Source of the DNA: Streptococcus ilei
GTDB lineage: Bacteria; Bacillota; Bacilli; Lactobacillales; Streptococcaceae
DNA: 64,000 bases
Reading direction: 5' to 3'
NCBI RefSeq assembly: GCF_000479335.1
Contig: NC_022584.1
Span: 248,001 to 312,000, forward strand
Shown here: positions 1 to 64,000 of the stretch, in pieces
Numbering within the stretch: the first letter of the stretch is position 1
How the letters are laid out: each line of letters opens with the position of its first letter
The notes under the pieces: model-generated
Told to the model about the DNA's origin: nothing
Databases searched by the model: none
What the model saw: the letters and a program-made list of their open reading frames with translations, nothing else
Program-made: the position numbers and the translations under genes

Positions 1-417
1 AAACCGAGTCAACTTGCTAGAGAACGAATTGAGCATTGGCAAAAACTCAGTCAATCTGGAAATTTTAAGCATCTCATGCTGGATATTGCACAGCACTCCT
101 ACACGCAAAAGAGCTATCAAAAGTGGCGGTTCCTTTATAATATCATGGGTCGCCTGGGACGAATCAAAGATAAGAAACGAATTGCCATTCAGTCTCAATC
201 TTGCCTGGATCACGATAGCCTTGAGGTCATAAAAAGAATTCACTGTCCGACCTTGGTTCTTGGTGCGCTTGAAGATGATGTGATCGGTGTGAACGGATCC
301 AAAGAACTGGCAAAAGCGATTTCGGGTTGTCAGCTCCTTATTCTTAAGCATTCTGGGCATGCTCTGTATGAAGAAAATAAAGCATTTCAAGAGGCTGTCT
401 GTGGATTTTTAAACTAA
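1..417 (+). CDS. Alpha/beta hydrolase, C-terminal part (5' end outside window)
   Basis: The frame is open from base 1, so only the last 138 residues are seen. The end has the usual alpha/beta-hydrolase fold layout: a strand PTLVLGALEDDV carrying the likely acidic member of the triad, then LKHSGHALYEE with the catalytic His, then a final helix. The nucleophile elbow would lie upstream of the window. The substrate cannot be deduced. The ATG at 76 is internal. A perfect hairpin follows the stop at once. Confidence 0.75.
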   Translation, partial: KPSQLARERIEHWQKLSQSGNFKHLMLDIAQHSYTQKSYQKWRFLYNIMGRLGRIKDKKRIAIQSQSCLDHDSLEVIKRIHCPTLVLGALEDDVIGVNGSKELAKAISGCQLLILKHSGHALYEENKAFQEAVCGFLN

Positions 418-443
418 AAAAGCTGGAATTTTCCAGCTTTTTT
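416..443. terminator. Bidirectional rho-independent terminator
   Basis: AAAAAAGCTGGAA pairs perfectly with TTCCAGCTTTTTT. It has A- and T-tracts on both sides, so it can serve the hydrolase on the plus strand and the flavoprotein gene on the minus strand. Confidence 0.85.
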
Positions 444-450
444 ATGTTAG

Positions 451-1767
451 TTAAATCGCAAAGAGATCGTTTAGGTTTTCTGCCATGGTTGGGTGGGTAA
501 AGATTTGTTTTGCGATGTAAGTATAAGGGATCTTGTTGTCCATGGCCATGGTGATCAGGTTGATGAGTTCGCCTGCAGCTTCTCCGAAGAGAGTTGCTCC
601 AAGGATTTCTTTGGTTTCTGGGTTGACCACGGCTTTGAAAGCACCTCGAAGGTCTGCATTGACATGGCCACGTGGCATGGCAGCAACTGGCAATTCTTTG
701 ACAGCAACTGGAAGTCCTTTGTCACGTGCTTCTTGCTCGGTCAAGCCGACTTGGGCCAATGGAGGAGCAATGAAGAGTGTTGTCGCATAGTTTCCGCGTG
801 TTTCGAGATTGTAGCTACCATCGCCTGTGAGGTAGTTGAAGACAATGCGGAAATCGTCAAGGGACATGTAGGTGAATTGAGGACCACCATTGACATCCCC
901 AACTGCAAAGACACCAGGAACGTTGGTTTCCAAATGACGGTTGACTTGAATTGCTCCACGATCAGTGACTTGGATATCTGTATTTTCAAGACCAAGTCCA
1001 GCTGTGTTTGGCTTACGTCCTGTTGCGTAGAGGAGGATATCGAACTCGAAGTCTCCTTTATCGGTGACAAGGGTTAAGCTAGCTTCACCATCTTTGATTT
1101 CTTGGGTATGAACGCCTTGCAAGAATTGAATGCCATCTTCTTCAAGGTAGCCTTTTGCAAGAGCTGCAATGCTTGGCTCAATCCGTGGCAAGAATGCTTC
1201 AGAAGCGTCCAATACTGTTACTTGGCTACCCAAGGTATTGTAGAGATGGGCAAATTCCAATCCGATAGGTCCACCACCAAGGACACCAAGGCGTTTAGGT
1301 AGATTTTCCAGCCGTTGAATACCGGTTGAATCCACAGCAAATTTACTTTCAGCAAGTCCTGGGATTGGAAGGATAGTTGGCACCGCACCAGTATTAATAA
1401 TAATGGTTTCAGCTGTCAATTCTTCCTTTTCCTCACCAGCTTGAATTTCGATAACCTTGTTGGAAACGAAACGAGCTGTCGCATCGATGATGTCTACACC
1501 CGTTCCAGCAATAGTTGCGTAGTTCTTGCCGTTGAGACGAGTGGTGACCGCATTCTTTTCGCTCATGGCTTGTTCAAAATCCAAGCCTTTTTCCGCTGCG
1601 ACAATCAAGGTCTTGGTTGGGATACAAGCGATATTGATACAAGTACCACCATACATAGACTTGCTCTTTTCAATTAGAGCGACTTTTTTCCCTTGGCTTG
1701 ATAATTTCGCTGCGAGTGTTTTACCAGCTTTACCAAATCCAATAACAATAACATCATACGTTAACAT
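451..1767 (-). CDS. har: FAD-dependent pyridine nucleotide-disulfide oxidoreductase, RclA/Har type (likely hypothiocyanite reductase)
   Basis: A 438-residue class I flavoprotein reductase. The N-terminal FAD-binding GFGKAGK is followed by the redox motif [13 protein letters not shown], with two Cys spaced CxxxxC. A second Rossmann site ([13 protein letters not shown]) binds NAD(P)H. The FAD motif FAVGDVNGG and a C-terminal dimerisation domain with FTHPTMAE follow. The [10 protein letters not shown] signature is that of RclA and of the streptococcal hypothiocyanous acid reductase (Har), which protects against the salivary peroxidase product; that function is inferred from family. It is monocistronic, with an SD GAAGGTG and an extended -10 just upstream. 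Mercuric reductase or dihydrolipoamide dehydrogenase are less likely, since no partner genes are near. Confidence 0.8.
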
Positions 1768-1791
1768 ATGTTACACCTTCTTTCGTTTTCT

Positions 1792-1797
1792 ATTGTA
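1792..1797 (-). promoter_or_regulatory. Extended -10 promoter of the har-type gene
   Basis: On the minus strand the sequence reads TGATACAAT, a TGn plus TACAAT extended -10, about 25 bases before the ATG. No strong -35 is visible. Confidence 0.55.
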
Positions 1798-1886
1798 TCA
1801 AACCCATTTTAAAAAGTCTGAAATCTGCTACGGGATTTTTAGGAGCTCATGGGAATGGGGAATCAGGGACAAGGAGATCCTTTTCA

Positions 1887-1921
1887 TGGTATAATAAAGG
1901 GTCGGTGACCGTCATGGTCAC
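1887..1921 (+). promoter_or_regulatory. truB promoter and leader hairpin
   Basis: TGGTATAAT (1887-1895) is an extended -10. The 50-base leader carries a small hairpin, GTGACC (1905-1910) with GGTCAC (1916-1921). The GTG at 1905 and ATG at 1914 are in frame with truB but lie inside the hairpin and have no SD. Confidence 0.55.
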
Positions 1922-1946
1922 ACATGAGTTAGAAAGAGTAATTCAA

Positions 1947-2843
1947 ATGGACGGAATTATTAATGTAAAAAAAGAAGCGGGAATGACTTCACATGATGTG
2001 GTCTTTAAACTGCGAAAAATCTTAGGAACCAAGAAAATCGGCCATGGGGGAACTCTGGATCCGGATGTGGTGGGGGTTCTTCCGATTGCCGTAGGAAAGG
2101 CGACCCGAATGGTTGAATTTATGCAGGATGAAGGCAAAATCTATGAGGGAGAAATCACTTTGGGGTTTTCTACCACGACGGAGGATGCCAGCGGAGAAGT
2201 TGTCGATCGGACCCCTGTGCAAGACCCCTTGGATGCAGAAGAGGTAGACCGCATGATTGCCCAGATGGTAGGAGAAATCGAACAGGTACCACCCATGTAT
2301 TCAGCGGTCAAGGTCAATGGGCGTAAGCTCTATGAGTATGCGCGTGCAGGAGAAGAAGTGGAACGTCCAGTTCGGCAGGTGAACATTTATGAATTCACGC
2401 GCACAAGCGAAATTCGTTATGAAGAAGGACTAGCCCGCTTTCGCTTCCGGGTTAAATGCAGCAAGGGGACCTATATCCGAACCTTGTCTGTGGATTTAGG
2501 GCAGAAACTGGGCTATGCGGCCCATATGTCTCATCTGACACGTACCAGTGCTGCTGGCTTGTCCTTAGAAAATGCCCTAACCTTGGAAGAACTTGCTGAA
2601 AAAGTTGCTCAAGGAGATTTGAGCTTCCTTCATCCACTTGAAATTGGAACAGGAGATCTGGAAAAAGTGGAGCTGACAGTCGAAGAGGTCGGCGAAGTCC
2701 AAGTGGGACGCTTTATTCCGGTTGAGAGTGACTCCAAAGAATTGGCTGCTTTTTACCAAGGAAAATTAGTGGCCATTTTAGAAAAAAGAGAAGAACTTTA
2801 CAAACCTCGCAAGGTTTTTCTGACAGAAAGTGTGTTACAATAA
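1947..2843 (+). CDS. truB: tRNA pseudouridine-55 synthase
   Basis: Converts U55 of the T-loop of tRNAs to pseudouridine. The protein has 298 residues. It opens with the family motif [15 protein letters not shown] and carries [12 protein letters not shown], where Asp38 is the catalytic residue. [11 protein letters not shown] is a second conserved TruB motif. The ATG at 1947 was chosen because AGAAAGAG sits 8 bases before it and because known TruB proteins begin at this point; the frame stays open upstream to 1905. It is followed after 4 bases by ribF, an arrangement common in Firmicutes. Confidence 0.95.
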
Positions 2844-2848
2844 ATTCA
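2833..2848 (+). promoter_or_regulatory. Extended -10 placed for a leaderless ribF mRNA
   Basis: TGT-TACAAT (2833-2841) overlaps the truB stop codon. Only 6 bases separate it from the ribF ATG at 2848. Transcription from it would begin at or next to the start codon. Confidence 0.5.
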
Positions 2849-3765
2849 TGAACATTTGTTATGTAACTAGTGAAAAAGAAATAAAAGCTCAAGCAGATAC
2901 AGTTCTTGTCTTGGGCTATTTTGACGGTCTTCACAGAGGGCATCAGGAGCTCTTTCGGACAGCTCGTGCCATTGCGGATGAGCAAGGACTTCGAGTAGCT
3001 GTCTTGACCTTTCCAGAATCTCCAAAATTGGCCTTTGCCCGTTACCAACCAGAATTACTCCTCCACCTTCAAAATCCAGAGGAACGCTTTAAACGAATGG
3101 AAGAACTTGGAGTCGATGATCTTTATCTCATTGATTTTACCAGTGATTTTGCGGCTCATACGGCTGAAGAATTCGTTGCAACCTACCTAACAAGTCTTCA
3201 AGCGCGTGTCTTAGTGGCAGGATTTGATTATAGCTTTGGTAGCGATAAGAAAGTAGCTAGTGATTTAGAAACCTATTTTAAGGGCCAAGTCATAGTGGTT
3301 CCCCCTGTCCTAGACCAGGGAGAAAAAATCAGCTCGACCCGTATTCGGCAGGCTATTTCATCAGGCCAGGTCAAAGAAGCAGCCGATCTCTTGGGATATC
3401 CTTTATCCAGTCGTGGTATCGTCGTTCATGGGGATGCACGAGGCCGAACCATTGGTTTTCCAACAGCCAATCTTGCACCTATCGATCGGACACATCTTCC
3501 TCAAGATGGTGTTTATGTCGTCGAAGTAGAAGTGCTAGGGCAACGTCACCGGGGGATGGCCTCTGTAGGAAAAAACTCGACCTTTGATGGGACGGAACTT
3601 CGCTTTGAAGCCAATATCTTTGATTTTTCAAAAGATATTTATGGACATACGATTCGGATTTTTTGGTTAGACAAGATTCGAGAAATGGTCAAATTTGACA
3701 GTGTAGAAGCGCTTGTGGAGCAACTGCGTCAGGATGAGATCATAGCTCGTCAACGGACCAGATAA
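2848..3765 (+). CDS. ribF: Bifunctional riboflavin kinase / FAD synthetase
   Basis: Makes FMN and then FAD from riboflavin. The N-terminal nucleotidyltransferase domain has LGYFDGLHRGHQ (the GxFDGxHxGH motif, residues about 24-35) and STRIRQAI. The C-terminal flavokinase domain starts with GDARGRTIGFPTANL. Length 305 residues, normal for RibF. The start at 2848 was preferred over 2830 because the earlier ATG lies inside truB and has no SD. Even at 2848 the SD is poor, which fits leaderless expression from the -10 just upstream, besides read-through from truB. Confidence 0.95.
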   Translation: MNICYVTSEKEIKAQADTVLVLGYFDGLHRGHQELFRTARAIADEQGLRVAVLTFPESPKLAFARYQPELLLHLQNPEERFKRMEELGVDDLYLIDFTSDFAAHTAEEFVATYLTSLQARVLVAGFDYSFGSDKKVASDLETYFKGQVIVVPPVLDQGEKISSTRIRQAISSGQVKEAADLLGYPLSSRGIVVHGDARGRTIGFPTANLAPIDRTHLPQDGVYVVEVEVLGQRHRGMASVGKNSTFDGTELRFEANIFDFSKDIYGHTIRIFWLDKIREMVKFDSVEALVEQLRQDEIIARQRTR

Positions 3766-3775
3766 CTTTTGTTAG

Positions 3776-3804
3776 AAATTCTCCCTTAAGGGGAGAATTT
3801 TCTT
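3776..3804 (+). terminator. Terminator after truB-ribF
   Basis: AAATTCTCCC pairs with GGGAGAATTT around a 5-base loop and is followed by TCTTTGTC. Confidence 0.75.
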
Positions 3805-3847
3805 TGTCTAAATTCAAAAATCACTATGCAAGCACCGAATAATTTTG

Positions 3848-3853
3848 TATAAT
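3848..3853 (+). promoter_or_regulatory. spx promoter -10
   Basis: A perfect TATAAT lies 39 bases before the spx ATG. The -35 region is weak (TATGCA at 3825-3830). Confidence 0.55.
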
Positions 3854-3892
3854 AGAGTTAGCTAAGTGTGTCCAAAAAAAGAAGAGAAGAAC

Positions 3893-4294
3893 ATGATTAC
3901 ATTATTTTTGTCTCCGAGTTGTACATCCTGTCGGAAGGCCCGGGCTTGGTTAGAAAAACATGAGGTTCCTTTTAAGGAACACAATATTATGACGAGTCCT
4001 CTAACAACTGAGGAGTTGCGTAATATTTTAGCTCTAACTGAGAACGGTACAGACGATATTATTTCAACTCGTTCTAAAATTTTTCAGAAGTTAAATGTTG
4101 ATGTAGAGGATTTATCGATTTCTGCTTTGATTAAGCTCATTGAGGAAAATCCTAGTCTTTTGCGTCGCCCAATTATTCTAGACAAGAAACGGATGCAAAT
4201 TGGTTTCAATGAGGATGAAATCCGCGCATTTCTCCCTCGTGGATATCGTAAGGAAGAGTTAAGATCTGCTACATTAAGAGCGGAGATCCATTAA
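3893..4294 (+). CDS. spxA: Spx-family transcriptional regulator
   Basis: Spx binds the RNA polymerase alpha C-terminal domain and redirects transcription under thiol/oxidative stress. The protein has 133 residues, with the redox switch CTSC at positions 10-13. It ends with the ArsC-like core [15 protein letters not shown] and FLPR, as expected for Spx. Streptococci carry two Spx paralogues, and I cannot say which this is. The ATG at 3893 has GAAGAGAAG upstream; the earlier ATG at 3866 has no SD. A one-base gap leads to the UPF0223 gene. Confidence 0.9.
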
Positions 4295-4295
4295 T

Positions 4296-4574
4296 ATGAA
4301 TAAGAATTATAGTTACCCACTCGATTTATCGTGGAGCACTGAAGAGCTTGCTTCGGTGCTTTCTTTTTTTAATCAGGTTGAACAAGCCTATGAACAAAAG
4401 GCAGATGCCCGCATCTACCTAGAAGCCTATAAGGCCTTTAAGAAAGTTGTCCCAAGTATTGGCGAAGAAAAGCGTCTGGGCAAGGAATTTGAAGAGGTCA
4501 GTGGCTACTCACTTTACCGCGCAACCAAAGTTGCGAAAGAAAAAGGGGAAGGATGGTTTTCGATTGATCAATAA
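4296..4574 (+). CDS. UPF0223 family protein
   Basis: A 92-residue soluble helical protein, recognisable by the start [14 protein letters not shown] and the end [13 protein letters not shown]. The family is widespread in Firmicutes (YktA in Bacillus) and has no assigned biochemical function. It sits between spx and the inositol phosphatase; its last 11 bases overlap the TTG start of the latter, so translation is probably coupled. Confidence 0.85.
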
Positions 4575-5337
4575 ATTAGAATTTGCTAAGACCATTGTCA
4601 AAGAAGCAGGAAGCTATCTAAGAGAACACTTACATGACCAGCTAGCTATTACTGTCAAAACAAATCCGACGGATTTGGTGACTCAGATGGATCAGAAAGT
4701 GCAAGCAACCTTAGTCCATAAGATATTAGAAGCTTATCCAGAAGACCAAATTTTCGCTGAAGAAGATGAACTTCGTGCTCCTATTCACTCCGGCAAGGTC
4801 TGGGTGATTGATCCCATTGATGGGACCAATAATTTTGTGACCCAAAAAGAAGATTTTGCTGTAATGGTTGCCTATTTTGAAGAAGGGATTGGCCAGTTTG
4901 GCTTGATCTATGATGTCATGCGCGACCATCTCTTTTTTGGTGGAAAGGATTTTGGAGTCTTTTGCAATGACAAAGAACTGAAACCATTTCAAAATCGGCC
5001 TCTTGGGGACTTATTAGTGGCTTCCAATGTCGGCATGCTCAAATCCAACGCTTGGGGCATGGCGGATCTGGGAGCAGAGTGCTTGGGGATTCGAGTCTAT
5101 GGGAGCGCTGGTATCAGCTTTACCAAGATTCTATCTGGTGGTATTTTAGGCTACTTTAGCTATATCTGGCCTTGGGATTATGCTGCTGCTGCCATTATGG
5201 GCGAGTGTCTAGGTTACTCGGTCCTGACCTTGGAAGGGAAAGAACCCAACTATGAGACCTTGGAGCCCATTATGATGGTGCCGACTTGTAAACTAGATGA
5301 AATTCAACCTTTTTTGACGAAAGGAAAAAACGCATGA
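4564..5337 (+). CDS. Inositol monophosphatase family protein, TTG start
   Basis: Mg-dependent sugar/inositol phosphatase fold, 257 residues. Metal-binding motifs are [17 protein letters not shown] (DPIDGT) and PWDYAAA (WDxAA). The physiological substrate is unknown; IMPase, NADP phosphatase and PAP phosphatase relatives share these motifs. The chosen start is TTG at 4564, preceded by AGGGGAAGGA at 4544-4553, giving [16 protein letters not shown], a normal family N-terminus. The in-frame ATG at 4447 would add 39 residues read from inside the UPF0223 gene. The stop overlaps the rsmF start by 4 bases. Confidence 0.85.
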
Positions 5338-6638
5338 CCTTTCCTCAAGGATTTAAAGAAAAGTATACCCAATTACTTGGAGAAGAGGCTGAAGCCTTCT
5401 TTCAAACTTTTGATGAACCAGCCGTTTCTGCCTATCGAACCAATCCATTAAAGGCAGTGCAAATCAGAGGCGATGAGCCCATTCCAGGCATGCCTTGGAG
5501 TTACTATGGTAAGGTATCGGGGAAATCCATTGCCCATGTCACAGGTTTGGTCTACTCGCAAGAACCCGCTGCCCAAATGGTGGCTCAAGTAGCGCATCCC
5601 AGTCCGGGTATGAAGGTCTTGGATCTTGCGGCAGCCCCTGGTGGAAAGACGACTCACTTGCTCTCTTATTTAGGCAATCAAGGCCTCCTTATTTCTAATG
5701 AAATTCACAAGGGACGCTCCAAGATTCTGGTCGAGAATATTGAACGCTTTGGTGCTCGTAACGTCGTGGTGACCAATGAATCAGCCGAACGTTTGGCAAA
5801 GGTTTTCCCAGCCTTTTTCGATCTGATTGTTTTGGATGCACCATGCTCTGGTGAAGGAATGTTCCGGAAGCAGCCAGATGCCATGGACTACTGGAATCCA
5901 GATTATCCAGCTCAATGCGCAAGTCTTCAAAGAGAAATCTTAACAGATGCTATCAAGATGCTGGCACCAGGGGGGCAGCTAGTTTATTCGACTTGTACCT
6001 GGGCTCCGGAAGAGAACGAAGAGATTGTCTCTTGGCTTTTAGAAGAATATGAGCTAGAATTGCTACCGATTGAAAAAATTAATGGTATGGTAGAAGGGAT
6101 CGGACATCCTGAAACGGCCCGTATGTATCCTCATCATTTCAAGGGTGAAGGGCAATTTGTTGCTAAATTCCTTTATCACGGAGAGCCTGAAGTTAAGAAG
6201 TTCAAGGAAGGACGTTCCAATCTAACGGCTGAGCAGAAGAAGTTGTGGCAAGCTTTTACCAAGGACCGCTTAGCCATCGACTTGGAGGGTCTCTACCAAT
6301 GTTTTGGAGATCAGCTTTATTTCTTACCATCTGGACTTCCTGATTTGAAAAAGGTCAAGATTGCTCGCAATGGCTTGCACCTTGGCACCTTTAAGAAAAA
6401 TCGCTTTGAACCTAGCTTTGCTCTGGGCCTAGCTCTGAAACCAGATCAAGTGAAAAAATCAGTCAGCTTGTCGGATCCAGACTTTAGTAAGTACGTGGCT
6501 GGAGAGACCATTCAGTTGGAGCAAGATTACGCAAATGGATGGTATCAGGTCCTGGCTGGAGGCAATGGTTTGGGCTTTGCAAAAGTAACGGGACGAACGT
6601 TAAAAAATTTCTTTCCAAAAGGCTTGAGATTTAGATAA
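5334..6638 (+). CDS. rsmF: rRNA m5C methyltransferase, RsmF/NOL1-NOP2-Sun family
   Basis: SAM-dependent methyltransferase that makes 5-methylcytidine in 16S rRNA. The SAM site is KVLDLAAAPGGKTTHL. The two conserved cysteines lie in LDAPCSGEGMFRK and STCTWAPEENE; one is the nucleophile and the other helps product release. The C-terminal third has the PUA-like RsmF extension ending NGLGFAKVTGRTLKNFFPKG. Length 434 residues. Start codon overlaps the upstream stop (ATGA). Confidence 0.9.
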   Translation: MTFPQGFKEKYTQLLGEEAEAFFQTFDEPAVSAYRTNPLKAVQIRGDEPIPGMPWSYYGKVSGKSIAHVTGLVYSQEPAAQMVAQVAHPSPGMKVLDLAAAPGGKTTHLLSYLGNQGLLISNEIHKGRSKILVENIERFGARNVVVTNESAERLAKVFPAFFDLIVLDAPCSGEGMFRKQPDAMDYWNPDYPAQCASLQREILTDAIKMLAPGGQLVYSTCTWAPEENEEIVSWLLEEYELELLPIEKINGMVEGIGHPETARMYPHHFKGEGQFVAKFLYHGEPEVKKFKEGRSNLTAEQKKLWQAFTKDRLAIDLEGLYQCFGDQLYFLPSGLPDLKKVKIARNGLHLGTFKKNRFEPSFALGLALKPDQVKKSVSLSDPDFSKYVAGETIQLEQDYANGWYQVLAGGNGLGFAKVTGRTLKNFFPKGLRFR

Positions 6639-6663
6639 ATTATTAGGAAATGCGGTCTTTCTA

Positions 6664-6672
6664 TGTTATAGT
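6664..6672 (+). promoter_or_regulatory. pst operon promoter
   Basis: TGTTATAGT is an extended -10 about 100 bases before pstS. The -35 is weak, which suits an activated promoter, but no clear Pho-box direct repeat could be pointed to. The leader also carries the short inverted repeat CTAGAATACTAG. Confidence 0.4.
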
Positions 6673-6768
6673 GGAAATAGAGTGATTCTTGCTAGAATAC
6701 TAGAAGATGACCAAGTGTTTAGAGATAACATTTAAACGATATTTGATTTTGATTCAAGGAGACTTACA

Positions 6769-7635
6769 TTGAATAAATGCAAAAAGCTAGTCCTTGGGCT
6801 AGCAACAGTAGCACTTGCAGCTTCTCTATCTGCCTGTGCATCTTGGATTGACCGTGGAGAAGCGATTACAGCTGTTGGATCGACAGCCCTACAACCGCTC
6901 GTTGAAGGGGTGGTAGATCGTTATGTGGAAGAACATCCCGGTAAGATTGTTAATGTCCAAGGAGGCGGATCTGGTACAGGTCTTTCTCAGGTCCAATCGG
7001 GAGCTGTGGATATTGGAAATAGTGACCTCTTTGCGGAGGAAAAAGATGGAATCGATGCTTCTAGCTTGGTAGACCATCAAGTGGCAGTAGCAGGAACAGC
7101 CATCATTGCCAATAAGACTATTTCCGTAGACGATTTGACAACTGAACAATTGCGTAAGATTTTTACTGGTGAATATACCAACTGGAAGCAATTGGGGGGT
7201 GAGGATCTCGAAATTACCATTGTGAACCGGGCAGTAGGATCCGGTAGCCGTGCCGTATTCGATGACATCATCATGAATGGGAAAGATCCTAAACAGGCTC
7301 AGGAACAGGATTCCAATGGAATGGTGAAGAACATTGTTTCCCAGACTCCAGGTGCCATTTCTTATTTGGCTTTTACCTACGTGGATGATAGTGTCAAAAC
7401 TATGAAGTTAAATGGCTATGAACCAACTAAGGAAAACGTGGTGAATAATAACTGGCCAATTTGGTCCTACGAACACATGTATACCAAGGGAGAGCCAAGT
7501 AAATTGGCCAAGAAATTCTTGGATTATATGATGACAGATGAGGTCCAGCAGGAAATCGTTGGTAAGATGGGCTATATCCCAATCAATGATATGAAAGTCA
7601 GCCGTGATCTTGACGGTAACATTACGAAGAAATAA
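6769..7635 (+). CDS. pstS: Phosphate ABC transporter, phosphate-binding lipoprotein, TTG start
   Basis: Captures inorganic phosphate outside the membrane. The N-terminus has a lipoprotein signal, [19 protein letters not shown], with the acylated Cys near residue 23. The mature part contains phosphate-loop sequences typical of Pst[23 protein letters not shown] and NRAVGSGSR. Length 288. The start is TTG at 6769 with the SD CAAGGAG. First gene of a six-gene operon with short gaps. Confidence 0.95.
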
Positions 7636-7652
7636 GAAGAATTAGGTAAAAA

Positions 7653-8564
7653 ATGAACGAAGTAGCAAAAAAAATGCTCGCAAAGTCCAATAATTCTCGT
7701 TTGGAAAAATTTGGTAAAACCATTACCTTCTGTTGTATGAGTTTAATTGTCTTTGTTGTAGCTTTGATTTTGATTTTTGTAGCCCAAAAGGGATTATCGA
7801 CCTTCTTTGTCAACAAGGTCAATGTCTTTAGTTTCCTTTTCGGATCCACTTGGAATCCGTCAGGGAAAGAATTTGGGGCTTTGCCAATGATCTTGGGTTC
7901 CTTCATTGTAACCCTTTTGTCTGCTTTGGTGGCGACACCTTTTGCCATTGGTGCAGCAGTCTTTATGACAGAAGTATCTCCTAAGGGATCTCGTCTCTTA
8001 CAACCAGCCATTGAATTGTTGGTAGGGATTCCTTCCGTTGTATATGGATTTATTGGTTTGCAAGTAGTGGTTCCATTTGTTCGTTCCATCTTTGGTGGGA
8101 CAGGATTTGGGATCTTGTCAGGGGTCTTTGTCCTCTTTGTCATGATTCTCCCAACAGTGACCTTTATGACAACAGACAGCTTACGGGCAGTCCCTCGTCA
8201 CTACCGGGAAGCGAGTATGGCTATGGGAGCGACTCGCTGGCAAACCATCTGGCATGTCACCTTAAAGGCAGCTCGCTCGGGTATTTTTACGGCAGTTGTC
8301 TTTGGGATGGCGCGTGCCTTCGGGGAAGCCTTGGCTATTCAGATGGTAGTCGGAAACTCAGCAGTTGTTCCAACATCTTTAACAACTCCAGCTTCCACCT
8401 TGACCTCCATTTTGACCATGGGTATTGGAAATACGGTTATGGGAACAGTTAACAACAACGTTCTCTGGTCACTTGCTTTGGTGCTCTTGCTGATGAGTTT
8501 GGCATTCAACAGCGTTATCAAATTGATCACGAAAGAAAGAGGTAAGAAGAACTATGCACGCTAA
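7653..8564 (+). CDS. pstC: Phosphate ABC transporter permease PstC
   Basis: Membrane subunit of the Pst importer, 303 residues with about six membrane segments. The cytoplasmic coupling loop of binding-protein-dependent permeases is visible as REASMAMGATRWQTIWHVTLKAA (EAA motif). The last 11 bases overlap pstA, which implies coupled translation and equal stoichiometry with PstA. Confidence 0.93.
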   Translation: MNEVAKKMLAKSNNSRLEKFGKTITFCCMSLIVFVVALILIFVAQKGLSTFFVNKVNVFSFLFGSTWNPSGKEFGALPMILGSFIVTLLSALVATPFAIGAAVFMTEVSPKGSRLLQPAIELLVGIPSVVYGFIGLQVVVPFVRSIFGGTGFGILSGVFVLFVMILPTVTFMTTDSLRAVPRHYREASMAMGATRWQTIWHVTLKAARSGIFTAVVFGMARAFGEALAIQMVVGNSAVVPTSLTTPASTLTSILTMGIGNTVMGTVNNNVLWSLALVLLLMSLAFNSVIKLITKERGKKNYAR

Positions 8565-9438
8565 AAAAATAGATAAGATAGAGACAGGGGTTCTCTATGC
8601 TATTGCTGGAATTATTGTCACTATTCTTGCTTCTTTGATTCTCTATATCTTACTTAGAGGGTTGCCGCATGTGTCTTGGACTTTCTTGACCAGCAAATCC
8701 TCTTCTTACCAAGCAGGTGGAGGGATTGGGATTCAGCTTTATAATTCCTTCTTCCTCTTAGTCATTACCTTGATTATTTCCTTCCCACTTTCTTTGGGGG
8801 CAGGGATCTACTTGTCAGAGTATGCCAAGAAGGGCCCATTGACCAATTTGGTTCGGACCTGTATTGAAATCTTGTCTTCCCTACCATCAGTTGTAGTTGG
8901 TCTCTTTGGCTATTTGGTCTTTGTAGTGCAGTTCCAATATGGCTTCTCGATTATTTCTGGTGCCTTGGCCTTGACAGTCTTTAACTTGCCACAGATGACA
9001 CGGAACATTGAAGATAGTTTGCAAAACGTCCACCATACACAAAGAGAAGCTGGGCTTGCTCTTGGAATCTCTCGTTGGGAAACCGTGATTCACGTAGTGG
9101 TACCAGAAGCCTTGCCAAGTATTATTACGGGTGTCGTACTGGCTTCTGGACGGATTTTCGGGGAAGCAGCGGCCTTGATTTATACAGCTGGCCAGTCTGC
9201 TCCAGCTTTGGATTGGAGTAACTGGAACCTCTTCAGTGTGACCAGTCCAATCTCCATTTTCCGTCAAGCGGAAACATTAGCGGTCCACATTTGGAAGGTC
9301 AATAGTGAAGGAACCATTCCAGATGCTATTGAAGTATCCGCTGGATCTGCAGCAGTTTTGTTGATCTTCATTTTGATATTCAACTTTGGAGCACGTAAGC
9401 TCGGTACTTACCTCCATAAGAAATTAACCTCAGCATAA
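8554..9438 (+). CDS. pstA: Phosphate ABC transporter permease PstA
   Basis: Second membrane subunit, 294 residues. The first membrane helix lies at about residues 13-35. The EAA coupling loop reads QREAGLALGISRWETVIHVVVPEAL. FGEAAALIYTAG resembles PstA proteins of other Firmicutes. SD AAGAGG lies inside the end of pstC. Confidence 0.93.
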   Translation: MHAKKIDKIETGVLYAIAGIIVTILASLILYILLRGLPHVSWTFLTSKSSSYQAGGGIGIQLYNSFFLLVITLIISFPLSLGAGIYLSEYAKKGPLTNLVRTCIEILSSLPSVVVGLFGYLVFVVQFQYGFSIISGALALTVFNLPQMTRNIEDSLQNVHHTQREAGLALGISRWETVIHVVVPEALPSIITGVVLASGRIFGEAAALIYTAGQSAPALDWSNWNLFSVTSPISIFRQAETLAVHIWKVNSEGTIPDAIEVSAGSAAVLLIFILIFNFGARKLGTYLHKKLTSA

Positions 9439-9449
9439 AAGGAGAAGAA

Positions 9450-10253
9450 ATGTCAAAATACAATTGGGATGAGAGACACATCATTACTTTTCCTGAAGAA
9501 AAGGTGGTCCTATCTACCAAAGATTTGCATGTCTATTATGGAAATAACGAGTCCATCAAAGGCGTCGACATGCAGTTTGAAAAGAATAAGATTACAGCCT
9601 TGATTGGTCCTTCTGGATCAGGGAAGTCCACCTATCTTAGAAGTTTGAACCGAATGAACGATACCATTGATATTGCGCGTGTGACTGGTGAGATCTGGTA
9701 CGAAGGGATTGATGTCAACCGACCAGATATCAATGTCTATGAAATGAGAAAGCATATCGGGATGGTCTTCCAACGACCAAATCCATTTGCGAAGTCTATC
9801 TACCGCAATATTACCTTCCCTCACGAACGGGCAGGAGTCAAAGACAAGAAGGTCTTGGATGAAATCGTAGAAAAATCCTTGAAGCAAGCAGCCCTCTGGG
9901 ATCAGGTCAAGGATGACTTGCACAAGTCTGCTTTGACGCTCTCAGGAGGTCAACAGCAACGCCTTTGTATTGCCCGTGCCATCTCCGTTAAACCAGAGAT
10001 TTTGCTCATGGATGAGCCAGCCTCAGCCTTAGACCCGATCGCAACAGCGCAATTAGAAGAAACCATGCTGGAGTTGAAGAAGGATTACACGATTGTCATC
10101 GTGACACACAGTATGCAACAAGCAGCGCGTGCTAGTGATTATACCGGTTTCTTCTACCTTGGAAACCTCATCGAGTACGATAAGACTTCGAATATTTTCC
10201 AAAATGCGAAATTGCAATCGACCAACGATTATGTATCGGGTCACTTTGGATAA
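9450..10253 (+). CDS. pstB: Phosphate ABC transporter ATPase PstB (copy 1)
   Basis: Cytosolic ATPase of the importer. Walker [11 protein letters not shown]-loop MVFQRPNPF, signature LSGGQQQR, Walker [14 protein letters not shown] and switch histidine in [13 protein letters not shown] are all intact. Length 267, with about 15 more N-terminal residues than copy 2. The next gene is a second PstB, and copy 1 is the one with a complete catalytic set. Confidence 0.94.
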
Positions 10254-10282
10254 AGGAATATGACAACAAAAAGGAAAATAGA

Positions 10283-11041
10283 ATGACAGAACCAATTTTG
10301 CAAGTCAAGGACTTGTCGGTTTATTACAATAAAAAGAAGGCTTTAAATAGTGTTTCTTTGGATTTTGCTCCAAAGGAGATTACAGCTTTGATTGGTCCTT
10401 CTGGATCAGGGAAATCTACCCTTTTAAAAGCCATTAACCGCATGGGGGACCTGAACCATGAGGTCACAACTACAGGAACCATCCTCTATAATGGACATAA
10501 TATCTACGGACCACGGACCGATACGGTCGAATTGCGCAAGGAAATCGGAATGGTCTTCCAACAGCCCAATCCCTTTCCAATGTCCATTTATGATAATGTG
10601 ACCTATGGCTTGATGATTAATGGTGTCAAGGACAAGGCTGTTTTGGATGAAGCGGTTGAAACCTCACTGAAACGTGCTTCCATCTGGGATGAGGTCAAGG
10701 ATCGCCTGCATGATTCTGCTATCGGACTTTCCGGTGGTCAGCAGCAGCGGGTTTGTGTAGCGCGGGTCCTTGCGACCAGTCCAAAGATTATTCTTTTGGA
10801 TGAACCAACTTCAGCGCTGGACCCGATTTCAGCTGGTAAGATTGAAGAAACCCTGTATGGACTAAAAGACCGTTACACCATGCTCTTGGTGACTCGATCC
10901 ATGCAGCAAGCGAGTCGGATTTCCGATAAAACAGCCTTTTTCTTGGATGGCGATTTGATTGAGTACAATGATACCAATGAAATGTTCTTGAACCCAGCTA
11001 AGAAAGAAACAGAAGACTATGTCTCTGGTAAATTTGGATAG
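10283..11041 (+). CDS. pstB2: Phosphate ABC transporter ATPase PstB (copy 2), switch His replaced by Arg
   Basis: Paralogue of the preceding gene, 252 residues. Walker [11 protein letters not shown]-loop VFQQPNPF, signature LSGGQQQR and Walker [13 protein letters not shown] are present. The H-loop reads [14 protein letters not shown]: the codon CGA replaces the usual His codon, whereas copy 1 has [13 protein letters not shown]. His at this position normally contacts the ATP gamma-phosphate. This suggests an asymmetric PstB1-PstB2 pair with one weakened ATP site. Confidence 0.93.
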
Positions 11042-11053
11042 GAAGAAAATAAA

Positions 11054-11707
11054 ATGTTACGAGTTCAATTTGAAGAAGATTTAGAAAAATTGCATAACCA
11101 ATTTTATGCAATGGGAAATGAAGTGTTGACCCAAATCAATCGTACGGTTCGTGCTTTCGTCACACATGACCGTGAATTGTCCCGCCAGGTTATCGAAGAT
11201 GATGCGGATATCAATGAATACGAAGTGAAATTGGAGCGCAAATCTTTTGAGATTATCGCCCTTCAACAGCCAGTTTCGCAAGACCTTCGCGTGGTCATGA
11301 CGGTCTTAAAAGCAGTCTCTGACTTAGAGCGGATGGGTGACCATGCGGTTTCAATCGCGAAAGCAACTATTCGAATGAAGGGGGAAGTCCGCATCCAATC
11401 TGTTGAAGAGGAGATCAGCAAGATGGGTCGTGAGGTCAAAGACTTTGTCGAATCCACACTGGATGTTTACCTCAAAGGTGATGTTGATTTGGCCTATGAA
11501 GTAGCTAGCCGAGACGAAGTGATCAACCATTACTTCGATAGCATTCAAGAATTAGCAACAGAAGAAATTCGGAAGAATCCAGAGTCCATCGTTACCGGAC
11601 GGGATTATTTCCAAGTGATCAACTTCTTGGAACGCATCGGAGATTATGCAAAAAACATCTGTGAGTGGGTTGTCTACTTCGAAACAGGGAAAATTGTGGA
11701 ATTATAA
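11054..11707 (+). CDS. phoU: Phosphate transport system regulator PhoU
   Basis: A 217-residue all-helical protein with two PhoU three-helix repeats. Each repeat carries a metal-binding E/DxxxD cluster: LKAVSDLERMGDHAVSIAK and INFLERIGDYAKNI. PhoU links the Pst transporter to phosphate signalling and damps uptake when phosphate is ample. It ends the operon and is followed immediately by a 20-bp perfect-stem terminator. Confidence 0.94.
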   Translation: MLRVQFEEDLEKLHNQFYAMGNEVLTQINRTVRAFVTHDRELSRQVIEDDADINEYEVKLERKSFEIIALQQPVSQDLRVVMTVLKAVSDLERMGDHAVSIAKATIRMKGEVRIQSVEEEISKMGREVKDFVESTLDVYLKGDVDLAYEVASRDEVINHYFDSIQELATEEIRKNPESIVTGRDYFQVINFLERIGDYAKNICEWVVYFETGKIVEL

Positions 11708-11751
11708 GAAAATAAAGTCTGAGGTCATCATCTCAGACTTTATTTTCTTAT
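11704..11751 (+). terminator. Strong terminator of the pst operon
   Basis: A perfect 20-bp stem (11704-11723 with 11732-11751) around an 8-base loop. The stop codon of phoU lies inside the left arm. The right arm contains the T-rich segment. Confidence 0.85.
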
Positions 11752-11795
11752 AGATCTTGTTTTGCCTCCTCTTACCTTACAGACCTTTGGATTTA

Positions 11796-11804
11796 TGTTA
11801 GAAT
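11796..11804 (+). promoter_or_regulatory. pepN promoter (extended -10)
   Basis: TGTTAGAAT is an extended -10. An ATG at 11810, 5 bases downstream, opens a 17-codon frame that runs through the pepN SD and start in another frame; it could be a leaderless upstream ORF. Confidence 0.5.
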
Positions 11805-11837
11805 AGAAGATGAGAATAAATGAAGAAGGAGTTACTC

Positions 11838-14381
11838 ATGCAAGCAGTTGCACATTTTATTGATACATTTGTACCTGAGCACTATGATCTATTCTTAGAT
11901 TTGAACCGCTCAAACAAAACTTTCTCAGGGAAAGTGACCATTACTGGAGAAGCAAAGAAGACTCGCATCTCTCTTCACCAAAAGGATTTGACCATCGAAT
12001 CTGCACAAGTAGAAGGGCAAGATTGTGCCTTTACAGTCAATGATGAGGAAGAAGCGGTCTTTGTCGAAGTTCCTGCTACAGGTAAAGTAAACCTTACCCT
12101 CACTTATACAGGGAACATTACCGATAATATGACAGGGATCTATCCGTCTTACTACACAGTAGATGGCCTTAAAAAGGAAGTGATCTCTACTCAATTTGAG
12201 AGCCACTTTGCGCGTGAAGCCTTCCCAAGTGTGGATGAGCCAGAAGCCAAAGCGACCTTTGATTTGGCCGTGAAATTTGACCAAGAAGAGGGAGAAATCG
12301 TTCTTTCAAACATGCCTGAAATCGATGTCGAAAGTCGGAAAGAAACAGGTATTTGGAAGTTTGATACAACTCCTCGTATGTCTTCTTATCTCTTGGCCTT
12401 TGCGGCGGGAGATTTGCAGGGTGTGACAGCTAAGACCAAGAATGGAACCCTAGTCGGTGTCTACTCTACCAAAGCTCACCCATTAGAAAACTTGGACTTC
12501 TCCTTAGATATTGCTGTTCGTGCCATTGAATTCTACGAAGACTACTATGGAGTGGCTTACCCAATCCCTCAATCCCTTCATATTGCCCTTCCAGACTTCT
12601 CTTCAGGAGCTATGGAAAACTGGGGCTTGGTAACCTACCGCGAAGTTTACCTCCTTGTAGATGAGAATTCGACAGCCCAAAGCCGTCAAACAGTAGCCTT
12701 GGTGGTGGCTCACGAATTGGCTCACCAATGGTTCGGAAACCTCGTAACGATGAAGTGGTGGGATGACCTCTGGTTAAATGAAAGCTTCGCCAATATGATG
12801 GAATATGTCTGCTTGGATGCCATTGAACCAAGCTGGAATATCTTTGAAGACTTCCAAACGACAGGTGTACCTGCTGCCTTGAAACGCGATGCGACAGATG
12901 GTGTTCAATCCGTCCATGTGGAAGTGAAACACCCAGACGAGATCAACACCCTCTTTGACCCAGCGATTGTTTACGCCAAAGGTAGCCGTCTCATGCACAT
13001 GCTTCGCCGCTGGTTAGGCGATGATGCCTTCCGCAAGGGCTTGAAAATCTACTTTGAAAAGCACCAATATGGAAATACCATTGGGCAAGATCTTTGGGAA
13101 GCCTTGGGTCAAGCTTCTGGTCGGGATGTAGCAGCCTTTATGGATTCTTGGTTGGAGCAACCTGGCTATCCAGTTGTTTCAGCTTCTGTAGAGAATGATA
13201 CCTTGATCATCCGTCAAGACCAGTTCTTTATCGGAGAAAAAGAAGAAAAAGGTCGCAAGTGGGTTGTTCCGCTAAATAGCAACTGGTCAGGTATTCCTGA
13301 TACTTTGGAAACCGAAGTCTTAGAAATTCCAAACTACAGTGCCTTGAAAGCAACTAATAGCGGGGCTCTTCGCTTCAATACAGAAAATACGGCCCACTAT
13401 ATCAGTGATTACCGTGGGGAATTGTTGGAAGACATCCTTGCGGACCTTGCTAACTTAGATAGCACTTCAAAATTACAAGTGGTTCAAGAACGTCGTCTTT
13501 TAGCTGAAAGTGGGCAAATTTCCTATGCAAGCCTCTTGCCAGTGATCGAGCATTTGACAGAAGAAAATTCCTTCTTGGTAGTTTCTGCTGTTTCGAGCGT
13601 CTTGACTGGAATCAGTCTCTTTGTGGATGAAGGAACGGAAACAGAAGTTGCCTTCCATGAGCTGTTGAAACGGATGAACCGCTACAACTTTGAACGCTTG
13701 GGACTAGAAGCTAAGCCAGGTGAAGCAGAAGAAGACGAAAAAGTTCGTCAGCTCATGATTGCTAACATGATTAAGGCCAATGATGAAGCTGCACAAGCAC
13801 AAGCGAGCGCTATCTTTGAAGCGCACGCAGCTGATCTAGAAAAACTTCCAGCTGCCATTCGCTTGCAAATCTTGGTCAACCAAATCAAACACCAGGAAAC
13901 CAAGGCGCTTAGCCAACAATATCTGGATACCTATGTGAAGACAGTTGATGGAAACTTTAAACGCCAGTTGGCGGCTGCCCTTTCTTATACCAAGGATGAG
14001 GAAACTTTGGAAGCTCTATTGAAGGAGTGGAAGAACAAGGATGTGGTGAAACCTCAGGACTTGGCTATGAGCTGGTACTTCAATTTCTTGCACCATGACT
14101 TTACCCAAGGAAGAACCTGGACTTGGGCGCGTGAAAACTGGGATTGGATCAAGAAAGCACTCGGTGGTGATATGAGCTTTGATAAGTTTGTCATCTACCC
14201 AGCTAACTGTTTCAAGACCCGTGAACGGTTGAATGAATACAAGGCCTTCTTTGAGCCTCAATTGGATGATATGGCGATCAGCCGTAATATCAAGATGGGA
14301 ATTAAAGAGATCGCGGCTCGTATCGATCTTATCGAGCGGGAGAAAGCAGCGGTTGAAACAGCCCTTCTAGCAACTAAATAA
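11838..14381 (+). CDS. pepN: Aminopeptidase N (M1 family)
   Basis: Zinc aminopeptidase that trims N-terminal residues from peptides in the cytosol. The exopeptidase motif GAMENWG is at about residue 258. The zinc site HELAHQWFGN plus the downstream Glu in NESFANMMEY follow. ERAP1-like C-terminal helical domain. The start at 11838 has AAGGAG at the right distance and gives MQAVAHFIDTFVPEHYD, the usual lactic acid bacterial PepN start; the ATG at 11820 lies before the SD. Length 847. No signal peptide. In streptococci pepN commonly lies upstream of ciaRH, as here. Confidence 0.95.
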   Translation: MQAVAHFIDTFVPEHYDLFLDLNRSNKTFSGKVTITGEAKKTRISLHQKDLTIESAQVEGQDCAFTVNDEEEAVFVEVPATGKVNLTLTYTGNITDNMTGIYPSYYTVDGLKKEVISTQFESHFAREAFPSVDEPEAKATFDLAVKFDQEEGEIVLSNMPEIDVESRKETGIWKFDTTPRMSSYLLAFAAGDLQGVTAKTKNGTLVGVYSTKAHPLENLDFSLDIAVRAIEFYEDYYGVAYPIPQSLHIALPDFSSGAMENWGLVTYREVYLLVDENSTAQSRQTVALVVAHELAHQWFGNLVTMKWWDDLWLNESFANMMEYVCLDAIEPSWNIFEDFQTTGVPAALKRDATDGVQSVHVEVKHPDEINTLFDPAIVYAKGSRLMHMLRRWLGDDAFRKGLKIYFEKHQYGNTIGQDLWEALGQASGRDVAAFMDSWLEQPGYPVVSASVENDTLIIRQDQFFIGEKEEKGRKWVVPLNSNWSGIPDTLETEVLEIPNYSALKATNSGALRFNTENTAHYISDYRGELLEDILADLANLDSTSKLQVVQERRLLAESGQISYASLLPVIEHLTEENSFLVVSAVSSVLTGISLFVDEGTETEVAFHELLKRMNRYNFERLGLEAKPGEAEEDEKVRQLMIANMIKANDEAAQAQASAIFEAHAADLEKLPAAIRLQILVNQIKHQETKALSQQYLDTYVKTVDGNFKRQLAAALSYTKDEETLEALLKEWKNKDVVKPQDLAMSWYFNFLHHDFTQGRTWTWARENWDWIKKALGGDMSFDKFVIYPANCFKTRERLNEYKAFFEPQLDDMAISRNIKMGIKEIAARIDLIEREKAAVETALLATK

Positions 14382-14390
14382 AGAAAAAAA

Positions 14391-14437
14391 AGCTCCTAGA
14401 GAGGAACCTACAGGTTTGTAGGCCTCTCTAAGAGTTT
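14391..14437. terminator. Bidirectional terminator between pepN and bioY
   Basis: A long hairpin, CTCCTAGAGAGG...CCTACA with TTGTAGG...CCTCTCTAAGAG, with an A-tract on the left and TTTTTATTTT on the right. Confidence 0.75.
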
Positions 14438-14980
14438 TTATTTTGCTTTTTTGAAATATGGGAGATGTTTGAGATTGCGATAGAGAATAACTGCGAAAAC
14501 CGTTGTCAACGTGATCTTAATCAAATCTGGTAATACAAAAGGTAGGACGACCAGTTTTACGGTGAGATCCAAACTCTGGTGGGTAATGAGCATAAAACCT
14601 AAGGCACCCCCAATAAAGAGGACGACTTCCCCCAAGGCGTTAGCTAGGAAGATACGAATGGGCTGTCCCTTTTGGCCAGCGAGGCTAGAGGTAACCAAAG
14701 CACGAAGGGGAAAGAAGAAAAGGAATCCAGCAGTGGGACCGTAGAAGGAGCTGATGCCTCCGTGACCACCTGCAAAGACGGGGAGGCCAATGGCACCTAA
14801 GAGGAGGTAAATGAGAACAGAAAGGGTGGCTTCTTTTGGACGGTAGATGCTGGCGATCAATCCAATCGCTAAAGTCTGAAGCGTGATAGGAATGGGTCCA
14901 AGTGGGATTGTAAAAGGAGATAGGGCAGCAATCAGAGCTGCTCCAAGAGCAATTAATGTCATTGATTCTATTTTTTTCAA
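14438..14980 (-). CDS. bioY: Biotin ECF transporter S component BioY
   Basis: Membrane substrate-capture subunit for biotin uptake; it works with the shared ECF energising module encoded elsewhere. 180 residues, about six helices. Conserved BioY segments are PFTIPLGPIPITLQTLA and YLLLGAIGLPVFAGGHGG, followed by GPTAGFL. No biotin synthesis genes are nearby, which fits a scavenger. The upstream region has a good promoter and an inverted repeat resembling a BirA operator, and a full-length repressor-type BirA is encoded at 27.8-28.8 kb. Confidence 0.92.
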   Translation of the reverse strand: MKKIESMTLIALGAALIAALSPFTIPLGPIPITLQTLAIGLIASIYRPKEATLSVLIYLLLGAIGLPVFAGGHGGISSFYGPTAGFLFFFPLRALVTSSLAGQKGQPIRIFLANALGEVVLFIGGALGFMLITHQSLDLTVKLVVLPFVLPDLIKITLTTVFAVILYRNLKHLPYFKKAK

Positions 14981-15043
14981 AACAGTAAACCTCGCTTTAT
15001 TTTTATGGTAACTATTCTACAAAAAAGAATGCAAGCCTGTCAA
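14981..15043 (-). promoter_or_regulatory. bioY promoter with putative BirA operator
   Basis: On the minus strand TTGACA (15038-15043) and TAGAAT (15014-15019) are 18 bases apart. Overlapping and following the -10 is AATAGTTACC, 15 bases, GGTTTACTGTT, an imperfect inverted repeat. It has the TTAACC-N15-GGTTAA character of Gram-positive BirA sites. It lies between promoter and start codon, where a bound repressor would block transcription. Confidence 0.6.
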
Positions 15044-15080
15044 GTCCTCTATTCAGCTGTGACAATTGTCTCCATCCTCA

Positions 15081-15119
15081 TTTTAGGAAAGTTTAAGAAA
15101 AAATTTAGTCACGATTAAG
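15081..15119 (+). promoter_or_regulatory. Four tandem CiaR-type half-sites
   Basis: The known pneumococcal CiaR site is TTTAAG-N5-TTTAAG. Here TTTTAG (15081), TTTAAG (15092), ATTTAG (15103) and ATTAAG (15114) follow each other at exactly 11-bp spacing. They score 5, 6, 4 and 5 of 6 matches. A weak -10 (TAAACT, 15130-15135) lies just downstream. This suggests CiaR controls the next gene and, by read-through, its own operon. Confidence 0.6.
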
Positions 15120-15185
15120 GAAGAATCGGTAAACTATCCCTATCTAAACAAAGGCCTTGTTTAAATAATTTAAGGAATGGAAAGA

Positions 15186-15776
15186 ATGCAAGCTTCGAAT
15201 GAACAAAAGCAAGAAAGAACTGAAAAAATGATTGTCGTTAAGAAAAGTCCTAAGTGGTGGGCAACTGCCGCAGCAACAGGAGGACTTGTCGTAGGAATGA
15301 CTGGTGGATTTGGCTTGGGAATGTTGGCGACAGACAATACGACTCCCCAACGCCAACAAGCAGCAGTAGCTACACAAAATAGTAACCAGCCTGCCCAAAA
15401 CCATCAAGGACAAAATAGCCATGGGAACGATCAAAATGGACCTTCTAACTCACAAGGTTTTGATGGCCAAAATGGTGGTCCAGGGCAAGGAGAAATGAAC
15501 GGTCAACCACCTCAAGGAGGGGGCTCGCAAGGTGGTCAAGGACAAGATGGATTTGGTGGAGGACCAGGCGGTATGCCACCGCAAGATGGCCAAAACGGTG
15601 GACCAGGACAAGGAGACATGAATGGCCAACCACCACAAAATGGAGGCCCTCAAGGTCAACAAGACAAGCAACAAAATAGTAAATCGAGTAAAAAGTCCTC
15701 CAAGAAATCCTCTTCGAAAAAATCGTCTAGCAATACAAACAATTCATCAAAGGATGAGACAGGGACAGCAGGCTAA
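15186..15776 (+). CDS. Gly/Gln/Asn-rich membrane-anchored protein, positional counterpart of CiaX
   Basis: A 196-residue protein. After a short charged N-terminus there is one hydrophobic segment (WWATAAATGGLVVGMTGGFGLGMLA, split at about residues 24-48). A low-complexity outer part follows, rich in Q, G, N and P, with a roughly 20-residue unit (DGQNGGPGQG, E or D, MNGQPPQ) occurring twice. It ends in a Lys/Ser-rich stretch. The ATG at 15186 has AAGGA 9 bases upstream; the ATG at 15177 is too close to it. In S. mutans a secreted protein gene, ciaX, precedes ciaRH. This gene holds the same place but shows no sequence resemblance I can vouch for. No catalytic motif is visible. Confidence 0.7.
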   Translation: MQASNEQKQERTEKMIVVKKSPKWWATAAATGGLVVGMTGGFGLGMLATDNTTPQRQQAAVATQNSNQPAQNHQGQNSHGNDQNGPSNSQGFDGQNGGPGQGEMNGQPPQGGGSQGGQGQDGFGGGPGGMPPQDGQNGGPGQGDMNGQPPQNGGPQGQQDKQQNSKSSKKSSKKSSSKKSSSNTNNSSKDETGTAG

Positions 15777-15825
15777 GAAAAAAGTTGAAATCGCTATCTG
15801 AATGCTACTGAATGAAGCCTGGTCA

Positions 15826-15834
15826 TGTTATAAT
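15826..15834 (+). promoter_or_regulatory. ciaRH promoter (extended -10)
   Basis: TGTTATAAT, an extended -10 about 55 bases before ciaR. No CiaR half-sites are seen here; they lie upstream of the preceding gene. Confidence 0.55.
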
Positions 15835-15889
15835 AGAGTAGAAAATACTCGTCATCCCTGTATGGAAGAATGAGAAGGAGAAAGTACAC

Positions 15890-16564
15890 ATGATTAAGAT
15901 TTTATTAGTAGAAGACGACCTCGGTTTGTCTAATTCAGTATTTGATTTTTTAGATGACTTTGCAGATGTCATGCAAGTCTTTGATGGAGACGAAGGTCTT
16001 TATGAGGCTGAAAGTGGCATCTATGACCTCATTTTGCTAGACCTCATGCTCCCTGAAAAAGATGGTTTCCAAGTTCTGAAAGAATTGAGAGATAAGGGTG
16101 TCTCCACTCCAGTATTGATTATGACAGCCAAAGAGAGTTTGGACGATAAGGGCCATGGGTTTGAGTTAGGGGCAGATGACTATCTGACCAAGCCATTCTA
16201 CCTAGAAGAACTCAAGATGCGGATCCAAGCATTGTTGAAGCGCTCTGGTAAGGTCAATGAAAATACCCTTTCTTATGGGAATGTAACCGTTAATCTTTCG
16301 ACAAATTCTACGCTTGTTGAAGGGAAAGAAGTGGAGCTATTAGGGAAAGAATTTGATCTTTTGGTCTATTTCCTTCAAAATCAAAATGTTATCCTGCCCA
16401 AGACACAAATCTTTGATCGACTTTGGGGATTTGATAGCGATACGACTATCTCGGTTGTTGAAGTGTATGTTTCTAAGATTCGTAAGAAGTTAAAAGGAAC
16501 AGAATTTGCAAAAAATCTCCAAACATTGCGTAGCGTGGGGTACATTCTGAAAGATGCTCAATAA
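15890..16564 (+). CDS. ciaR: Response regulator CiaR
   Basis: OmpR/PhoB-type regulator, 224 residues. The receiver domain has the acidic pocket EDD (residues 8-10), the phosphoacceptor Asp in LILLDLMLP (about 51), and the conserved T and K (MTAKES, TKPF). The winged-helix domain ends RSVGYIL. CiaR controls cell-wall, competence and stress genes and several small RNAs in streptococci. The 3' end overlaps ciaH by 11 bases. Confidence 0.93.
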
Positions 16565-17927
16565 AATTAAAAAAACTGTCAATGCGGATGACTTTTCTTA
16601 TTTCATCCGCTATTTCGGACTCTTTACCTTGATTTTCTCAACCATGACCTTGATTATTATTCAAGTAATGCGGTCAAGTCTGTATACAACGGTTGATGAA
16701 AATTTAAAGATACTGAGTAAAGATCGTTATTCCATCATTAGCTTGGCCAATCGTACCGGAAATGGGATGGGAAGAGACGAACCAGATGATGACCGACCAG
16801 AAGATAATGAACCTGATCCCGAGGATGGCCCTAGACCATCGGTCACTTCCAATAGTACAGCCATCCTCTTGAATGATAATTTTGAAAATGTGACGACGGA
16901 CAATGGTTTTCTGGATTTAAAAACAGTGACCTTTAGTCGCAGCTATTTAAACAAGATCAAGCAGATTCAAATCACCAACCATTATAAGCAAAAAGAAAGC
17001 TACCGGGCTTATTTGGTGGATATTGACCCCGATGATTATATCGATGGGGTGAAATATGCCGTGATCATGACCAATATCAGCCAGTTGGAGCAGACCAGTG
17101 AAAAACACGAGAGCCAAATCGCCTTGGTCATGATTTGCTTCTGGGGCATTTCCCTCTTTGCAAGTATCTTCCTGGCTAAGATGAGTGTGAAACCTCTCTT
17201 AGAGAGCATGAACCGGCAGAAGGCTTTTGTCGAAAATGCTTCTCATGAATTGCGGACACCTTTAGCCGTTTTGCAAAATCGTTTGGAAACCCTGTTCCGA
17301 AAGCCAGAGGCAACAATTATGGAATCCAGTGAGAATATCGCCTCCTCTTTGGATGAGGTTCGCAATATGCGCTTACTGACGACCAATCTCTTAAACTTAG
17401 CCCGTCGAGATGATGGGATTAAACCTGAGTTTTGTGAAATCCCTCCTTCTTTTTTCGACCAAACCTTTGCCAATTATGAAATCATTGCCGAGGAAAATGA
17501 TAAAATCTTCGAGTATGAGAATCATGTCGAAAGGAGTCTGGTGTCTGACAAGGTCCTACTGAAACAGCTGATGACCATTTTGTATGACAATGCCCTCAAA
17601 TACACAGAGGAAGAAGGAAAGATACGGTTTGTCGCCCAATTCAAGGATCGCTATCTCTATCTTCGGGTAGAGGATAATGGACCAGGGATTGCAGACGAAG
17701 ATAAAAAGCGGATATTTGATCGATTCTACCGAGTGGATAAGGCGCGTACGCGTCAAAAGGGTGGTTTTGGTTTAGGACTGTCCTTAGCCAAGCAAATCGT
17801 AGAAGCCTTTAATGGCACCATTACTGTTCGAGATAACAAGCCGAAAGGTGCTATTTTCGAGGTCAAACTAGCAACCAAGTCAGATAGTAAAAAGAAATCA
17901 ACTTCTAAATCAACGAAAAACAAGTAA
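16554..17927 (+). CDS. ciaH: Sensor histidine kinase CiaH with acidic extracellular stretch
   Basis: 457 residues. Two membrane helices, at about residues 20-43 and 187-207, flank an extracellular sensing domain. The kinase core follows: H-box [16 protein letters not shown]-box [16 protein letters not shown] boxes VEDNGPGI and [11 protein letters not shown]. The sensor domain contains an acidic run at about residues 76-96 (repeated DEPDDD and [14 protein letters not shown] groups) that I do not recall in pneumococcal CiaH. Such a patch could bind cations; this is inference. Ends in a Lys/Ser-rich tail. Confidence 0.92.
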
Positions 17928-17970
17928 AGCTGAGGAATCTTTAACTTAGATGAAGCAAAAGACTTCTAAA

Positions 17971-18102
17971 ACTTTCCAAAGGTGAGAAGGGACGTCAGCG
18001 AACTTCTACGAAGTTCCATGACTTAGTTTTGAACCTAAGGTTTCAAAACTCCCTTGTGCTTGAAACATAACTGTTTCAAGCACTTTTCTCACGGCGGAAA
18101 GT
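17971..18102 (+). repeat. Family 1 cloverleaf repeat, copy A
   Basis: This 365-base gap between ciaH and gloA holds no gene. The element begins ACTTTCC and ends GGAAAGT. The outer stem continues with GTGAGAA/TTCTCAC. Inside are three hairpins: GAACTTC-TAC-GAAGTTC, AGTTTTGAA with TTCAAAACT, and GTGCTTGAAAC with GTTTCAAGCAC. A less conserved AT-rich tail runs to about 18200. The 11-bp sequence GCTGAGGAATC lies on both sides of the element (17930s and 18202). Confidence 0.8.
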
Positions 18103-18200
18103 TTCAGAACCTACATGGATGGCGCTCATAATAAGGAGTTGTTCTTATTTTTTAGAATAACTTGGCTTATTTTATATAACATAAGTTTTTCGATAATTTA

Positions 18201-18226
18201 GGCTGAGGAATCCTCAGCTTTTTCAT
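18201..18226 (+). terminator. Terminator-like hairpin after the family 1 copy A
   Basis: GCTGAGG-AAT-CCTCAGC followed by TTTTTC. It was probably the ciaRH terminator before the repeat was inserted, since its left half is duplicated just after ciaH. Confidence 0.6.
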
Positions 18227-18260
18227 CTATTTCAAATAATCGCTATTTTTGCCTGACTAG

Positions 18261-18268
18261 TGTATAAT
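18261..18268 (+). promoter_or_regulatory. gloA promoter -10
   Basis: TGTATAAT 25 bases before the gloA start. No clear -35. Confidence 0.5.
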
Positions 18269-18292
18269 AGTAAAAAAAGAAAGAGGTGTCGT

Positions 18293-18679
18293 ATGGCTTC
18301 AAAAATGTTACACACTTGTTTGCGAGTGGAGAATTTAGAAAAATCAATTGCTTTTTATGCAGATGCGTTTGGCTTTAAGGAATTGCGTCGCAAAGATTTT
18401 CCTGAATACAAATTTACGATTGTTTATCTTGGTTTAGAAGGGGATGACTATGAGTTGGAATTAACTTACAACTATGATCATGGTCCTTACGTCATTGGAG
18501 ATGGCTTTGCCCATGTTGCCTTGAGTACGCCAGACCTTGAAGCCCTTCATGCGGAGCATAAGGAAAAAGGTTACCAAGTAACAGATCCTAAAGGCTTGCC
18601 AGGAACTCTTCCAAACTATTACTTTATTGTGGACCCAGATGGCTACAAAGTCGAAGTGATTCGTGAAAAGTCCTTATAA
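18293..18679 (+). CDS. gloA: Lactoylglutathione lyase / VOC family protein (glyoxalase I)
   Basis: Isomerises the hemithioacetal of methylglyoxal in detoxification. 128 residues with two beta-alpha-beta-beta-beta modules. The metal ligands expected of glyoxalase I are visible: His in LHTCLRVENLEKS, Glu in YELELTYN, His in GFAHVALST and Glu in YKVEVIRE. The ATG at 18293 has AAGAGGTG upstream. Single gene with its own promoter and terminator. Confidence 0.88.
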   Translation: MASKMLHTCLRVENLEKSIAFYADAFGFKELRRKDFPEYKFTIVYLGLEGDDYELELTYNYDHGPYVIGDGFAHVALSTPDLEALHAEHKEKGYQVTDPKGLPGTLPNYYFIVDPDGYKVEVIREKSL

Positions 18680-18704
18680 TCAGCATCATATAACTTGTGA
18701 CAAA

Positions 18705-18735
18705 GAGCAGATGTGACCACATCTGTTCTTTTTTT
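18705..18735 (+). terminator. gloA terminator
   Basis: GAGCAGATGTG pairs with CACATCTGTTC and is followed by seven T. Confidence 0.8.
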
Positions 18736-18858
18736 CTGCTTGAAAGTTGCCGGTTCAAAGTGACAGGAGATAGGACTGAGCTACTTTAATTTCCCTATCA
18801 TATTTTAGGTTTTATTTTCTAGATTCTAGAGTTTTCTACTGTTTTTTGGTGATAAAAT

Positions 18859-18874
18859 TGCTATAATAAGAGTA
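18859..18874 (+). promoter_or_regulatory. pgdA promoter placed for a leaderless mRNA
   Basis: TGCTATAAT (18859-18867) is a perfect extended -10 and lies only 6 bases before the pgdA ATG. The start has no usable SD. Confidence 0.55.
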
Positions 18875-20259
18875 TGAAGAAATCCTACTTGAAAATACTT
18901 ATTCTCATCCTCCTCAACCTCCTTTTTATCGGAGGGATTTATCTTGCTTATCAGAAGATTGAGGAAGCACGCGCTATCAAAAATTATAATCAACAGTTTT
19001 CCAAAGCAATCCAGGAAGAAGAAGCAGTTGAAAAAGACAAAGATACCATTCTTCAAAAAGGAATGGTCGGTCAATCTTATGTTGCTGCCTACTACCCGAA
19101 AAATAACGAAGAACCTATCGCAGTGGTCAAAGAGAGAATTTTGGCTGACGTAGGCTCTCTTCCCCAAGAAGAGAAGAAGAATCAGCAAGCAAAAGAGCTA
19201 TTGTTCTATCATACCGAACGCTCAGAGGACCCATTTGTCGGGGTTCACCCTTATCAGGTGAAGAAGACCCAGTACAAGTGGAAAAACGGTAAGTTCATCA
19301 AAGATGGGATTGACAAACTTCCCCTCCTTTATCTAACGGATGAGGGGACGGTCTTCCAATTCTCCCAATTGTTTACGGATGCTGATTTAGCCAAAGAAAC
19401 CCTCTTAACAGAGTTGCGCTCTCAGCTGGTCTTCCTTCAGTTAGGGGAAGATAGAATTGAAGAGCTGATGCAAACCGTCTCAGCAAGTGATATGGCAAGC
19501 TGGCAGTTCACCTATAATAAAGGTGTGCTGTCCATCACGCTTCCAGTAGATATTGAAGGTATGGAAACTTTTGATGTTCCTCTTTCCAAACTCTATGATG
19601 TGATTGATTCTGCTCGTCTGAATCCTGAAGATCTTCAATCTTATGAGGCCTACCAAACTCAACGTCATGCTAAGATGGTTGCCTTAACATTTGATGATGG
19701 TCCAGATCCAACGACGACCCCTCAAGCCCTAGATATCTTGAACAAGTACCATGTTAAAGCGACTTTCTTTATGCTTGGGAAGAATGTCTCGGCCTATCCT
19801 GAAGTGGCCAAACGGGTACGTCAGGAAGGACATGAAATCGGGATCCATACCTGGAATCACCCTGTCTTAACCAAGTTGCCTTTAGAATCTGCCCAAAAAG
19901 AAATCATGGATACTAAAGAAGTCATTCAAAAGGTCACTGGCGTGCAAACGAAAATTACTCGTCCGCCTTATGGTTCGATTAACAGTGCCATTCAATATGC
20001 GGTAGATCAGGCCTTTATCATGTGGGATGTGGATACTCTGGATTGGAAGACCCACAATACACAAGCTATCTTGGCAGAAGTGAAAAAACAAGTCAAACCA
20101 GGATCGATTATCCTGATGCACGATATCCACCAAACCTCTATCAATGCCCTTCCAGCCGTGATTGAATACCTTCAATCGCAAGGCTACACCATCGTGACGG
20201 TTGATGAACTCTTAAACCACCAAGTGGAAAGTCATCGCCTCTATTACAATCGTAATTAA
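18874..20259 (+). CDS. pgdA: Peptidoglycan N-acetylglucosamine deacetylase
   Basis: Removes acetyl groups from GlcNAc in peptidoglycan, which makes the wall lysozyme resistant. 461 residues: one N-terminal membrane anchor (about residues 8-27), a middle domain, and a NodB deacetylase domain from about residue 265. The catalytic motifs are TFDDGPDP (base and metal Asp), HTWNHP (metal His pair), RPPYGS and LMHDIH. It closely follows the pneumococcal PgdA pattern, including IMWDVDTLDWK. The next genes, a DEAD helicase and a Gfo/Idh protein on the other strand, are pgdA neighbours in pneumococcus too. Confidence 0.92.
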   Translation: MKKSYLKILILILLNLLFIGGIYLAYQKIEEARAIKNYNQQFSKAIQEEEAVEKDKDTILQKGMVGQSYVAAYYPKNNEEPIAVVKERILADVGSLPQEEKKNQQAKELLFYHTERSEDPFVGVHPYQVKKTQYKWKNGKFIKDGIDKLPLLYLTDEGTVFQFSQLFTDADLAKETLLTELRSQLVFLQLGEDRIEELMQTVSASDMASWQFTYNKGVLSITLPVDIEGMETFDVPLSKLYDVIDSARLNPEDLQSYEAYQTQRHAKMVALTFDDGPDPTTTPQALDILNKYHVKATFFMLGKNVSAYPEVAKRVRQEGHEIGIHTWNHPVLTKLPLESAQKEIMDTKEVIQKVTGVQTKITRPPYGSINSAIQYAVDQAFIMWDVDTLDWKTHNTQAILAEVKKQVKPGSIILMHDIHQTSINALPAVIEYLQSQGYTIVTVDELLNHQVESHRLYYNRN

Positions 20260-20263
20260 AAAG

Positions 20264-20287
20264 ATCGTTCGTAGTATTACGAACGAT
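20264..20287 (+). terminator. Hairpin after pgdA
   Basis: ATCGTTCGTA-gtat-TACGAACGAT, a perfect 10-bp stem, but with no T-tract after it. A near-identical stem (ATCGTTCGT/ACGAACGAT) recurs at 20538-20567, on the other side of the family 1 repeat. Confidence 0.55.
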
Positions 20288-20316
20288 TCAGATTTAAGAT
20301 AAAGTAATTAAAAATA

Positions 20317-20448
20317 ACTTTCCTTAGGTGAGTACGGACGTCAGCGAACTTCGTAGAAGTTCCATGACTAATTATTGAGCCTAAGGTCTCAATAATTCCG
20401 TGTGCCTGAAACTATTGTGTTTCAGGCACTTTTCTCACAGCGGAAAGT
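20317..20448 (+). repeat. Family 1 cloverleaf repeat, copy B
   Basis: Exactly the length of copy A (132 bases). Same outer stem (ACTTTCC/GGAAAGT) and same first hairpin (GAACTTC-GTA-GAAGTTC). The second arm reads AATTATTGAG/CTCAATAATT and the third GTGCCTGAAAC/GTTTCAGGCAC. Both differ from copy A on both strands of the stem, so pairing is kept. An AT-rich tail reaches about 20535. No gene lies in 20260-20571. Confidence 0.8.
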
Positions 20449-20537
20449 TTTTTCATCTTCTTAAACGACTATAAATATAAGTCATTTTTTGAAAATCATC
20501 CAGCTGTTTTATGTAAAACAATAGTTTGTCTATATTA

Positions 20538-20567
20538 AAAATCGTTCGTAATGCAACGAACGATTTT
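20538..20567 (-). terminator. Terminator of the helicase gene
   Basis: AAAATCGTTCGT pairs with ACGAACGATTTT around six bases. It is symmetrical, so it works in either direction. Confidence 0.7.
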
Positions 20568-20571
20568 CTTA

Positions 20572-21657
20572 TTATTCCCCTATATAAAGTTGCGCTCCTT
20601 TGAGAATCAAGGGACGTACAGGGGTTAATTTTTTCAAACTTTTCAATTCTTCTGGATGGCTAACTAAGGTGATAACATAGCCCTCTTTGCCCATGCGTCC
20701 GGTACGCCCAGATCGGTGGATGTAGGTTTCGGCATCTCGAGGGACTTCATAGTTGACGACACATTCTAGGGAGTCGATATCAATTCCTCGTGCCACCAAA
20801 TCGGTTGCCAGAAGGAGTGTCAACTGGTGGTCCTTAAAGCGTTCCAGAATGACTTTACGGAACTTGACATTAACGTCACTAGCAAGTGAGACGGCACTAA
20901 CTTCCCGGTATTGGAGTTTTTCTTCGGCGCTTCCCAGGTCTGACAAGCTGTTGAAGAAAACGAGCCCACGAAAGTCTTCGACATTGGAGAGTTTTCTGAG
21001 GAGTTCGACTTTTTCTCGCTTATCCACTTCCATATAGAAGTGCTGGATATTGTCTAAGTTTTGTCCTTCCACTTGAATGGTTAGGGTATTGGGTTCGATT
21101 TGTTCTGGATCAAACTTGGTCGTTGCACTCATATAGATAAATTGATGATCACGGGGCGCGTAGTGGCAGATCTTATCGACAAAGTGGTACTGAGAGTCGC
21201 TAAAGAGTTGGTCAAATTCATCTAGGATGATGGTATCGACATTCATCATCTTGATTTTCTTTAACTTGATCAATTCAAAAATACGGCCAGGAGTTCCAAT
21301 GAGAATTTCGGGCCCCTTTTTGAGGCGTTCGATTTGCCGTTTTTGACTTGAGCCAGAGAGGAAAAGTTGGGCACTGAGTCCTAGAGGTTCCGCCCATTGT
21401 TTGGCAACCTCAAAGATTTGTCCTGCCAACTCTGTGTTGGGAGAGAGGATCAACAATTGTTGCGCTTTTTTAGGTTTTAGTTTGAGAAGACTAGGGAAGA
21501 GATAGGCCAAAGTCTTTCCGGTTCCTGTCGGGCTGACTCCAAGCACGTTCTCCCCTTGGGTAATAGGTTCAAAGAGGCGTTCTTGGATTTCAGTAAGTTG
21601 CTCAAATCCGAGGGTTTGAAGTTGCTCTTGCCAGAGCAGTGGAAATGCTAGTGTCAT
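20572..21657 (-). CDS. DEAD-box RNA helicase
   Basis: ATP-dependent RNA unwinding protein, 361 residues, made of the two RecA domains with almost no extension. Q-motif region LTEIQERLFEPI, motif I SPTGTGKT, motif II DEFD (a DEAD variant), motif III SAT, motif V ATDLVARGIDI and motif VI HRSGRTGRMG. The ATG at 21657 is one base after the stop of the upstream oxidoreductase gene, with AAGGA as SD. The longer frame to 21690 would overlap that gene. Confidence 0.88.
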   Translation of the reverse strand: MTLAFPLLWQEQLQTLGFEQLTEIQERLFEPITQGENVLGVSPTGTGKTLAYLFPSLLKLKPKKAQQLLILSPNTELAGQIFEVAKQWAEPLGLSAQLFLSGSSQKRQIERLKKGPEILIGTPGRIFELIKLKKIKMMNVDTIILDEFDQLFSDSQYHFVDKICHYAPRDHQFIYMSATTKFDPEQIEPNTLTIQVEGQNLDNIQHFYMEVDKREKVELLRKLSNVEDFRGLVFFNSLSDLGSAEEKLQYREVSAVSLASDVNVKFRKVILERFKDHQLTLLLATDLVARGIDIDSLECVVNYEVPRDAETYIHRSGRTGRMGKEGYVITLVSHPEELKSLKKLTPVRPLILKGAQLYIGE

Positions 21658-21658
21658 A

Positions 21659-22636
21659 TTAGTTTTCGTCCTTAAAGTGTATTCCAGCATCTTGGCGCAT
21701 AGCGTAGAGGGTTTGGTGAACCATCTGTCCAGTTTGGAGCCAAGTCTGGTAAAGAGTCGGATTGCCTTCTGCCATCATGCTAGCAAAGGCCTGGGCTTCT
21801 TCTAGCATGTTATGAGAGGCAGGAGTGATGGGGAGCTGGTAGCTGTTTCCAGAATGGTCTTGAAAAAGAGCCTGGCTAACGGCTTCGATCCCACTAATGA
21901 AGAGGGTGCCGTCTGTTGTATAGATTTCAGCAGGTAGATTACTGGTCACATCTTTGCCGGCTTGAATGCCAATGACAAAGTCAGAATAAACCAAGCTACC
22001 ATGTCCGTTCAAATCGATTGAATTAGGCAATTGCCGTGCCTGATAGGTTACTGATTCAGGTTGACCAAAGAGGCCGATGGCAAAGTAGAGAGGATAGACT
22101 CCCAAATCCATGAGGGCTCCACCCGCAAACTGGTCGGAGAAAATATTGGGAGTATTCCCTTTCAAGAGCTCGGGCATCTTAGAAGAGTATTTGGCATAGG
22201 TCATATGGCCGCCCAAGACGGTCTTGTCTTTGAGAAAGTCTTGGATGGTCGCAAAGGCTTTTTCATGATAGTTGCGAGCAGCTTCAAAGAGATAGACCTG
22301 GTGTTCGTTAGCCAATTTGACCAGTTCTTTCCATTCCTTAGGAGTGGTGACAGCCGGTTTTTCAAGGATGACATGTTTCTTAGCCAAGAGGGCTAATTTA
22401 GCCTGAGGATAATGAAGCGAATTGGGACTAGCAATGTAGATAACATCCAGGTCACTATCTAAAAAGGCAATCAGGTCATCATAGAGAGCCACTTGTCCAT
22501 AAGGTTGAGAGAAGCTACGAGCTTTCTCCAAGGTTCGTGAATAGACCGCACTTAACTCATATTGGTCAGTTTTGTTAGCTGCGTCTAGAAAGGAATGGGA
22601 AATGGCACTGGTGCCGATGATACCGAGTTTTAGCAT
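21659..22636 (-). CDS. Gfo/Idh/MocA family oxidoreductase
   Basis: NAD(P)-dependent dehydrogenase of sugars or related compounds, 325 residues. The N-terminal Rossmann fold begins LKLGIIGTSAISHSF. The signature EKPAVTTPKEW follows the fifth strand. The second domain contains GGALMDLGVYPLYFA. The substrate is not predictable. The ATG at 22636 has a strong SD AAAGGAG. Forms an operon with the DEAD helicase, in the order also known from pneumococcus. Confidence 0.85.
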   Translation of the reverse strand: MLKLGIIGTSAISHSFLDAANKTDQYELSAVYSRTLEKARSFSQPYGQVALYDDLIAFLDSDLDVIYIASPNSLHYPQAKLALLAKKHVILEKPAVTTPKEWKELVKLANEHQVYLFEAARNYHEKAFATIQDFLKDKTVLGGHMTYAKYSSKMPELLKGNTPNIFSDQFAGGALMDLGVYPLYFAIGLFGQPESVTYQARQLPNSIDLNGHGSLVYSDFVIGIQAGKDVTSNLPAEIYTTDGTLFISGIEAVSQALFQDHSGNSYQLPITPASHNMLEEAQAFASMMAEGNPTLYQTWLQTGQMVHQTLYAMRQDAGIHFKDEN

Positions 22637-22844
22637 AGAAGCTCCTTTCAATCAAGTGTTTACTGGTTTCATTATATCATGTTTCATCCTAAAAAGATGG
22701 AATGGGCCTTTCTAACTGGGGTAGCAGGAGGAAAGGATGTTTACTTGACTTGTGGATGGAAATCCATAGAAAAATGGTTCAAGTCGTGGTCAAGAGGTTG
22801 CTTTTGTGATAGAATAAATAGGATTATAGAAAATGGAGAAGAAG

Positions 22845-23480
22845 ATGCGAAACAGACCAATTATTATCGGTGTAACAGGTGGTTCTGGTGGGGGGAAAAC
22901 CAGTGTTTCTCGTGCAATTTTATCCCACTTCCCAGATGAAAAGATTGCTATGATTGAACACGACTCTTATTATAAGGATCAAAGCCATTTAACCTTTGAA
23001 GAGCGGATTCAGACCAACTACGACCATCCCTTTGCCTTTGATACCGATCTCATGATCGAGCAAATCAATGAGTTGTTGGCTGGCCGTCCAGTGGATATCC
23101 CAACTTACGACTACGCAGCGCATACGCGTAGCGCTAAGACTTATCGCCAGGAGCCTCAGGATGTTTTTATCGTTGAGGGGATTTTGGTCTTGGAGGACAA
23201 GCGTCTTCGTGACTTGATGGATATCAAGATTTTTGTTGATACCGATGATGATGTGCGGATCATTCGCCGGATTAAGCGGGATATGGAAGAGCGTGGTCGG
23301 AGTTTGGACAGTGTCATCGATCAGTACTTAGGAGTGGTGAAACCGATGTACCACCAGTTCATCGAGCCAACCAAGCGCTATGCGGATGTCATCATTCCAG
23401 AAGGTGTGACCAATACCGTAGCCATTGATTTGATTACGACCAAGATTGAAAAGATCTTGAGCGAATCACGTGAAGGATAA
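22845..23480 (+). CDS. udk: Uridine/cytidine kinase
   Basis: Phosphorylates uridine and cytidine in pyrimidine salvage. P-loop [12 protein letters not shown] at residues 8-19, substrate-site EHDSYYKD and [11 protein letters not shown], lid region [15 protein letters not shown]. 211 residues. The ATG at 22845 ([13 protein letters not shown]) has GGAGAAG as SD; the ATG at 22833 lies before the SD. An extended -10 TGATAGAAT is about 30 bases upstream. Confidence 0.94.
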
Positions 23481-23490
23481 GATAACAAGT

Positions 23491-23527
23491 GAGAGAGGTT
23501 AGGAAGTAGTGTCCCAGCCTCTTTTCC
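23491..23527 (+). terminator. Weak terminator after udk
   Basis: GAGAGGTTAGGA pairs imperfectly with TCCCAGCCTC and is followed by TTTT. Confidence 0.45.
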
Positions 23528-23546
23528 ATGACAAATAGGGAGAAAT

Positions 23547-24218
23547 ATGAAAAAGTTAAGAAGGGAGTTTCACTCCAGAAGTAAGGCCTTTGCCTGCCTA
23601 TTGACCATGTGTGCAGGCTTTTCAGATGCCTACACCTTTATCGAAAGAGGAGGGACCTTGGCCGCGGGCCAAACTGGGAACGTGGTCTTTCTATCCGTTG
23701 GGTTAATTGGCCATGAAATCGCGGATGTGGAGGTCAAACTAGCAACCATGTTGGCCTTTATGATCGGGATTTTCTTGATGACCGTCTTTCAACGCTTCTT
23801 TAGCCATTCCGTTTGGCGACTCAGTACCTTGGTTCCCTTGGTTTTGACGACCTTGGTGGCTGGCTTTCTGCCAAAAGAAGTGCCCAATGTTTTGATTGTA
23901 CCTTTCTTTGGGCTGAGCCTAGGAATTGTAGCCATTTCCTTTGGAGAAGTCGATAGCTATGCTTATAACCATTCCTTTATGACAGGGAATCTCAAGAAGA
24001 CCATGGTCGCTTACGGGAATTTTGTGCGGGATCGCAAGATGGAGTTTTTCTGGGAGTCTCTCTTTATGACTTCTTTGATTGGGAGCTTTGTGGGAGGAGC
24101 TATTCTTTCCACCTTCCTCATCCAATATTACGGCCTTCGGACCATCTGGTTTGTTTCCCTTGTTCTGACCCTCTTTCTCTCTTACCGGGCGATTCAATAT
24201 GTTCGAAGGGATATCTAG
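23547..24218 (+). CDS. YoaK family membrane protein (DUF1275)
   Basis: A 223-residue integral membrane protein with six likely helices. Typical DUF1275 pieces are FSDAYTFIERGGTLAAGQTGNVVFL near the N-terminus and YNHSFMTGNLKKTM in the middle. The family is found beside many unrelated genes and has no established substrate. Ends with a clear terminator. Confidence 0.82.
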   Translation: MKKLRREFHSRSKAFACLLTMCAGFSDAYTFIERGGTLAAGQTGNVVFLSVGLIGHEIADVEVKLATMLAFMIGIFLMTVFQRFFSHSVWRLSTLVPLVLTTLVAGFLPKEVPNVLIVPFFGLSLGIVAISFGEVDSYAYNHSFMTGNLKKTMVAYGNFVRDRKMEFFWESLFMTSLIGSFVGGAILSTFLIQYYGLRTIWFVSLVLTLFLSYRAIQYVRRDI

Positions 24219-24243
24219 TCAAATTCAAATAGTTTGATCAATC

Positions 24244-24271
24244 AGTCAGGGAGCAAAATCCCTGACTTTTT
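24244..24271 (+). terminator. Terminator after the YoaK gene
   Basis: AGTCAGGGA-gcaaaa-TCCCTGACT followed by TTTT. Confidence 0.8.
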
Positions 24272-24363
24272 AATTGGGAATATTTGCTTGATAGTTCTGA
24301 TGGCAAGCTGGGTTGTTATCGAAGGTTGCTCCGTTGTAAATACTTAATTTTCTAACTAAAGTT

Positions 24364-24380
24364 TGGTATAATAAAGGTTA
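24364..24380 (+). promoter_or_regulatory. Extended -10 placed for a leaderless GAF-protein mRNA
   Basis: TGGTATAAT (24364-24372) is 7 bases before the ATG at 24380. AAAGG lies only 2 bases before the ATG, too close for normal SD use. Confidence 0.5.
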
Positions 24381-24877
24381 TGAATACGCAAGAAAAAGAA
24401 TCAAATTATAAACTCTTACTATCCCAGTTAGAAGCTCTTTTAGAAGGAGAGAGCAATGCCTTGGCCAATTTATCCAATGCCAGTGCTTTGCTCAATCAAG
24501 CCCTACCACATTCGGTCTTTGCAGGTTTTTATCTTTATGATCAAAAAGAGCTGATTTTAGGCCCCTTTCAAGGTCAGGTTTCCTGTGTCCACATTGCCTT
24601 AGGAAAAGGTGTTTGTGGAGAAGCAGCAGAGAAAAGAGAGACGCTGGTAATTGAGGATGTGACCCAGCATGCCAATTATATCTCTTGTGACAGTCGGGCC
24701 ATGAGTGAGATTGTGGTTCCCATGGTCTTGAATGACCAGTTACTGGGTGTGTTGGATTTAGATTCGGATCGGGTGGGAGATTATGACGATCTAGATCGCC
24801 TTTATTTGGAACGTTTTGTAGCTATCTTGCTTGAAAAAATGAATTGGAATTTTAGGATGTTTGGAGTAGTAAACTAA
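24380..24877 (+). CDS. GAF domain free methionine-(R)-sulfoxide reductase
   Basis: Repairs free methionine-R-sulfoxide. A 165-residue single GAF domain with three cysteines at the places used for catalysis and resolution in the fRMsr family: [17 protein letters not shown] and [11 protein letters not shown]. The Glu and Asp of EIVVPM and LDLDSD line the pocket. Its stop overlaps the dnaX start (TAATG), so the pair is translationally coupled; this GAF-dnaX pairing is common in streptococci. Confidence 0.85.
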
Positions 24878-26553
24878 TGTATCAAGCCCTCTATCGTAAA
24901 TACCGAAGCCAGACCTTTGGCCAGCTTGTAGGGCAGGAGGTTATTGCGACGACCCTACGACAAGCTGTCGAACAGGGAAAAATTAGCCATGCCTATCTCT
25001 TTTCTGGCCCTCGTGGGACAGGGAAGACCAGTGTGGCAAAAATCTTTGCCAAGGCCATGAACTGCCCCAATCAAACAGGGGGAGAGCCTTGTAACGAATG
25101 TTATATCTGTGAAGCCATTACCAATGGCAGTTTAGAGGATGTCATCGAGATTGACGCCGCCTCTAATAATGGGGTAGATGAGATCCGTGATATCCGCGAT
25201 AAATCCACCTATGCGCCTAGCCTGGCCCCTCATAAGGTCTATATCATTGACGAGGTCCACATGCTCTCGACGGGAGCCTTTAACGCCCTTCTCAAGACCT
25301 TGGAAGAACCGACAGAAAATGTGGTCTTTATTTTAGCGACAACGGAATTGCATAAGATTCCAGCAACCATCCTTTCGCGGGTTCAACGTTTTGAGTTCAA
25401 ATCCATCAAGACGCCAGCCATTCAAGACCACCTAAAAGCTGTTTTGGAGAAAGAAGGGATTGATTACGAAGAAGAAGCTGTAGCCATTATTGCCCGTCGG
25501 GCAGAAGGTGGGATGCGGGATGCTTTGTCCATTTTGGACCAGGCCCTCAGCCTGACAGCTGGTGCCCAATTGACCACTGAGATGGCAGAAGAAATTACAG
25601 GCTCCATTAGTCAAGAAGCTTTAGATCTCTATGTTACAGCCTTGTCAGCACAAGATGCAACAGCTGCCTTGGACCAGTTGAACCTGATCTTTGATAATGG
25701 GAAAAACATGGCCCGCTTTGTGACGGACCTCTTGCAGTATTTACGGAATCTCTTGATCGTTCAGACAGGTGGGGAAAATCTCCATGTCAGTGAGCGATTT
25801 AATCAGAATCTAGCCATACCGCAAGCAACCCTCTTTGCTTGGATTGATCTTGCGACAAGGAGTTTAGCGGATATCAAAAACAGCCTGCAGCCGAAAATCT
25901 ATACGGAGATGATGACCATTCGTTTGGCAGAATACAAGGGTGAGGGCCCTTCGGCTAGCCAAGTGGCTCTTCCAGCAGATTTTTCAGCACAAGTAGATCA
26001 GCTCAAAAGAGAAGTCGAGTCTCTGAAGAATCAGTTAGCTCAAGTAGCGAGTGGGGCTCCTGCAGCTAAATCAAGCCCTACTCGTCCTCAGAAGTCTAGC
26101 AAGGGCTATCGAGTGGACCGCAATAAGCTTCAAGCTATCTTACAAGAAGCAGTTGAAAATCCAGATTTAGCCCGTAACAATCTCATTCGCCTACAGAATG
26201 CTTGGGGGGAAATTATTGAAAGCCTAGCAGGGGCAGATAGGGCTTTACTGGTTGGTTCACAGCCGGTTGCGGCCAATGAACGCCATGCGATTTTAGCTTT
26301 TGAGTCTGACTTTAATGCCGAACAGACCATGAAGCGAGATAACCTCAATACCATGTTTGGCAATATTTTAAGCAATGCGGCAGGTTTCTCTCCGGAGATT
26401 CTGGCTATTTCAATGGAGGAATGGACCCAGGTTCGGGCGGAATTCTCTAAGAAAGCTCGTGGTCACAAGGAAGAGGCAGAAGTGGCAGAAGAGTCAGTCA
26501 TTCCGGAGGGCTTCGATTTCCTCTCTGATAAAATTACCGTTCAGGAAGACTAG
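24877..26553 (+). CDS. dnaX: DNA polymerase III subunits gamma/tau
   Basis: Clamp-loader ATPase. Walker A GPRGTGKTS, a zinc module with Cys in CPNQTGGEPCNECYIC, Walker B IIDEVHM and sensor LATTELHKIP lie in the first 180 residues. A collar domain and a variable C-terminal tau-like region with a coiled-coil stretch (VDQLKREVESLKNQL) follow. Length 558. No obvious slippery heptamer for a programmed frameshift was spotted, so only one product is predicted. Confidence 0.94.
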   Translation: MYQALYRKYRSQTFGQLVGQEVIATTLRQAVEQGKISHAYLFSGPRGTGKTSVAKIFAKAMNCPNQTGGEPCNECYICEAITNGSLEDVIEIDAASNNGVDEIRDIRDKSTYAPSLAPHKVYIIDEVHMLSTGAFNALLKTLEEPTENVVFILATTELHKIPATILSRVQRFEFKSIKTPAIQDHLKAVLEKEGIDYEEEAVAIIARRAEGGMRDALSILDQALSLTAGAQLTTEMAEEITGSISQEALDLYVTALSAQDATAALDQLNLIFDNGKNMARFVTDLLQYLRNLLIVQTGGENLHVSERFNQNLAIPQATLFAWIDLATRSLADIKNSLQPKIYTEMMTIRLAEYKGEGPSASQVALPADFSAQVDQLKREVESLKNQLAQVASGAPAAKSSPTRPQKSSKGYRVDRNKLQAILQEAVENPDLARNNLIRLQNAWGEIIESLAGADRALLVGSQPVAANERHAILAFESDFNAEQTMKRDNLNTMFGNILSNAAGFSPEILAISMEEWTQVRAEFSKKARGHKEEAEVAEESVIPEGFDFLSDKITVQED

Positions 26554-26576
26554 GATGTGCTTTTTCCAGAAAATCA

Positions 26577-26592
26577 TGGTAGAATAACAATA
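26577..26592 (+). promoter_or_regulatory. Extended -10 placed for a leaderless small-protein mRNA
   Basis: TGGTAGAAT (26577-26585) ends 6 bases before the ATG at 26592, just after the dnaX stop. Confidence 0.45.
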
Positions 26593-26804
26593 TGAATAAA
26601 CGTCAATTTTGGACTATGGCTATCTTTACAGCCTTAGAAACCTATTTTTTTAATGATGCTGTGATGAGAGAAAGCTACCTGGCAGCTATCTTTTGGGCTC
26701 TTTTGATATTGAGAAATTTACAAGTCAGCTATATCTTAGGAAAGTTGGTCGAAAGTATCGATCAACAGCTTAATCAGAAAAAACGAGATAAGTATAAAAA
26801 ATAA
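26592..26804 (+). CDS. Small membrane protein, unknown function
   Basis: 70 residues. Two hydrophobic stretches (FWTMAIFTALETYFF and YLAAIFWALLILRNL) are followed by a Lys-rich cytoplasmic tail. It resembles the small DUF3272-type proteins often encoded after dnaX in streptococci, from memory. No SD; an extended -10 lies directly upstream. Followed by a hairpin. Confidence 0.65.
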   Translation: MNKRQFWTMAIFTALETYFFNDAVMRESYLAAIFWALLILRNLQVSYILGKLVESIDQQLNQKKRDKYKK

Positions 26805-26829
26805 GCACCGACTGGTGCTTATTTTATTT
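26802..26829 (+). terminator. Terminator after the small membrane protein
   Basis: AAGCACC-gac-TGGTGCTTATTTTATTTT: stem AAGCACC with GGTGCTT and a T-rich end. Confidence 0.7.
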
Positions 26830-26856
26830 TAAATAAAATATAAAGTCTACTTAAAA

Positions 26857-27038
26857 ACTTTCCTTAGGTGAGTACGGACGTCAGCGAACTTCGAAGAAGT
26901 TCCATGACTTAGTTTTGGACCCCTTCGCTTTTATATTTCTAGGCTTAGGCTAAAACAGTTCCCCGAACTGTTTTACTCCCAAAACTCCCGAGTGCTTGAA
27001 ACAAAAGCGTTTCAAGCACTTTTCCCACAGCGGAAAGT
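26857..27038 (+). repeat. Family 1 cloverleaf repeat, copy C (with enlarged middle arm)
   Basis: Same boundaries and outer stem as copies A and B, but 182 bases long. The middle arm (AGTTTTGG with CCAAAACT) carries about 50 additional bases, including an extra hairpin TAAAACAGTTC-ccc-GAACTGTTTTA. The third arm is GTGCTTGAAAC-aaaagc-GTTTCAAGCAC. The AT-rich tail to about 27130 resembles that of copy B (CATTTTTT, TTTATGTAA, TTTGTCT in the same order). Confidence 0.8.
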
Positions 27039-27527
27039 TTTAGATTTACTTAACGAATTCAAAAAATAGCCGTCATTTTTTTGAAGAGTCAGCTGACTAC
27101 TTTATGTAATTAGGAATTTGTCTGCTTTCTAAAAAAAGGACTTAGTCCTGTGCAATACAGAACTAAATCCTTTGTGTAAATGAATGGTCTAACTTTTTTG
27201 GCTCAGTACACACCAGGTGTGTTTTCTTTATGCATACAATTCTTAAATTTTTAAGCACCTTAAGTATATCATGGTGCTATCTAAAAAGTTAATTTTATAC
27301 AGTTTACTAGCATAGTTGATTAGTTTTTGTTTACCCTTCCAACTTTATTATTATATCATAAAAATGATTAGAAAAACAGACTTGAATTTTTTTGAAATTG
27401 GTATACGATTAAGGTATAAAAACTATTAAAATAGCCTGTTAGAAAGGGGATTAAAAGAATTAATAAGGCTATATATAATTGTTGATTGGTATCTAATGTT
27501 GTAAAACAAGAAAGGGTAACGTAAAAA
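27039..27527. other. AT-rich intergenic stretch with hairpins, no supported gene
   Basis: After the repeat tail come three inverted repeats. They are AAAGGACTTAGTCCTGT with its complement (27137-27175), CACACC-a-GGTGTG plus TTTTC (about 27208-27226), and AGCACC...GGTGCT (27255-27280). A 24-codon ATG frame at 27180 has no SD. A small RNA is possible but nothing proves it. Confidence 0.4.
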
Positions 27528-27758
27528 ATGCAATTACATAAAAAAATTTTTATAGTGGCGTTGGTTTTATCTATTTGTATCTCACTATATTTTCTTATCA
27601 ATCCGTCTAATATCTTCACCTTTCCGATCCGTGTGCATTCATTTGATGACACATTTAAATATTACATGTTTGTGAAGATTGGAATTGTATTATTATTTAT
27701 CAAATTCTTACTGGATATATGCTTAGAGTATATCAAGAATTGGTTTAAAAAGTTTTGA
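27528..27758 (+). CDS. Small hypothetical membrane protein
   Basis: 76 residues with two membrane segments (IFIVALVLSICISLYFLI and YMFVKIGIVLLFIKFLLDI) and a basic C-terminus. AAAGGG lies about 12 bases before the ATG. The stretch is AT-rich compared with its neighbours and no homologue is recognised. A terminator follows closely, which supports a real gene. Confidence 0.5.
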   Translation: MQLHKKIFIVALVLSICISLYFLINPSNIFTFPIRVHSFDDTFKYYMFVKIGIVLLFIKFLLDICLEYIKNWFKKF

Positions 27759-27770
27759 TCTGTCTTCACA

Positions 27771-27812
27771 CAAAAGAGTCTGAGAAAGCGTTGTTTCCCA
27801 GACTCTTTTTTG
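27771..27812. terminator. Bidirectional terminator between the small ORF and birA
   Basis: AAAAGAGTCTG-a-GAAA pairs with TTTC-c-CAGACTCTTTT; it has a T-tract on each strand and one A-C mismatch. Confidence 0.75.
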
Positions 27813-27827
27813 AGCTGTTGGTCTATT

Positions 27828-28769
27828 TTATAGATCCCACTGCTTGAGGGAGATTTCGCCACTGTTGAGCCAGCGTTCTTTGCCGTCCGTCAGTTGGACT
27901 AGTAGTTGTCCACTGTCCGAAATATCCTTGGCTAGCCCTTGGTAGCTAGTCTGATTTTGTTCGAAGCGGACTTCTTTACCTAGAACTAGTGAGCGTTGCT
28001 TGTAGAGGTAGATCAGCTCCTCTTCTGGACTATTGAAAAATTCTTTCCAAATCTCAGCAATCAGTTCATTGCGAGTAATGGGAGGCTGGGAGTCAAAGAG
28101 GGAACCAGCCTTGTCCTTCAGTTCCGTAGGGAAATTGGTGATGGCAAAATTAAGGCCGATACCAATGATAACATCTGTGATGAGGCCTGTTTCGATGGAG
28201 CTGATGGCTTCAGTCAGAATGCCACCAACTTTTTTCCCCTTGTAGTAGATGTCATTGACCCACTTGATATCGATATCCAATAAGGCCAGATTTTTCAGGG
28301 CCTTGTAGATAGCAGCTGCGACCATGAGGGTATAGGCGGGAGCTTGATCAAAGGGGAGGTTGGGCTTGAGGTGGAGGGACATGTAGATACCCCCTTGAGA
28401 AGGACTGAAGTAGTCACGCCCAAAACGTCCCTTTCCAGCCATTTGGTAAGGAGCCAGATACAGAGTAGAGGAGTGTCCCCCAGCTTCCATGGCGTTCTTG
28501 GCATCCAGCTGAGTGGATTGGCACTGGGGATTATAGGAGACTGTTAGAGGACAATGCTCCTCGATAACTTGGGGGATTAGGAGATCTCCAGAAAGGATCT
28601 TATAGCCTCGATTTTTGATGGACTCAATTTCGATGCCTTCTTTTTCTAAACGCTGAATGGCCTTCCAGATTGATGTGCGAGACAGTCCCATTTCTTGGGC
28701 TAGTTGCTCGCCATTGACATAATCTTGAGCTTGGGCTAAGGTTTGGTATAAAATTTCGTGTGTTTTCAT
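27828..28769 (-). CDS. birA: Bifunctional biotin ligase / biotin operon repressor
   Basis: Attaches biotin to acyl-carrier carboxylases and, as biotinoyl-AMP complex, represses biotin genes. 313 residues. An N-terminal winged HTH (VNGEQLAQEMGLSRTSIWKAI) marks it as a group II, repressor-type ligase. The catalytic loop is AGKGRFGRDYFSP and the central motif KWVNDIYYKGKKVGGIL. The likely target in this window is bioY, whose promoter has a matching operator. It lies 6 bases after galR on the same strand and is probably cotranscribed. Confidence 0.92.
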   Translation of the reverse strand: MKTHEILYQTLAQAQDYVNGEQLAQEMGLSRTSIWKAIQRLEKEGIEIESIKNRGYKILSGDLLIPQVIEEHCPLTVSYNPQCQSTQLDAKNAMEAGGHSSTLYLAPYQMAGKGRFGRDYFSPSQGGIYMSLHLKPNLPFDQAPAYTLMVAAAIYKALKNLALLDIDIKWVNDIYYKGKKVGGILTEAISSIETGLITDVIIGIGLNFAITNFPTELKDKAGSLFDSQPPITRNELIAEIWKEFFNSPEEELIYLYKQRSLVLGKEVRFEQNQTSYQGLAKDISDSGQLLVQLTDGKERWLNSGEISLKQWDL

Positions 28770-28775
28770 AGCTTC

Positions 28776-29783
<1,008 letters not shown>

Positions 29784-29825
29784 TCATCCTTTATTGATTT
29801 CTACTTCCAGTATACTCTAAATACT

Positions 29826-29856
29826 AGTAAAAAGAAATAAATTTTTACTAAATTTT
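29826..29856 (-). promoter_or_regulatory. Putative GalR operator upstream of galR
   Basis: AGTAAAAA (29826-29833), 8 bases, TTTTTACT (29842-29849): a perfect inverted repeat in the gap between msmR and galR. The half-site TTTTACT recurs twice before galK at 40400 and 40421. Confidence 0.5.
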
Positions 29857-30681
29857 ATGTTTACTTCGATATTGGCTAGGGGTTAGTTGGCTATAGGACT
29901 TAAAAGCCTTTGAAAAATAAAGGGGGTCTGAAAAGCCAACGGAGTAGGCAACAATCTTGATGCTTTCGTCTGTATTGGTCAGTAACTGCTGGGCACGTTG
30001 CATGCGGACCGAGTGCAAGAATTCCTTGGGAGAGATCTGGTGAAATTCCTTGAAAACAGTTGTTAGGTAGGAGCGATGGACATTGAGGTCATCAGCGATC
30101 TCTTGAATACTCAAATGATCTTTATTGTAATGCGTCTCAATCACATGCTTGCAGGTCAGGTAGAGTTGATAAGTTGGAGATGGATGGCTCCGATGGATAT
30201 CAGGAGCCACTTCACTGATGAGAAAGAGCAATTCATAAATCTGAGAGAGAAGGTGGAGTTGGTAGTGTGAGGTCATCTTAGATGCCTCAGACTTGTGGAC
30301 AATCTGCTCCATAAACTGGCCAATTCTCTCTGTGTCCACCTCTGTTTTCTTTAGAAAGCCTTTTTCATGCAGGGTTGAAAAATGCATGAAATCACTCACT
30401 TTGGTGCCACTGATGCCAATCCAGTAATAGGACCAAGGATCTTCGGCGTCTGCCTGGTAGTAGGTCACTTTATTTTTAGGGAGAAGGAAGAGATCTCCAG
30501 CTTCTAAGTGGATTTCTTTTTTATTGATATGAAAGACACCTTTTCCCTTGGTGATAAAATGTAGAACAAAATTGTCGCGGACGCTAGGTCCGAATTCGTA
30601 ATTCTTTGGGCAATCTTCGTAGCCATAAAAATCAAGGGCTAGGTCAATAGTGTCGGTTTGGTATTCAGAAAAGACTAACAT
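29848..30681 (-). CDS. msmR: AraC-family activator of the msm/raf operon
   Basis: 277 residues: an N-terminal cupin-like sugar-sensing domain (FVLHFITKGKGVFHI) and a C-terminal double HTH (SIQEIADDLNVHRSYLTTVFKEF and IKIVAYSVGFSDPLYFSKAFK). It is divergent from aga, as MsmR of S. mutans and RafR of pneumococcus are from their operons. It probably activates aga-msmEFG-gtfA in the presence of an alpha-galactoside. Confidence 0.88.
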   Translation of the reverse strand: MLVFSEYQTDTIDLALDFYGYEDCPKNYEFGPSVRDNFVLHFITKGKGVFHINKKEIHLEAGDLFLLPKNKVTYYQADAEDPWSYYWIGISGTKVSDFMHFSTLHEKGFLKKTEVDTERIGQFMEQIVHKSEASKMTSHYQLHLLSQIYELLFLISEVAPDIHRSHPSPTYQLYLTCKHVIETHYNKDHLSIQEIADDLNVHRSYLTTVFKEFHQISPKEFLHSVRMQRAQQLLTNTDESIKIVAYSVGFSDPLYFSKAFKSYSQLTPSQYRSKHKI

Positions 30682-30734
30682 GGCTGAACCTCCTACCTAA
30701 CATTTTACCATATATGCCCAACAAAATTCTATTT

Positions 30735-30750
30735 TCGAAAGCGTTTACAT
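30735..30750. promoter_or_regulatory. cre-like CcpA site between msmR and aga
   Basis: TCGAAAGCGTTTACAT matches the 16-base cre consensus at all but one position. It lies in the divergent msmR-aga promoter region, so glucose repression of both is likely. Confidence 0.65.
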
Positions 30751-30843
30751 CACGTAAAATAAAGACATGTGAAAAAAGAAAGATATTGGAACTGCATTTA
30801 AAAACACATAGTGATATTTTGCAGGAACCAATGGGAGGAAGAT

Positions 30844-33006
30844 ATGGCAATTCGCATTGAGCAGAATTTGTTCTATATAGAGAGTAAGGGATTTAGTCTC
30901 ATCCTTGAAAATCGTGATGGCTATCTGATGCTCAAGCATTTGGGACGACCAATTCCGTCCTATCATTTTTCCAATACCGTGTATGAGAAGGACCATGCTT
31001 TCTCTGGAAATCCAACACCTGACAATCGGACCTTTAGCTTGGATAGCCAGCGACAAATCTTGGGACAGCACGGACTTGGAGATTTTCGAAAGCCGTCGAT
31101 TCAGATCCAGCACGGTACTACAGAGGTAACCGATTTCCTCTATGTTGGAGCAAACATCTATTCTGGCAGTGTCGAGGCGAGCGGTCTTCCTAACCCTCAC
31201 TCGGTAGACAAAGCTGAAACCTTGGCCCTGGTCTTTGAAGATGATCAAGCGGCCCTGCGGTTGACTCTCTACTACACCGCTTACGAGGATCGGGCAACAA
31301 TCACAAGTTTCGCAAAGATTGAAAACTGTAGTGACGAAACGGTTGTGATTCACAAGGCTCTTAGTGTGTTGGCCGATCTGCCTGCCGGTGACTACGACAT
31401 CCTCACTCTACAAGGAGCCTATGCGAGAGAAAAAACAGTCCGCCGTCAGCAAGTGGAGCAAGGAATCTTCTCCATCAGCTCTAACCGTGGTGCTTCAGGA
31501 CACGCCCAGACCCCGGCTCTGATTCTTGCTGATCATGAAGTGACAGAAGATGCGGGTTCTGCTCTTGCCTTCCAACTACTCTACAGTGGAAATTTTGAAG
31601 CTTTTGTTCAGAAAAATCAACTCAATGAAGTTCGGGTTGGACTAGGGATCAATCCTGAAAACTTCGCCTGGGAATTGGCACCAGATCAGAGCTTTGATAC
31701 CCCAGTGGCCATGATCACATACTCCCATCAGGGATTGACCGGTCTTAGCCAAGAGAGCCAAGCGTTTGTTCAAAACCATATTATTCCAGCTCCGTTTGCT
31801 TATAAAGAACGTCCGATCCTCATCAATAACTGGGAAGCAACCTACTTTGATTTCAAAAAAGACAAATTATTGGAGCTAGCAGATGAAGCTCAAAAAGTGG
31901 GGATTGAACTCTTCGTTCTTGATGATGGCTGGTTTGGCAATCGGTATGATGACAATCGGGCCCTCGGTGACTGGACCGTCAATGAAGAAAAATTAGGAGG
32001 AAGCCTAGCAGAATTGATCCAGGGTATCCATGACAAGGGACTACAATTTGGCCTTTGGGTGGAGCCGGAAATGATTTCTGTTGATAGTGACCTCTATCGG
32101 GCTCATCCGGACTGGGCTATTCAAGTCCCAGGCTACGAACACACCTATTCACGGAATCAACTGGTACTCGATTTCTCAAATAGAGAAGTAGTGGACTATA
32201 TCAAGCAGGTCTTGGATGACTTACTTGGAAACCATGAAATCGACTATATCAAATGGGACATGAACCGCAATATCACCAAGCTTGGAAATGGGAAAACCTA
32301 CCTTGAAACCAAGACGCAATCTCATGCGTATATCTTGGGTCTCTATGAAGTGGTTTCCTACTTGACGGAGAAATACGACCAGGTTCTCTTTGAGTCTTGC
32401 TCCGGTGGTGGTGGTCGTAATGACCTTGGTATGTTGCGTTACTTCCCACAGGTCTGGGCGAGTGACAATACGGATGCCATGGCCAGACTTCCCATCCAGT
32501 ATGGATCTAGCTATCTCTATCCAACCATTTCCATGGGGGCTCACGTATCAGCTGTGCCAAATCATCAGATGGGGCGGATCACACCGCTTGAAACGCGTGG
32601 GCATGTGGCCATGATGGGAAATCTTGGCTATGAATTGGATCTGACCAGCCTTTCTCAAGAAGAGTTGGCTACCATCAGTGCTCAAGTCGCTCACTACAAA
32701 ACAATTCGACCAGTTGTCCAATTCGGACAACACTACCGCTTAATGAACCCTAGTCAAGGTGCCAATCAAGCAGCTGTCCAGTTTACTTATCAAGACCGCA
32801 CGGTTGTAACCTATGTAAGGGTCTTATCAACAGTTGAAGAGATCGAGCCGACCTTGAAACTCAAAGGATTGGAAGAAGAGGCGCTCTATAGCTTAGAAGG
32901 GACGAACCAAGTCTATTCAGGAGCCGAGCTCATGTATGCGGGCTTAACCGTCGTTCTTCCCCAGGGAGATTTTCTCTCTAAACAATATGTTTTTGTCAAA
33001 AAATAA
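30844..33006 (+). CDS. aga: Alpha-galactosidase (GH36)
   Basis: Removes terminal alpha-1,6-galactose from melibiose, raffinose and stachyose in the cytosol. 720 residues with an N-terminal beta-sandwich, a TIM barrel and a C-terminal domain. The nucleophile Asp is in [10 protein letters not shown] and the acid/base Asp in VWASDNTDA. Other GH36 marks are [11 protein letters not shown] and [10 protein letters not shown]. The ATG at 30844 has GGGAGG upstream. No signal peptide. First gene of the msm operon. Confidence 0.95.
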
Positions 33007-33020
33007 AAGGAGACAGCCAA

Positions 33021-34280
33021 ATGAAATGGTATAAAAAAATCGGACTTCTTGCTACTACAGGCATAGCCTTGTTTGGGCTCGGTGCTTGCTCCAACGATGG
33101 TAAATCTGCGGATGGCACAGTGACCATCGAGTATTTCAACCAGAAAAAAGAAATGACCAAAACCTTGGAAGAAATCGCTCGTGATTTTGAAAAGGAAAAT
33201 CCTAAGATCAAGGTCAAAGTCGTCAATGTACCGAATGCTGGTGAAGTATTGAAGACACGTGTCCTGGCAGGAGATGTGCCGGATGTGGTCAATATTTACC
33301 CACAGTCCATCGAACTGCAAGAATGGGCAAAAGCAGGTGTCTTTGAAGATTTGAGCAACAAGGACTATCTAAAACGCGTGAAAAATGGCTATGCTGAAAA
33401 ATATGCAGTGAACGGTAAAGTTTACAACGTTCCTTTCACAGCTAATGCTTATGGCATCTATTACAATAAGGATAAATTCGAAGAACTGGGCTTGAAGGTT
33501 CCGGAAACCTGGGATGAATTTGAACAATTAGTAAAAGATATCGTTGCTAAAGGACAAACACCATTTGGAATTGCAGGTGCAGATGCTTGGACACTCAATG
33601 GTTACAATCAATTAGCCTTTGCAACAGCAACAGGTGGAGGGAAAGAAGCCAATCAGTACCTTCGTTATTCTCAACCAAATGCCATTAAATTGTCTGATCC
33701 GATTATGAAAGATGACATCAAGGTCATGGATATCCTTCGCATTAATGGTTCTAAGCAAAAGAACTGGGAAGGTGCCGGCTATACAGACGTTATCGGAGCC
33801 TTCGCACGTGGGGATGTCCTCATGACACCAAATGGGTCTTGGGCAATCACAGCGATTAATGAACAAAAACCGACATTTAAGGTTGGGACCTTCATGATTC
33901 CAGGGAAAGAAAAAGGACAAAGCTTAACCGTTGGTGCGGGAGACTTGGCATGGTCTATCTCAGCCACTACCAAACATCCAAAAGAAGCCAATGCCTTTGT
34001 GGAATACATGACCCGTCCAGAAGTCATGCAAAAATACTACGATGTGGACGGATCTCCAACAGCGATTGAAGGGGTCAAACAAGCAGGAGAAGATTCACCG
34101 CTTGCTGGTATGACCAAATATGCCTTTACGGATCGTCACTTGGTCTGGTTGCAACAATACTGGACCAGTGAAGCAGACTTCCATACCTTGACCATGAACT
34201 ATGTCTTGACCGGTGATAAACAAGGAATGGTCAATGATTTGAATGCCTTCTTTAATCCGATGAAAGCGGATGTGGATTAG
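33021..34280 (+). CDS. msmE: Multiple-sugar ABC transporter, sugar-binding lipoprotein
   Basis: Captures alpha-galactosides, isomaltose-type oligosaccharides and related sugars outside the cell (RafE in pneumococcus). 419 residues. Lipoprotein signal with the box LFGLGACSND, Cys at about residue 23. Family 1 solute-binding fold: VNVPNAGEVLKTRVLAGDVPDV and GDVLMTPNGSWA. SD AAAGGAG, 15 bases after aga. Confidence 0.92.
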   Translation: MKWYKKIGLLATTGIALFGLGACSNDGKSADGTVTIEYFNQKKEMTKTLEEIARDFEKENPKIKVKVVNVPNAGEVLKTRVLAGDVPDVVNIYPQSIELQEWAKAGVFEDLSNKDYLKRVKNGYAEKYAVNGKVYNVPFTANAYGIYYNKDKFEELGLKVPETWDEFEQLVKDIVAKGQTPFGIAGADAWTLNGYNQLAFATATGGGKEANQYLRYSQPNAIKLSDPIMKDDIKVMDILRINGSKQKNWEGAGYTDVIGAFARGDVLMTPNGSWAITAINEQKPTFKVGTFMIPGKEKGQSLTVGAGDLAWSISATTKHPKEANAFVEYMTRPEVMQKYYDVDGSPTAIEGVKQAGEDSPLAGMTKYAFTDRHLVWLQQYWTSEADFHTLTMNYVLTGDKQGMVNDLNAFFNPMKADVD

Positions 34281-34293
34281 GAGTAGAGAGACT

Positions 34294-35160
34294 ATGAAAA
34301 AAGTATTACAAAAATATTGGGCATGGGCTTTTGTGGCCATCCCCCTCTTGTTACAAGCAATTTTCTTCTATGTGCCGATGTTTCAAGGAGCCTTTTACAG
34401 TTTTACCAACTGGACAGGATTGACTTATAACTACAAATTTGTCGGCGTAAACAACTTTAAGCTCCTCTTCATGGATCCAAAATTCATGAATGCCATTGGC
34501 TTTACGGTGATCATCACGATTGCCATGGTGGTTGGGGAGATTGCTCTTGGGATCTTCATTGCGCGTGTCTTGAACTCTAAAATCAAAGGACAAACCTTCT
34601 TCCGTGCTTGGTTCTTCTTCCCAGCTGTTTTGTCTGGTTTGACAGTAGCTTTAATCTTCAAGCAAGTCTTCAACTATGGTCTTCCAGCGATTGGGAATGC
34701 CCTTCACATTGAGTTTCTCCAAACCAGTCTTCTCGGGACTAAGTGGGGAGCCATCTTTGCGGCTGTCTTTGTCCTTCTTTGGCAAGGGGTGGCCATGCCC
34801 ATCATCATCTTCCTAGCTGGTTTGCAATCCATTCCAACTGAGATTACAGAAGCAGCAAGGATCGATGGCGCGACTAGTAAGCAAGTCTTCTGGAACATTG
34901 AATTGCCTTACTTGCTACCAAGTGTCTCTATGGTCTTTATCCTAGCCCTAAAAGGTGGGTTGACCGCCTTTGACCAAGTCTTTGCCATGACCGGTGGTGG
35001 TCCAAACAATGCCACAACTTCACTTGGGCTCTTGGTTTATAATTACGCCTTTAAAAACAACCAATTCGGTTATGCCAATGCCATTGCCGTAATCTTGTTC
35101 TTCTTGATTGTAGTGATTTCGATCATCCAATTGAGAGTATCTAAGAAATTTGAAATTTAA
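34294..35160 (+). CDS. msmF: Multiple-sugar ABC transporter permease MsmF
   Basis: Membrane subunit, 288 residues and six helices. The coupling loop is EITEAARIDGATSKQVFWNIELPYL. The motif TGGGPNNATTSLGLLVYNYAF is typical of the MalF-like subunit of CUT1 transporters. The ATG at 34294 has TAGGAG upstream; the ATG at 34270 overlaps msmE. Confidence 0.92.
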   Translation: MKKVLQKYWAWAFVAIPLLLQAIFFYVPMFQGAFYSFTNWTGLTYNYKFVGVNNFKLLFMDPKFMNAIGFTVIITIAMVVGEIALGIFIARVLNSKIKGQTFFRAWFFFPAVLSGLTVALIFKQVFNYGLPAIGNALHIEFLQTSLLGTKWGAIFAAVFVLLWQGVAMPIIIFLAGLQSIPTEITEAARIDGATSKQVFWNIELPYLLPSVSMVFILALKGGLTAFDQVFAMTGGGPNNATTSLGLLVYNYAFKNNQFGYANAIAVILFFLIVVISIIQLRVSKKFEI

Positions 35161-35173
35161 GAGGAGAAGCACG

Positions 35174-36007
35174 ATGAAACAAGATGAAAGAAAAGCCTTG
35201 ATTGGCAAATACATTCTATTGATTCTAGGATCGGTTCTGATTTTAGTACCGCTCCTTGCCACCCTCTTTAGTTCCTTCAAACCAACTAAGGATATTGTAG
35301 ATAATTTCTTTGTTTTTCCAACCAACTTCACATGGGACAATTTTAGTCGCCTCTTGGCTGATGGTATCGGAGGCTATTACTGGAACTCAGTTGTCATCAC
35401 TGTCTTGTCCCTTCTTGCTGTGATGATCTGTATCCCTATGGCAGCCTACTCCATTGCTCGTAATATGAGTAAGAGAAAAGCCTTTACCATCATGTATACC
35501 CTCTTAATCCTTGGTATCTTCGTACCCTTCCAAGTAATCATGATCCCGATTACCGTCATGATGAGCAAGCTCGGTTTGGCCAACACCTTTGGGTTGATTT
35601 TGCTCTACTTGACCTATGCGATTCCACAGACTCTCTTTCTCTATGTGGGCTATATCAAGATCTCTATTCCAGAAAGTTTGGATGAAGCAGCAGAGATCGA
35701 TGGTGCGAATAAATTTACAACCTATTTCCGCATCATCTTCCCAATGATGAAACCCATGCATGCGACAACCATGATCATCAATGCCCTTTGGTTCTGGAAT
35801 GACTTCATGTTGCCACTCCTTGTCTTGAACCGGGATTCCAAAATGTGGACCTTGCCTTTGTTCCAATACAACTACGCAGGCCAATATTTCAACGACTACG
35901 GACCAAGCTTTGCCTCTTACGTGGTCGGCATTATCAGTATCACCATTGTCTATCTCTTCTTCCAACGCCATATCATTGCAGGAATGAGCAACGGTGCAGT
36001 GAAATAA
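35174..36007 (+). CDS. msmG: Multiple-sugar ABC transporter permease MsmG
   Basis: MalG-like partner of MsmF, 277 residues, six helices. Coupling loop PESLDEAAEIDGANKFTTYFRIIFP. The ATG at 35174 has GAGGAG as SD. The operon continues to gtfA, but no MsmK-type ATPase follows. Confidence 0.92.
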   Translation: MKQDERKALIGKYILLILGSVLILVPLLATLFSSFKPTKDIVDNFFVFPTNFTWDNFSRLLADGIGGYYWNSVVITVLSLLAVMICIPMAAYSIARNMSKRKAFTIMYTLLILGIFVPFQVIMIPITVMMSKLGLANTFGLILLYLTYAIPQTLFLYVGYIKISIPESLDEAAEIDGANKFTTYFRIIFPMMKPMHATTMIINALWFWNDFMLPLLVLNRDSKMWTLPLFQYNYAGQYFNDYGPSFASYVVGIISITIVYLFFQRHIIAGMSNGAVK

Positions 36008-36180
36008 GATACAAAGGGACGATTCAGCTTGCTGAAAATTTCTGTAGAAAAATAGGAAATCGACGTAGTGTGCTTGCACACAAGAAGATTTATCTTTTTT
36101 CCTAAGAAATTAGTCCCGTGTTCAATTCCGGATACAAAGGGACGATTCAGCTTGCTGATTTAAATCGTATCCCTCGTATC
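36008..36180 (+). repeat. Family 3 repeat with a 28-bp direct duplication
   Basis: This gap between msmG and gtfA has no gene. An identical 28-base sequence starting GATACAAAGGGACG stands at 36008-36035 and 36131-36158. Between them is a long imperfect inverted repeat (AATTTCT...AGAAATT, TAGGAAA...TTTTCCTA) with an inner hairpin GTGTGC-tt-GCACAC, ending CCCGTGTTCAATT. The second 28-mer is the left arm of its own hairpin, closing with AATCG...TCCC...GTATC (36163-36180). Confidence 0.75.
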
Positions 36181-36265
36181 TTAAAAAGTCATTCTTAAAA
36201 TAGATATTCTCAGGAAAGCCAGGTCTTCTTAGACTTGGTTTTCAAATAAGAAAAAGGAAACCATT

Positions 36266-37708
36266 ATGCCAATTCAAAACAAGACCATGTTAATTACGTA
36301 CTCAGACAGCTTGGGAAATAACCTCAAGGACCTCTATGAAAATCTGGAGAAACACTTTGGGGATGCAGTAGGAGGGGTTCACCTCTTGCCATTTTTCCCA
36401 TCTACAGGAGACCGAGGCTTTGCGCCTGTGGACTACGATCAAGTGGATCCAGCCTTTGGGGATTGGGAAGATGTCAAACGGCTGGGCGACAAGTATTACC
36501 TCATGTTTGACTTTATGATCAATCACATTTCCCGTCAGTCTAAATACTACAAGGACTACCAAGAAAAGCACGACCAAAGTGATTACAAAGATCTCTTTCT
36601 CAACTGGGATAAGTTCTGGCCGGAGAATCGTCCAACTCAAGCAGATGTCGATTTGATTTACAAGCGCAAAGACCGAGCTCCTAAGCAAGAAATTACCTTT
36701 GCGGATGGGACGACTGAGCATCTCTGGAATACCTTCGGTGAAGAGCAGATTGACCTAGACGTGACCAAGGAAGTGACCATGGACTTTATCCGCAAGACCA
36801 TCGAACACCTGGCAAGCAATGGCTGTGATCTCATTCGTTTAGATGCTTTTGCCTATGCGGTCAAGAAATTAGACACCAATGATTTCTTTGTGGAGCCAGA
36901 TATTTGGGACTTGCTGGACAAGGTGCGCGATATGGCAGCCAGTTATGGAGCTGAGCTCCTGCCAGAGATCCATGAGCACTATTCCATCCAGTTTAAGATT
37001 GCCGATCACGGCTATTATGTCTATGACTTTGCCCTTCCAATGGTGACCCTCTATACCCTCTATAGCTCAAAAGTGGAACGCCTTGCTAAGTGGTTGAAGA
37101 TGAGTCCGATGAAGCAATTCACGACACTCGACACTCATGACGGAATTGGGGTGGTCGATGTCAAGGATATCTTGACAGATGAAGAGATTGACTATGCTTC
37201 AAATGAGCTCTACAAGGTAGGAGCGAATGTTAAACGCAAATATTCAACAGCAGAATACAATAACTTGGACATCTACCAAATCAACTCAACTTATTATTCA
37301 GCCCTTGGAGATGACGATCGCAAGTATTTCCTAGCCCGTTTGATTCAAGCCTTTGCGCCAGGCATTCCACAAGTTTATTATGTTGGATTTTTAGCTGGAA
37401 AGAATGATTTGGAACTCTTAGAAAACACAAAAGAAGGACGCAATATCAACCGTCATTACTACAGCAATGAAGAAATTGCTCAAGAAGTAGAGCGTCCAGT
37501 CGTACAATCTCTTCTCAAGCTCTTTAGCTTCCGGAACCATTCCTCAGCTTTTGACTTAGAAGGAAGGATCGAGGTGGAAACACCTGATGAACATACCATT
37601 GTCATCACTCGTCAAAACAAAGACCAGACTGTCACAGCAAGAGCCCGAATCAATCTCGCTGATGGCACTTACCAAGTGACAGAAAACGGTCAAGAAATCG
37701 TATTTTAA
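36266..37708 (+). CDS. gtfA: Sucrose phosphorylase (GH13)
   Basis: Splits sucrose with phosphate into glucose 1-phosphate and fructose, saving ATP. The sucrose comes from raffinose after Aga has removed galactose. 480 residues. Nucleophile Asp in LIRLDAFAY, acid/base Glu in LLPEIHEHY, transition-state Asp in [11 protein letters not shown]. The N-terminus [18 protein letters not shown] is characteristic of the subfamily. SD AAAAAGGA. Ends the aga-msmEFG-gtfA run. Confidence 0.94.
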
Positions 37709-37725
37709 AAAATAAGAAACTAGAT

Positions 37726-37757
37726 AAGGATAAGTGAAGAAACGCTTATCCTTTTTT
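37726..37757 (+). terminator. gtfA terminator
   Basis: AAGGATAAG pairs with CTTATCCTT around nine bases and is followed by six T. Confidence 0.8.
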
Positions 37758-37769
37758 AAGTTTAGAATA

Positions 37770-37806
37770 TGTAACCGTTTACACAACTATAAAATCATGG
37801 TACAAT
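37770..37806 (+). promoter_or_regulatory. Promoter of the GH3 gene with overlapping cre
   Basis: TTTACA (37778-37783) and TACAAT (37801-37806) are exactly 17 bases apart. The cre TGTAACCGTTTACA (37770-37783) fully fits TGWAANCGNTNWCA and covers the -35, so CcpA would block polymerase binding. Confidence 0.75.
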
Positions 37807-37831
37807 ATCCATGAGGAAAGGAGGTCGCTTT

Positions 37832-40243
37832 ATGAAAAAAATCATGTATCCATCTGCGGCCCTATTAACGGCTTTTGCTCTATTATCGGTCCAAACAGCA
37901 AAGGCAGACACAGCTCAAACACCGGATCAGGTCAATGAACCGGCAGCAACAGTAGAAGAGGTTGTGGCTTCTCCAACTCCAGAAACCTCCACTGAAAATC
38001 AGGGAGGGGAAACTGAGACACCGGCTGCGACTGACCGTGAAGCAGTCCCTGCTGCCTCGCCAACAGAAACAACAAGGGAGACAGCATCGCCTGAAGTGGA
38101 AAAACTGTTGGAAGACATGCCTCTCAAGCAAAAGGTTACTCAAATGATTATGCCAGACTTCCGTAAGTGGCAGGAGGCAGGCCAGGAGTCGCCACAAGAT
38201 CTCACGAAGGTCAATGCTGAAGTGGCAGAGGCGATTGATAAGTATGACTTTGGTGGCGTCATTTTATTTGCTGAGAATGTGAAAGAAACCAAACAAACAC
38301 TTGCACTGACACAAGATATGCAAAAGGCGGCCATTGAAAACAAGGCCAATAATGGGAAGATTCCGCTATTGTTAGCGATCGACCAAGAAGGGGGTATCGT
38401 CTATCGATTGGGTAGCGGTACAGCTCTCCCTGGAAATATGGCCATTGGAGCTACCAATGATCCCAAGTTAGCGACAGAAGCTGGTCAGATTATCGGTCGA
38501 GAACTTTCTGCCTTAGGTTTGAATGTTGATTTCGCACCTGTATTGGATACGAATAATAATCCACAAAACCCTGTCATTGGGCTTCGTTCCTTCTCCTCTG
38601 ATCCAAACCGTGTTGCTTACTTAGGAATTCCAATGATGAAGGGAATTCAGGACTACAATGTGGCCGTAGCTGCTAAGCATTTCCCAGGTCATGGAGATAC
38701 AGCGGTTGATTCGCATACAGGACTCCCCTTGGTGGATAAATCTCTTGCCGAACTTGAAAAATTAGAACTCCTTCCATTTAAGAAAGCCATGGATGCAGGT
38801 GTAGACCTCTTGATGACGGCTCATATCCAATACCCACAAATTGAAAAGGATCAGGTTGTGTCAAAGGAAACCGGTGAGAAAATCTATGTTCCAGCGACAC
38901 TTTCAGATGATATTTTAACAGGCTTGGTACGGAAGAAATACGGCTATAAGGGTGTGATTGTCTCCGATGCTATGGGAATGGACGCTATCGCTAAGAACTT
39001 CGGTGAGGTTGAAGCTGTGAAAATGGCGATCAAAGCAGGAGTTGACCTGGTCTTGATGCCAACAACCCTTCGCAGTAAAACTGATTTGACCAAAATTGAT
39101 ACCATTGTTGATGAAGTAGTTCGTGCAGTGCAAACGGGTGACATCTCAGAAGAACGTTTAAATGAGTCCGTTCGTCGGATCCTCACCCTCAAAGAAAAAC
39201 GTGGGGTCCTAAATTTTGATCCAAGTGCTCGGACGCCTGAAAAAGCAGAAGAAACAGTCGGATCCAATCTGAATCGTGATTTGGAACGCAAGATTGCGGC
39301 AGCAGCGGTGACGGTTGTCAAAAATGAAGACAATACCTTGCCATTTAAGGTCCAAAAAGGGGATCATGTCTTACTCTTAGGAGCTTTTGAAAATGAAGTC
39401 CCTGGACTAAATTTGGGCATGCGTCGCTTAATAGCGGATGGGGTGCTTCCAAAAGATACCTCCTTTGTGGCGAAGAACTTCACCAAAGCATCCACCCTTG
39501 ATAGTCTAAAAGAAGACCTAGAGAAAGCAACCCATATCGTGGTTATTTCAGAGATCGGTTATGAGGGGCAACTGGATAAAGATTTCTGGCGGACTAAGAT
39601 CCCAACAGAGATCATCCAATATGCCAATACCAAGCAGAAGAAGGCAGCTATCCTTTCGATCTCCAAACCTTATGATGTAGCCAACTATCCAGCGGCGAAA
39701 GCCATTTTAGCAGTCTATGGAAATAAGGGAATGGATCCAACGGAATCCCTCAGACCAGACAATGCCTTTGGTCCAAATATTCCTGCAGGAGTGGAAGTCA
39801 TCTTCAATGGCAAGGAACACGTAGGTACCTTACCAGTTGATATTCCAAAAATTGTAGATGGAAAACTGTCGGAAACAGAGTACGCCTACCGCATTGGTCA
39901 TGGTCTCTTTTATCCAGCACCTGCTCCATTACCGACACCAGAAGCCCAAGATCCAACTCCACCAGCTCTAGATCCAGCTCATCAAACAAAACCAGTAGAG
40001 GTTGGAAAGACGGGAACACAGGTCCTTGTTAGCAAGCAAGAAAAAACAAGCCCTCTTGATGGTCCACAAGTCACTCCGATTTCTGTGTCACATGACACGG
40101 ATCAGGCTCCTGCCACCATTTCAGCAAGCCCTGCATCATCGGTATTGCCAAAGACGGGTCAAACAGAAAAACTTCTATCCCTCATGGGTGTCAGCCTTTT
40201 AACCTTCCTTGGATCTTTTGTCTATCCGAGAAAGAAAAATTAA
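37832..40243 (+). CDS. Cell-wall-anchored GH3 family glycosidase, NagZ-like (beta-N-acetylhexosaminidase)
   Basis: 803 residues. Signal peptide to about AKADT (residue 27). A Thr/Pro/Glu-rich spacer follows. The GH3 catalytic domain runs from about residue 100, with the NagZ signature KHFPGHGDTAVDSHTGLP (His-Asp general acid pair) and nucleophile Asp in VIVSDAMGMD. A C-terminal (alpha/beta) sandwich domain and a Pro-rich stalk follow. The sorting signal LPKTG, a hydrophobic helix and RKKN end the protein. Sortase A should fix it to peptidoglycan. NagZ enzymes remove beta-GlcNAc; whether the substrate here is host glycan or peptidoglycan is open. SD AAAGGAGG at 37817 decides the start. Confidence 0.88.
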   Translation: MKKIMYPSAALLTAFALLSVQTAKADTAQTPDQVNEPAATVEEVVASPTPETSTENQGGETETPAATDREAVPAASPTETTRETASPEVEKLLEDMPLKQKVTQMIMPDFRKWQEAGQESPQDLTKVNAEVAEAIDKYDFGGVILFAENVKETKQTLALTQDMQKAAIENKANNGKIPLLLAIDQEGGIVYRLGSGTALPGNMAIGATNDPKLATEAGQIIGRELSALGLNVDFAPVLDTNNNPQNPVIGLRSFSSDPNRVAYLGIPMMKGIQDYNVAVAAKHFPGHGDTAVDSHTGLPLVDKSLAELEKLELLPFKKAMDAGVDLLMTAHIQYPQIEKDQVVSKETGEKIYVPATLSDDILTGLVRKKYGYKGVIVSDAMGMDAIAKNFGEVEAVKMAIKAGVDLVLMPTTLRSKTDLTKIDTIVDEVVRAVQTGDISEERLNESVRRILTLKEKRGVLNFDPSARTPEKAEETVGSNLNRDLERKIAAAAVTVVKNEDNTLPFKVQKGDHVLLLGAFENEVPGLNLGMRRLIADGVLPKDTSFVAKNFTKASTLDSLKEDLEKATHIVVISEIGYEGQLDKDFWRTKIPTEIIQYANTKQKKAAILSISKPYDVANYPAAKAILAVYGNKGMDPTESLRPDNAFGPNIPAGVEVIFNGKEHVGTLPVDIPKIVDGKLSETEYAYRIGHGLFYPAPAPLPTPEAQDPTPPALDPAHQTKPVEVGKTGTQVLVSKQEKTSPLDGPQVTPISVSHDTDQAPATISASPASSVLPKTGQTEKLLSLMGVSLLTFLGSFVYPRKKN

Positions 40244-40253
40244 GGGATTTAGT

Positions 40254-40289
40254 ATCTCAATTGGGTGATCTCCCAATTGAGATTTTTTA
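40254..40289 (+). terminator. Terminator after the GH3 gene
   Basis: ATCTCAATTGGG-tgatct-CCCAATTGAGAT with a run of T. Confidence 0.85.
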
Positions 40290-40396
40290 GTAAAAATTCA
40301 CTAAGATTAACTTGAAATAGGGAGAAATAAATAGGAATTGAAACAGGACAAAAACCTCTATTGTATGCTTTTTAAAGTCAAAATAAAAATTAAATA

Positions 40397-40465
40397 AAAT
40401 TTTACTAAAAATACTTGAATTTTTACTTCTATTCGTATATAATACAGGTATAAAAACGTTTACAA
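40397..40465 (+). promoter_or_regulatory. gal operon promoter with putative GalR sites and cre
   Basis: TTGAAT (40415-40420) and TATAAT (40438-40443) are 17 bases apart. TTTTACT occurs at 40400 and 40421, bracketing the -35; it matches the half-sites upstream of galR. A cre-like ATAAAAACGTTTACAA (40450-40465, one mismatch) lies just downstream of the -10. Galactose induction plus glucose repression is the natural reading. Confidence 0.65.
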
Positions 40466-40484
40466 AGAACTAAAGGAGTTTCTC

Positions 40485-41663
40485 ATGACTACATCAATCA
40501 CGTCTCAATCTCTACAAGAAAAGTTTCAGGCTGTCTTTGGCGAGAAGGCTGATCATACCTTCTTTTCACCAGGACGGATCAATCTGATCGGTGAACATAC
40601 GGACTATAATGGAGGACATGTCTTCCCGGCAGCCATTACGCTTGGTACTTACGGGGCTGCAAGAAAGCGCGAAGACAAGGTCTTGCGTTTCTTCTCAGGC
40701 AATTTTGAAGACAAGGGGATTATTGAAGTCCCACTGGAGAATCTTCATTTTGAAAAAGAGCACAACTGGACCAACTATCCAAAAGGCGTGCTTCATTTCT
40801 TACAAGAAGCTGGTCATGTCATTGATAGCGGAATGGATGTCTATGTTTACGGAAATATTCCAAATGGATCAGGCCTTTCCTCTTCAGCTTCCCTTGAGCT
40901 CTTAATTGGCGTCATCGCTGAGAAACTATTTGATCTTCAGTTAGATCGTCTCGATCTGGTCAAGATCGGGAAACAAACCGAAAATCACTTCATCGGAGTC
41001 AACTCTGGGATCATGGACCAATTTGCCATCGGTATGGGAGCAGATCAACGGGCTATTTATCTAGATACCAATAGCCTAGAATATGATCTGGTACCACTTG
41101 ATCTCAAAGACAATGTCGTGGTCATCATGAATACCAACAAACGCCGGGAATTAGCGGATTCAAAATATAATGAACGCCGTGCAGAATGTGAAACAGCCGT
41201 CTCTGAACTCCAAGAAAAATTAGATATCCAAACCTTAGGGGAATTAGATCTCTGGTCATTTGATGCTTACAGCTACCTGATCAAAGATGACAATCGCATC
41301 AAACGAGCTCGCCATGCAGTACTTGAAAACCAACGGACCCTCCAAGCTCGTAAGGCGCTTGAGGCAGGTGATTTGGAAGGCTTTGGCCGTCTTATGAATG
41401 CTTCTCACGTATCTTTGGAGCATGATTACGAAGTGACTGGTTTAGAATTGGATACCTTGGTGCATACAGCCTGGGAACAAGACGGCGTCTTAGGAGCTCG
41501 TATGACCGGAGCAGGCTTTGGTGGTTGCGCCATCGCCCTCGTCAACAAAGACAAGGTTGAAGCTTTTGAAGAAGCTGTCGGCAAACGTTATGAGGAAGTC
41601 GTTGGCTATGCGCCAAGCTTCTATATTGCAGAGGTTGCGGCAGGAACACGGGTGCTCGATTAA
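40485..41663 (+). CDS. galK: Galactokinase
   Basis: First Leloir step: galactose to galactose 1-phosphate. GHMP kinase fold, 392 residues. Galactokinase signature [18 protein letters not shown]-binding [13 protein letters not shown] and C-terminal [13 protein letters not shown]. It handles galactose released by Aga. SD AAAGGAG; 12 bases separate it from galT. Confidence 0.96.
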
Positions 41664-41675
41664 AAAGGAGATAGG

Positions 41676-43148
41676 ATGACAGAACAGGTATTAGATGCAT
41701 TTGTCACAGCTGTTATTGCGGTAAGTGACTACCAAGAGATGGATCGGATCTATCTAAAAAATCGTGTCATGAGTCGCATCGGAGAAGAAGGGCTAGACGC
41801 ACCAGTTCATAACTCAGATGTGATCGCACTCAAAGAGCAGCTGGTGGAGATCGCTGTTGCCAATAGCAAGATCCAAGATAGCATGGCCGCAAAGGACAGC
41901 TTGGGTGCGGAGTTGATGGATTGGATCACCCCCAGTCCTAGTCAGGTCAACCATCATTTCTGGGAGACTTACCGTCATTCCAAGGAGGACGCGATTGCTG
42001 ATTTCTATGCCCTTTCGAAGCGCAACGACTACATCAAAGTAAAGGCCATTGCGCAAAATATCGCCTTTGAGGCAGAAACTCCCTACGGTTCTCTTGAAAT
42101 CACCATCAATCTGTCAAAACCTGAAAAAGATCCTAAAGACATTGCAGCGGCTAAACTTGCGAAAGCCAGTCATTATCCAGCCTGCCAATTGTGTTTTGAA
42201 AATGAAGGTTATCAAGGTCGCCTAGATCATCCTGCCCGTGCCAATCATCGGATCATTCGTTTTGATATGGACGGTCATGACTGGGGCTTCCAGTATTCCC
42301 CTTATGCCTACTTCAATGAACACTGCATTTTCCTCGATAGCCAACACGTTCCTATGGCCATTAGCCGCAAAACCTTTGAGCGACTTTTGACCATTGTAGA
42401 GACTTTTCCAGGCTATTTTGCAGGGTCCAATGCAGATCTACCCATTGTAGGGGGATCCATCCTGACTCATGACCATTACCAAGGGGGACGACATACCTTC
42501 CCTATGGAGCTGGCTTCTGTTGAGGCTAGCTTTAGCATTGAGGGCTTTGAGGCTGTATCGGTAGGGATTGTCAACTGGCCCATGTCCGTGCTTCGTTTGC
42601 AATCAGATGATAAGGCGCAATTGATTGACCTGGCGGACCATATCCTAAAGACCTGGAGAGGTTACTCGGATCCAGCCGTTCAAGTCTTAGCCACATCCGA
42701 CGGTCAACCCCATCATACCATTACCCCCATTGCACGAATCCGTGATGGGCATTATGAACTGGACTTGGTGCTCCGTGACAACCAAACCTCACCAGAGCAT
42801 CCAGATGGCATTTACCACCCACATGCGGATGTGCAACACATCAAAAAAGAAAATATCGGTCTGATCGAAGTCATGGGCTTGGCTATCTTGCCTCCTCGGC
42901 TTAAGAAAGAGCTCAAGCAGGTCCAAGACTATCTGCTTGAACAAGAGAGCACTGTAGTCAATTACCACCAGGACTGGGCAGCTGACTTGAAAGCCACTCA
43001 CCCACCCATTACAGAAGAAGCAGAGGCTGAGGCCATTGTCCGTGAATCGGTCGGCCAAATCTTTGCGCGGGTGCTAGAAGATGCGGGTGTCTACAAGCGG
43101 ACAGCAGAAGGGCAAGCAGCCTTTAGACGCTTTGTCGCGACACTTTAA
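41676..43148 (+). CDS. galT: UDP-glucose--hexose-1-phosphate uridylyltransferase (GalT class II)
   Basis: Second Leloir step. 490 residues, the long Firmicutes-type GalT rather than the E. coli type. Recognisable parts are [24 protein letters not shown] and [11 protein letters not shown], where the histidines should include the catalytic one. SD AAAGGAG. Cotranscribed with galK. Confidence 0.94.
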
Positions 43149-43170
43149 GTATGGAGAAGACGGGGAAATT

Positions 43171-43179
43171 TGGTACAAT
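43171..43179 (+). promoter_or_regulatory. Possible internal promoter of galE
   Basis: TGGTACAAT, an extended -10 in the galT-galE gap, 33 bases before the galE ATG. It could give GalE expression without galactose, as UDP-galactose is needed for cell-surface glycans. Confidence 0.45.
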
Positions 43180-43212
43180 AAGATAGAAGACAAAGAAGCG
43201 AAAGGAAAACAA

Positions 43213-44211
43213 ATGGCAATACTCGTACTCGGAGGAGCTGGCTATATCGGTTCCCACATGGTAGACCGCTTGGTCAATGAAGGACAGGAAAAAGTCGTGG
43301 TGGTGGATAGCCTGGTCACAGGCCACCGCGCAGCGGTGCATCCAGATGCCGTCTTTTACCAAGGAGACCTGGCGGATCAAGACTTCATGCGCACTGTTTT
43401 TAAGGAACATGCAGATATTGACGCCGTCATCCACTTTGCGGCCTATTCCCTAGTCGCTGAATCCATGGCAGATCCATTGAAATATTTTGACAACAATACG
43501 GCGGGCATGGTCAAACTCTTGGAAGTCATGCAGGAATGTGGGGTTCACTACATCGTCTTTTCTTCAACCGCAGCCACCTACGGCATTCCAGAAGAAATTC
43601 CGATCCTTGAAACCACTCCGCAAAAACCGATTAATCCCTATGGCGAAAGCAAGCTCATGATGGAAACCATTATGCGCTGGGCCGATCAAGCCTATGGTAT
43701 CAAGTATGTCCCCCTTCGTTACTTTAATGTGGCTGGTGCCAAACCAGATGGATCCATTGGCGAAGACCATGGACCAGAGACCCATCTCCTGCCAATCGTC
43801 TTACAAGTGGCCCAAGGCAAACGTGAAAAGATCGCCATTTTTGGAGATGACTACAATACACCAGATGGCACCAATGTTCGGGACTACGTCCATCCATTTG
43901 ATTTAGCTGATGCCCATCTACTAGCTGTGGAGTATCTGCGTAATGGCAATCCATCTACCGCCTTTAATCTGGGCTCATCGACAGGATTTTCTAATCTTCA
44001 AATCGTTGAAGTAGCCCGCAAGGTGACGGGACATCCGATTCCACTTGAGATTGCAGACCGCAGACCAGGAGATCCAGATACCCTGATCGCATCTTCTGAG
44101 AAGGCGCGTGCGATCCTCGGATGGCAACCAAAATTTGACAATATCGAAACCATCATCCAAACAGCCTGGGCATGGCATTCCAGCCACCCAGATGGTTACA
44201 ATGATCGATAA
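43213..44211 (+). CDS. galE: UDP-glucose 4-epimerase
   Basis: Interconverts UDP-galactose and UDP-glucose. 332 residues, extended SDR fold: NAD site GGAGYIGSH at the N-terminus, catalytic Ser/Thr in FSSTAATYG and Tyr-Lys in [11 protein letters not shown]. The ATG at 43213 ([13 protein letters not shown]) has AAAGGAAAAC upstream. The frame is open back to 43081 but overlaps galT. Confidence 0.94.
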
Positions 44212-44277
44212 GGAGGGGACTGCGAATATCATTTTTGAGGGTTTTCTTATAACATCTATATCTAGAGTTGTTCTTGC

Positions 44278-44312
44278 CAAATGACTTGTTTCAGACGTCA
44301 GTCATTTCCTTA
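44278..44312 (+). terminator. Weak terminator after galE
   Basis: AAATGACT and AGTCATTT form a stem over a 13-base loop, followed by CCTTAAAC; there is no real T-tract. Confidence 0.35.
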
Positions 44313-44340
44313 AACATCATAAAATAGTGAGGGATTCAAA

Positions 44341-44952
44341 ATGAATAAAACTGTAAAAACAGTAGCCATCTTATTGTCAGCTGGTCTTCTCTTAGTTGCT
44401 TGTGCGCCAAAAGAGAACCCAAAATCTACCGCTCAAACGTCCACTAAAGCGACGACGAAAGCGACAACTGAATCATCAACTAAAGCAAAGACCAAAGATT
44501 CATCAACTAAAACAAAGACCAAAGATTCATCAACTGATGAGGTTAAAGAAGAGGACTCAAGAGCAGGTGCTCAAAAAACAGTCCTTGAAACGAGTGATGA
44601 AGCAGGTAAGTCAACCGTAACCTTGTATTACAAGGGAGATACTTTATTAGTACAAGAAAAGGTTGATGATTATAATATTTCAAAAATGGATGGAGATAAT
44701 CCTCTTGAAGAAATGAAAGAAGCCGTTGCCATAAGCCAAGAAAAATTCAAAGATCTGATGGGGCATGGATTTGAACTAACTTCCGAATACAAAGACGGTA
44801 TCTTCTATATCTACAATACAATTGATTACACGAAAATCGATTTGCAAAAGCTAAAAGAAATCGTTCCAGGCTTTAATCCTCTAAATGACAGTACAGTTAG
44901 TTATTCTGTGACGAAAGAAAGTCTCATTAACAGTGGTATGGTCGAAAAATAA
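44341..44952 (+). CDS. YehR-like (DUF1307-type) lipoprotein
   Basis: 203 residues. Lipoprotein signal with LLVACAPKE, Cys at about residue 21. A Thr/Lys/Ser-rich spacer contains a duplicated TKTKDSST-type unit (also visible at DNA level, 44487-44535). The globular part has YKGDTLLVQEKV and DYTKIDLQKLKEIVPGFN, as in YehR-like lipoproteins. The function of that family is unknown. It has its own region upstream (TAAAAT at about 44321) and is not part of gal metabolism by sequence. Confidence 0.7.
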   Translation: MNKTVKTVAILLSAGLLLVACAPKENPKSTAQTSTKATTKATTESSTKAKTKDSSTKTKTKDSSTDEVKEEDSRAGAQKTVLETSDEAGKSTVTLYYKGDTLLVQEKVDDYNISKMDGDNPLEEMKEAVAISQEKFKDLMGHGFELTSEYKDGIFYIYNTIDYTKIDLQKLKEIVPGFNPLNDSTVSYSVTKESLINSGMVEK

Positions 44953-44977
44953 TGTTTTAATATTCTAAGCGGTTCTG

Positions 44978-45021
44978 CACCCCAAAAAGTTAGACAGAAA
45001 AACTAACTTTTGGGGTGTTTT
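44978..45021 (+). terminator. Hairpin after the lipoprotein gene
   Basis: CACCCCAAAAAGTTAG pairs with CTAACTTTTGGGGTG (one bulge) and is followed by TTTTG. It acts as a terminator. The ends also resemble terminal repeats of some IS elements (GCACCCC...), so a mobile origin is possible. Confidence 0.6.
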
Positions 45022-45079
45022 GTTATGAAGGTCTCTTTGTTTGTTAGAGCAGGAGGATATCGGAGAAATTTAATGGAAC

Positions 45080-45418
45080 TGGGGGGAAAGACTTGGTCAA
45101 CCCAATTACCAAAAGGGGATCGCAGGAGGAGATGTGGGGGCTGACCATCTCTATACACTTAGGGATGATGGACCAAGTGAGAAAATGAATGCCGAGTATA
45201 CGGATACAGGTCTCGGTAATGCCCAGTACCGAATTGTAGAGCGTTATAGCAATTGGGATAAATACCCGGATGTTCATAGTTACTTCTTTGCGATAACCAA
45301 TACAGGAGAAACGATTGTCTTTCATTCACCGACGACTAATGGTGGAGTCATGTACTTAAAACCAACAGAAAATACAGAAATTCAAACGGAGTTTAAACGT
45401 TTGGTGGAAGAAGAATAG
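45080..45418 (+). pseudogene. Remnant of a DUF4767-like secreted protein
   Basis: The frame from 45080 to 45418 encodes about 112 residues without a normal start. It begins after an in-frame stop at 45071. The visible end HSYFFAITNTGETIVF...YLKPTENTEIQTEF resembles the C-terminal strands of DUF4767 lipoproteins (from memory), and the start WNWGERLGQPNYQ resembles their first helix. The first half of the protein, with its signal, is missing. GTG at 45134 could start a shorter piece but its SD region belongs to the same frame. Confidence 0.5.
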
Positions 45419-45430
45419 TCAATCATAATA

Positions 45431-45569
45431 GAGAGAGTGGGACAGAAATCGGTCATTCGTTAGAATTCGATTTCGTCGTCCCACCTCCGCACAGTTGAGT
45501 AGGGCTGTAAAAGCTGATGAAATCAGCGTAGTAGAGCCCACTCAACCACTGCGTCTTGCTCGACAATCC
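45431..45569 (+). repeat. Family 2 nested-hairpin repeat, copy 1
   Basis: Begins AGAGAGTGGGACAG and ends CTCGACAATCC. Two structured halves: GTGGGACAGAAATCG...CGATTTC..GTCCCAC, and GTTGAGT-GGGCT...AGCCC-ACTCAAC enclosing GCTGAT-gaa-ATCAGC. Unlike the other three copies it lacks the terminator hairpin at its end and joins directly to a family 1 fragment. Confidence 0.85.
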
Positions 45570-45945
45570 GCTGTGAGAAAAGTGTTTGAAACATGATTGT
45601 TTCAAACACTCGGGAGTTTTAAGACTATAAATTAAAAAGCGAAGTGGCTTAAAACTAATTGAACACGGGCTGCGGACCGTGTCAAAAGCGCAAAATACAT
45701 TAGTACTAAATCCAAGACACAGTAGCTGATTGAATTCTTCTCTCACCTTTTAGCTCGGAAGAATCCTAATTAGCCTTGTGGGGGCAGGACAACGAAGCAA
45801 TCCTATACAACAGTGCTTCTGTCCAGCTCCCTATTTTGACTTTATCCGCAGACGCCCTTTGTATCTTGATTTAGTCATGGAACTTCCTGGATTGCTGAAA
45901 TCATCCACTGGATAATTTCACCTAACGTCCGTCCTCAAGGTCGTC
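45567..45945 (-). repeat. Family 1 repeat (copy D, minus strand) split by a family 3 element
   Basis: CCGCTGTGAGAAAAG with AGTGTTTGAAAC/GTTTCAAACACT and GTTTTAAG/CTTAAAAC (45567-45656) is the reverse complement of the family 1 right half. TAGTCATGGAACTTC ... ACGTCCGTCCTCA (about 45871-45936) is its left half. The 215 bases between begin AATTGAACACGGG and end CCCTTTGTATC, the reversed ends of the family 3 element at 36 kb. No gene is seen in 45419-46123 beyond these pieces. Confidence 0.65.
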
Positions 45946-46009
45946 AAGAATCTCTTGATCAATTGGGGAAGTTGATCTTATAAAATTTTAGGAAAGGCTT
46001 TGTCAAGTG

Positions 46010-46058
46010 TTGACAGGCCTTTTTTTGAGTGCTATAGTAAAATCGTAAACGCTTACAC
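46010..46058 (+). promoter_or_regulatory. Promoter and cre of the GH31-dexB genes
   Basis: TTGACA (46010-46015) and TATAGT (46033-46038) are 17 bases apart. A cre-like CGTAAACGCTTACA (46044-46057, one mismatch to TGWAANCGNTNWCA) follows the -10, in roadblock position. Confidence 0.7.
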
Positions 46059-46123
46059 AGTAGAACGAAGTAGATGAAAAGAGGGGCAAGTTAGATGCCT
46101 TATAAAAAGAGGAGAAAAAACAA

Positions 46124-48355
46124 ATGGCAGGACCAGTGATAGTTGGAGAGCACTACCGAATCTCCGTGTTAACGGAATCTTTGGTGCGCTTGGAATATTC
46201 AGAGAATGGTGTTTTTGAGGATGGACAGACGCAAGTTGTGCAAGATAGAGATTTTGGACCAGTTTCTTGTGAGATCACAGAGACCGAAGAGGTCCTCGAT
46301 CTGCATACGGAGCATCTCCACCTTCATTTTGAAAAGGGACCTTTTGCACCGGATCGGCTTTTTATCGAACTCAAGGGCCAGTATGCAGTCTATGGTAGCC
46401 GATGGCACTATGGGGATCGGCCTGAGACCTTAAAGGGGACCAGTCGGACGCTCGATGAGGTCGATGGAGCTATGGAGTTGGAAGATGGGATTTTAAGCAA
46501 AGCAGGCTATGCTCTTTTGGACGATTCTGCTTCTTATTTGTATGATGTCGAAAGCGGATTTAGAGCACGGTCATGTCCAGAAGTGGATTTGTATTTCTTC
46601 GGTTATGGGCGCGATTATCTAGGGGCCTTGAAAGATTTTTACCATCTGACGGGACAACCACCCCTCTTGCCACGATATGCTCTGGGAAACTGGTGGAGCC
46701 GGTATTGGCCTTATACCAGTCAGGAATACACAGATTTGATGGATTGTTTCAAGGCTGAAGGGGTACCTCTAGCTGTCAGCGTGATCGATATGGACTGGCA
46801 CAAGACGGATATTCCTGCTCGCTTTGGAAGTGGTTGGACGGGCTATAGTTGGAACCGGGACTTGATTCCTGATCCAGCTGCCTTCTTACATGGTTTGCAT
46901 AAGCGTGGTTTAAAGGTGACCTTGAATGTTCATCCGGCAGACGGAATTCGAGCCTTTGAGGATGCTTATCCCATGGTCGCAAATCGCTTGGGACTCGATA
47001 CTGAAAAGGAAGAAGTAGCCAGCTTTGACTTTTATAGTCCAGCCTTTCGTGAAGCCTATTTCGAAGATGTCCACCATCCCTTAGAAGATCAAGGAGTGGA
47101 CTTTTGGTGGATTGATTGGCAACAGGGAAGTCATGGCAAGATGGATCCACTTTGGTTGTTAAATCACTATCATTATCTAGACAATTGTCGAACAGGTCAA
47201 GCTGGTCTCATCTTATCACGTTATGGGGGACCTGGAAGCCACCGGTATCCAATCGGTTTTTCAGGGGATACCATTGTGACTTGGGAATCCCTAGCCTTTC
47301 AACCCTATTTTACCAGCACAGCTTCAAATATCGGCTACACGTGGTGGAGTCACGATATTGGTGGCCATATGCGGGGTTACTATGATGAAGACTTGGCTCT
47401 TCGCTGGTTGCAGTTTGGGGTCTTCAGCCCGATCAATCGTCTCCATAGTTCTTTTAATGCCTTTAACAGCAAGGAACCGTGGTTTTACTCGCCTGAGACC
47501 TGTCGCTTGATGAAGCGGTATTTGCGCCTGCGCCACAGCTTACTACCTTATCTTTACACCATGAATGTGGCGACGCATGAAGAAGGACTGCCTTTGGTTC
47601 AACCCCTTTATTACCATTATCCAAACCAAGAAGATGCTTATGAGGCTAAAAATCAATATTTCTTTGGTAGTGAACTCATGGTGGCCCCAATTACAGAGGC
47701 TCTGGATCCTGTCTTTCATAGTGCTTCTGTGAGTGTTTGGTTCCCAGACGGAGTATGGTATGATTTCTTCCATGATTGGAAGTACGAAGGAAAAGGCAAA
47801 CTCACAGTCTTTAGAGCTAGCCAGGATATTCCGGTCTTTGCGCGTGCAGGAGCCATCATCCCTATGGATGCACAACCGCAGACAGGGGTAGAGCTTCCAG
47901 AAATGCTGGACTGGCATCTCTTCCCAGGTGACAATCGTTCCTTCGTACTCGTTGAAGGAGAAGGAGCTAGCAAGGTTGAAACCCGCCTAACTGTCAATTG
48001 GGATGAAAGAAAGATTAGGCTGGATTTAACAGGTGATATAGCCTTCCTTCCTGAAAAGAGACAGCACCAGTTCTTCCTCCATACCTTTGAGACAGCCCCT
48101 ATCTTAGTGGACAATCACAGTCAGGAAATTGCGATGAGTGAGCTGCGATCACATCCTATTGCCAAAGAAGATCGGATGTTTGAGCTCTTGAAATCAGCCA
48201 ATCTGGCCTACGATAGGAAGAATGAATTGTTTGTGGCCTGTTCAACAGCCAAGAACTTGAAACAGTTGATGAAGATCATCACACCTTTAGAGGAAGGTTT
48301 GCGTCAACGTCTCTTTGAAGTTGTTTATTCCAGTGAAGAGAATGAAGACTTGTAA
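46124..48355 (+). CDS. GH31 family alpha-glucosidase
   Basis: 743 residues, cytosolic. The TIM barrel begins LPRYALGNWWSRYWPY. The nucleophile Asp is in FWWIDWQQG and the acid/base Asp in GFSGDTIVTW. The linker motif DMDWHKTDIP and RYGGPGSHRYPIGFSGD are typical of GH31 alpha-glucosidases. It likely releases glucose from alpha-linked oligosaccharides; its linkage preference is not readable. SD GAGGAG. dexB follows after 68 bases with no terminator between. Confidence 0.88.
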   Translation: MAGPVIVGEHYRISVLTESLVRLEYSENGVFEDGQTQVVQDRDFGPVSCEITETEEVLDLHTEHLHLHFEKGPFAPDRLFIELKGQYAVYGSRWHYGDRPETLKGTSRTLDEVDGAMELEDGILSKAGYALLDDSASYLYDVESGFRARSCPEVDLYFFGYGRDYLGALKDFYHLTGQPPLLPRYALGNWWSRYWPYTSQEYTDLMDCFKAEGVPLAVSVIDMDWHKTDIPARFGSGWTGYSWNRDLIPDPAAFLHGLHKRGLKVTLNVHPADGIRAFEDAYPMVANRLGLDTEKEEVASFDFYSPAFREAYFEDVHHPLEDQGVDFWWIDWQQGSHGKMDPLWLLNHYHYLDNCRTGQAGLILSRYGGPGSHRYPIGFSGDTIVTWESLAFQPYFTSTASNIGYTWWSHDIGGHMRGYYDEDLALRWLQFGVFSPINRLHSSFNAFNSKEPWFYSPETCRLMKRYLRLRHSLLPYLYTMNVATHEEGLPLVQPLYYHYPNQEDAYEAKNQYFFGSELMVAPITEALDPVFHSASVSVWFPDGVWYDFFHDWKYEGKGKLTVFRASQDIPVFARAGAIIPMDAQPQTGVELPEMLDWHLFPGDNRSFVLVEGEGASKVETRLTVNWDERKIRLDLTGDIAFLPEKRQHQFFLHTFETAPILVDNHSQEIAMSELRSHPIAKEDRMFELLKSANLAYDRKNELFVACSTAKNLKQLMKIITPLEEGLRQRLFEVVYSSEENEDL

Positions 48356-48396
48356 ATTCTTGCAATTTCAACCTTATTTTTATAAGATGAAAGTGA

Positions 48397-50031
<1,635 letters not shown>

Positions 50032-50044
50032 TGAAGGTAAGAAA

Positions 50045-50182
50045 AGAGAGTGGGACAGAAATCGGTCATTCGTTAGAATTCGATTTCGTCGTCCCACCTC
50101 CGCACAGTTGAGTAGGGCTGTAAAAGCTGATGAAATCAGCGTAGTAGAGCCCACTCAACAACTGCGTCTTGCTCGACAATCC
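50045..50182 (+). repeat. Family 2 nested-hairpin repeat, copy 2
   Basis: Almost identical to copy 1 over its full length. It lies between dexB and egtV and is followed after 12 bases by a terminator, which together with the egtV promoter fills the gap 50032-50355. Confidence 0.85.
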
Positions 50183-50194
50183 AAAGACAATTGA

Positions 50195-50228
50195 GAGGCT
50201 GGGACTTTTGTCCCAGCCTCTTTTTCTT
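50195..50228 (+). terminator. Terminator attached to family 2 copy 2
   Basis: GAGGCTGGGAC-tttt-GTCCCAGCCTC, a perfect 11-bp stem, followed by TTTTTCTT. The same hairpin ends copies 3 and 4. Confidence 0.85.
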
Positions 50229-50252
50229 ATATATAATTTCAAATCAAAATCG

Positions 50253-50299
50253 TTGACAGATGTAATATCTAGTATTACAATGTTATGATAATGATTACA
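50253..50299 (+). promoter_or_regulatory. egtV promoter with two tandem 19-bp palindromic operators
   Basis: TTGACA (50253-50258) and TACAAT (50276-50281) are 17 bases apart. Between them is the perfect palindrome TGTAATA-tctag-TATTACA (50261-50279). A second, looser copy TGTTATGATAATGATTACA (50281-50299) starts 20 bases later. A repressor binding these would occlude the whole promoter. The regulator is not identified. Confidence 0.7.
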
Positions 50300-50355
50300 C
50301 TCTTATAAAAAGTGGGATAAGAATCTTAGCTTTTAAGAAGATGGTGAGGAAGAAC

Positions 50356-51084
50356 ATGATTGAATACAAAAATGTAGTCCTGCGCTACACGGATACTGAC
50401 ATTTTAAAAGATGTCAATCTCCGTATTGAGCAAGGAGAATTTATGGTCTTGGTGGGACCTTCAGGATCTGGGAAAACCACCATGCTCAAAATGATAAATC
50501 GTCTTTTGGAGCCGACAGATGGCAATATCTATATGGATGAAAAACGCATCAAGGACTATGATGAACGAGAGTTGCGTCTTTCTACTGGTTATGTTTTGCA
50601 GGCCATTGCCCTCTTTCCAAATTTAACTGTCGCTGAGAATATTGCTCTCATTCCTGAGATGAAGGGCTGGAGCAAGGAACAAATTGCCTCTAAAACAGAA
50701 GGACTCTTGGACAAGGTGGGTCTGCCCGCTACAGATTATGCTCATCGGTTACCAAGCGAGTTATCGGGTGGGGAGCAACAGCGAATCGGCATTGTGCGGG
50801 CCATCATTGCAGAGCCAAAGATTCTATTGATGGACGAGCCTTTTTCAGCCTTGGATGCTATTTCTCGTAAGCAGCTACAGTCTCTCACTAAAGACTTGCA
50901 CAAAGAATTTGGTATGACGACTATTTTCGTTACTCATGATACGGACGAGGCCTTGAAATTAGGCGATCGGATTGCGGTTCTACAAGAAGGAGAGATTGTA
51001 CAGGTGGCGAATGCTGAGACCATTCTAGCCCAGCCAGTCAACGACTTTGTTGCGGATTTATTTGGAGGTGCTCACCATGTCTAA
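50356..51084 (+). CDS. egtV: ABC transporter ATPase of an EgtUV/OpuC-like importer
   Basis: 242 residues. Walker [11 protein letters not shown]-loop [14 protein letters not shown], signature LSGGEQQR, Walker [13 protein letters not shown] and H-loop FVTHDTDEA. It belongs to the osmoprotectant-type (ProV/OpuCA) ATPases but ends soon after the core and lacks the CBS tail of true OpuCA. The partner is the EgtU-like fusion protein downstream. The ATG at 50356 has AGGAAG upstream. The gene overlaps the next by 8 bases. Confidence 0.75.
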
Positions 51085-52597
51085 ACTACTTGCAACCTTC
51101 CAAGAACGCTTTGGAGACTGGGTCACTGCACTGGGGCAACATTTGCAACTGTCATTACTGACCTTGCTCCTTGCTATCTTTCTAGCTGTTCCACTGGCTA
51201 TTTATTTAAGTACTCGCAAGAGAGCGAGCAACTGGGTCCTACAGTTAGCTGGAATCTTCCAGACGATTCCTTCTATGGCCCTTTTAGGGCTCTTCATTCC
51301 CATCATGGGGATTGGGACGCTTCCGGCCTTGACAGCTCTGGTCATCTACGCCATTTTCCCCATCCTTCAAAATACCATTACCGGTTTGCAAGGGATTGAC
51401 CCAAGCCTTGAAGAAGCAGGGGTCGCCTTTGGAATGACCAAGTGGGAACGACTCAAGAAGTTTGAGATTCCCTTGGCCATGCCTGTCATCATGTCTGGCA
51501 TTCGGACAGCAGCTGTGATGATTATCGGGACGGCTACCCTTGCTGCCTTGATTGGAGCAGGGGGACTTGGTTCCTTTATCCTTCTGGGGATTGACCGCAA
51601 TAATGCCAGTCTGATTTTGATTGGGGCCTTGTCTTCTGCCTTCTTAGCCATCGCCTTTAACCTGCTTCTCAAATGGATGGAAAATGCCAAATTGCGGACC
51701 ATCTTTGCGGCCTTTGCTGTGCTAGTTATTGGATTAGGAGCTTCTTATACACCAAGTCTTCTTCCCAAACCGAAAAAAGAAAACCTGGTCATAGCTGGTA
51801 AATTAGGTCCAGAACCTGAAATTCTAGCCAATATGTACAAGATTTTGATCGAAGAAAACACGGACATGACAGTGACCGTCAAGCCAAATTTTGGCAAGAC
51901 CACCTTCCTATATGAAGCTCTGAAAAAAGGGGATATCGCGATCTATCCAGAGTTTACAGGGACCGTGACCGAAAGTCTCCTCAAGCAGGCGCCGCAAGTC
52001 AGTCATGATCCAGAAGCAGTCTATCAAGCGGCCCGAGATGGGATCAAGAAACAAGACGATCTGGTCTTGCTCAAACCCATGGCTTATCAGAATACCTATG
52101 CTGTCGCAGTGCCTAAGAAAATTGCCCAAGAGTATGGCCTCAAGACCATTTCCGATTTGAAAAAGGTGGAAGGACAACTCAAGGCAGGATTTACGCTAGA
52201 GTTTAATGATCGAGAGGATGGGAACAAGGGCTTGAAAAAGGTCTATGGTCTTAATCTACAAGTCTCCACCATGGAGCCAGCCCTTCGCTACCAGGCTATC
52301 CAGTCCGGTGATATCCAGATAACAGATGCCTACTCAACGGATGCCGAGCTTGCTCGCTATGACCTCGTGGTCCTCGAAGATGACAAGCAACTCTTCCCTC
52401 CATATCAAGGGGCCCCACTCATGAAATCTGAATTACTCGAAAAGCATCCAGAATTGGAAGCTGTTCTTAATAAACTAGCTGGAAAAATTTCAGCAGACCA
52501 AATGAGCCAGCTCAACTACCAAGTTGGTGTGGAAGGAAAGTCAGCTAATCAAGTAGCGCGTGAATTTTTGATTCAGGAAGGTATTATCAAGAAATAA
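51077..52597 (+). CDS. egtU: ABC permease fused to substrate-binding domain, EgtU-like (ergothioneine uptake candidate)
   Basis: 506 residues. The N-terminal half (to about 215) is a six-helix permease with the coupling loop [25 protein letters not shown]. The C-terminal half is a type F binding domain: [39 protein letters not shown] and [13 protein letters not shown]. The fusion and these sequences fit what I remember of pneumococcal EgtU, shown to import ergothioneine. Older annotation would be glycine betaine/carnitine/choline transporter. SD GGAGGTG lies inside egtV. Confidence 0.75.
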
Positions 52598-52633
52598 TTT
52601 TTAAAGAATGATTATCTTAGGTTAGGTGTATAT

Positions 52634-52661
52634 AAAAAAAGGATCATTTGATCCTTTTTTT
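52634..52661. terminator. Bidirectional terminator between egtU and the small membrane protein gene
   Basis: AAAAAAAGGATC-attt-GATCCTTTTTTT, perfect and symmetrical. Confidence 0.88.
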
Positions 52662-52662
52662 G

Positions 52663-52995
52663 TTAGAGAAAGGTTAACAAAATCGTAATCACCAGAGCGA
52701 TTCCAATCCGAATAACATGGTGGACGGGATGGAAGCTTTCTTTGTGCTTGCCATTCCAATAGGCTCCGTAGCAAATCAACCCGCAACCAATCACCCAAAG
52801 AGATAGTGCGACAATTGGCAAAAGGAAGTAGAGGATGAGAGAGAAGGTCGCAAGGCCACTTCCGATGAGGAGAAATGTATTTCCTAGAGTGTGATTCCCT
52901 TTTTTAACTTCAGTAAGAGAAGCCAATAAGTGAAGAAGAGCAAAAGCAAGGGCTAAGAAGGCTGTAAAAAAGCCGAGAAGAATGGGGAGGAGCAT
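52663..52995 (-). CDS. Small four-helix membrane protein, unknown function
   Basis: 110 residues and about four hydrophobic segments: LLPILLGFFTAFLALAFALL, NTFLLIGSGLATFSLIL, LPIVALSLWVIGCGLICYG and VIRIGIALVITILLTFL. AAAGGGA is the SD. It lies 35 bases after the TetR gene on the same strand and may be cotranscribed with it. No family is recognised with confidence. Confidence 0.65.
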   Translation of the reverse strand: MLLPILLGFFTAFLALAFALLHLLASLTEVKKGNHTLGNTFLLIGSGLATFSLILYFLLPIVALSLWVIGCGLICYGAYWNGKHKESFHPVHHVIRIGIALVITILLTFL

Positions 52996-53030
52996 AAGAT
53001 TCCCTTTCTAACTAGAATAATAATATATTT

Positions 53031-53570
53031 TTATTTAGTTGTCATTTCCATGACGTCTAAATAAAAGCTAACAACTTCTTGCTCGTTATAAGATTTCCCT
53101 TTTTTCAACCACCAAGTCAGAGTTTCGATGAAGTTAGTAACGACAAAGTGCTTGAGGTAAGAAGTGGGAATCCTAGGATGGGCTGTTTTTAAATCATCCG
53201 CCACCATCGGAAAGACATGGGCTTCTAATTCCTTATGGAGTTGACGGAGAAAATAGTCATTTTTGGAGAGAAGGAGGCTGGTCACGTGATCTTGGTTTTC
53301 TCGGAAATGAAGAAAGATGTGAGCCAAGTAATCTTCTGCCGAGACATGAGCTTCTCGTTCAAATAAATGATGGAAGAGGTAGTGGCAGAGTTCGTCTAGC
53401 AAGAGCTCCTTGCTCTCATAGTGACTGTAGAAGGTAGAGCGTCCCACATCTGCCAGATCAATAATATCTTGAACAGTCGTCGCTTGGTAGCCTTTGCTAT
53501 TTAACAGTTGTAAGAAGGCTGTATAGATCGCTTTTTTTGTTTTAGCAATTCGTCGATCAGTTTGGCTCAT
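53031..53570 (-). CDS. TetR/AcrR-family transcriptional regulator
   Basis: 179 residues. The N-terminal HTH reads TTVQDIIDLADVGRSTFYSHYESKELLLDEL; the C-terminal ligand domain is the TetR_C type with WWLKKGK near the end. The ATG at 53570 (MSQTDRRIAKTKK) is chosen because the family starts there. The open frame to 53669 would run through the operator. Upstream lies a perfect inverted repeat, and the next gene, divergent, encodes a cation-diffusion transporter that is the obvious target. Confidence 0.82.
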   Translation of the reverse strand: MSQTDRRIAKTKKAIYTAFLQLLNSKGYQATTVQDIIDLADVGRSTFYSHYESKELLLDELCHYLFHHLFEREAHVSAEDYLAHIFLHFRENQDHVTSLLLSKNDYFLRQLHKELEAHVFPMVADDLKTAHPRIPTSYLKHFVVTNFIETLTWWLKKGKSYNEQEVVSFYLDVMEMTTK

Positions 53571-53579
53571 ATAGACAAT

Positions 53580-53596
53580 TTGAACAAACTGTTCAA
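53580..53596. promoter_or_regulatory. Operator in the tetR/CDF intergenic region
   Basis: TTGAACA-aac-TGTTCAA, a perfect 7-bp inverted repeat 10 bases upstream of the tetR start. It is the natural binding site for autoregulation. Confidence 0.65.
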
Positions 53597-53707
53597 TAAC
53601 GTACACAGAGAACGGTTTGCTTCTATCCTTTCTAAATAGAGTGGGGGATAATACTAGTGAGAGAATCATCTATTCCCATTATACCATATACCAAAGGAGG
53701 TCAAAAA

Positions 53708-54607
53708 TTGAGTTCAAAATTTGCCGTTTGGCTAGCCTTTCTCTTAAATTTTAGCTTTGCCATTATCGAATTTATCTTTGGTGGTCTCTTTGCCTCCAGT
53801 GCGATCTTAGCGGATGCCGTCCATGACTTGGGAGATGCCTTGGCTATTGGCATTTCTGCTTTTCTAGAAAGTATCTCTAACCGAGAGGAGGACAGTCGCT
53901 ATACCTTGGGCTACAAGCGTTTTAGTCTCTTAGGTGCCATCCTGACGGCAGTCATCCTCATTACCGGTTCCACTCTCGTTATTTTAGAAAATATCAGCAA
54001 ATTCATTGAGCCCCAAGTAGTGGATCATGAGGGCATGCTCTGGTTGGGCGTCATCGCCATTGCTATCAATTTAATGGCTAGCCTCATTGTCCGGAAGGGG
54101 CAGACCAAGAATGAATCCATCCTGAGTCTCCATTTCCTTGAGGATACACTAGGGTGGCTAGCTGTGATTGTCGTCGCCATTATTTTGCGTTATACGGACT
54201 GGTATTTCCTTGATCCTCTCTTGTCGCTTGTCATTTCCTTCTTTATCTTGTCAAAAGCTCTTCCACGTTTTTGGAGCACCCTTAAGATTTTCTTGGATGC
54301 TGTGCCAGAAGGGGTAGATATCAAGCAAGTTAAGAATGACTTAGAGCAGTTGGACAATGTCGCTAGTATCAATCAGCTTAATCTATGGACCATGGATGGT
54401 TTGGAAAAAAATGCCATTGTTCATGTTTGTCTCAAGCAGATAGAAGACATGGAAGAGAGTAAAACAGCTATCCGTCATCATCTAAAGGACATTGGCTTTC
54501 ATAATATTACCATTGAAGTGGATAGCGATCAAGATAGTCATGCCTGCCATAAACGGGATATCCATGCCATAGAGAGTCAGAGCGGACATGATCATCACCA
54601 GCATTAA
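53708..54607 (+). CDS. Cation diffusion facilitator (CzcD-type metal efflux), TTG start
   Basis: 299 residues. Six helices; the metal site in the second helix reads AILADAVHDLGDALAIG (HDxxD) and the second half-site in helix 5 is FLEDTLGWLAV. A cytoplasmic domain and a His-rich tail (SGHDHHQH) follow. Zinc or manganese export is likely; the ion is not decided by sequence here. TTG at 53708 with AAAGGAGG at 53693-53700 is the true start; the frame's first ATG/GTG codons lie before it and have no SD. Confidence 0.85.
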   Translation: MSSKFAVWLAFLLNFSFAIIEFIFGGLFASSAILADAVHDLGDALAIGISAFLESISNREEDSRYTLGYKRFSLLGAILTAVILITGSTLVILENISKFIEPQVVDHEGMLWLGVIAIAINLMASLIVRKGQTKNESILSLHFLEDTLGWLAVIVVAIILRYTDWYFLDPLLSLVISFFILSKALPRFWSTLKIFLDAVPEGVDIKQVKNDLEQLDNVASINQLNLWTMDGLEKNAIVHVCLKQIEDMEESKTAIRHHLKDIGFHNITIEVDSDQDSHACHKRDIHAIESQSGHDHHQH

Positions 54608-54619
54608 GGTTTGTTTTTA

Positions 54620-54650
54620 AACTCTTAGAGGCTTCTCTAGGAGTTTTTTT
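54620..54650 (+). terminator. Terminator after the CDF gene
   Basis: AACTCTTAGAG-gctt-CTCTAGGAGTT followed by T6. Confidence 0.8.
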
Positions 54651-54716
54651 ACACTAAACTCTCTAAAGTATGCCTTTTCGTGCTAAAATAGAACAAACGT
54701 GGAACAAGGAGTAATT

Positions 54717-55811
54717 ATGAGTAAAAGAGCTGTGTTGATGATGACCTTTGGTTCACCAGAAGAGATTACCTATGAAGGAGTAGCGGAATTTTTCACAAAC
54801 ATACGCCGTGGGGTTCGTCCTGAACCACATGAAATTCAGACTTTATATGACAATTACGTACGAATTGGCGGAACTCCACTCCAAAGGATAACTAGAGAAG
54901 AAGTGGATTTGGTTGCTTCTGCTCTTGGAGAACACGCATCCGTATACTTTGCTAATAAATTTTCCCGCCCTTTTATTACTGATGTAATCAAAGAGATGGA
55001 GAATGACGGAATTGAAGAATGTTTGTGCTTGATTTTAGAGCCCCATTATTCTTACTATTCTGTCATGGGATATGAGAAATTTTTAGAAAGTGAGCAGATT
55101 AGGTTCCAAATTATCAAGGAGTGGTACCAAGAACCTTCACTTCTCCACTATTGGGCTGATGAGATTCGAAATATTTTAGATCAAATTAGAGATGACAGAT
55201 ATAAGGTGATTTTTTCAGCTCATAGTGTCCCAGTTTTGGCACTTGATTTTGGCGATCCTTATATCGATCAGATTTATGACAATACTCGCTTGATTGTGGA
55301 AATTTTAGGCCTTGAAGAAGACCAGTATACCAATACATGGCAGAGTGAAAGTGATATTGGTATTCCTTGGATTAAGCCGGATGTCTTAGAATACCTTCGT
55401 GATGAGAAGGAACACCCTGACCACTATATTTTTGTCCCGATAGCTTTTATTAGTGAGCATATTGAGGTTCTTTTTGATAATGATGTGGAGTGTAAGGAGC
55501 TTTGTCATGAGCTTGGTGTGACCTATCACCGTCCTCCTATGCCAAATAGTGATTCTCGATTGATTAAAGCCCTTCTTTCAACCATTCAGTCACATATAGA
55601 CGGTGACTATCGTTACTATCAACCTCAACTAGAGACTTTTGATGAGTTGGAAGCCCCTTCAACCACAGGAAAGATTTTAGAAGAGTCAGAAGATATTCAG
55701 ATGCCTGATTTCGTCAAAAAATTGATTGCTAAAAAAGGTCGAGAGAATGTCAAGATGCCATATCTAGTTAAGAAAATGCTTGAAAAGAAGTATGGAAAAA
55801 AATATGATTAA
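54717..55811 (+). CDS. hemH: Ferrochelatase (HemH/CpfC type)
   Basis: 364 residues. Inserts iron into a porphyrin, or works in reverse on haem. The catalytic His lies in FSAHSVPV and the catalytic Glu in [13 protein letters not shown]; the [13 protein letters not shown] region is the conserved N-terminal loop. The C-terminus has an unusual Lys-rich extension in which a unit like [12 protein letters not shown] is repeated as [20 protein letters not shown]. No other haem-synthesis gene is in the window, as expected since streptococci lack the pathway. Codon usage looks more AT-rich than in neighbouring genes. Confidence 0.88.
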
Positions 55812-55912
55812 GTAACTAAATATGACCGTAATTGGGAGTGTTTGATGTGAGCGATTTCTTGTTAAAAAGTGTATACTACAGTTAAGTAAGCAATAGAAAG
55901 TAGGTTGTGCCT

Positions 55913-56950
55913 ATGAAGAAAACAGTCTATACAAAAGCTGGACAAGTTGGTCTAGTAGAAGTGGAGCGTCCGCAGATCGAAGCACCAGATGATGTCATTC
56001 TCCGTATTGTGCGTACCTGTGTCTGTGGCTCTGATCTCTGGAGCTACCGCAATCCAGATATTGAAGCAGGCCACCAAAATAGTGGTCACGAAGCCATCGG
56101 AATCGTCGAAGAAATTGGTGAGGCCATTACAACGGTCAAACCGGGTGACTTTGTGATCGCCCCTTTCACCCATGGCTGTGGGGAGTGTGATGCTTGTCGT
56201 GCGGGCTATGACGGGACTTGTGACCGCCATATTGGGACCAACTGGTCTGACGGGGTGCAAGCGGAGTACATGCGCTTCGACTATGCCAACTGGGCTCTCG
56301 TCAAAATCCCGGGGCAACCGTCTGATTATACTGAAGCCATGCTCAAATCCTTCTTGACGCTAGCAGATGTTATGCCGACGGGTTACCATGCGGCGCGTGT
56401 CGCAGATGTGAAACCGGGTGACAAAGTCGTGGTCATCGGGGATGGAGCTGTGGGGCAATGCGCTGTGATTGCTGCTAAGATGCGAGGAGCATCGCAAATT
56501 GTCCTCATGAGCCGTCACGAAGACCGCCAACAAATGGCTTTGCAATTTGGTGCAACAGCAGTCGTAGCTGAGCGGGGAGAGGAAGGGATTGCCAAGGTCC
56601 GTGAAATCCTTGGAGGAGGAGCAGATGCGGCTCTTGAATGTGTTGGTACTGCTGCAGCTGTCGACCAAGCCCTTGGGGTCCTTCACAATGGGGGACGCTT
56701 AGGTTTTGTCGGTGTGCCTCACTACAATAATCGTGCGCTTGGCTCGACCTTTGCCCAAAACATTTCCGTGGCAGGTGGAGCAGCCTCTGTCACTACCTAT
56801 GACAAGCAGTTCTTGCTCAAGGCTGTCCTTGATGGCGACATCAATCCAGGACGCGTCTTCACCCATAGCTATAGCTTGGACGAAATTGATCAAGCCTATA
56901 AAGATATGGATGAGCGCAAGACAATTAAGGCTATGATTGTGATTGAATAA
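55913..56950 (+). CDS. Zinc-dependent alcohol dehydrogenase family protein
   Basis: MDR-superfamily dehydrogenase, 345 residues. Catalytic zinc ligands in RTCVCGSDLW and GHEAIG; structural zinc site in HGCGECDACRAGYDGTC. The Rossmann motif is VVIGDGAVGQCAV. The acidic residue after the second strand is replaced by SRHED, consistent with NADP use. The substrate is unknown. The ATG at 55913 is used; a GTG two codons earlier lacks better spacing. Ends just before family 2 copy 3. Confidence 0.82.
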   Translation: MKKTVYTKAGQVGLVEVERPQIEAPDDVILRIVRTCVCGSDLWSYRNPDIEAGHQNSGHEAIGIVEEIGEAITTVKPGDFVIAPFTHGCGECDACRAGYDGTCDRHIGTNWSDGVQAEYMRFDYANWALVKIPGQPSDYTEAMLKSFLTLADVMPTGYHAARVADVKPGDKVVVIGDGAVGQCAVIAAKMRGASQIVLMSRHEDRQQMALQFGATAVVAERGEEGIAKVREILGGGADAALECVGTAAAVDQALGVLHNGGRLGFVGVPHYNNRALGSTFAQNISVAGGAASVTTYDKQFLLKAVLDGDINPGRVFTHSYSLDEIDQAYKDMDERKTIKAMIVIE

Positions 56951-56955
56951 CGAAA

Positions 56956-57093
56956 AGAGAGTGGGACAGAAATCGGTAATTCGTTAGAATTCGATTTCGT
57001 CGTCCCACCTCCGCACAGTTGAGTAGGGCTGTAAAAGCTGATGAAATCAGCGTAGTAGAGCCCACTCAACCACTGCGTCTTGCTCGACAATCC
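56956..57093 (+). repeat. Family 2 nested-hairpin repeat, copy 3
   Basis: Same element as at 45.4, 50.0 and 62.9 kb with single-base changes (for example GGTAATTCG instead of GGTCATTCG). Sits between two convergent genes. Confidence 0.85.
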
Positions 57094-57105
57094 AAAGACA
57101 ATTGA

Positions 57106-57136
57106 GAGGCTAGGACTTTTGTCCCAGCCTCTTTTT
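57106..57136. terminator. Terminator attached to family 2 copy 3
   Basis: GAGGCTAGGAC-tttt-GTCCCAGCCTC with one mismatch, followed by T5. It separates the alcohol dehydrogenase gene from the convergent helicase gene. Confidence 0.75.
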
Positions 57137-57150
57137 AGTTACATAAACGA

Positions 57151-59865
57151 TTATTTCAAATCTGACATCACTTGCTTCTTGGTGAAGGTGCGCTCTTGTT
57201 TGTTGGCGAGTGCCTTGATGCGTGCATCTAAAAGAATAGCACGGCCTTCAGCGCTCCGGGTATAGACGAGGTCATACTTACCCAGGCTCTTTCGGATCTG
57301 CTCAAGAAAGGCTTGCGCATCCTCTTTCCGTTTGTCAAAGAGGCTTGGGACAGCGAAATATTCTGTCTGATCGGACACTTTTTCCTGTGCTTTCAGGATG
57401 TAACGTTGATTTTCAATTGGTGCGAAAAATTCGATCATGGTTTGCGAAAAGAGTTCCTTCTCCCGCATGGTTCCGCCCTTCAAATAAATCAGCGTGTTGA
57501 TAGCATCCTTTCTGTCTCGTACTACTTGGATGCGGGTTTCCTGTGTTTGAATCTGTCCCGAAAGAAGCAGGACTTTGTGAATAGCTTGGCCAAAGACTTC
57601 TAAGCGTTTGTAAGGACTCTTATAGAGATAGTAGCGAAGCCAAGCAAGGAGTGAGAGAACAGCTAAGAAGAAGAGAAGAATCAGAGAAGCTGAATTCCTT
57701 CCTCCTCTATGTGAATAGTAAATAAGGTTGGCGAAAGCATCGGTCAAAGCGCCGGCCGTAAGCCACCGTGCCAGCTTTCTAGCATCGAAAAATAGAGCCA
57801 GAGGTAGGAAGTGTTTGTCCACTTGGACCTCGTTTGCAATCTCCATATTCTCTAAAATAGGGAGGGCTTTTTGCCAGCCATCTCTGAGTTCTTGACGATG
57901 GGTGGAGCGCTCTAAGGTCTCTGCATTCAGTTTTTCTAAGTGTTTTTTAGTATAGCGAATCTGATCAAAGGCCAGACGCTCGATGCCGGATTCGATGAAG
58001 GGTTCCTTGTAGTGGAGACCTAAAAATTGTTTCATCCGTCTCTCTAAAAGCTCCAGGTCAGGACTGTATTGTTTCAGCTGATCTGTGATGGCTTCGATTT
58101 CTTCCTTTTCAAGATCTGACTTTTCATACCATTTCTTTAGGGAAAGGTTGATAGAGACTAAATGCCAGATATTACTGGTCTTATTTGGCTCTTCGGGCCA
58201 CACTCGGATGGCACGACCTCGCATTTGGTTACTAAGCATAAAACTCCCGACAAAGCTAGCTAGAATCAGGGAGTTGACACAAGGAGCATCCCAGCCTTCT
58301 CCTAGAAGAGACTTGGTTCCAATCACGACTTGGATGAGCCCCTCTTGGAAGAGTTGGGTTACAGCTGTCACCAAGTCATGCTGAGAGCCAACCAAGCGAA
58401 CCTTGAGAAAATCACCAGGGGATAATTGGCCGACACTTTGGTAAGTCAGTCGGTTCGCTCCTAGAAGCTCTTCTAGTCTTGCCTTAGCAACTGTCGGGAT
58501 GATGACGATACTACCTGTTAGGACAGCGATAGCAGGTGGACTAGCTTGCTCTATGCTTTCCCTGCGAATGGATTCAAAATACGAGAGAACTCCCAATTGA
58601 GTAAATTGGGCGTCCTTGTCCCCTAGATGAACTTCAAAGTCTTGACGAATGTAGTCTGTTAAGACCAGTTGGCGCAGTTGGCTTCCAAGAGCCTGATATT
58701 CTGCCTTGAAAATCTCTCGAACCGCATTGAGTTTTCCCAGGGATTGGTTCAGCAGGAGGTCTTGTTTTTTATTGCGGACCAGTTTGACTTGTTTTCGATC
58801 GATCAAGCTGGCTGCTTTTAATTCATGGAGGAGTTGCTTTTCGTATTCTTCTGGTAGATTGTACCAGTGAGGCACCTGAAAGAGCAGACCTTGCAGGAGA
58901 ATTTCAAGCCAGTCTAGGGTGAAAGCAGGAAGTTTTTTTGCTCCAAGAAGGTCCTGGAAACGTTGGGGAAAGTCGATTCCGTTGCTCCGAAGAAAGATCA
59001 GGGTAGCAGAGAGATACTTGGGTTCATTGAGCAACTCATCATCACTAATCTGACCTGATAAGGCCTGACAGGATTGTAGGTATTGGCAAAAGAGGAGGTC
59101 TGAAGTCAGTTGTTGCAAAAGGGCATTCTTTTGTTGGCTAAAGGCATCCAACTGAGCCTGCTCTTCCTTGGTTGGAAAGGCAAAGTAGACATAGTCTTGG
59201 TGGGGACAAAGGGTCTCTTCCTTGACCAATTCGGGAACCGTAATTTCCTCATCAATCTCACCACACATGCGGATATAGCGTTCCCAAAGGGCGGGGTCCC
59301 CTTCATAAGGAGGGGTAGCGGTGAGGGAAATCATCTTTAAGTCAGGGAAGGCTTGACGAAAGGCTTCCAAGCTCTTCCACCATTCATTGCGTAGGTGGTG
59401 ACATTCATCTAAACAGAGGGTTCCCAGTGAGATTTCTTTGAAAGTAGAAAAGATGTCAAAGCCTTTGAAATCAAATGTTTCAATCTCTGCCTGGTCATCG
59501 GTATCCTCGATTTGTGATTGGCCGACGACTTGATTCATGGCACTGTGGAGGGCCTGATAAGTAGCCACTGTAATCAGCTTAGGATGTTTGAGGTCCTGAG
59601 AGATCAATTGCTCCGCTTGGCTTTCATCTTTTAAGAATGCTTGGACAATCCGGTCGACCCATTGTTGACGAATCGTGACCGTAGGTGCCAGAATCAGAGT
59701 TGGCTGGCCAAAGCGCCGGATAAATTCGATACCCAAGGTTGTTTTTCCAGAGCCAGGAGCTGCTACCAAATGCAGGTGACCATCCGCCATAAAAGCCTCA
59801 CTCTTATCGAGAACGCGTGTTTGATAGTGTCTCCATTGACCTGTAAAAGCTAGTTCTTGTAACAT
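57151..59865 (-). CDS. Large SF2 DEAD/DEAH-type helicase with a C-terminal membrane segment
   Basis: 904 residues. The N-terminal helicase core has Q-like RHYQTRVLD, motif I AAPGSGKTT (about residue 34), Ia LAPTVTIRQQW, motif II LDECHH, motif III LTATPP and a second RecA domain with LLGEGWDAP and motif VI NQMRGRAIR. After the core come about 300 residues of no recognised domain. They include a hydrophobic segment SLILLFFLAVLSLLAWL at about 724-745, unusual for a helicase. The SD AGGGAGG precedes the ATG at 59865; the longer frame to 59973 runs through it. Restriction, repair and phage-defence helicases share these motifs; the role is unknown. Confidence 0.85.
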   Translation of the reverse strand: MLQELAFTGQWRHYQTRVLDKSEAFMADGHLHLVAAPGSGKTTLGIEFIRRFGQPTLILAPTVTIRQQWVDRIVQAFLKDESQAEQLISQDLKHPKLITVATYQALHSAMNQVVGQSQIEDTDDQAEIETFDFKGFDIFSTFKEISLGTLCLDECHHLRNEWWKSLEAFRQAFPDLKMISLTATPPYEGDPALWERYIRMCGEIDEEITVPELVKEETLCPHQDYVYFAFPTKEEQAQLDAFSQQKNALLQQLTSDLLFCQYLQSCQALSGQISDDELLNEPKYLSATLIFLRSNGIDFPQRFQDLLGAKKLPAFTLDWLEILLQGLLFQVPHWYNLPEEYEKQLLHELKAASLIDRKQVKLVRNKKQDLLLNQSLGKLNAVREIFKAEYQALGSQLRQLVLTDYIRQDFEVHLGDKDAQFTQLGVLSYFESIRRESIEQASPPAIAVLTGSIVIIPTVAKARLEELLGANRLTYQSVGQLSPGDFLKVRLVGSQHDLVTAVTQLFQEGLIQVVIGTKSLLGEGWDAPCVNSLILASFVGSFMLSNQMRGRAIRVWPEEPNKTSNIWHLVSINLSLKKWYEKSDLEKEEIEAITDQLKQYSPDLELLERRMKQFLGLHYKEPFIESGIERLAFDQIRYTKKHLEKLNAETLERSTHRQELRDGWQKALPILENMEIANEVQVDKHFLPLALFFDARKLARWLTAGALTDAFANLIYYSHRGGRNSASLILLFFLAVLSLLAWLRYYLYKSPYKRLEVFGQAIHKVLLLSGQIQTQETRIQVVRDRKDAINTLIYLKGGTMREKELFSQTMIEFFAPIENQRYILKAQEKVSDQTEYFAVPSLFDKRKEDAQAFLEQIRKSLGKYDLVYTRSAEGRAILLDARIKALANKQERTFTKKQVMSDLK

Positions 59866-59966
59866 TGGTTTCCTCCCTTGTACTGTCCCCATTATATCAT
59901 AGTTGAAGGTATTCATTAGAAAGGGAGTTGCAATGGAAGAAAAATAGTCCTTTTTGCTATCTCTTC

Positions 59967-59995
59967 TTGACACAGACTAGATGGACTTATATAAT
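59967..59995 (+). promoter_or_regulatory. Promoter of the nucleoside phosphorylase gene
   Basis: TTGACA (59967-59972), 17 bases, TATAAT (59990-59995): a consensus sigma-A promoter with a 26-base leader. Confidence 0.85.
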
Positions 59996-60021
59996 GTTAC
60001 AAACAAGTTTGGAGGCAACAG

Positions 60022-60786
60022 ATGATCCATAAACATGAAATTCCTATTTTAGAGTTTGACGACAACCCACAAGCAGTCATTATGCCGACCCATGAGGGGT
60101 TAGACCTGCACCTACCTGAAAAATGCGTTTATGCTTTTTTAGAGGATGAGATTGATCGCTTCGCGAAAGTTGTCGGAGCCAAACAAGTAGCTAGCTTTGT
60201 CTCAGCTACCAAGACCTATCCGGTTTATATCATGGAGCACCAAGGAGAGGAAATCTGCTTGGCCCAAGCGCCAGTTGGATCTGCCCCTGCTGCCCAATTC
60301 ATGGATTGGTTGATTGGCTATGGGGTGAAGAAGATTATTTCAGCAGGTAGCTGTGGCGTCTTGGTGGACATGGAAGAAAATGCCTTTTTGATTCCGACCA
60401 AGGCCTTGCGAGATGAGGGAACTAGTTACCATTATGTGGCGCCTTCTCGGTATATAGAAGTGGATCGTCGAGCACTGACTGCCATTGAAACGGTTCTAAA
60501 ACAAGCGTCCATTCCCTATCAAGAGGTCATGACTTGGTCGACGGACGGCTTTTATAGAGAAACGCCCGACAAGGTAGCCTATCGCATTGAAGAAGGGTGT
60601 AGTGTGGTGGAGATGGAGTGCGCCTCACTGGCAGCAGTAGCCCAGCTTCGTGATGCGGTTTGGGGCTTGCTCCTATTTACCGCAGATTCTCTTGCAGACC
60701 TGGAAAATTATGACCAGCGTGACTGGGGGTCTGAAGCATTTGAGAAAGCCTTAGAATTATGCCTAGAAATGGTTCATCACTTGTAG
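60022..60786 (+). CDS. Nucleoside phosphorylase (PNP/UDP family)
   Basis: 254 residues. Phosphorolysis of a nucleoside in salvage. Family marks: APVGSAPAAQFMDWLIGYGVKKIISAGSCG (phosphate and sugar site) and SVVEMECASLAAVA (the MExA motif that holds the ribose). Uridine phosphorylase is my first guess and purine nucleoside phosphorylase the second. SD GGAGGC. Confidence 0.82.
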   Translation: MIHKHEIPILEFDDNPQAVIMPTHEGLDLHLPEKCVYAFLEDEIDRFAKVVGAKQVASFVSATKTYPVYIMEHQGEEICLAQAPVGSAPAAQFMDWLIGYGVKKIISAGSCGVLVDMEENAFLIPTKALRDEGTSYHYVAPSRYIEVDRRALTAIETVLKQASIPYQEVMTWSTDGFYRETPDKVAYRIEEGCSVVEMECASLAAVAQLRDAVWGLLLFTADSLADLENYDQRDWGSEAFEKALELCLEMVHHL

Positions 60787-60802
60787 GTCTATTCACTTTT
60801 TA

Positions 60803-60818
60803 TGATACAATGAAGCTA
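60803..60818 (+). promoter_or_regulatory. Extended -10 placed for a leaderless ktrB mRNA
   Basis: TGATACAAT (60803-60811) ends 6 bases before the ATG at 60818. No SD precedes that ATG. Confidence 0.5.
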
Positions 60819-62200
60819 TGTTAGTCAAATTATTTTTTAAACAATGGCAGTCTAAGATTAAAAGCCTGTCTCCGGCAAGGCGAATCTTTCTCAGCTTTGC
60901 CTTGGTTATCTTGATCGGCTCTTTCTTATTGAGTCTGCCTTTTGTCCAGCAAGCAAGCTCAAAAGCAGGTTATATCGACCACCTGTTTACAGCAGTCTCT
61001 ATGGTCTGTGTAACGGGGCTCTTTACCCAGTCAGTGGCTTCGACCTATAATGCCTGGGGGCAGTTGATCTGTATGCTATTGATTCAGATTGGTGGCCTGG
61101 GGATCTTGACCTTTATCGGTCTCTTCTTTATGGAAAGCCGTCAAAAGCTCAGCTACAAGGACCGGCAGACCATTCGGGATAGCTTTGGCTTTAGTAATAA
61201 CCAGAGCTTGGCTCGTTTTGTCCGTTCTATTTTCATTACCACCTTCACCATCGAAGGACTGGGAGCCTTGCTCCTCATGATTCGCTTCATTCCTCGCTTT
61301 GGCTGGGGCCATGGGATCTTTAACTCCATCTTTGTCGCGGTTTCGGCTTTTTGTAATGCGGGCTTTGATAATTTTGGGGGCGATAGTATGATGAGTTTCC
61401 AGACCGATTGGCTGGTGAACCTGACCTTGTCGGCCCTTATTATTACGGGGGGCTTAGGCTTTATGGTCTGGTTTGACCTGGCCACCAAGGCTCGCAATCA
61501 ATCAGGACGGCGAACCTTACGCTTCCATACCAAGGTGGTTCTCTGGTTAACAGCTGCGATCCTCCTCTTTGGGACTGTCACCAGTCTCTTGACCGAGTTT
61601 GATAATCCGGCAACCATTGGGGCCCTCCCATTGGGAGAGAAAATTTTAGTCAGCTTTTTCCAAACTGTCAGCATGCGGACAGCTGGTTTTGCCTCCTTAG
61701 ATTATACAGCAGTCCGGCCAGTGACACTCCTCATCTATCTCTTGCAGATGTTTCTAGGTGGGGCACCAGGCGGGACAGCAGGGGGCATGAAGATCACCAC
61801 CTTCCTGGTCCTCTTGCTCCTGGCTCGGAAGGAACTGTTGGGGCTACCACATACTAACTTAGGAAAACGAACAATTTCACCGGACCTTGTTCAACGTTCC
61901 TTTGGGACGGCGGTGATTTTCCAGTTGACCTTCTTAGTGGGACTATTAGGAATCTGTTTGGTGACGCCGGATGGCCAACGCTTTATTTATTTGGTCTTTG
62001 AGGTGGTATCCGCTCTAGCGACAGTGGGAGTGACCGCCAATGTAACCTCGACCTTAAATGGAGCGGGACTAGGCATTATCATGGTCCTCATGTTTATTGG
62101 ACGGATCGGTCCCTTGACCCTCATGGTCAGCTTGAACAATTACCAAGCCAAGAAAGCAGATACCTTGCAGTATGCCAAGGCAGACATCATTATCGGATAG
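60818..62200 (+). CDS. ktrB: Potassium uptake channel subunit KtrB/TrkH
   Basis: 460 residues with four M1-P-M2 repeats. The four selectivity-filter segments are VSMVCVTGLF, VSAFCNAGFDNF, VSMRTAGFAS and VSALATVGVTAN, each with the conserved Gly. The gate region APGGTAGGMK is present. The partner is the RCK protein encoded 9 bases downstream. Confidence 0.9.
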   Translation: MLVKLFFKQWQSKIKSLSPARRIFLSFALVILIGSFLLSLPFVQQASSKAGYIDHLFTAVSMVCVTGLFTQSVASTYNAWGQLICMLLIQIGGLGILTFIGLFFMESRQKLSYKDRQTIRDSFGFSNNQSLARFVRSIFITTFTIEGLGALLLMIRFIPRFGWGHGIFNSIFVAVSAFCNAGFDNFGGDSMMSFQTDWLVNLTLSALIITGGLGFMVWFDLATKARNQSGRRTLRFHTKVVLWLTAAILLFGTVTSLLTEFDNPATIGALPLGEKILVSFFQTVSMRTAGFASLDYTAVRPVTLLIYLLQMFLGGAPGGTAGGMKITTFLVLLLLARKELLGLPHTNLGKRTISPDLVQRSFGTAVIFQLTFLVGLLGICLVTPDGQRFIYLVFEVVSALATVGVTANVTSTLNGAGLGIIMVLMFIGRIGPLTLMVSLNNYQAKKADTLQYAKADIIIG

Positions 62201-62209
62201 GAGAAACTT

Positions 62210-62884
62210 ATGGCGAATCGAACCATTGGAATTTTAGGATTAGGGATTTTTGGACAGAGTGTCCTAAAAACGCTGCAGGACCAGGATGTGGATATTATTG
62301 CCATTGACGATCACGCAGATGTGATCAACCAGTATGAATCCATGATTACAACTGGAATTGTCGGGGATATTACGGAGTTGGACCTCCTGGATGCGGCAGA
62401 TATTGGGAATTGTGACACAGTCGTCATCGCGACGGGTGAAAACCTAGAGTCCAGTGTACTGGCTGTCATGCACTGTAAGGCCCTTGGCGTCGAGCACGTC
62501 ATTGCCAAGATCAAGAATGAAGTGACCAAGGAAGTCCTTGAGAAAATTGGGGCTGATTTGGTCATCCTACCAGAGGTAGAAGCAGGGATGTCCCTAGCTA
62601 AGATGATTCTCTTCCAACATGGGATTGAAGTTTTCCAGTTGGATGAAGAAGTGGTGGTAGCTGAGTTTACAGTCCCAGCTAGCTGGGTAGGCAAAAGCCT
62701 TCAAGACTTGGCAGTCAGAGAGGATTACCATCTCAATATTATTGGTTATCGAAATGCGGAAGACCAACCACTTCAGATTCAGATTAGTCCCGATTTTATC
62801 TGGCCAGAAGGCGTGCGCGTGATGGCAGTGACAGACAACCAATATTTGGACAGAATCCAAGACCTCTTAGAGGAATCGAACTAA
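62210..62884 (+). CDS. ktrA: Potassium channel regulatory subunit KtrA (CabP-like RCK protein)
   Basis: 224 residues. RCK_N domain with GLGIFGQSV and the ribose-binding acid in AIDDHADV; RCK_C domain from about residue 140. It gates KtrB in response to nucleotides. The pneumococcal counterpart CabP binds cyclic di-AMP through its RCK_C domain, and the same control is likely here. SD AGGAGA. Directly followed by family 2 copy 4. Confidence 0.9.
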   Translation: MANRTIGILGLGIFGQSVLKTLQDQDVDIIAIDDHADVINQYESMITTGIVGDITELDLLDAADIGNCDTVVIATGENLESSVLAVMHCKALGVEHVIAKIKNEVTKEVLEKIGADLVILPEVEAGMSLAKMILFQHGIEVFQLDEEVVVAEFTVPASWVGKSLQDLAVREDYHLNIIGYRNAEDQPLQIQISPDFIWPEGVRVMAVTDNQYLDRIQDLLEESN

Positions 62885-62885
62885 G

Positions 62886-63023
62886 AGAGAGTGGGACAGA
62901 AATCGGTCATTCGTTAGAATTCGATTTCGTCGTCCCACCTCCGCACAGTTGAGTAGGGCTGTAAAAGCTGATGAAATCAGCCTAGTAGAGCCCACTCAAC
63001 CACTGCGTCTTGCTCGACAATCC
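62886..63023 (+). repeat. Family 2 nested-hairpin repeat, copy 4
   Basis: Begins 2 bases after the ktrA stop. One change in the inner arm (CAGCCTAGTAG instead of CAGCGTAGTAG) leaves the paired bases intact. Confidence 0.85.
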
Positions 63024-63035
63024 AAAGATAATTGA

Positions 63036-63066
63036 GAGGCTAGGACTTTTGTCCCAGCCTCTTTAT
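63036..63066 (+). terminator. Terminator attached to family 2 copy 4
   Basis: GAGGCTAGGAC-tttt-GTCCCAGCCTC with one mismatch and T4. It ends the ktrBA transcript. Confidence 0.75.
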
Positions 63067-63170
63067 CGATACCATTTTATTACTATCTAAAAATTAAAGT
63101 TTTTTTAAGCTATTTCTTATATAGTAGAACTATCAGAAATACTTCCATAGTGGGAATAGAAGGATGAATG

Positions 63171-63935
63171 ATGAACATTCTTAAGTTTATACGACCAGAA
63201 AAGCCTTTAAAAGAGCTCAAGTGGTATGATATCGCCATTGTAACTGCGATCATGTTTGGGCAGTTTATTGTCTGGTCTACAGAACTCTTCCTTGCCAGTC
63301 TTCAACCAGTTGCTCAAACCGTTACTGCAGCTACTGAAACGACAGCCAATACAGCTACGGATGGCGCAGCATACTCTAGCAACTTCACCTTGCAAATCAT
63401 CTTATTAGCCCTTGCTTTGACCTACTTGCTTCTACGTAATTTTGATTTTAAACAGCTTCCTATCCGTTTTAAATGGTCCGTCTTCTTTTGGGTACCCTTT
63501 ATTTTTGCCATCGTTGGTCTGTTTGGGGATATCGTGACAACGGTGAGTGGAGAGTATGATTACTTCAATATCAATCTCCTCGCTTATATCGATCCCATGC
63601 AGATTATCCACAAGTTCTTAGCGCTTAGTCCCATGGCAATTGCTTATGCCTTTCTCAATGGCTTCTATGAAGAGTTCTTCTTCTTAGGAGTCATGACATC
63701 TGTTAATCAGAAGTACAAGTGGTGGGCACTGGCTTATTCGACCTTGATTCGGATCTCCTTCCATACCTACCAAGGTTTGCTTTGGGCAGTGGTTATCGGA
63801 GTAATCTATGGACTCTTCTACTATGTTCTCTACAAGAAGGTGATCAAAAACCTCTTGCCATTCTTCCTCATACATGCCTTGGCCGATATGTTTGGCTCTA
63901 GCATACTCTATCTTTTAATCAACTGGGGAAGTTAA
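63171..63935 (+). CDS. CPBP-family intramembrane protein with an altered EExxxR motif
   Basis: 254 residues and about six to eight membrane segments. The CPBP (Abi) family motifs are YEEFFFLGV, SFHTYQGLL and HALADMFG. In classic members motif 1 is EExxxR; here the Arg position is Leu. The two Glu and the two His that bind the metal or activate water remain, so protease activity is possible but unsure. The start at 63171 gives better spacing to AAGGA than 63168. No known partner nearby. Confidence 0.75.
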   Translation: MNILKFIRPEKPLKELKWYDIAIVTAIMFGQFIVWSTELFLASLQPVAQTVTAATETTANTATDGAAYSSNFTLQIILLALALTYLLLRNFDFKQLPIRFKWSVFFWVPFIFAIVGLFGDIVTTVSGEYDYFNINLLAYIDPMQIIHKFLALSPMAIAYAFLNGFYEEFFFLGVMTSVNQKYKWWALAYSTLIRISFHTYQGLLWAVVIGVIYGLFYYVLYKKVIKNLLPFFLIHALADMFGSSILYLLINWGS

Positions 63936-63946
63936 TAAAATAGTTG

Positions 63947-63975
63947 AAAAATCGGACATTTTGTCCGGTTTTTTT
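63947..63975 (+). terminator. Terminator after the CPBP gene
   Basis: CGGACA-ttt-TGTCCG with flanking A- and T-tracts. Confidence 0.8.
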
Positions 63976-64000
63976 ATCTGCTTTGAATCTCTTGAATGAT

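Follow-up and report, generated by a model that had tools for sequence, protein, structure and literature searches.

A streptococcal cloverleaf repeat as core of a miniature transposon with IS1182-family ends and probable mRNA leader

In a 64,000-nt stretch of the Streptococcus ilei genome (the window; contig NC_022584.1, positions 248,001 to 312,000), a covarying cloverleaf repeat forms the core of a non-autonomous transposon of approximately 250 nt, and the same fold stands at fixed positions in streptococcal operons. The explanation we favour, and consider fairly likely, is an IS1182-family-type miniature transposon carrying a cloverleaf that also serves as a folded RNA leader in operons. 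A preliminary description of this DNA had recognized a covarying, modular cloverleaf family, which holds; it had overlooked that the cloverleaf lies in a mobile unit of about 250 nt with ends of the IS1182 family, that terminators are duplicated around this unit, and that other copies stand at fixed places in operons.

The three copies A, B and C and the split copy D are versions of one cloverleaf, and the paired changes between them are real. As described before, A, B and C are bounded by ACTTTCC...GGAAAGT and contain a second stem (GGTGAG/CTCAC) as well as three inner hairpins, features seen both in the sequences and in minimum-energy folds, which return the cloverleaf from either strand of each copy, with arm 2 of copy C altered by a long insert. 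A further stem, beyond those drawn previously, pairs CGG with CCG (alignment columns 25-27 with 90-92) and encloses arms 1 and 2. Copy C is the longest because a module of about 50 nt is inserted into its arm 2; the same module occurs at three other loci (L031, L035 and L045), in keeping with the modular build proposed earlier. A search of the window with covariance model R1, built in part from copies A and B, returned four copies, at 17968-18105, 20314-20451 and 26854-27041 on the forward strand and at 45560-45699 on the reverse strand. The last of these places copy D in the family, with its two halves separated by other sequence (Table 1).

Table 1. Positions of the repeat copies and associated features in the window
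Feature	Position	Strand	Evidence
Copy A, cloverleaf core	17971..18102	+	R1 match, covariation alignment
Copy A, whole mobile unit, limits approximate (degenerate ends)	17948..18198	+	Flank repeat, flank alignment, absence in five relatives
Truncated terminator copy left of A (GCTGAGGAATC)	17926..17939	+	Flank repeat
Intact terminator copy right of A	18199..18221	+	Flank repeat
Copy B, cloverleaf core	20317..20448	+	R1 match, covariation alignment
Copy B, whole mobile unit (CAGATTTAAGATAAAG ... GTTTGTCTATATTAA)	20289..20539	+	Flank alignment, relatives at site B
Duplicated terminator hairpin, left of B	20260..20288	+	Flank repeat, flank alignment, relatives
Duplicated terminator hairpin, right of B; first bases overlap stated unit end	20537..20565	+	Flank repeat, flank alignment, relatives
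Copy C, cloverleaf core, longer arm 2	26857..27038	+	R1 match
Inserted module in arm 2 of C, own hairpin AAAACAGTT..AACTGTTTT, limits approximate	26921..26977	+	Fold; same module in L031, L035, L045
Copy C, whole mobile unit, limits approximate	26827..27131	+	Unlike hairpins on the two sides; flank score 7.3, within controls
Split copy D, arm 3 and arm 2 part	45560..45699	-	R1, 34.9 bits
Split copy D, altered arm-1 part	~45871..45934	-	Same altered arm 1 in L074, L095

Pairing was assessed in an alignment (A1) of 32 diverse copies picked by hand, after 9 of 41 clustered sequences, plainly non-copies or repeats of others, had been left out. The 46 pairs are standard in 91.0% of cases compared with a mean of 70.7% after shuffling, a double change is seen at 40 of them, and the covariation score is 0.527 versus 0.169 for shuffled alignments; none of 500 shuffles matched the observed pairing or covariation values, which confirms the covariation first noticed by eye. 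Sequence limits were set by outer-stem complementarity and many copies were retrieved with the exact arm-2 pattern, therefore this measure is tilted towards the outer stem and arm 2; the second stem, arm 1 and arm 3 are free of that selection bias. A candidate loop-junction pairing, in which CCUAAGG of arm 2 would pair with a CCUUAGG that follows the outer stem, was rejected, as changes judged by eye rather than by formal count were unmatched, for example in L047 and L087 of A1.

The ends of the mobile unit, CAGATTGAAGAYAAAG ... GTTTGTCTACATTC, match IS1182-family insertion sequences from other streptococci. The left terminal repeat was found with at most 5 mismatches in 18 positions in 43 of 70 copies versus 0 of 700 shuffled sequences, the right one with at most 3 mismatches in 14 positions in 32 of 70 versus 3 of 700, and both together in 25 of 70. 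The unit has its terminal inverted repeats, its target and its target duplication in common with these insertion sequences, and with approximately 250 nt between its ends is too short for a transposase, all of which are properties of a MITE. Given the IS1182-type ends, an IS1182-family transposase probably moved the unit. An autonomous partner (PF13751) gave no match in this genome or in two others searched (G024 and G030), thus the IS1182 partner is not in this genome, as is usual for relic elements; across the genus, 52 of 98 genomes have a partner of this type.

The unit is located at intrinsic terminators, and the whole hairpin is duplicated. After identical copies had been dropped (78 to 70), hairpin duplication exceeded the 99th percentile of mismatched controls in 24 of 70 repeat copies and in 13 of 24 IS1182 copies, with no duplication above control in the other 46 and 11, respectively. 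The unit is mobile, as the repeat is absent from site A in five relatives. At site B it lies in reversed orientation in two relatives, and these copies could be in-place inversions instead of new insertions. The IS1182 family, including the staphylococcal IS1272, also uses hairpins as targets (PMC4923244, PMC5678879), and its streptococcal members carry the same terminal repeats as the cloverleaf unit. IS1272 reportedly replaces or deletes the hairpin without duplication, in contrast to the whole-hairpin duplication seen here, which is drawn as a possible pathway in PMC5678879.

The element is partly known, since Rfam family RF02616 (SSRC8_2), which was reported as a small RNA on the basis of a single S. 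pyogenes locus (PMC3675131), already covers the same sequence on the opposite strand. Its 281-nt model gave full-length matches of 73.7 bits at L012 and 78.5 bits at L046 (gathering score 72); two of nine loci reach the gathering score, and all nine match at E 0.01 or better, seven of them partially. A match to a described element, which the preliminary description had named as telling against its claim, therefore exists in part. SSRC8 is transcribed in S. pyogenes according to Northern and RACE experiments, and the accessible part of the same report mentions neither a repeat family nor transposon ends, and no duplication of terminators or placement in operons (PMC3675131). An Rfam scan of the window at gathering scores returned no match, and the link to RF02616 would be missed by such a scan alone.

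Among other streptococcal repeats, pneumococcal BOX is, like the cloverleaf repeat, modular, mobile, structured and intergenic (PMC3049150), and CGTCAGC is present in both, but the sequence and ends of BOX differ. R1 gave 1.9 bits (E 1.9) for one BOX element of two (the other is L176), and on this model score BOX, as represented by that element, was rejected as the same family, in agreement with the earlier reading. The boxE and boxF elements of S. suis, compared by description only, have a summed length of 115 + 133 nt, near the approximately 250 nt found here, and carry extra modules between their ends as the cloverleaf unit does; RUP is set apart by its described ends, which are reported as IS630-Spn1-like, versus IS1182-like ends here (PMC3049150). 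No description of the repeat, its IS1182 link or its operon sites was found in the open-access literature.

The covariance-model search that the preliminary description had proposed as a check detected the fold in 177 of the 197 Streptococcus genomes searched. Copies without transposon ends stand at fixed positions before rmlB, dnaK, purE, yqeI and glyS; both ends were found in 0 of 61 operon-site copies and one end in 5 of 61. At six named sense sites, 51 of 56 copies lie 12-47 nt upstream of the start codon, and the spacing is fixed at five of the six. Alignments of orthologues at rmlB, dnaK and purE, from which identical copies had been dropped (17 to 16, 20 to 16 and 16 to 15), gave within-site covariation scores above all 500 shuffles. 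One other within-site measure failed at rmlB: the count of further pair types was 45 versus 46.1 in shuffled alignments, with 375 of 500 shuffles as high. At infB-rbfA and lpdA-lplA the element lies in the opposite orientation, so that the mRNA contains its other strand, and these two sites rule out the notion that it is invariably the SSRC8 strand that the mRNA contains. The gene after locus L050 we take to be that for S14 (rpsN), and the gene after L046 presumably encodes an oxidoreductase, both named from their first residues.

Wobble pairs show a weak bias toward one strand. On the strand used in the preliminary description there are 84 G.T versus 119 A.C, compared with 26 versus 0 for tRNA, and this far greater symmetry rules out a single-strand RNA gene like tRNA. 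At sense sites, counted with the reversed palindrome row of L322 left out, wobble events favour the mRNA strand (66 G.U versus 33 A.C, p 0.001).

The cloverleaf is probably a structured mRNA leader. Three observations speak against this view: the opposite strand in the mRNA at two operon sites, the weakness of the wobble bias, and the lack of IS1182 in this genome. The repeat could instead be purely parasitic DNA, whose fold would matter only as DNA during transposition, in single-stranded or cruciform form, and whose operon copies would be old unremoved insertions. Pairs that are nearly all Watson-Crick, wobbles almost symmetric between the strands, the occurrence of both orientations in operons, and the placement of mobile copies between two terminator copies, which should permit little read-through, are all consistent with this. 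However, the fixed start-codon spacing, within-site covariation that continues long after insertion, the scarcity of transposon ends at operon sites and the preference of sense-site wobbles for the mRNA strand argue against it, and we regard it as unlikely.

The Watson-Crick share of approximately 95-96% is also what replication template switching would give, as this process perfects quasi-palindromes and would thus produce paired changes without selection. Such a mutational artefact appears improbable, as the internal loop of arm 1 remains unpaired with an invariant GC while flanking pairs change on both sides, the second stem covaries like the short hairpins with its halves about 100 nt apart, and arm lengths and arm order are conserved across the genus. 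We give similarly little credence to a family of trans-acting small RNA genes, as SSRC8 was described: the RF02616 match and the Northern and RACE result (PMC3675131) speak for it, but the copies before dnaK, purE, rmlB, yqeI and glyS lie within operons near start codons, and in their wobble pattern the copies differ from a single-strand RNA gene such as tRNA.

According to our favoured explanation, a miniature transposon carrying a leader-type cloverleaf, the repeats in the window are copies of a unit probably moved by an IS1182-family transposase that now has no match in this genome. Joining would take place at both feet of the hairpin of an intrinsic terminator, and subsequent repair would leave a complete terminator on each side. 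The cargo of the unit is a 115-140-nt cloverleaf composed of the outer stem, the second stem, arms 1 and 2 within their short enclosing stem, and arm 3; without transposon ends, the same cloverleaf has been kept folded by compensatory changes at fixed operon positions. The folded RNA may act mostly on the SSRC8 strand, forming a compact 5' leader through which transcription can proceed and which protects the mRNA of the next cistron or sets its processing.

More tentatively, these copies may represent an undescribed class of mRNA leaders before rmlB, dnaK, purE, glyS, yqeI and rbfA, kept through much of Streptococcus history, which would allow unequal expression of neighbouring cistrons, work on either strand, and have been captured by an IS1182-type transposon and spread into terminators with duplication. 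Altogether, the analysis joins three seemingly separate things, an Rfam small RNA, a genus-wide repeat and IS1182 transposons, and provides natural cases of a transposon duplicating a whole terminator hairpin, a pathway shown as possible in PMC5678879, in which replacement is reported for IS1272. It also places a testable structured element just upstream of dnaK, purE, rmlB, glyS and yqeI, a gap in genes-only annotation. If a leader class was indeed captured by a transposon, one structure would be both regulatory RNA and mobile cargo.

Copies A, B and C of the cloverleaf repeat were recovered as first described, both by sequence reading and with R1, a covariance model built partly from A and B. 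From A1, an alignment of 32 hand-picked diverse copies, we derived a structure with an outer stem, a second stem of the GGTGAG/CTCAC type, a short CGG/CCG stem around arms 1 and 2, and arm 3. Standard pairs fill 91.0% of 1437 cells, a figure in which the outer stem is favoured because sequence limits were chosen by its complementarity, and 40 of 46 pairs show a double change. No shuffled or slid control attained either value, which bears out the paired changes between copies proposed in the preliminary description. Covariation is clearest in arm 1 (GTCA/TGAC, GGTA/TACC, GCCA/TGGC, GCTA/TAGC, GGAA/TTCC, GCAA/TTGC), where the variable pairs adjoin an internal loop with an invariant GC. Arm 2 (TTGAGCCTAAGGTCTCAA) is almost invariant, a conservation overstated because many copies were found by the exact arm-2 string. 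A hairpin module, AAAACAGT...ACTGTTTT, is found either inside arm 2 or next to the element, depending on the copy (copies C, L031, L035 and L045, and also downstream of L043 and L058).

Paired changes also occur within single sites. At rmlB, 16 distinct sequences hold 25 double-change pairs (equalled in 2 of 500 shuffles) with a covariation score of 0.462 against 0.168 when shuffled (0 of 500 as high); further pair types were not above shuffles (375 of 500 as high). The purE site (15 sequences, 21 double-change pairs) scored 0.225 against 0.073 and the dnaK site (16 sequences, 13 pairs) 0.171 against 0.061. No shuffle attained the scores of these three sites, numbers that are not probabilities since the alignments were model-fitted and their rows related.

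As the preliminary description had proposed, we searched related genomes with R1, and further copies turned up at E 1e-4 or better in 177 of the 197 Streptococcus genomes covered; no more than 16 candidates were scored per genome, so that copy numbers there are lower bounds. An order-wide search matched 27 of 198 genomes, namely 26 Streptococcus and G314, from one other genus, which gave 57 matches with more candidates scored. Outside Streptococcus, the named record with copies is Granulicatella elegans ATCC 700633 (L117, L137, L143, L152 and L158); in L137, L143 and L152 several cloverleafs lie within a few hundred bases, in tandem or inverted. The genome under study (1.99 Mb, one contig) has 39 BLAST places, or about 35 loci once three half-pairs and one palindromic hit are merged, and the flank of one of these, L015, recurs in Streptococcus australis (L083) and Streptococcus sp. 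bf_0095 (L078), which suggests a genome close to S. australis. It also carries three widely separated, 100% identical copies of a 2.1-4.4 kb stretch, each containing a diverged cloverleaf.

The suggestion that the element is not BOX stood for the one pneumococcal BOX element scored with R1 (1.9 bits). Rfam RF02616 (SSRC8) models the reverse of the ACTTTCC...GGAAAGT strand. SSRC8 of S. pyogenes MGAS315 is described as a three-program prediction detected by Northern blot and circular RACE (PMC3675131). PMC3049150 covers the pneumococcal repeats BOX, RUP and SPRITE, together with a pair of BOX-type families in S. suis; of the latter, boxE/boxF could be a relative, its summed length being close to that of the element.

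The same hairpin flanks many copies on both sides. Among 78 copies (25 own, 53 named; 70 without duplicates), 24 of 70 had a left-right flank alignment whose best score lay above the 99th percentile for mismatched pairs, a conservative test as its controls contain orthologous sites. The duplicated stretch is an entire terminator hairpin, mostly ~27 nt upstream of ACTTTCC and 80-104 nt downstream of GGAAAGT. This placement predicts transposon ends adjoining the hairpins, such as IS1182-family elements possess. PF13751, the profile searched for IS1182 transposase, matched in 52 of 98 streptococcal genomes, and most of 30 IS1182-family loci examined have ATTGAAGACAAAGT...AGTTTGTCTTCAAT-like limits. 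The left end matches in 43/70 copies of the repeat (shuffled 0/700), the right end in 32/70 (shuffled 3/700) and both in 25/70. Hairpin duplication was above control in 13 of the 24 IS elements with both ends located; 12 of these show an exact 20-29 nt duplication flush with CAG...CTG (e.g., L213, L223), and in L232 it is just 11 nt. Whole-hairpin duplication corresponds to pathway b as drawn in PMC5678879, whereas staphylococcal IS1272 reportedly deletes or replaces the hairpin without duplication (PMC4923244, PMC5678879).

Site B lies between genes for a PgdA-type deacetylase and a DEAD-box helicase. The element there has the window's orientation in G155 and is reversed in G158 and G192, in all three between copies of one 26-nt terminator hairpin; the reversed copies may be fresh insertions or in-place inversions. 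G163 has a different repeat, and the more distant G030 a single unrelated terminator (L236). At site A, between histidine kinase and glyoxalase genes, the element is replaced by a 60-nt hairpin stretch in G024 and by another repeat family in G158, G192, G163 and G155; in twelve more distant genomes the flank matches lie 4-25 nt apart, judged from coordinates alone. The profile search for PF13751 gave no match in the genome under study, G024 or G030, and the copies there therefore look like leftovers. In relatives, a second repeat family (GAGAGTGGGACAGAAATCGG ... CCCAGCCTCTTTT) occupies the terminators of sites A and B instead of the element; it also interrupts split copy D, and its G155 form (L388) has a stretch resembling pneumococcal boxB (CTCAAAGCACTGCTTTGAGGTGGCGGATAGAACT).

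Positions of copy D and of associated repeats
Feature	Position or locus	Strand or placement	Basis
Split copy D, main part	45560-45699	minus	R1 match
Split copy D, altered arm-1 part	near 45871-45934	minus	
Second repeat family	window ~45420-45570 and 45700-45870; L358, L384, L385, L387, L388 at sites A and B		
Repeated stretch, own genome	L067 4576-8947; L068 4531-8902; L069 4518-6569		sequence identity
GCGAGCGAAGCGAGC-type hairpin	L276, L309, L329, L335, L338 and others	5' of fold, SSRC8 strand	

Other copies occupy fixed places in operons. In 30 low-copy genomes (29 Streptococcus and G314) the best R1 match lies before rmlB in 17, purE in 3, parC in 3 and dnaK in 2, the other 5 lying elsewhere. 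Across 61 places read in nine more genomes, with L047 and L052 added, grpE-dnaK, purD-purE and yqeH-yqeI are each occupied in 9/9, infB-rbfA in 7/9, glyQ-glyS in 5/9 and lpdA-lplA in 2/9. The fold precedes the start codon by 19-32 nt at rmlB (17/17), 34-47 nt at dnaK (11/11), 16-25 nt at yqeI (8/8), 28-33 nt at glyS (5/5) and 12-26 nt at purE (10/12, the remaining two at 137 and 231), with parC as the exception (111-182 nt, n=3). Upstream of rmlB lies rmlC in 17/17, directly in 5 and with a 161-aa reading frame between in 12. By a fuzzy test, both transposon ends were found at 0/61 fixed-site places and one end at 5/61. An extra hairpin of the GCGAGCGAAGCGAGC type often stands just 5' of the fold at these sites.

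Of the eight fixed sites named, six place the RF02616 strand in the mRNA; the infB-rbfA and lpdA-lplA copies place the opposite strand there. On the ACTTTCC...GGAAAGT strand, 174 unique copies have 84 G.T against 119 A.C wobbles (p 0.017), and at sense sites the mRNA strand, with each event counted once, has 66 G.U against 33 A.C (p 0.001). Because of these counts the wobbles lean toward RNA on the SSRC8 strand, far more weakly than in 16 tRNAs within the loci (26 against 0, from a tRNA finder that disfavours mismatches). At opposite-orientation sites the wobble events number 5 against 7; part of the constraint may act at the DNA level, or both strands may be used.

Insertion is most likely the work of an IS1182-type transposase, which would attach the element at both feet of a terminator hairpin. 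With a stagger as long as the hairpin, each neighbour would retain a terminator, making insertion harmless and accounting for the accumulation of copies. The cloverleaf would be an RNA structure that lets transcription through, and the narrow start-codon spacing fits a leader role, in which it may protect or mark the place where the next cistron begins, perhaps once cleaved at its foot.
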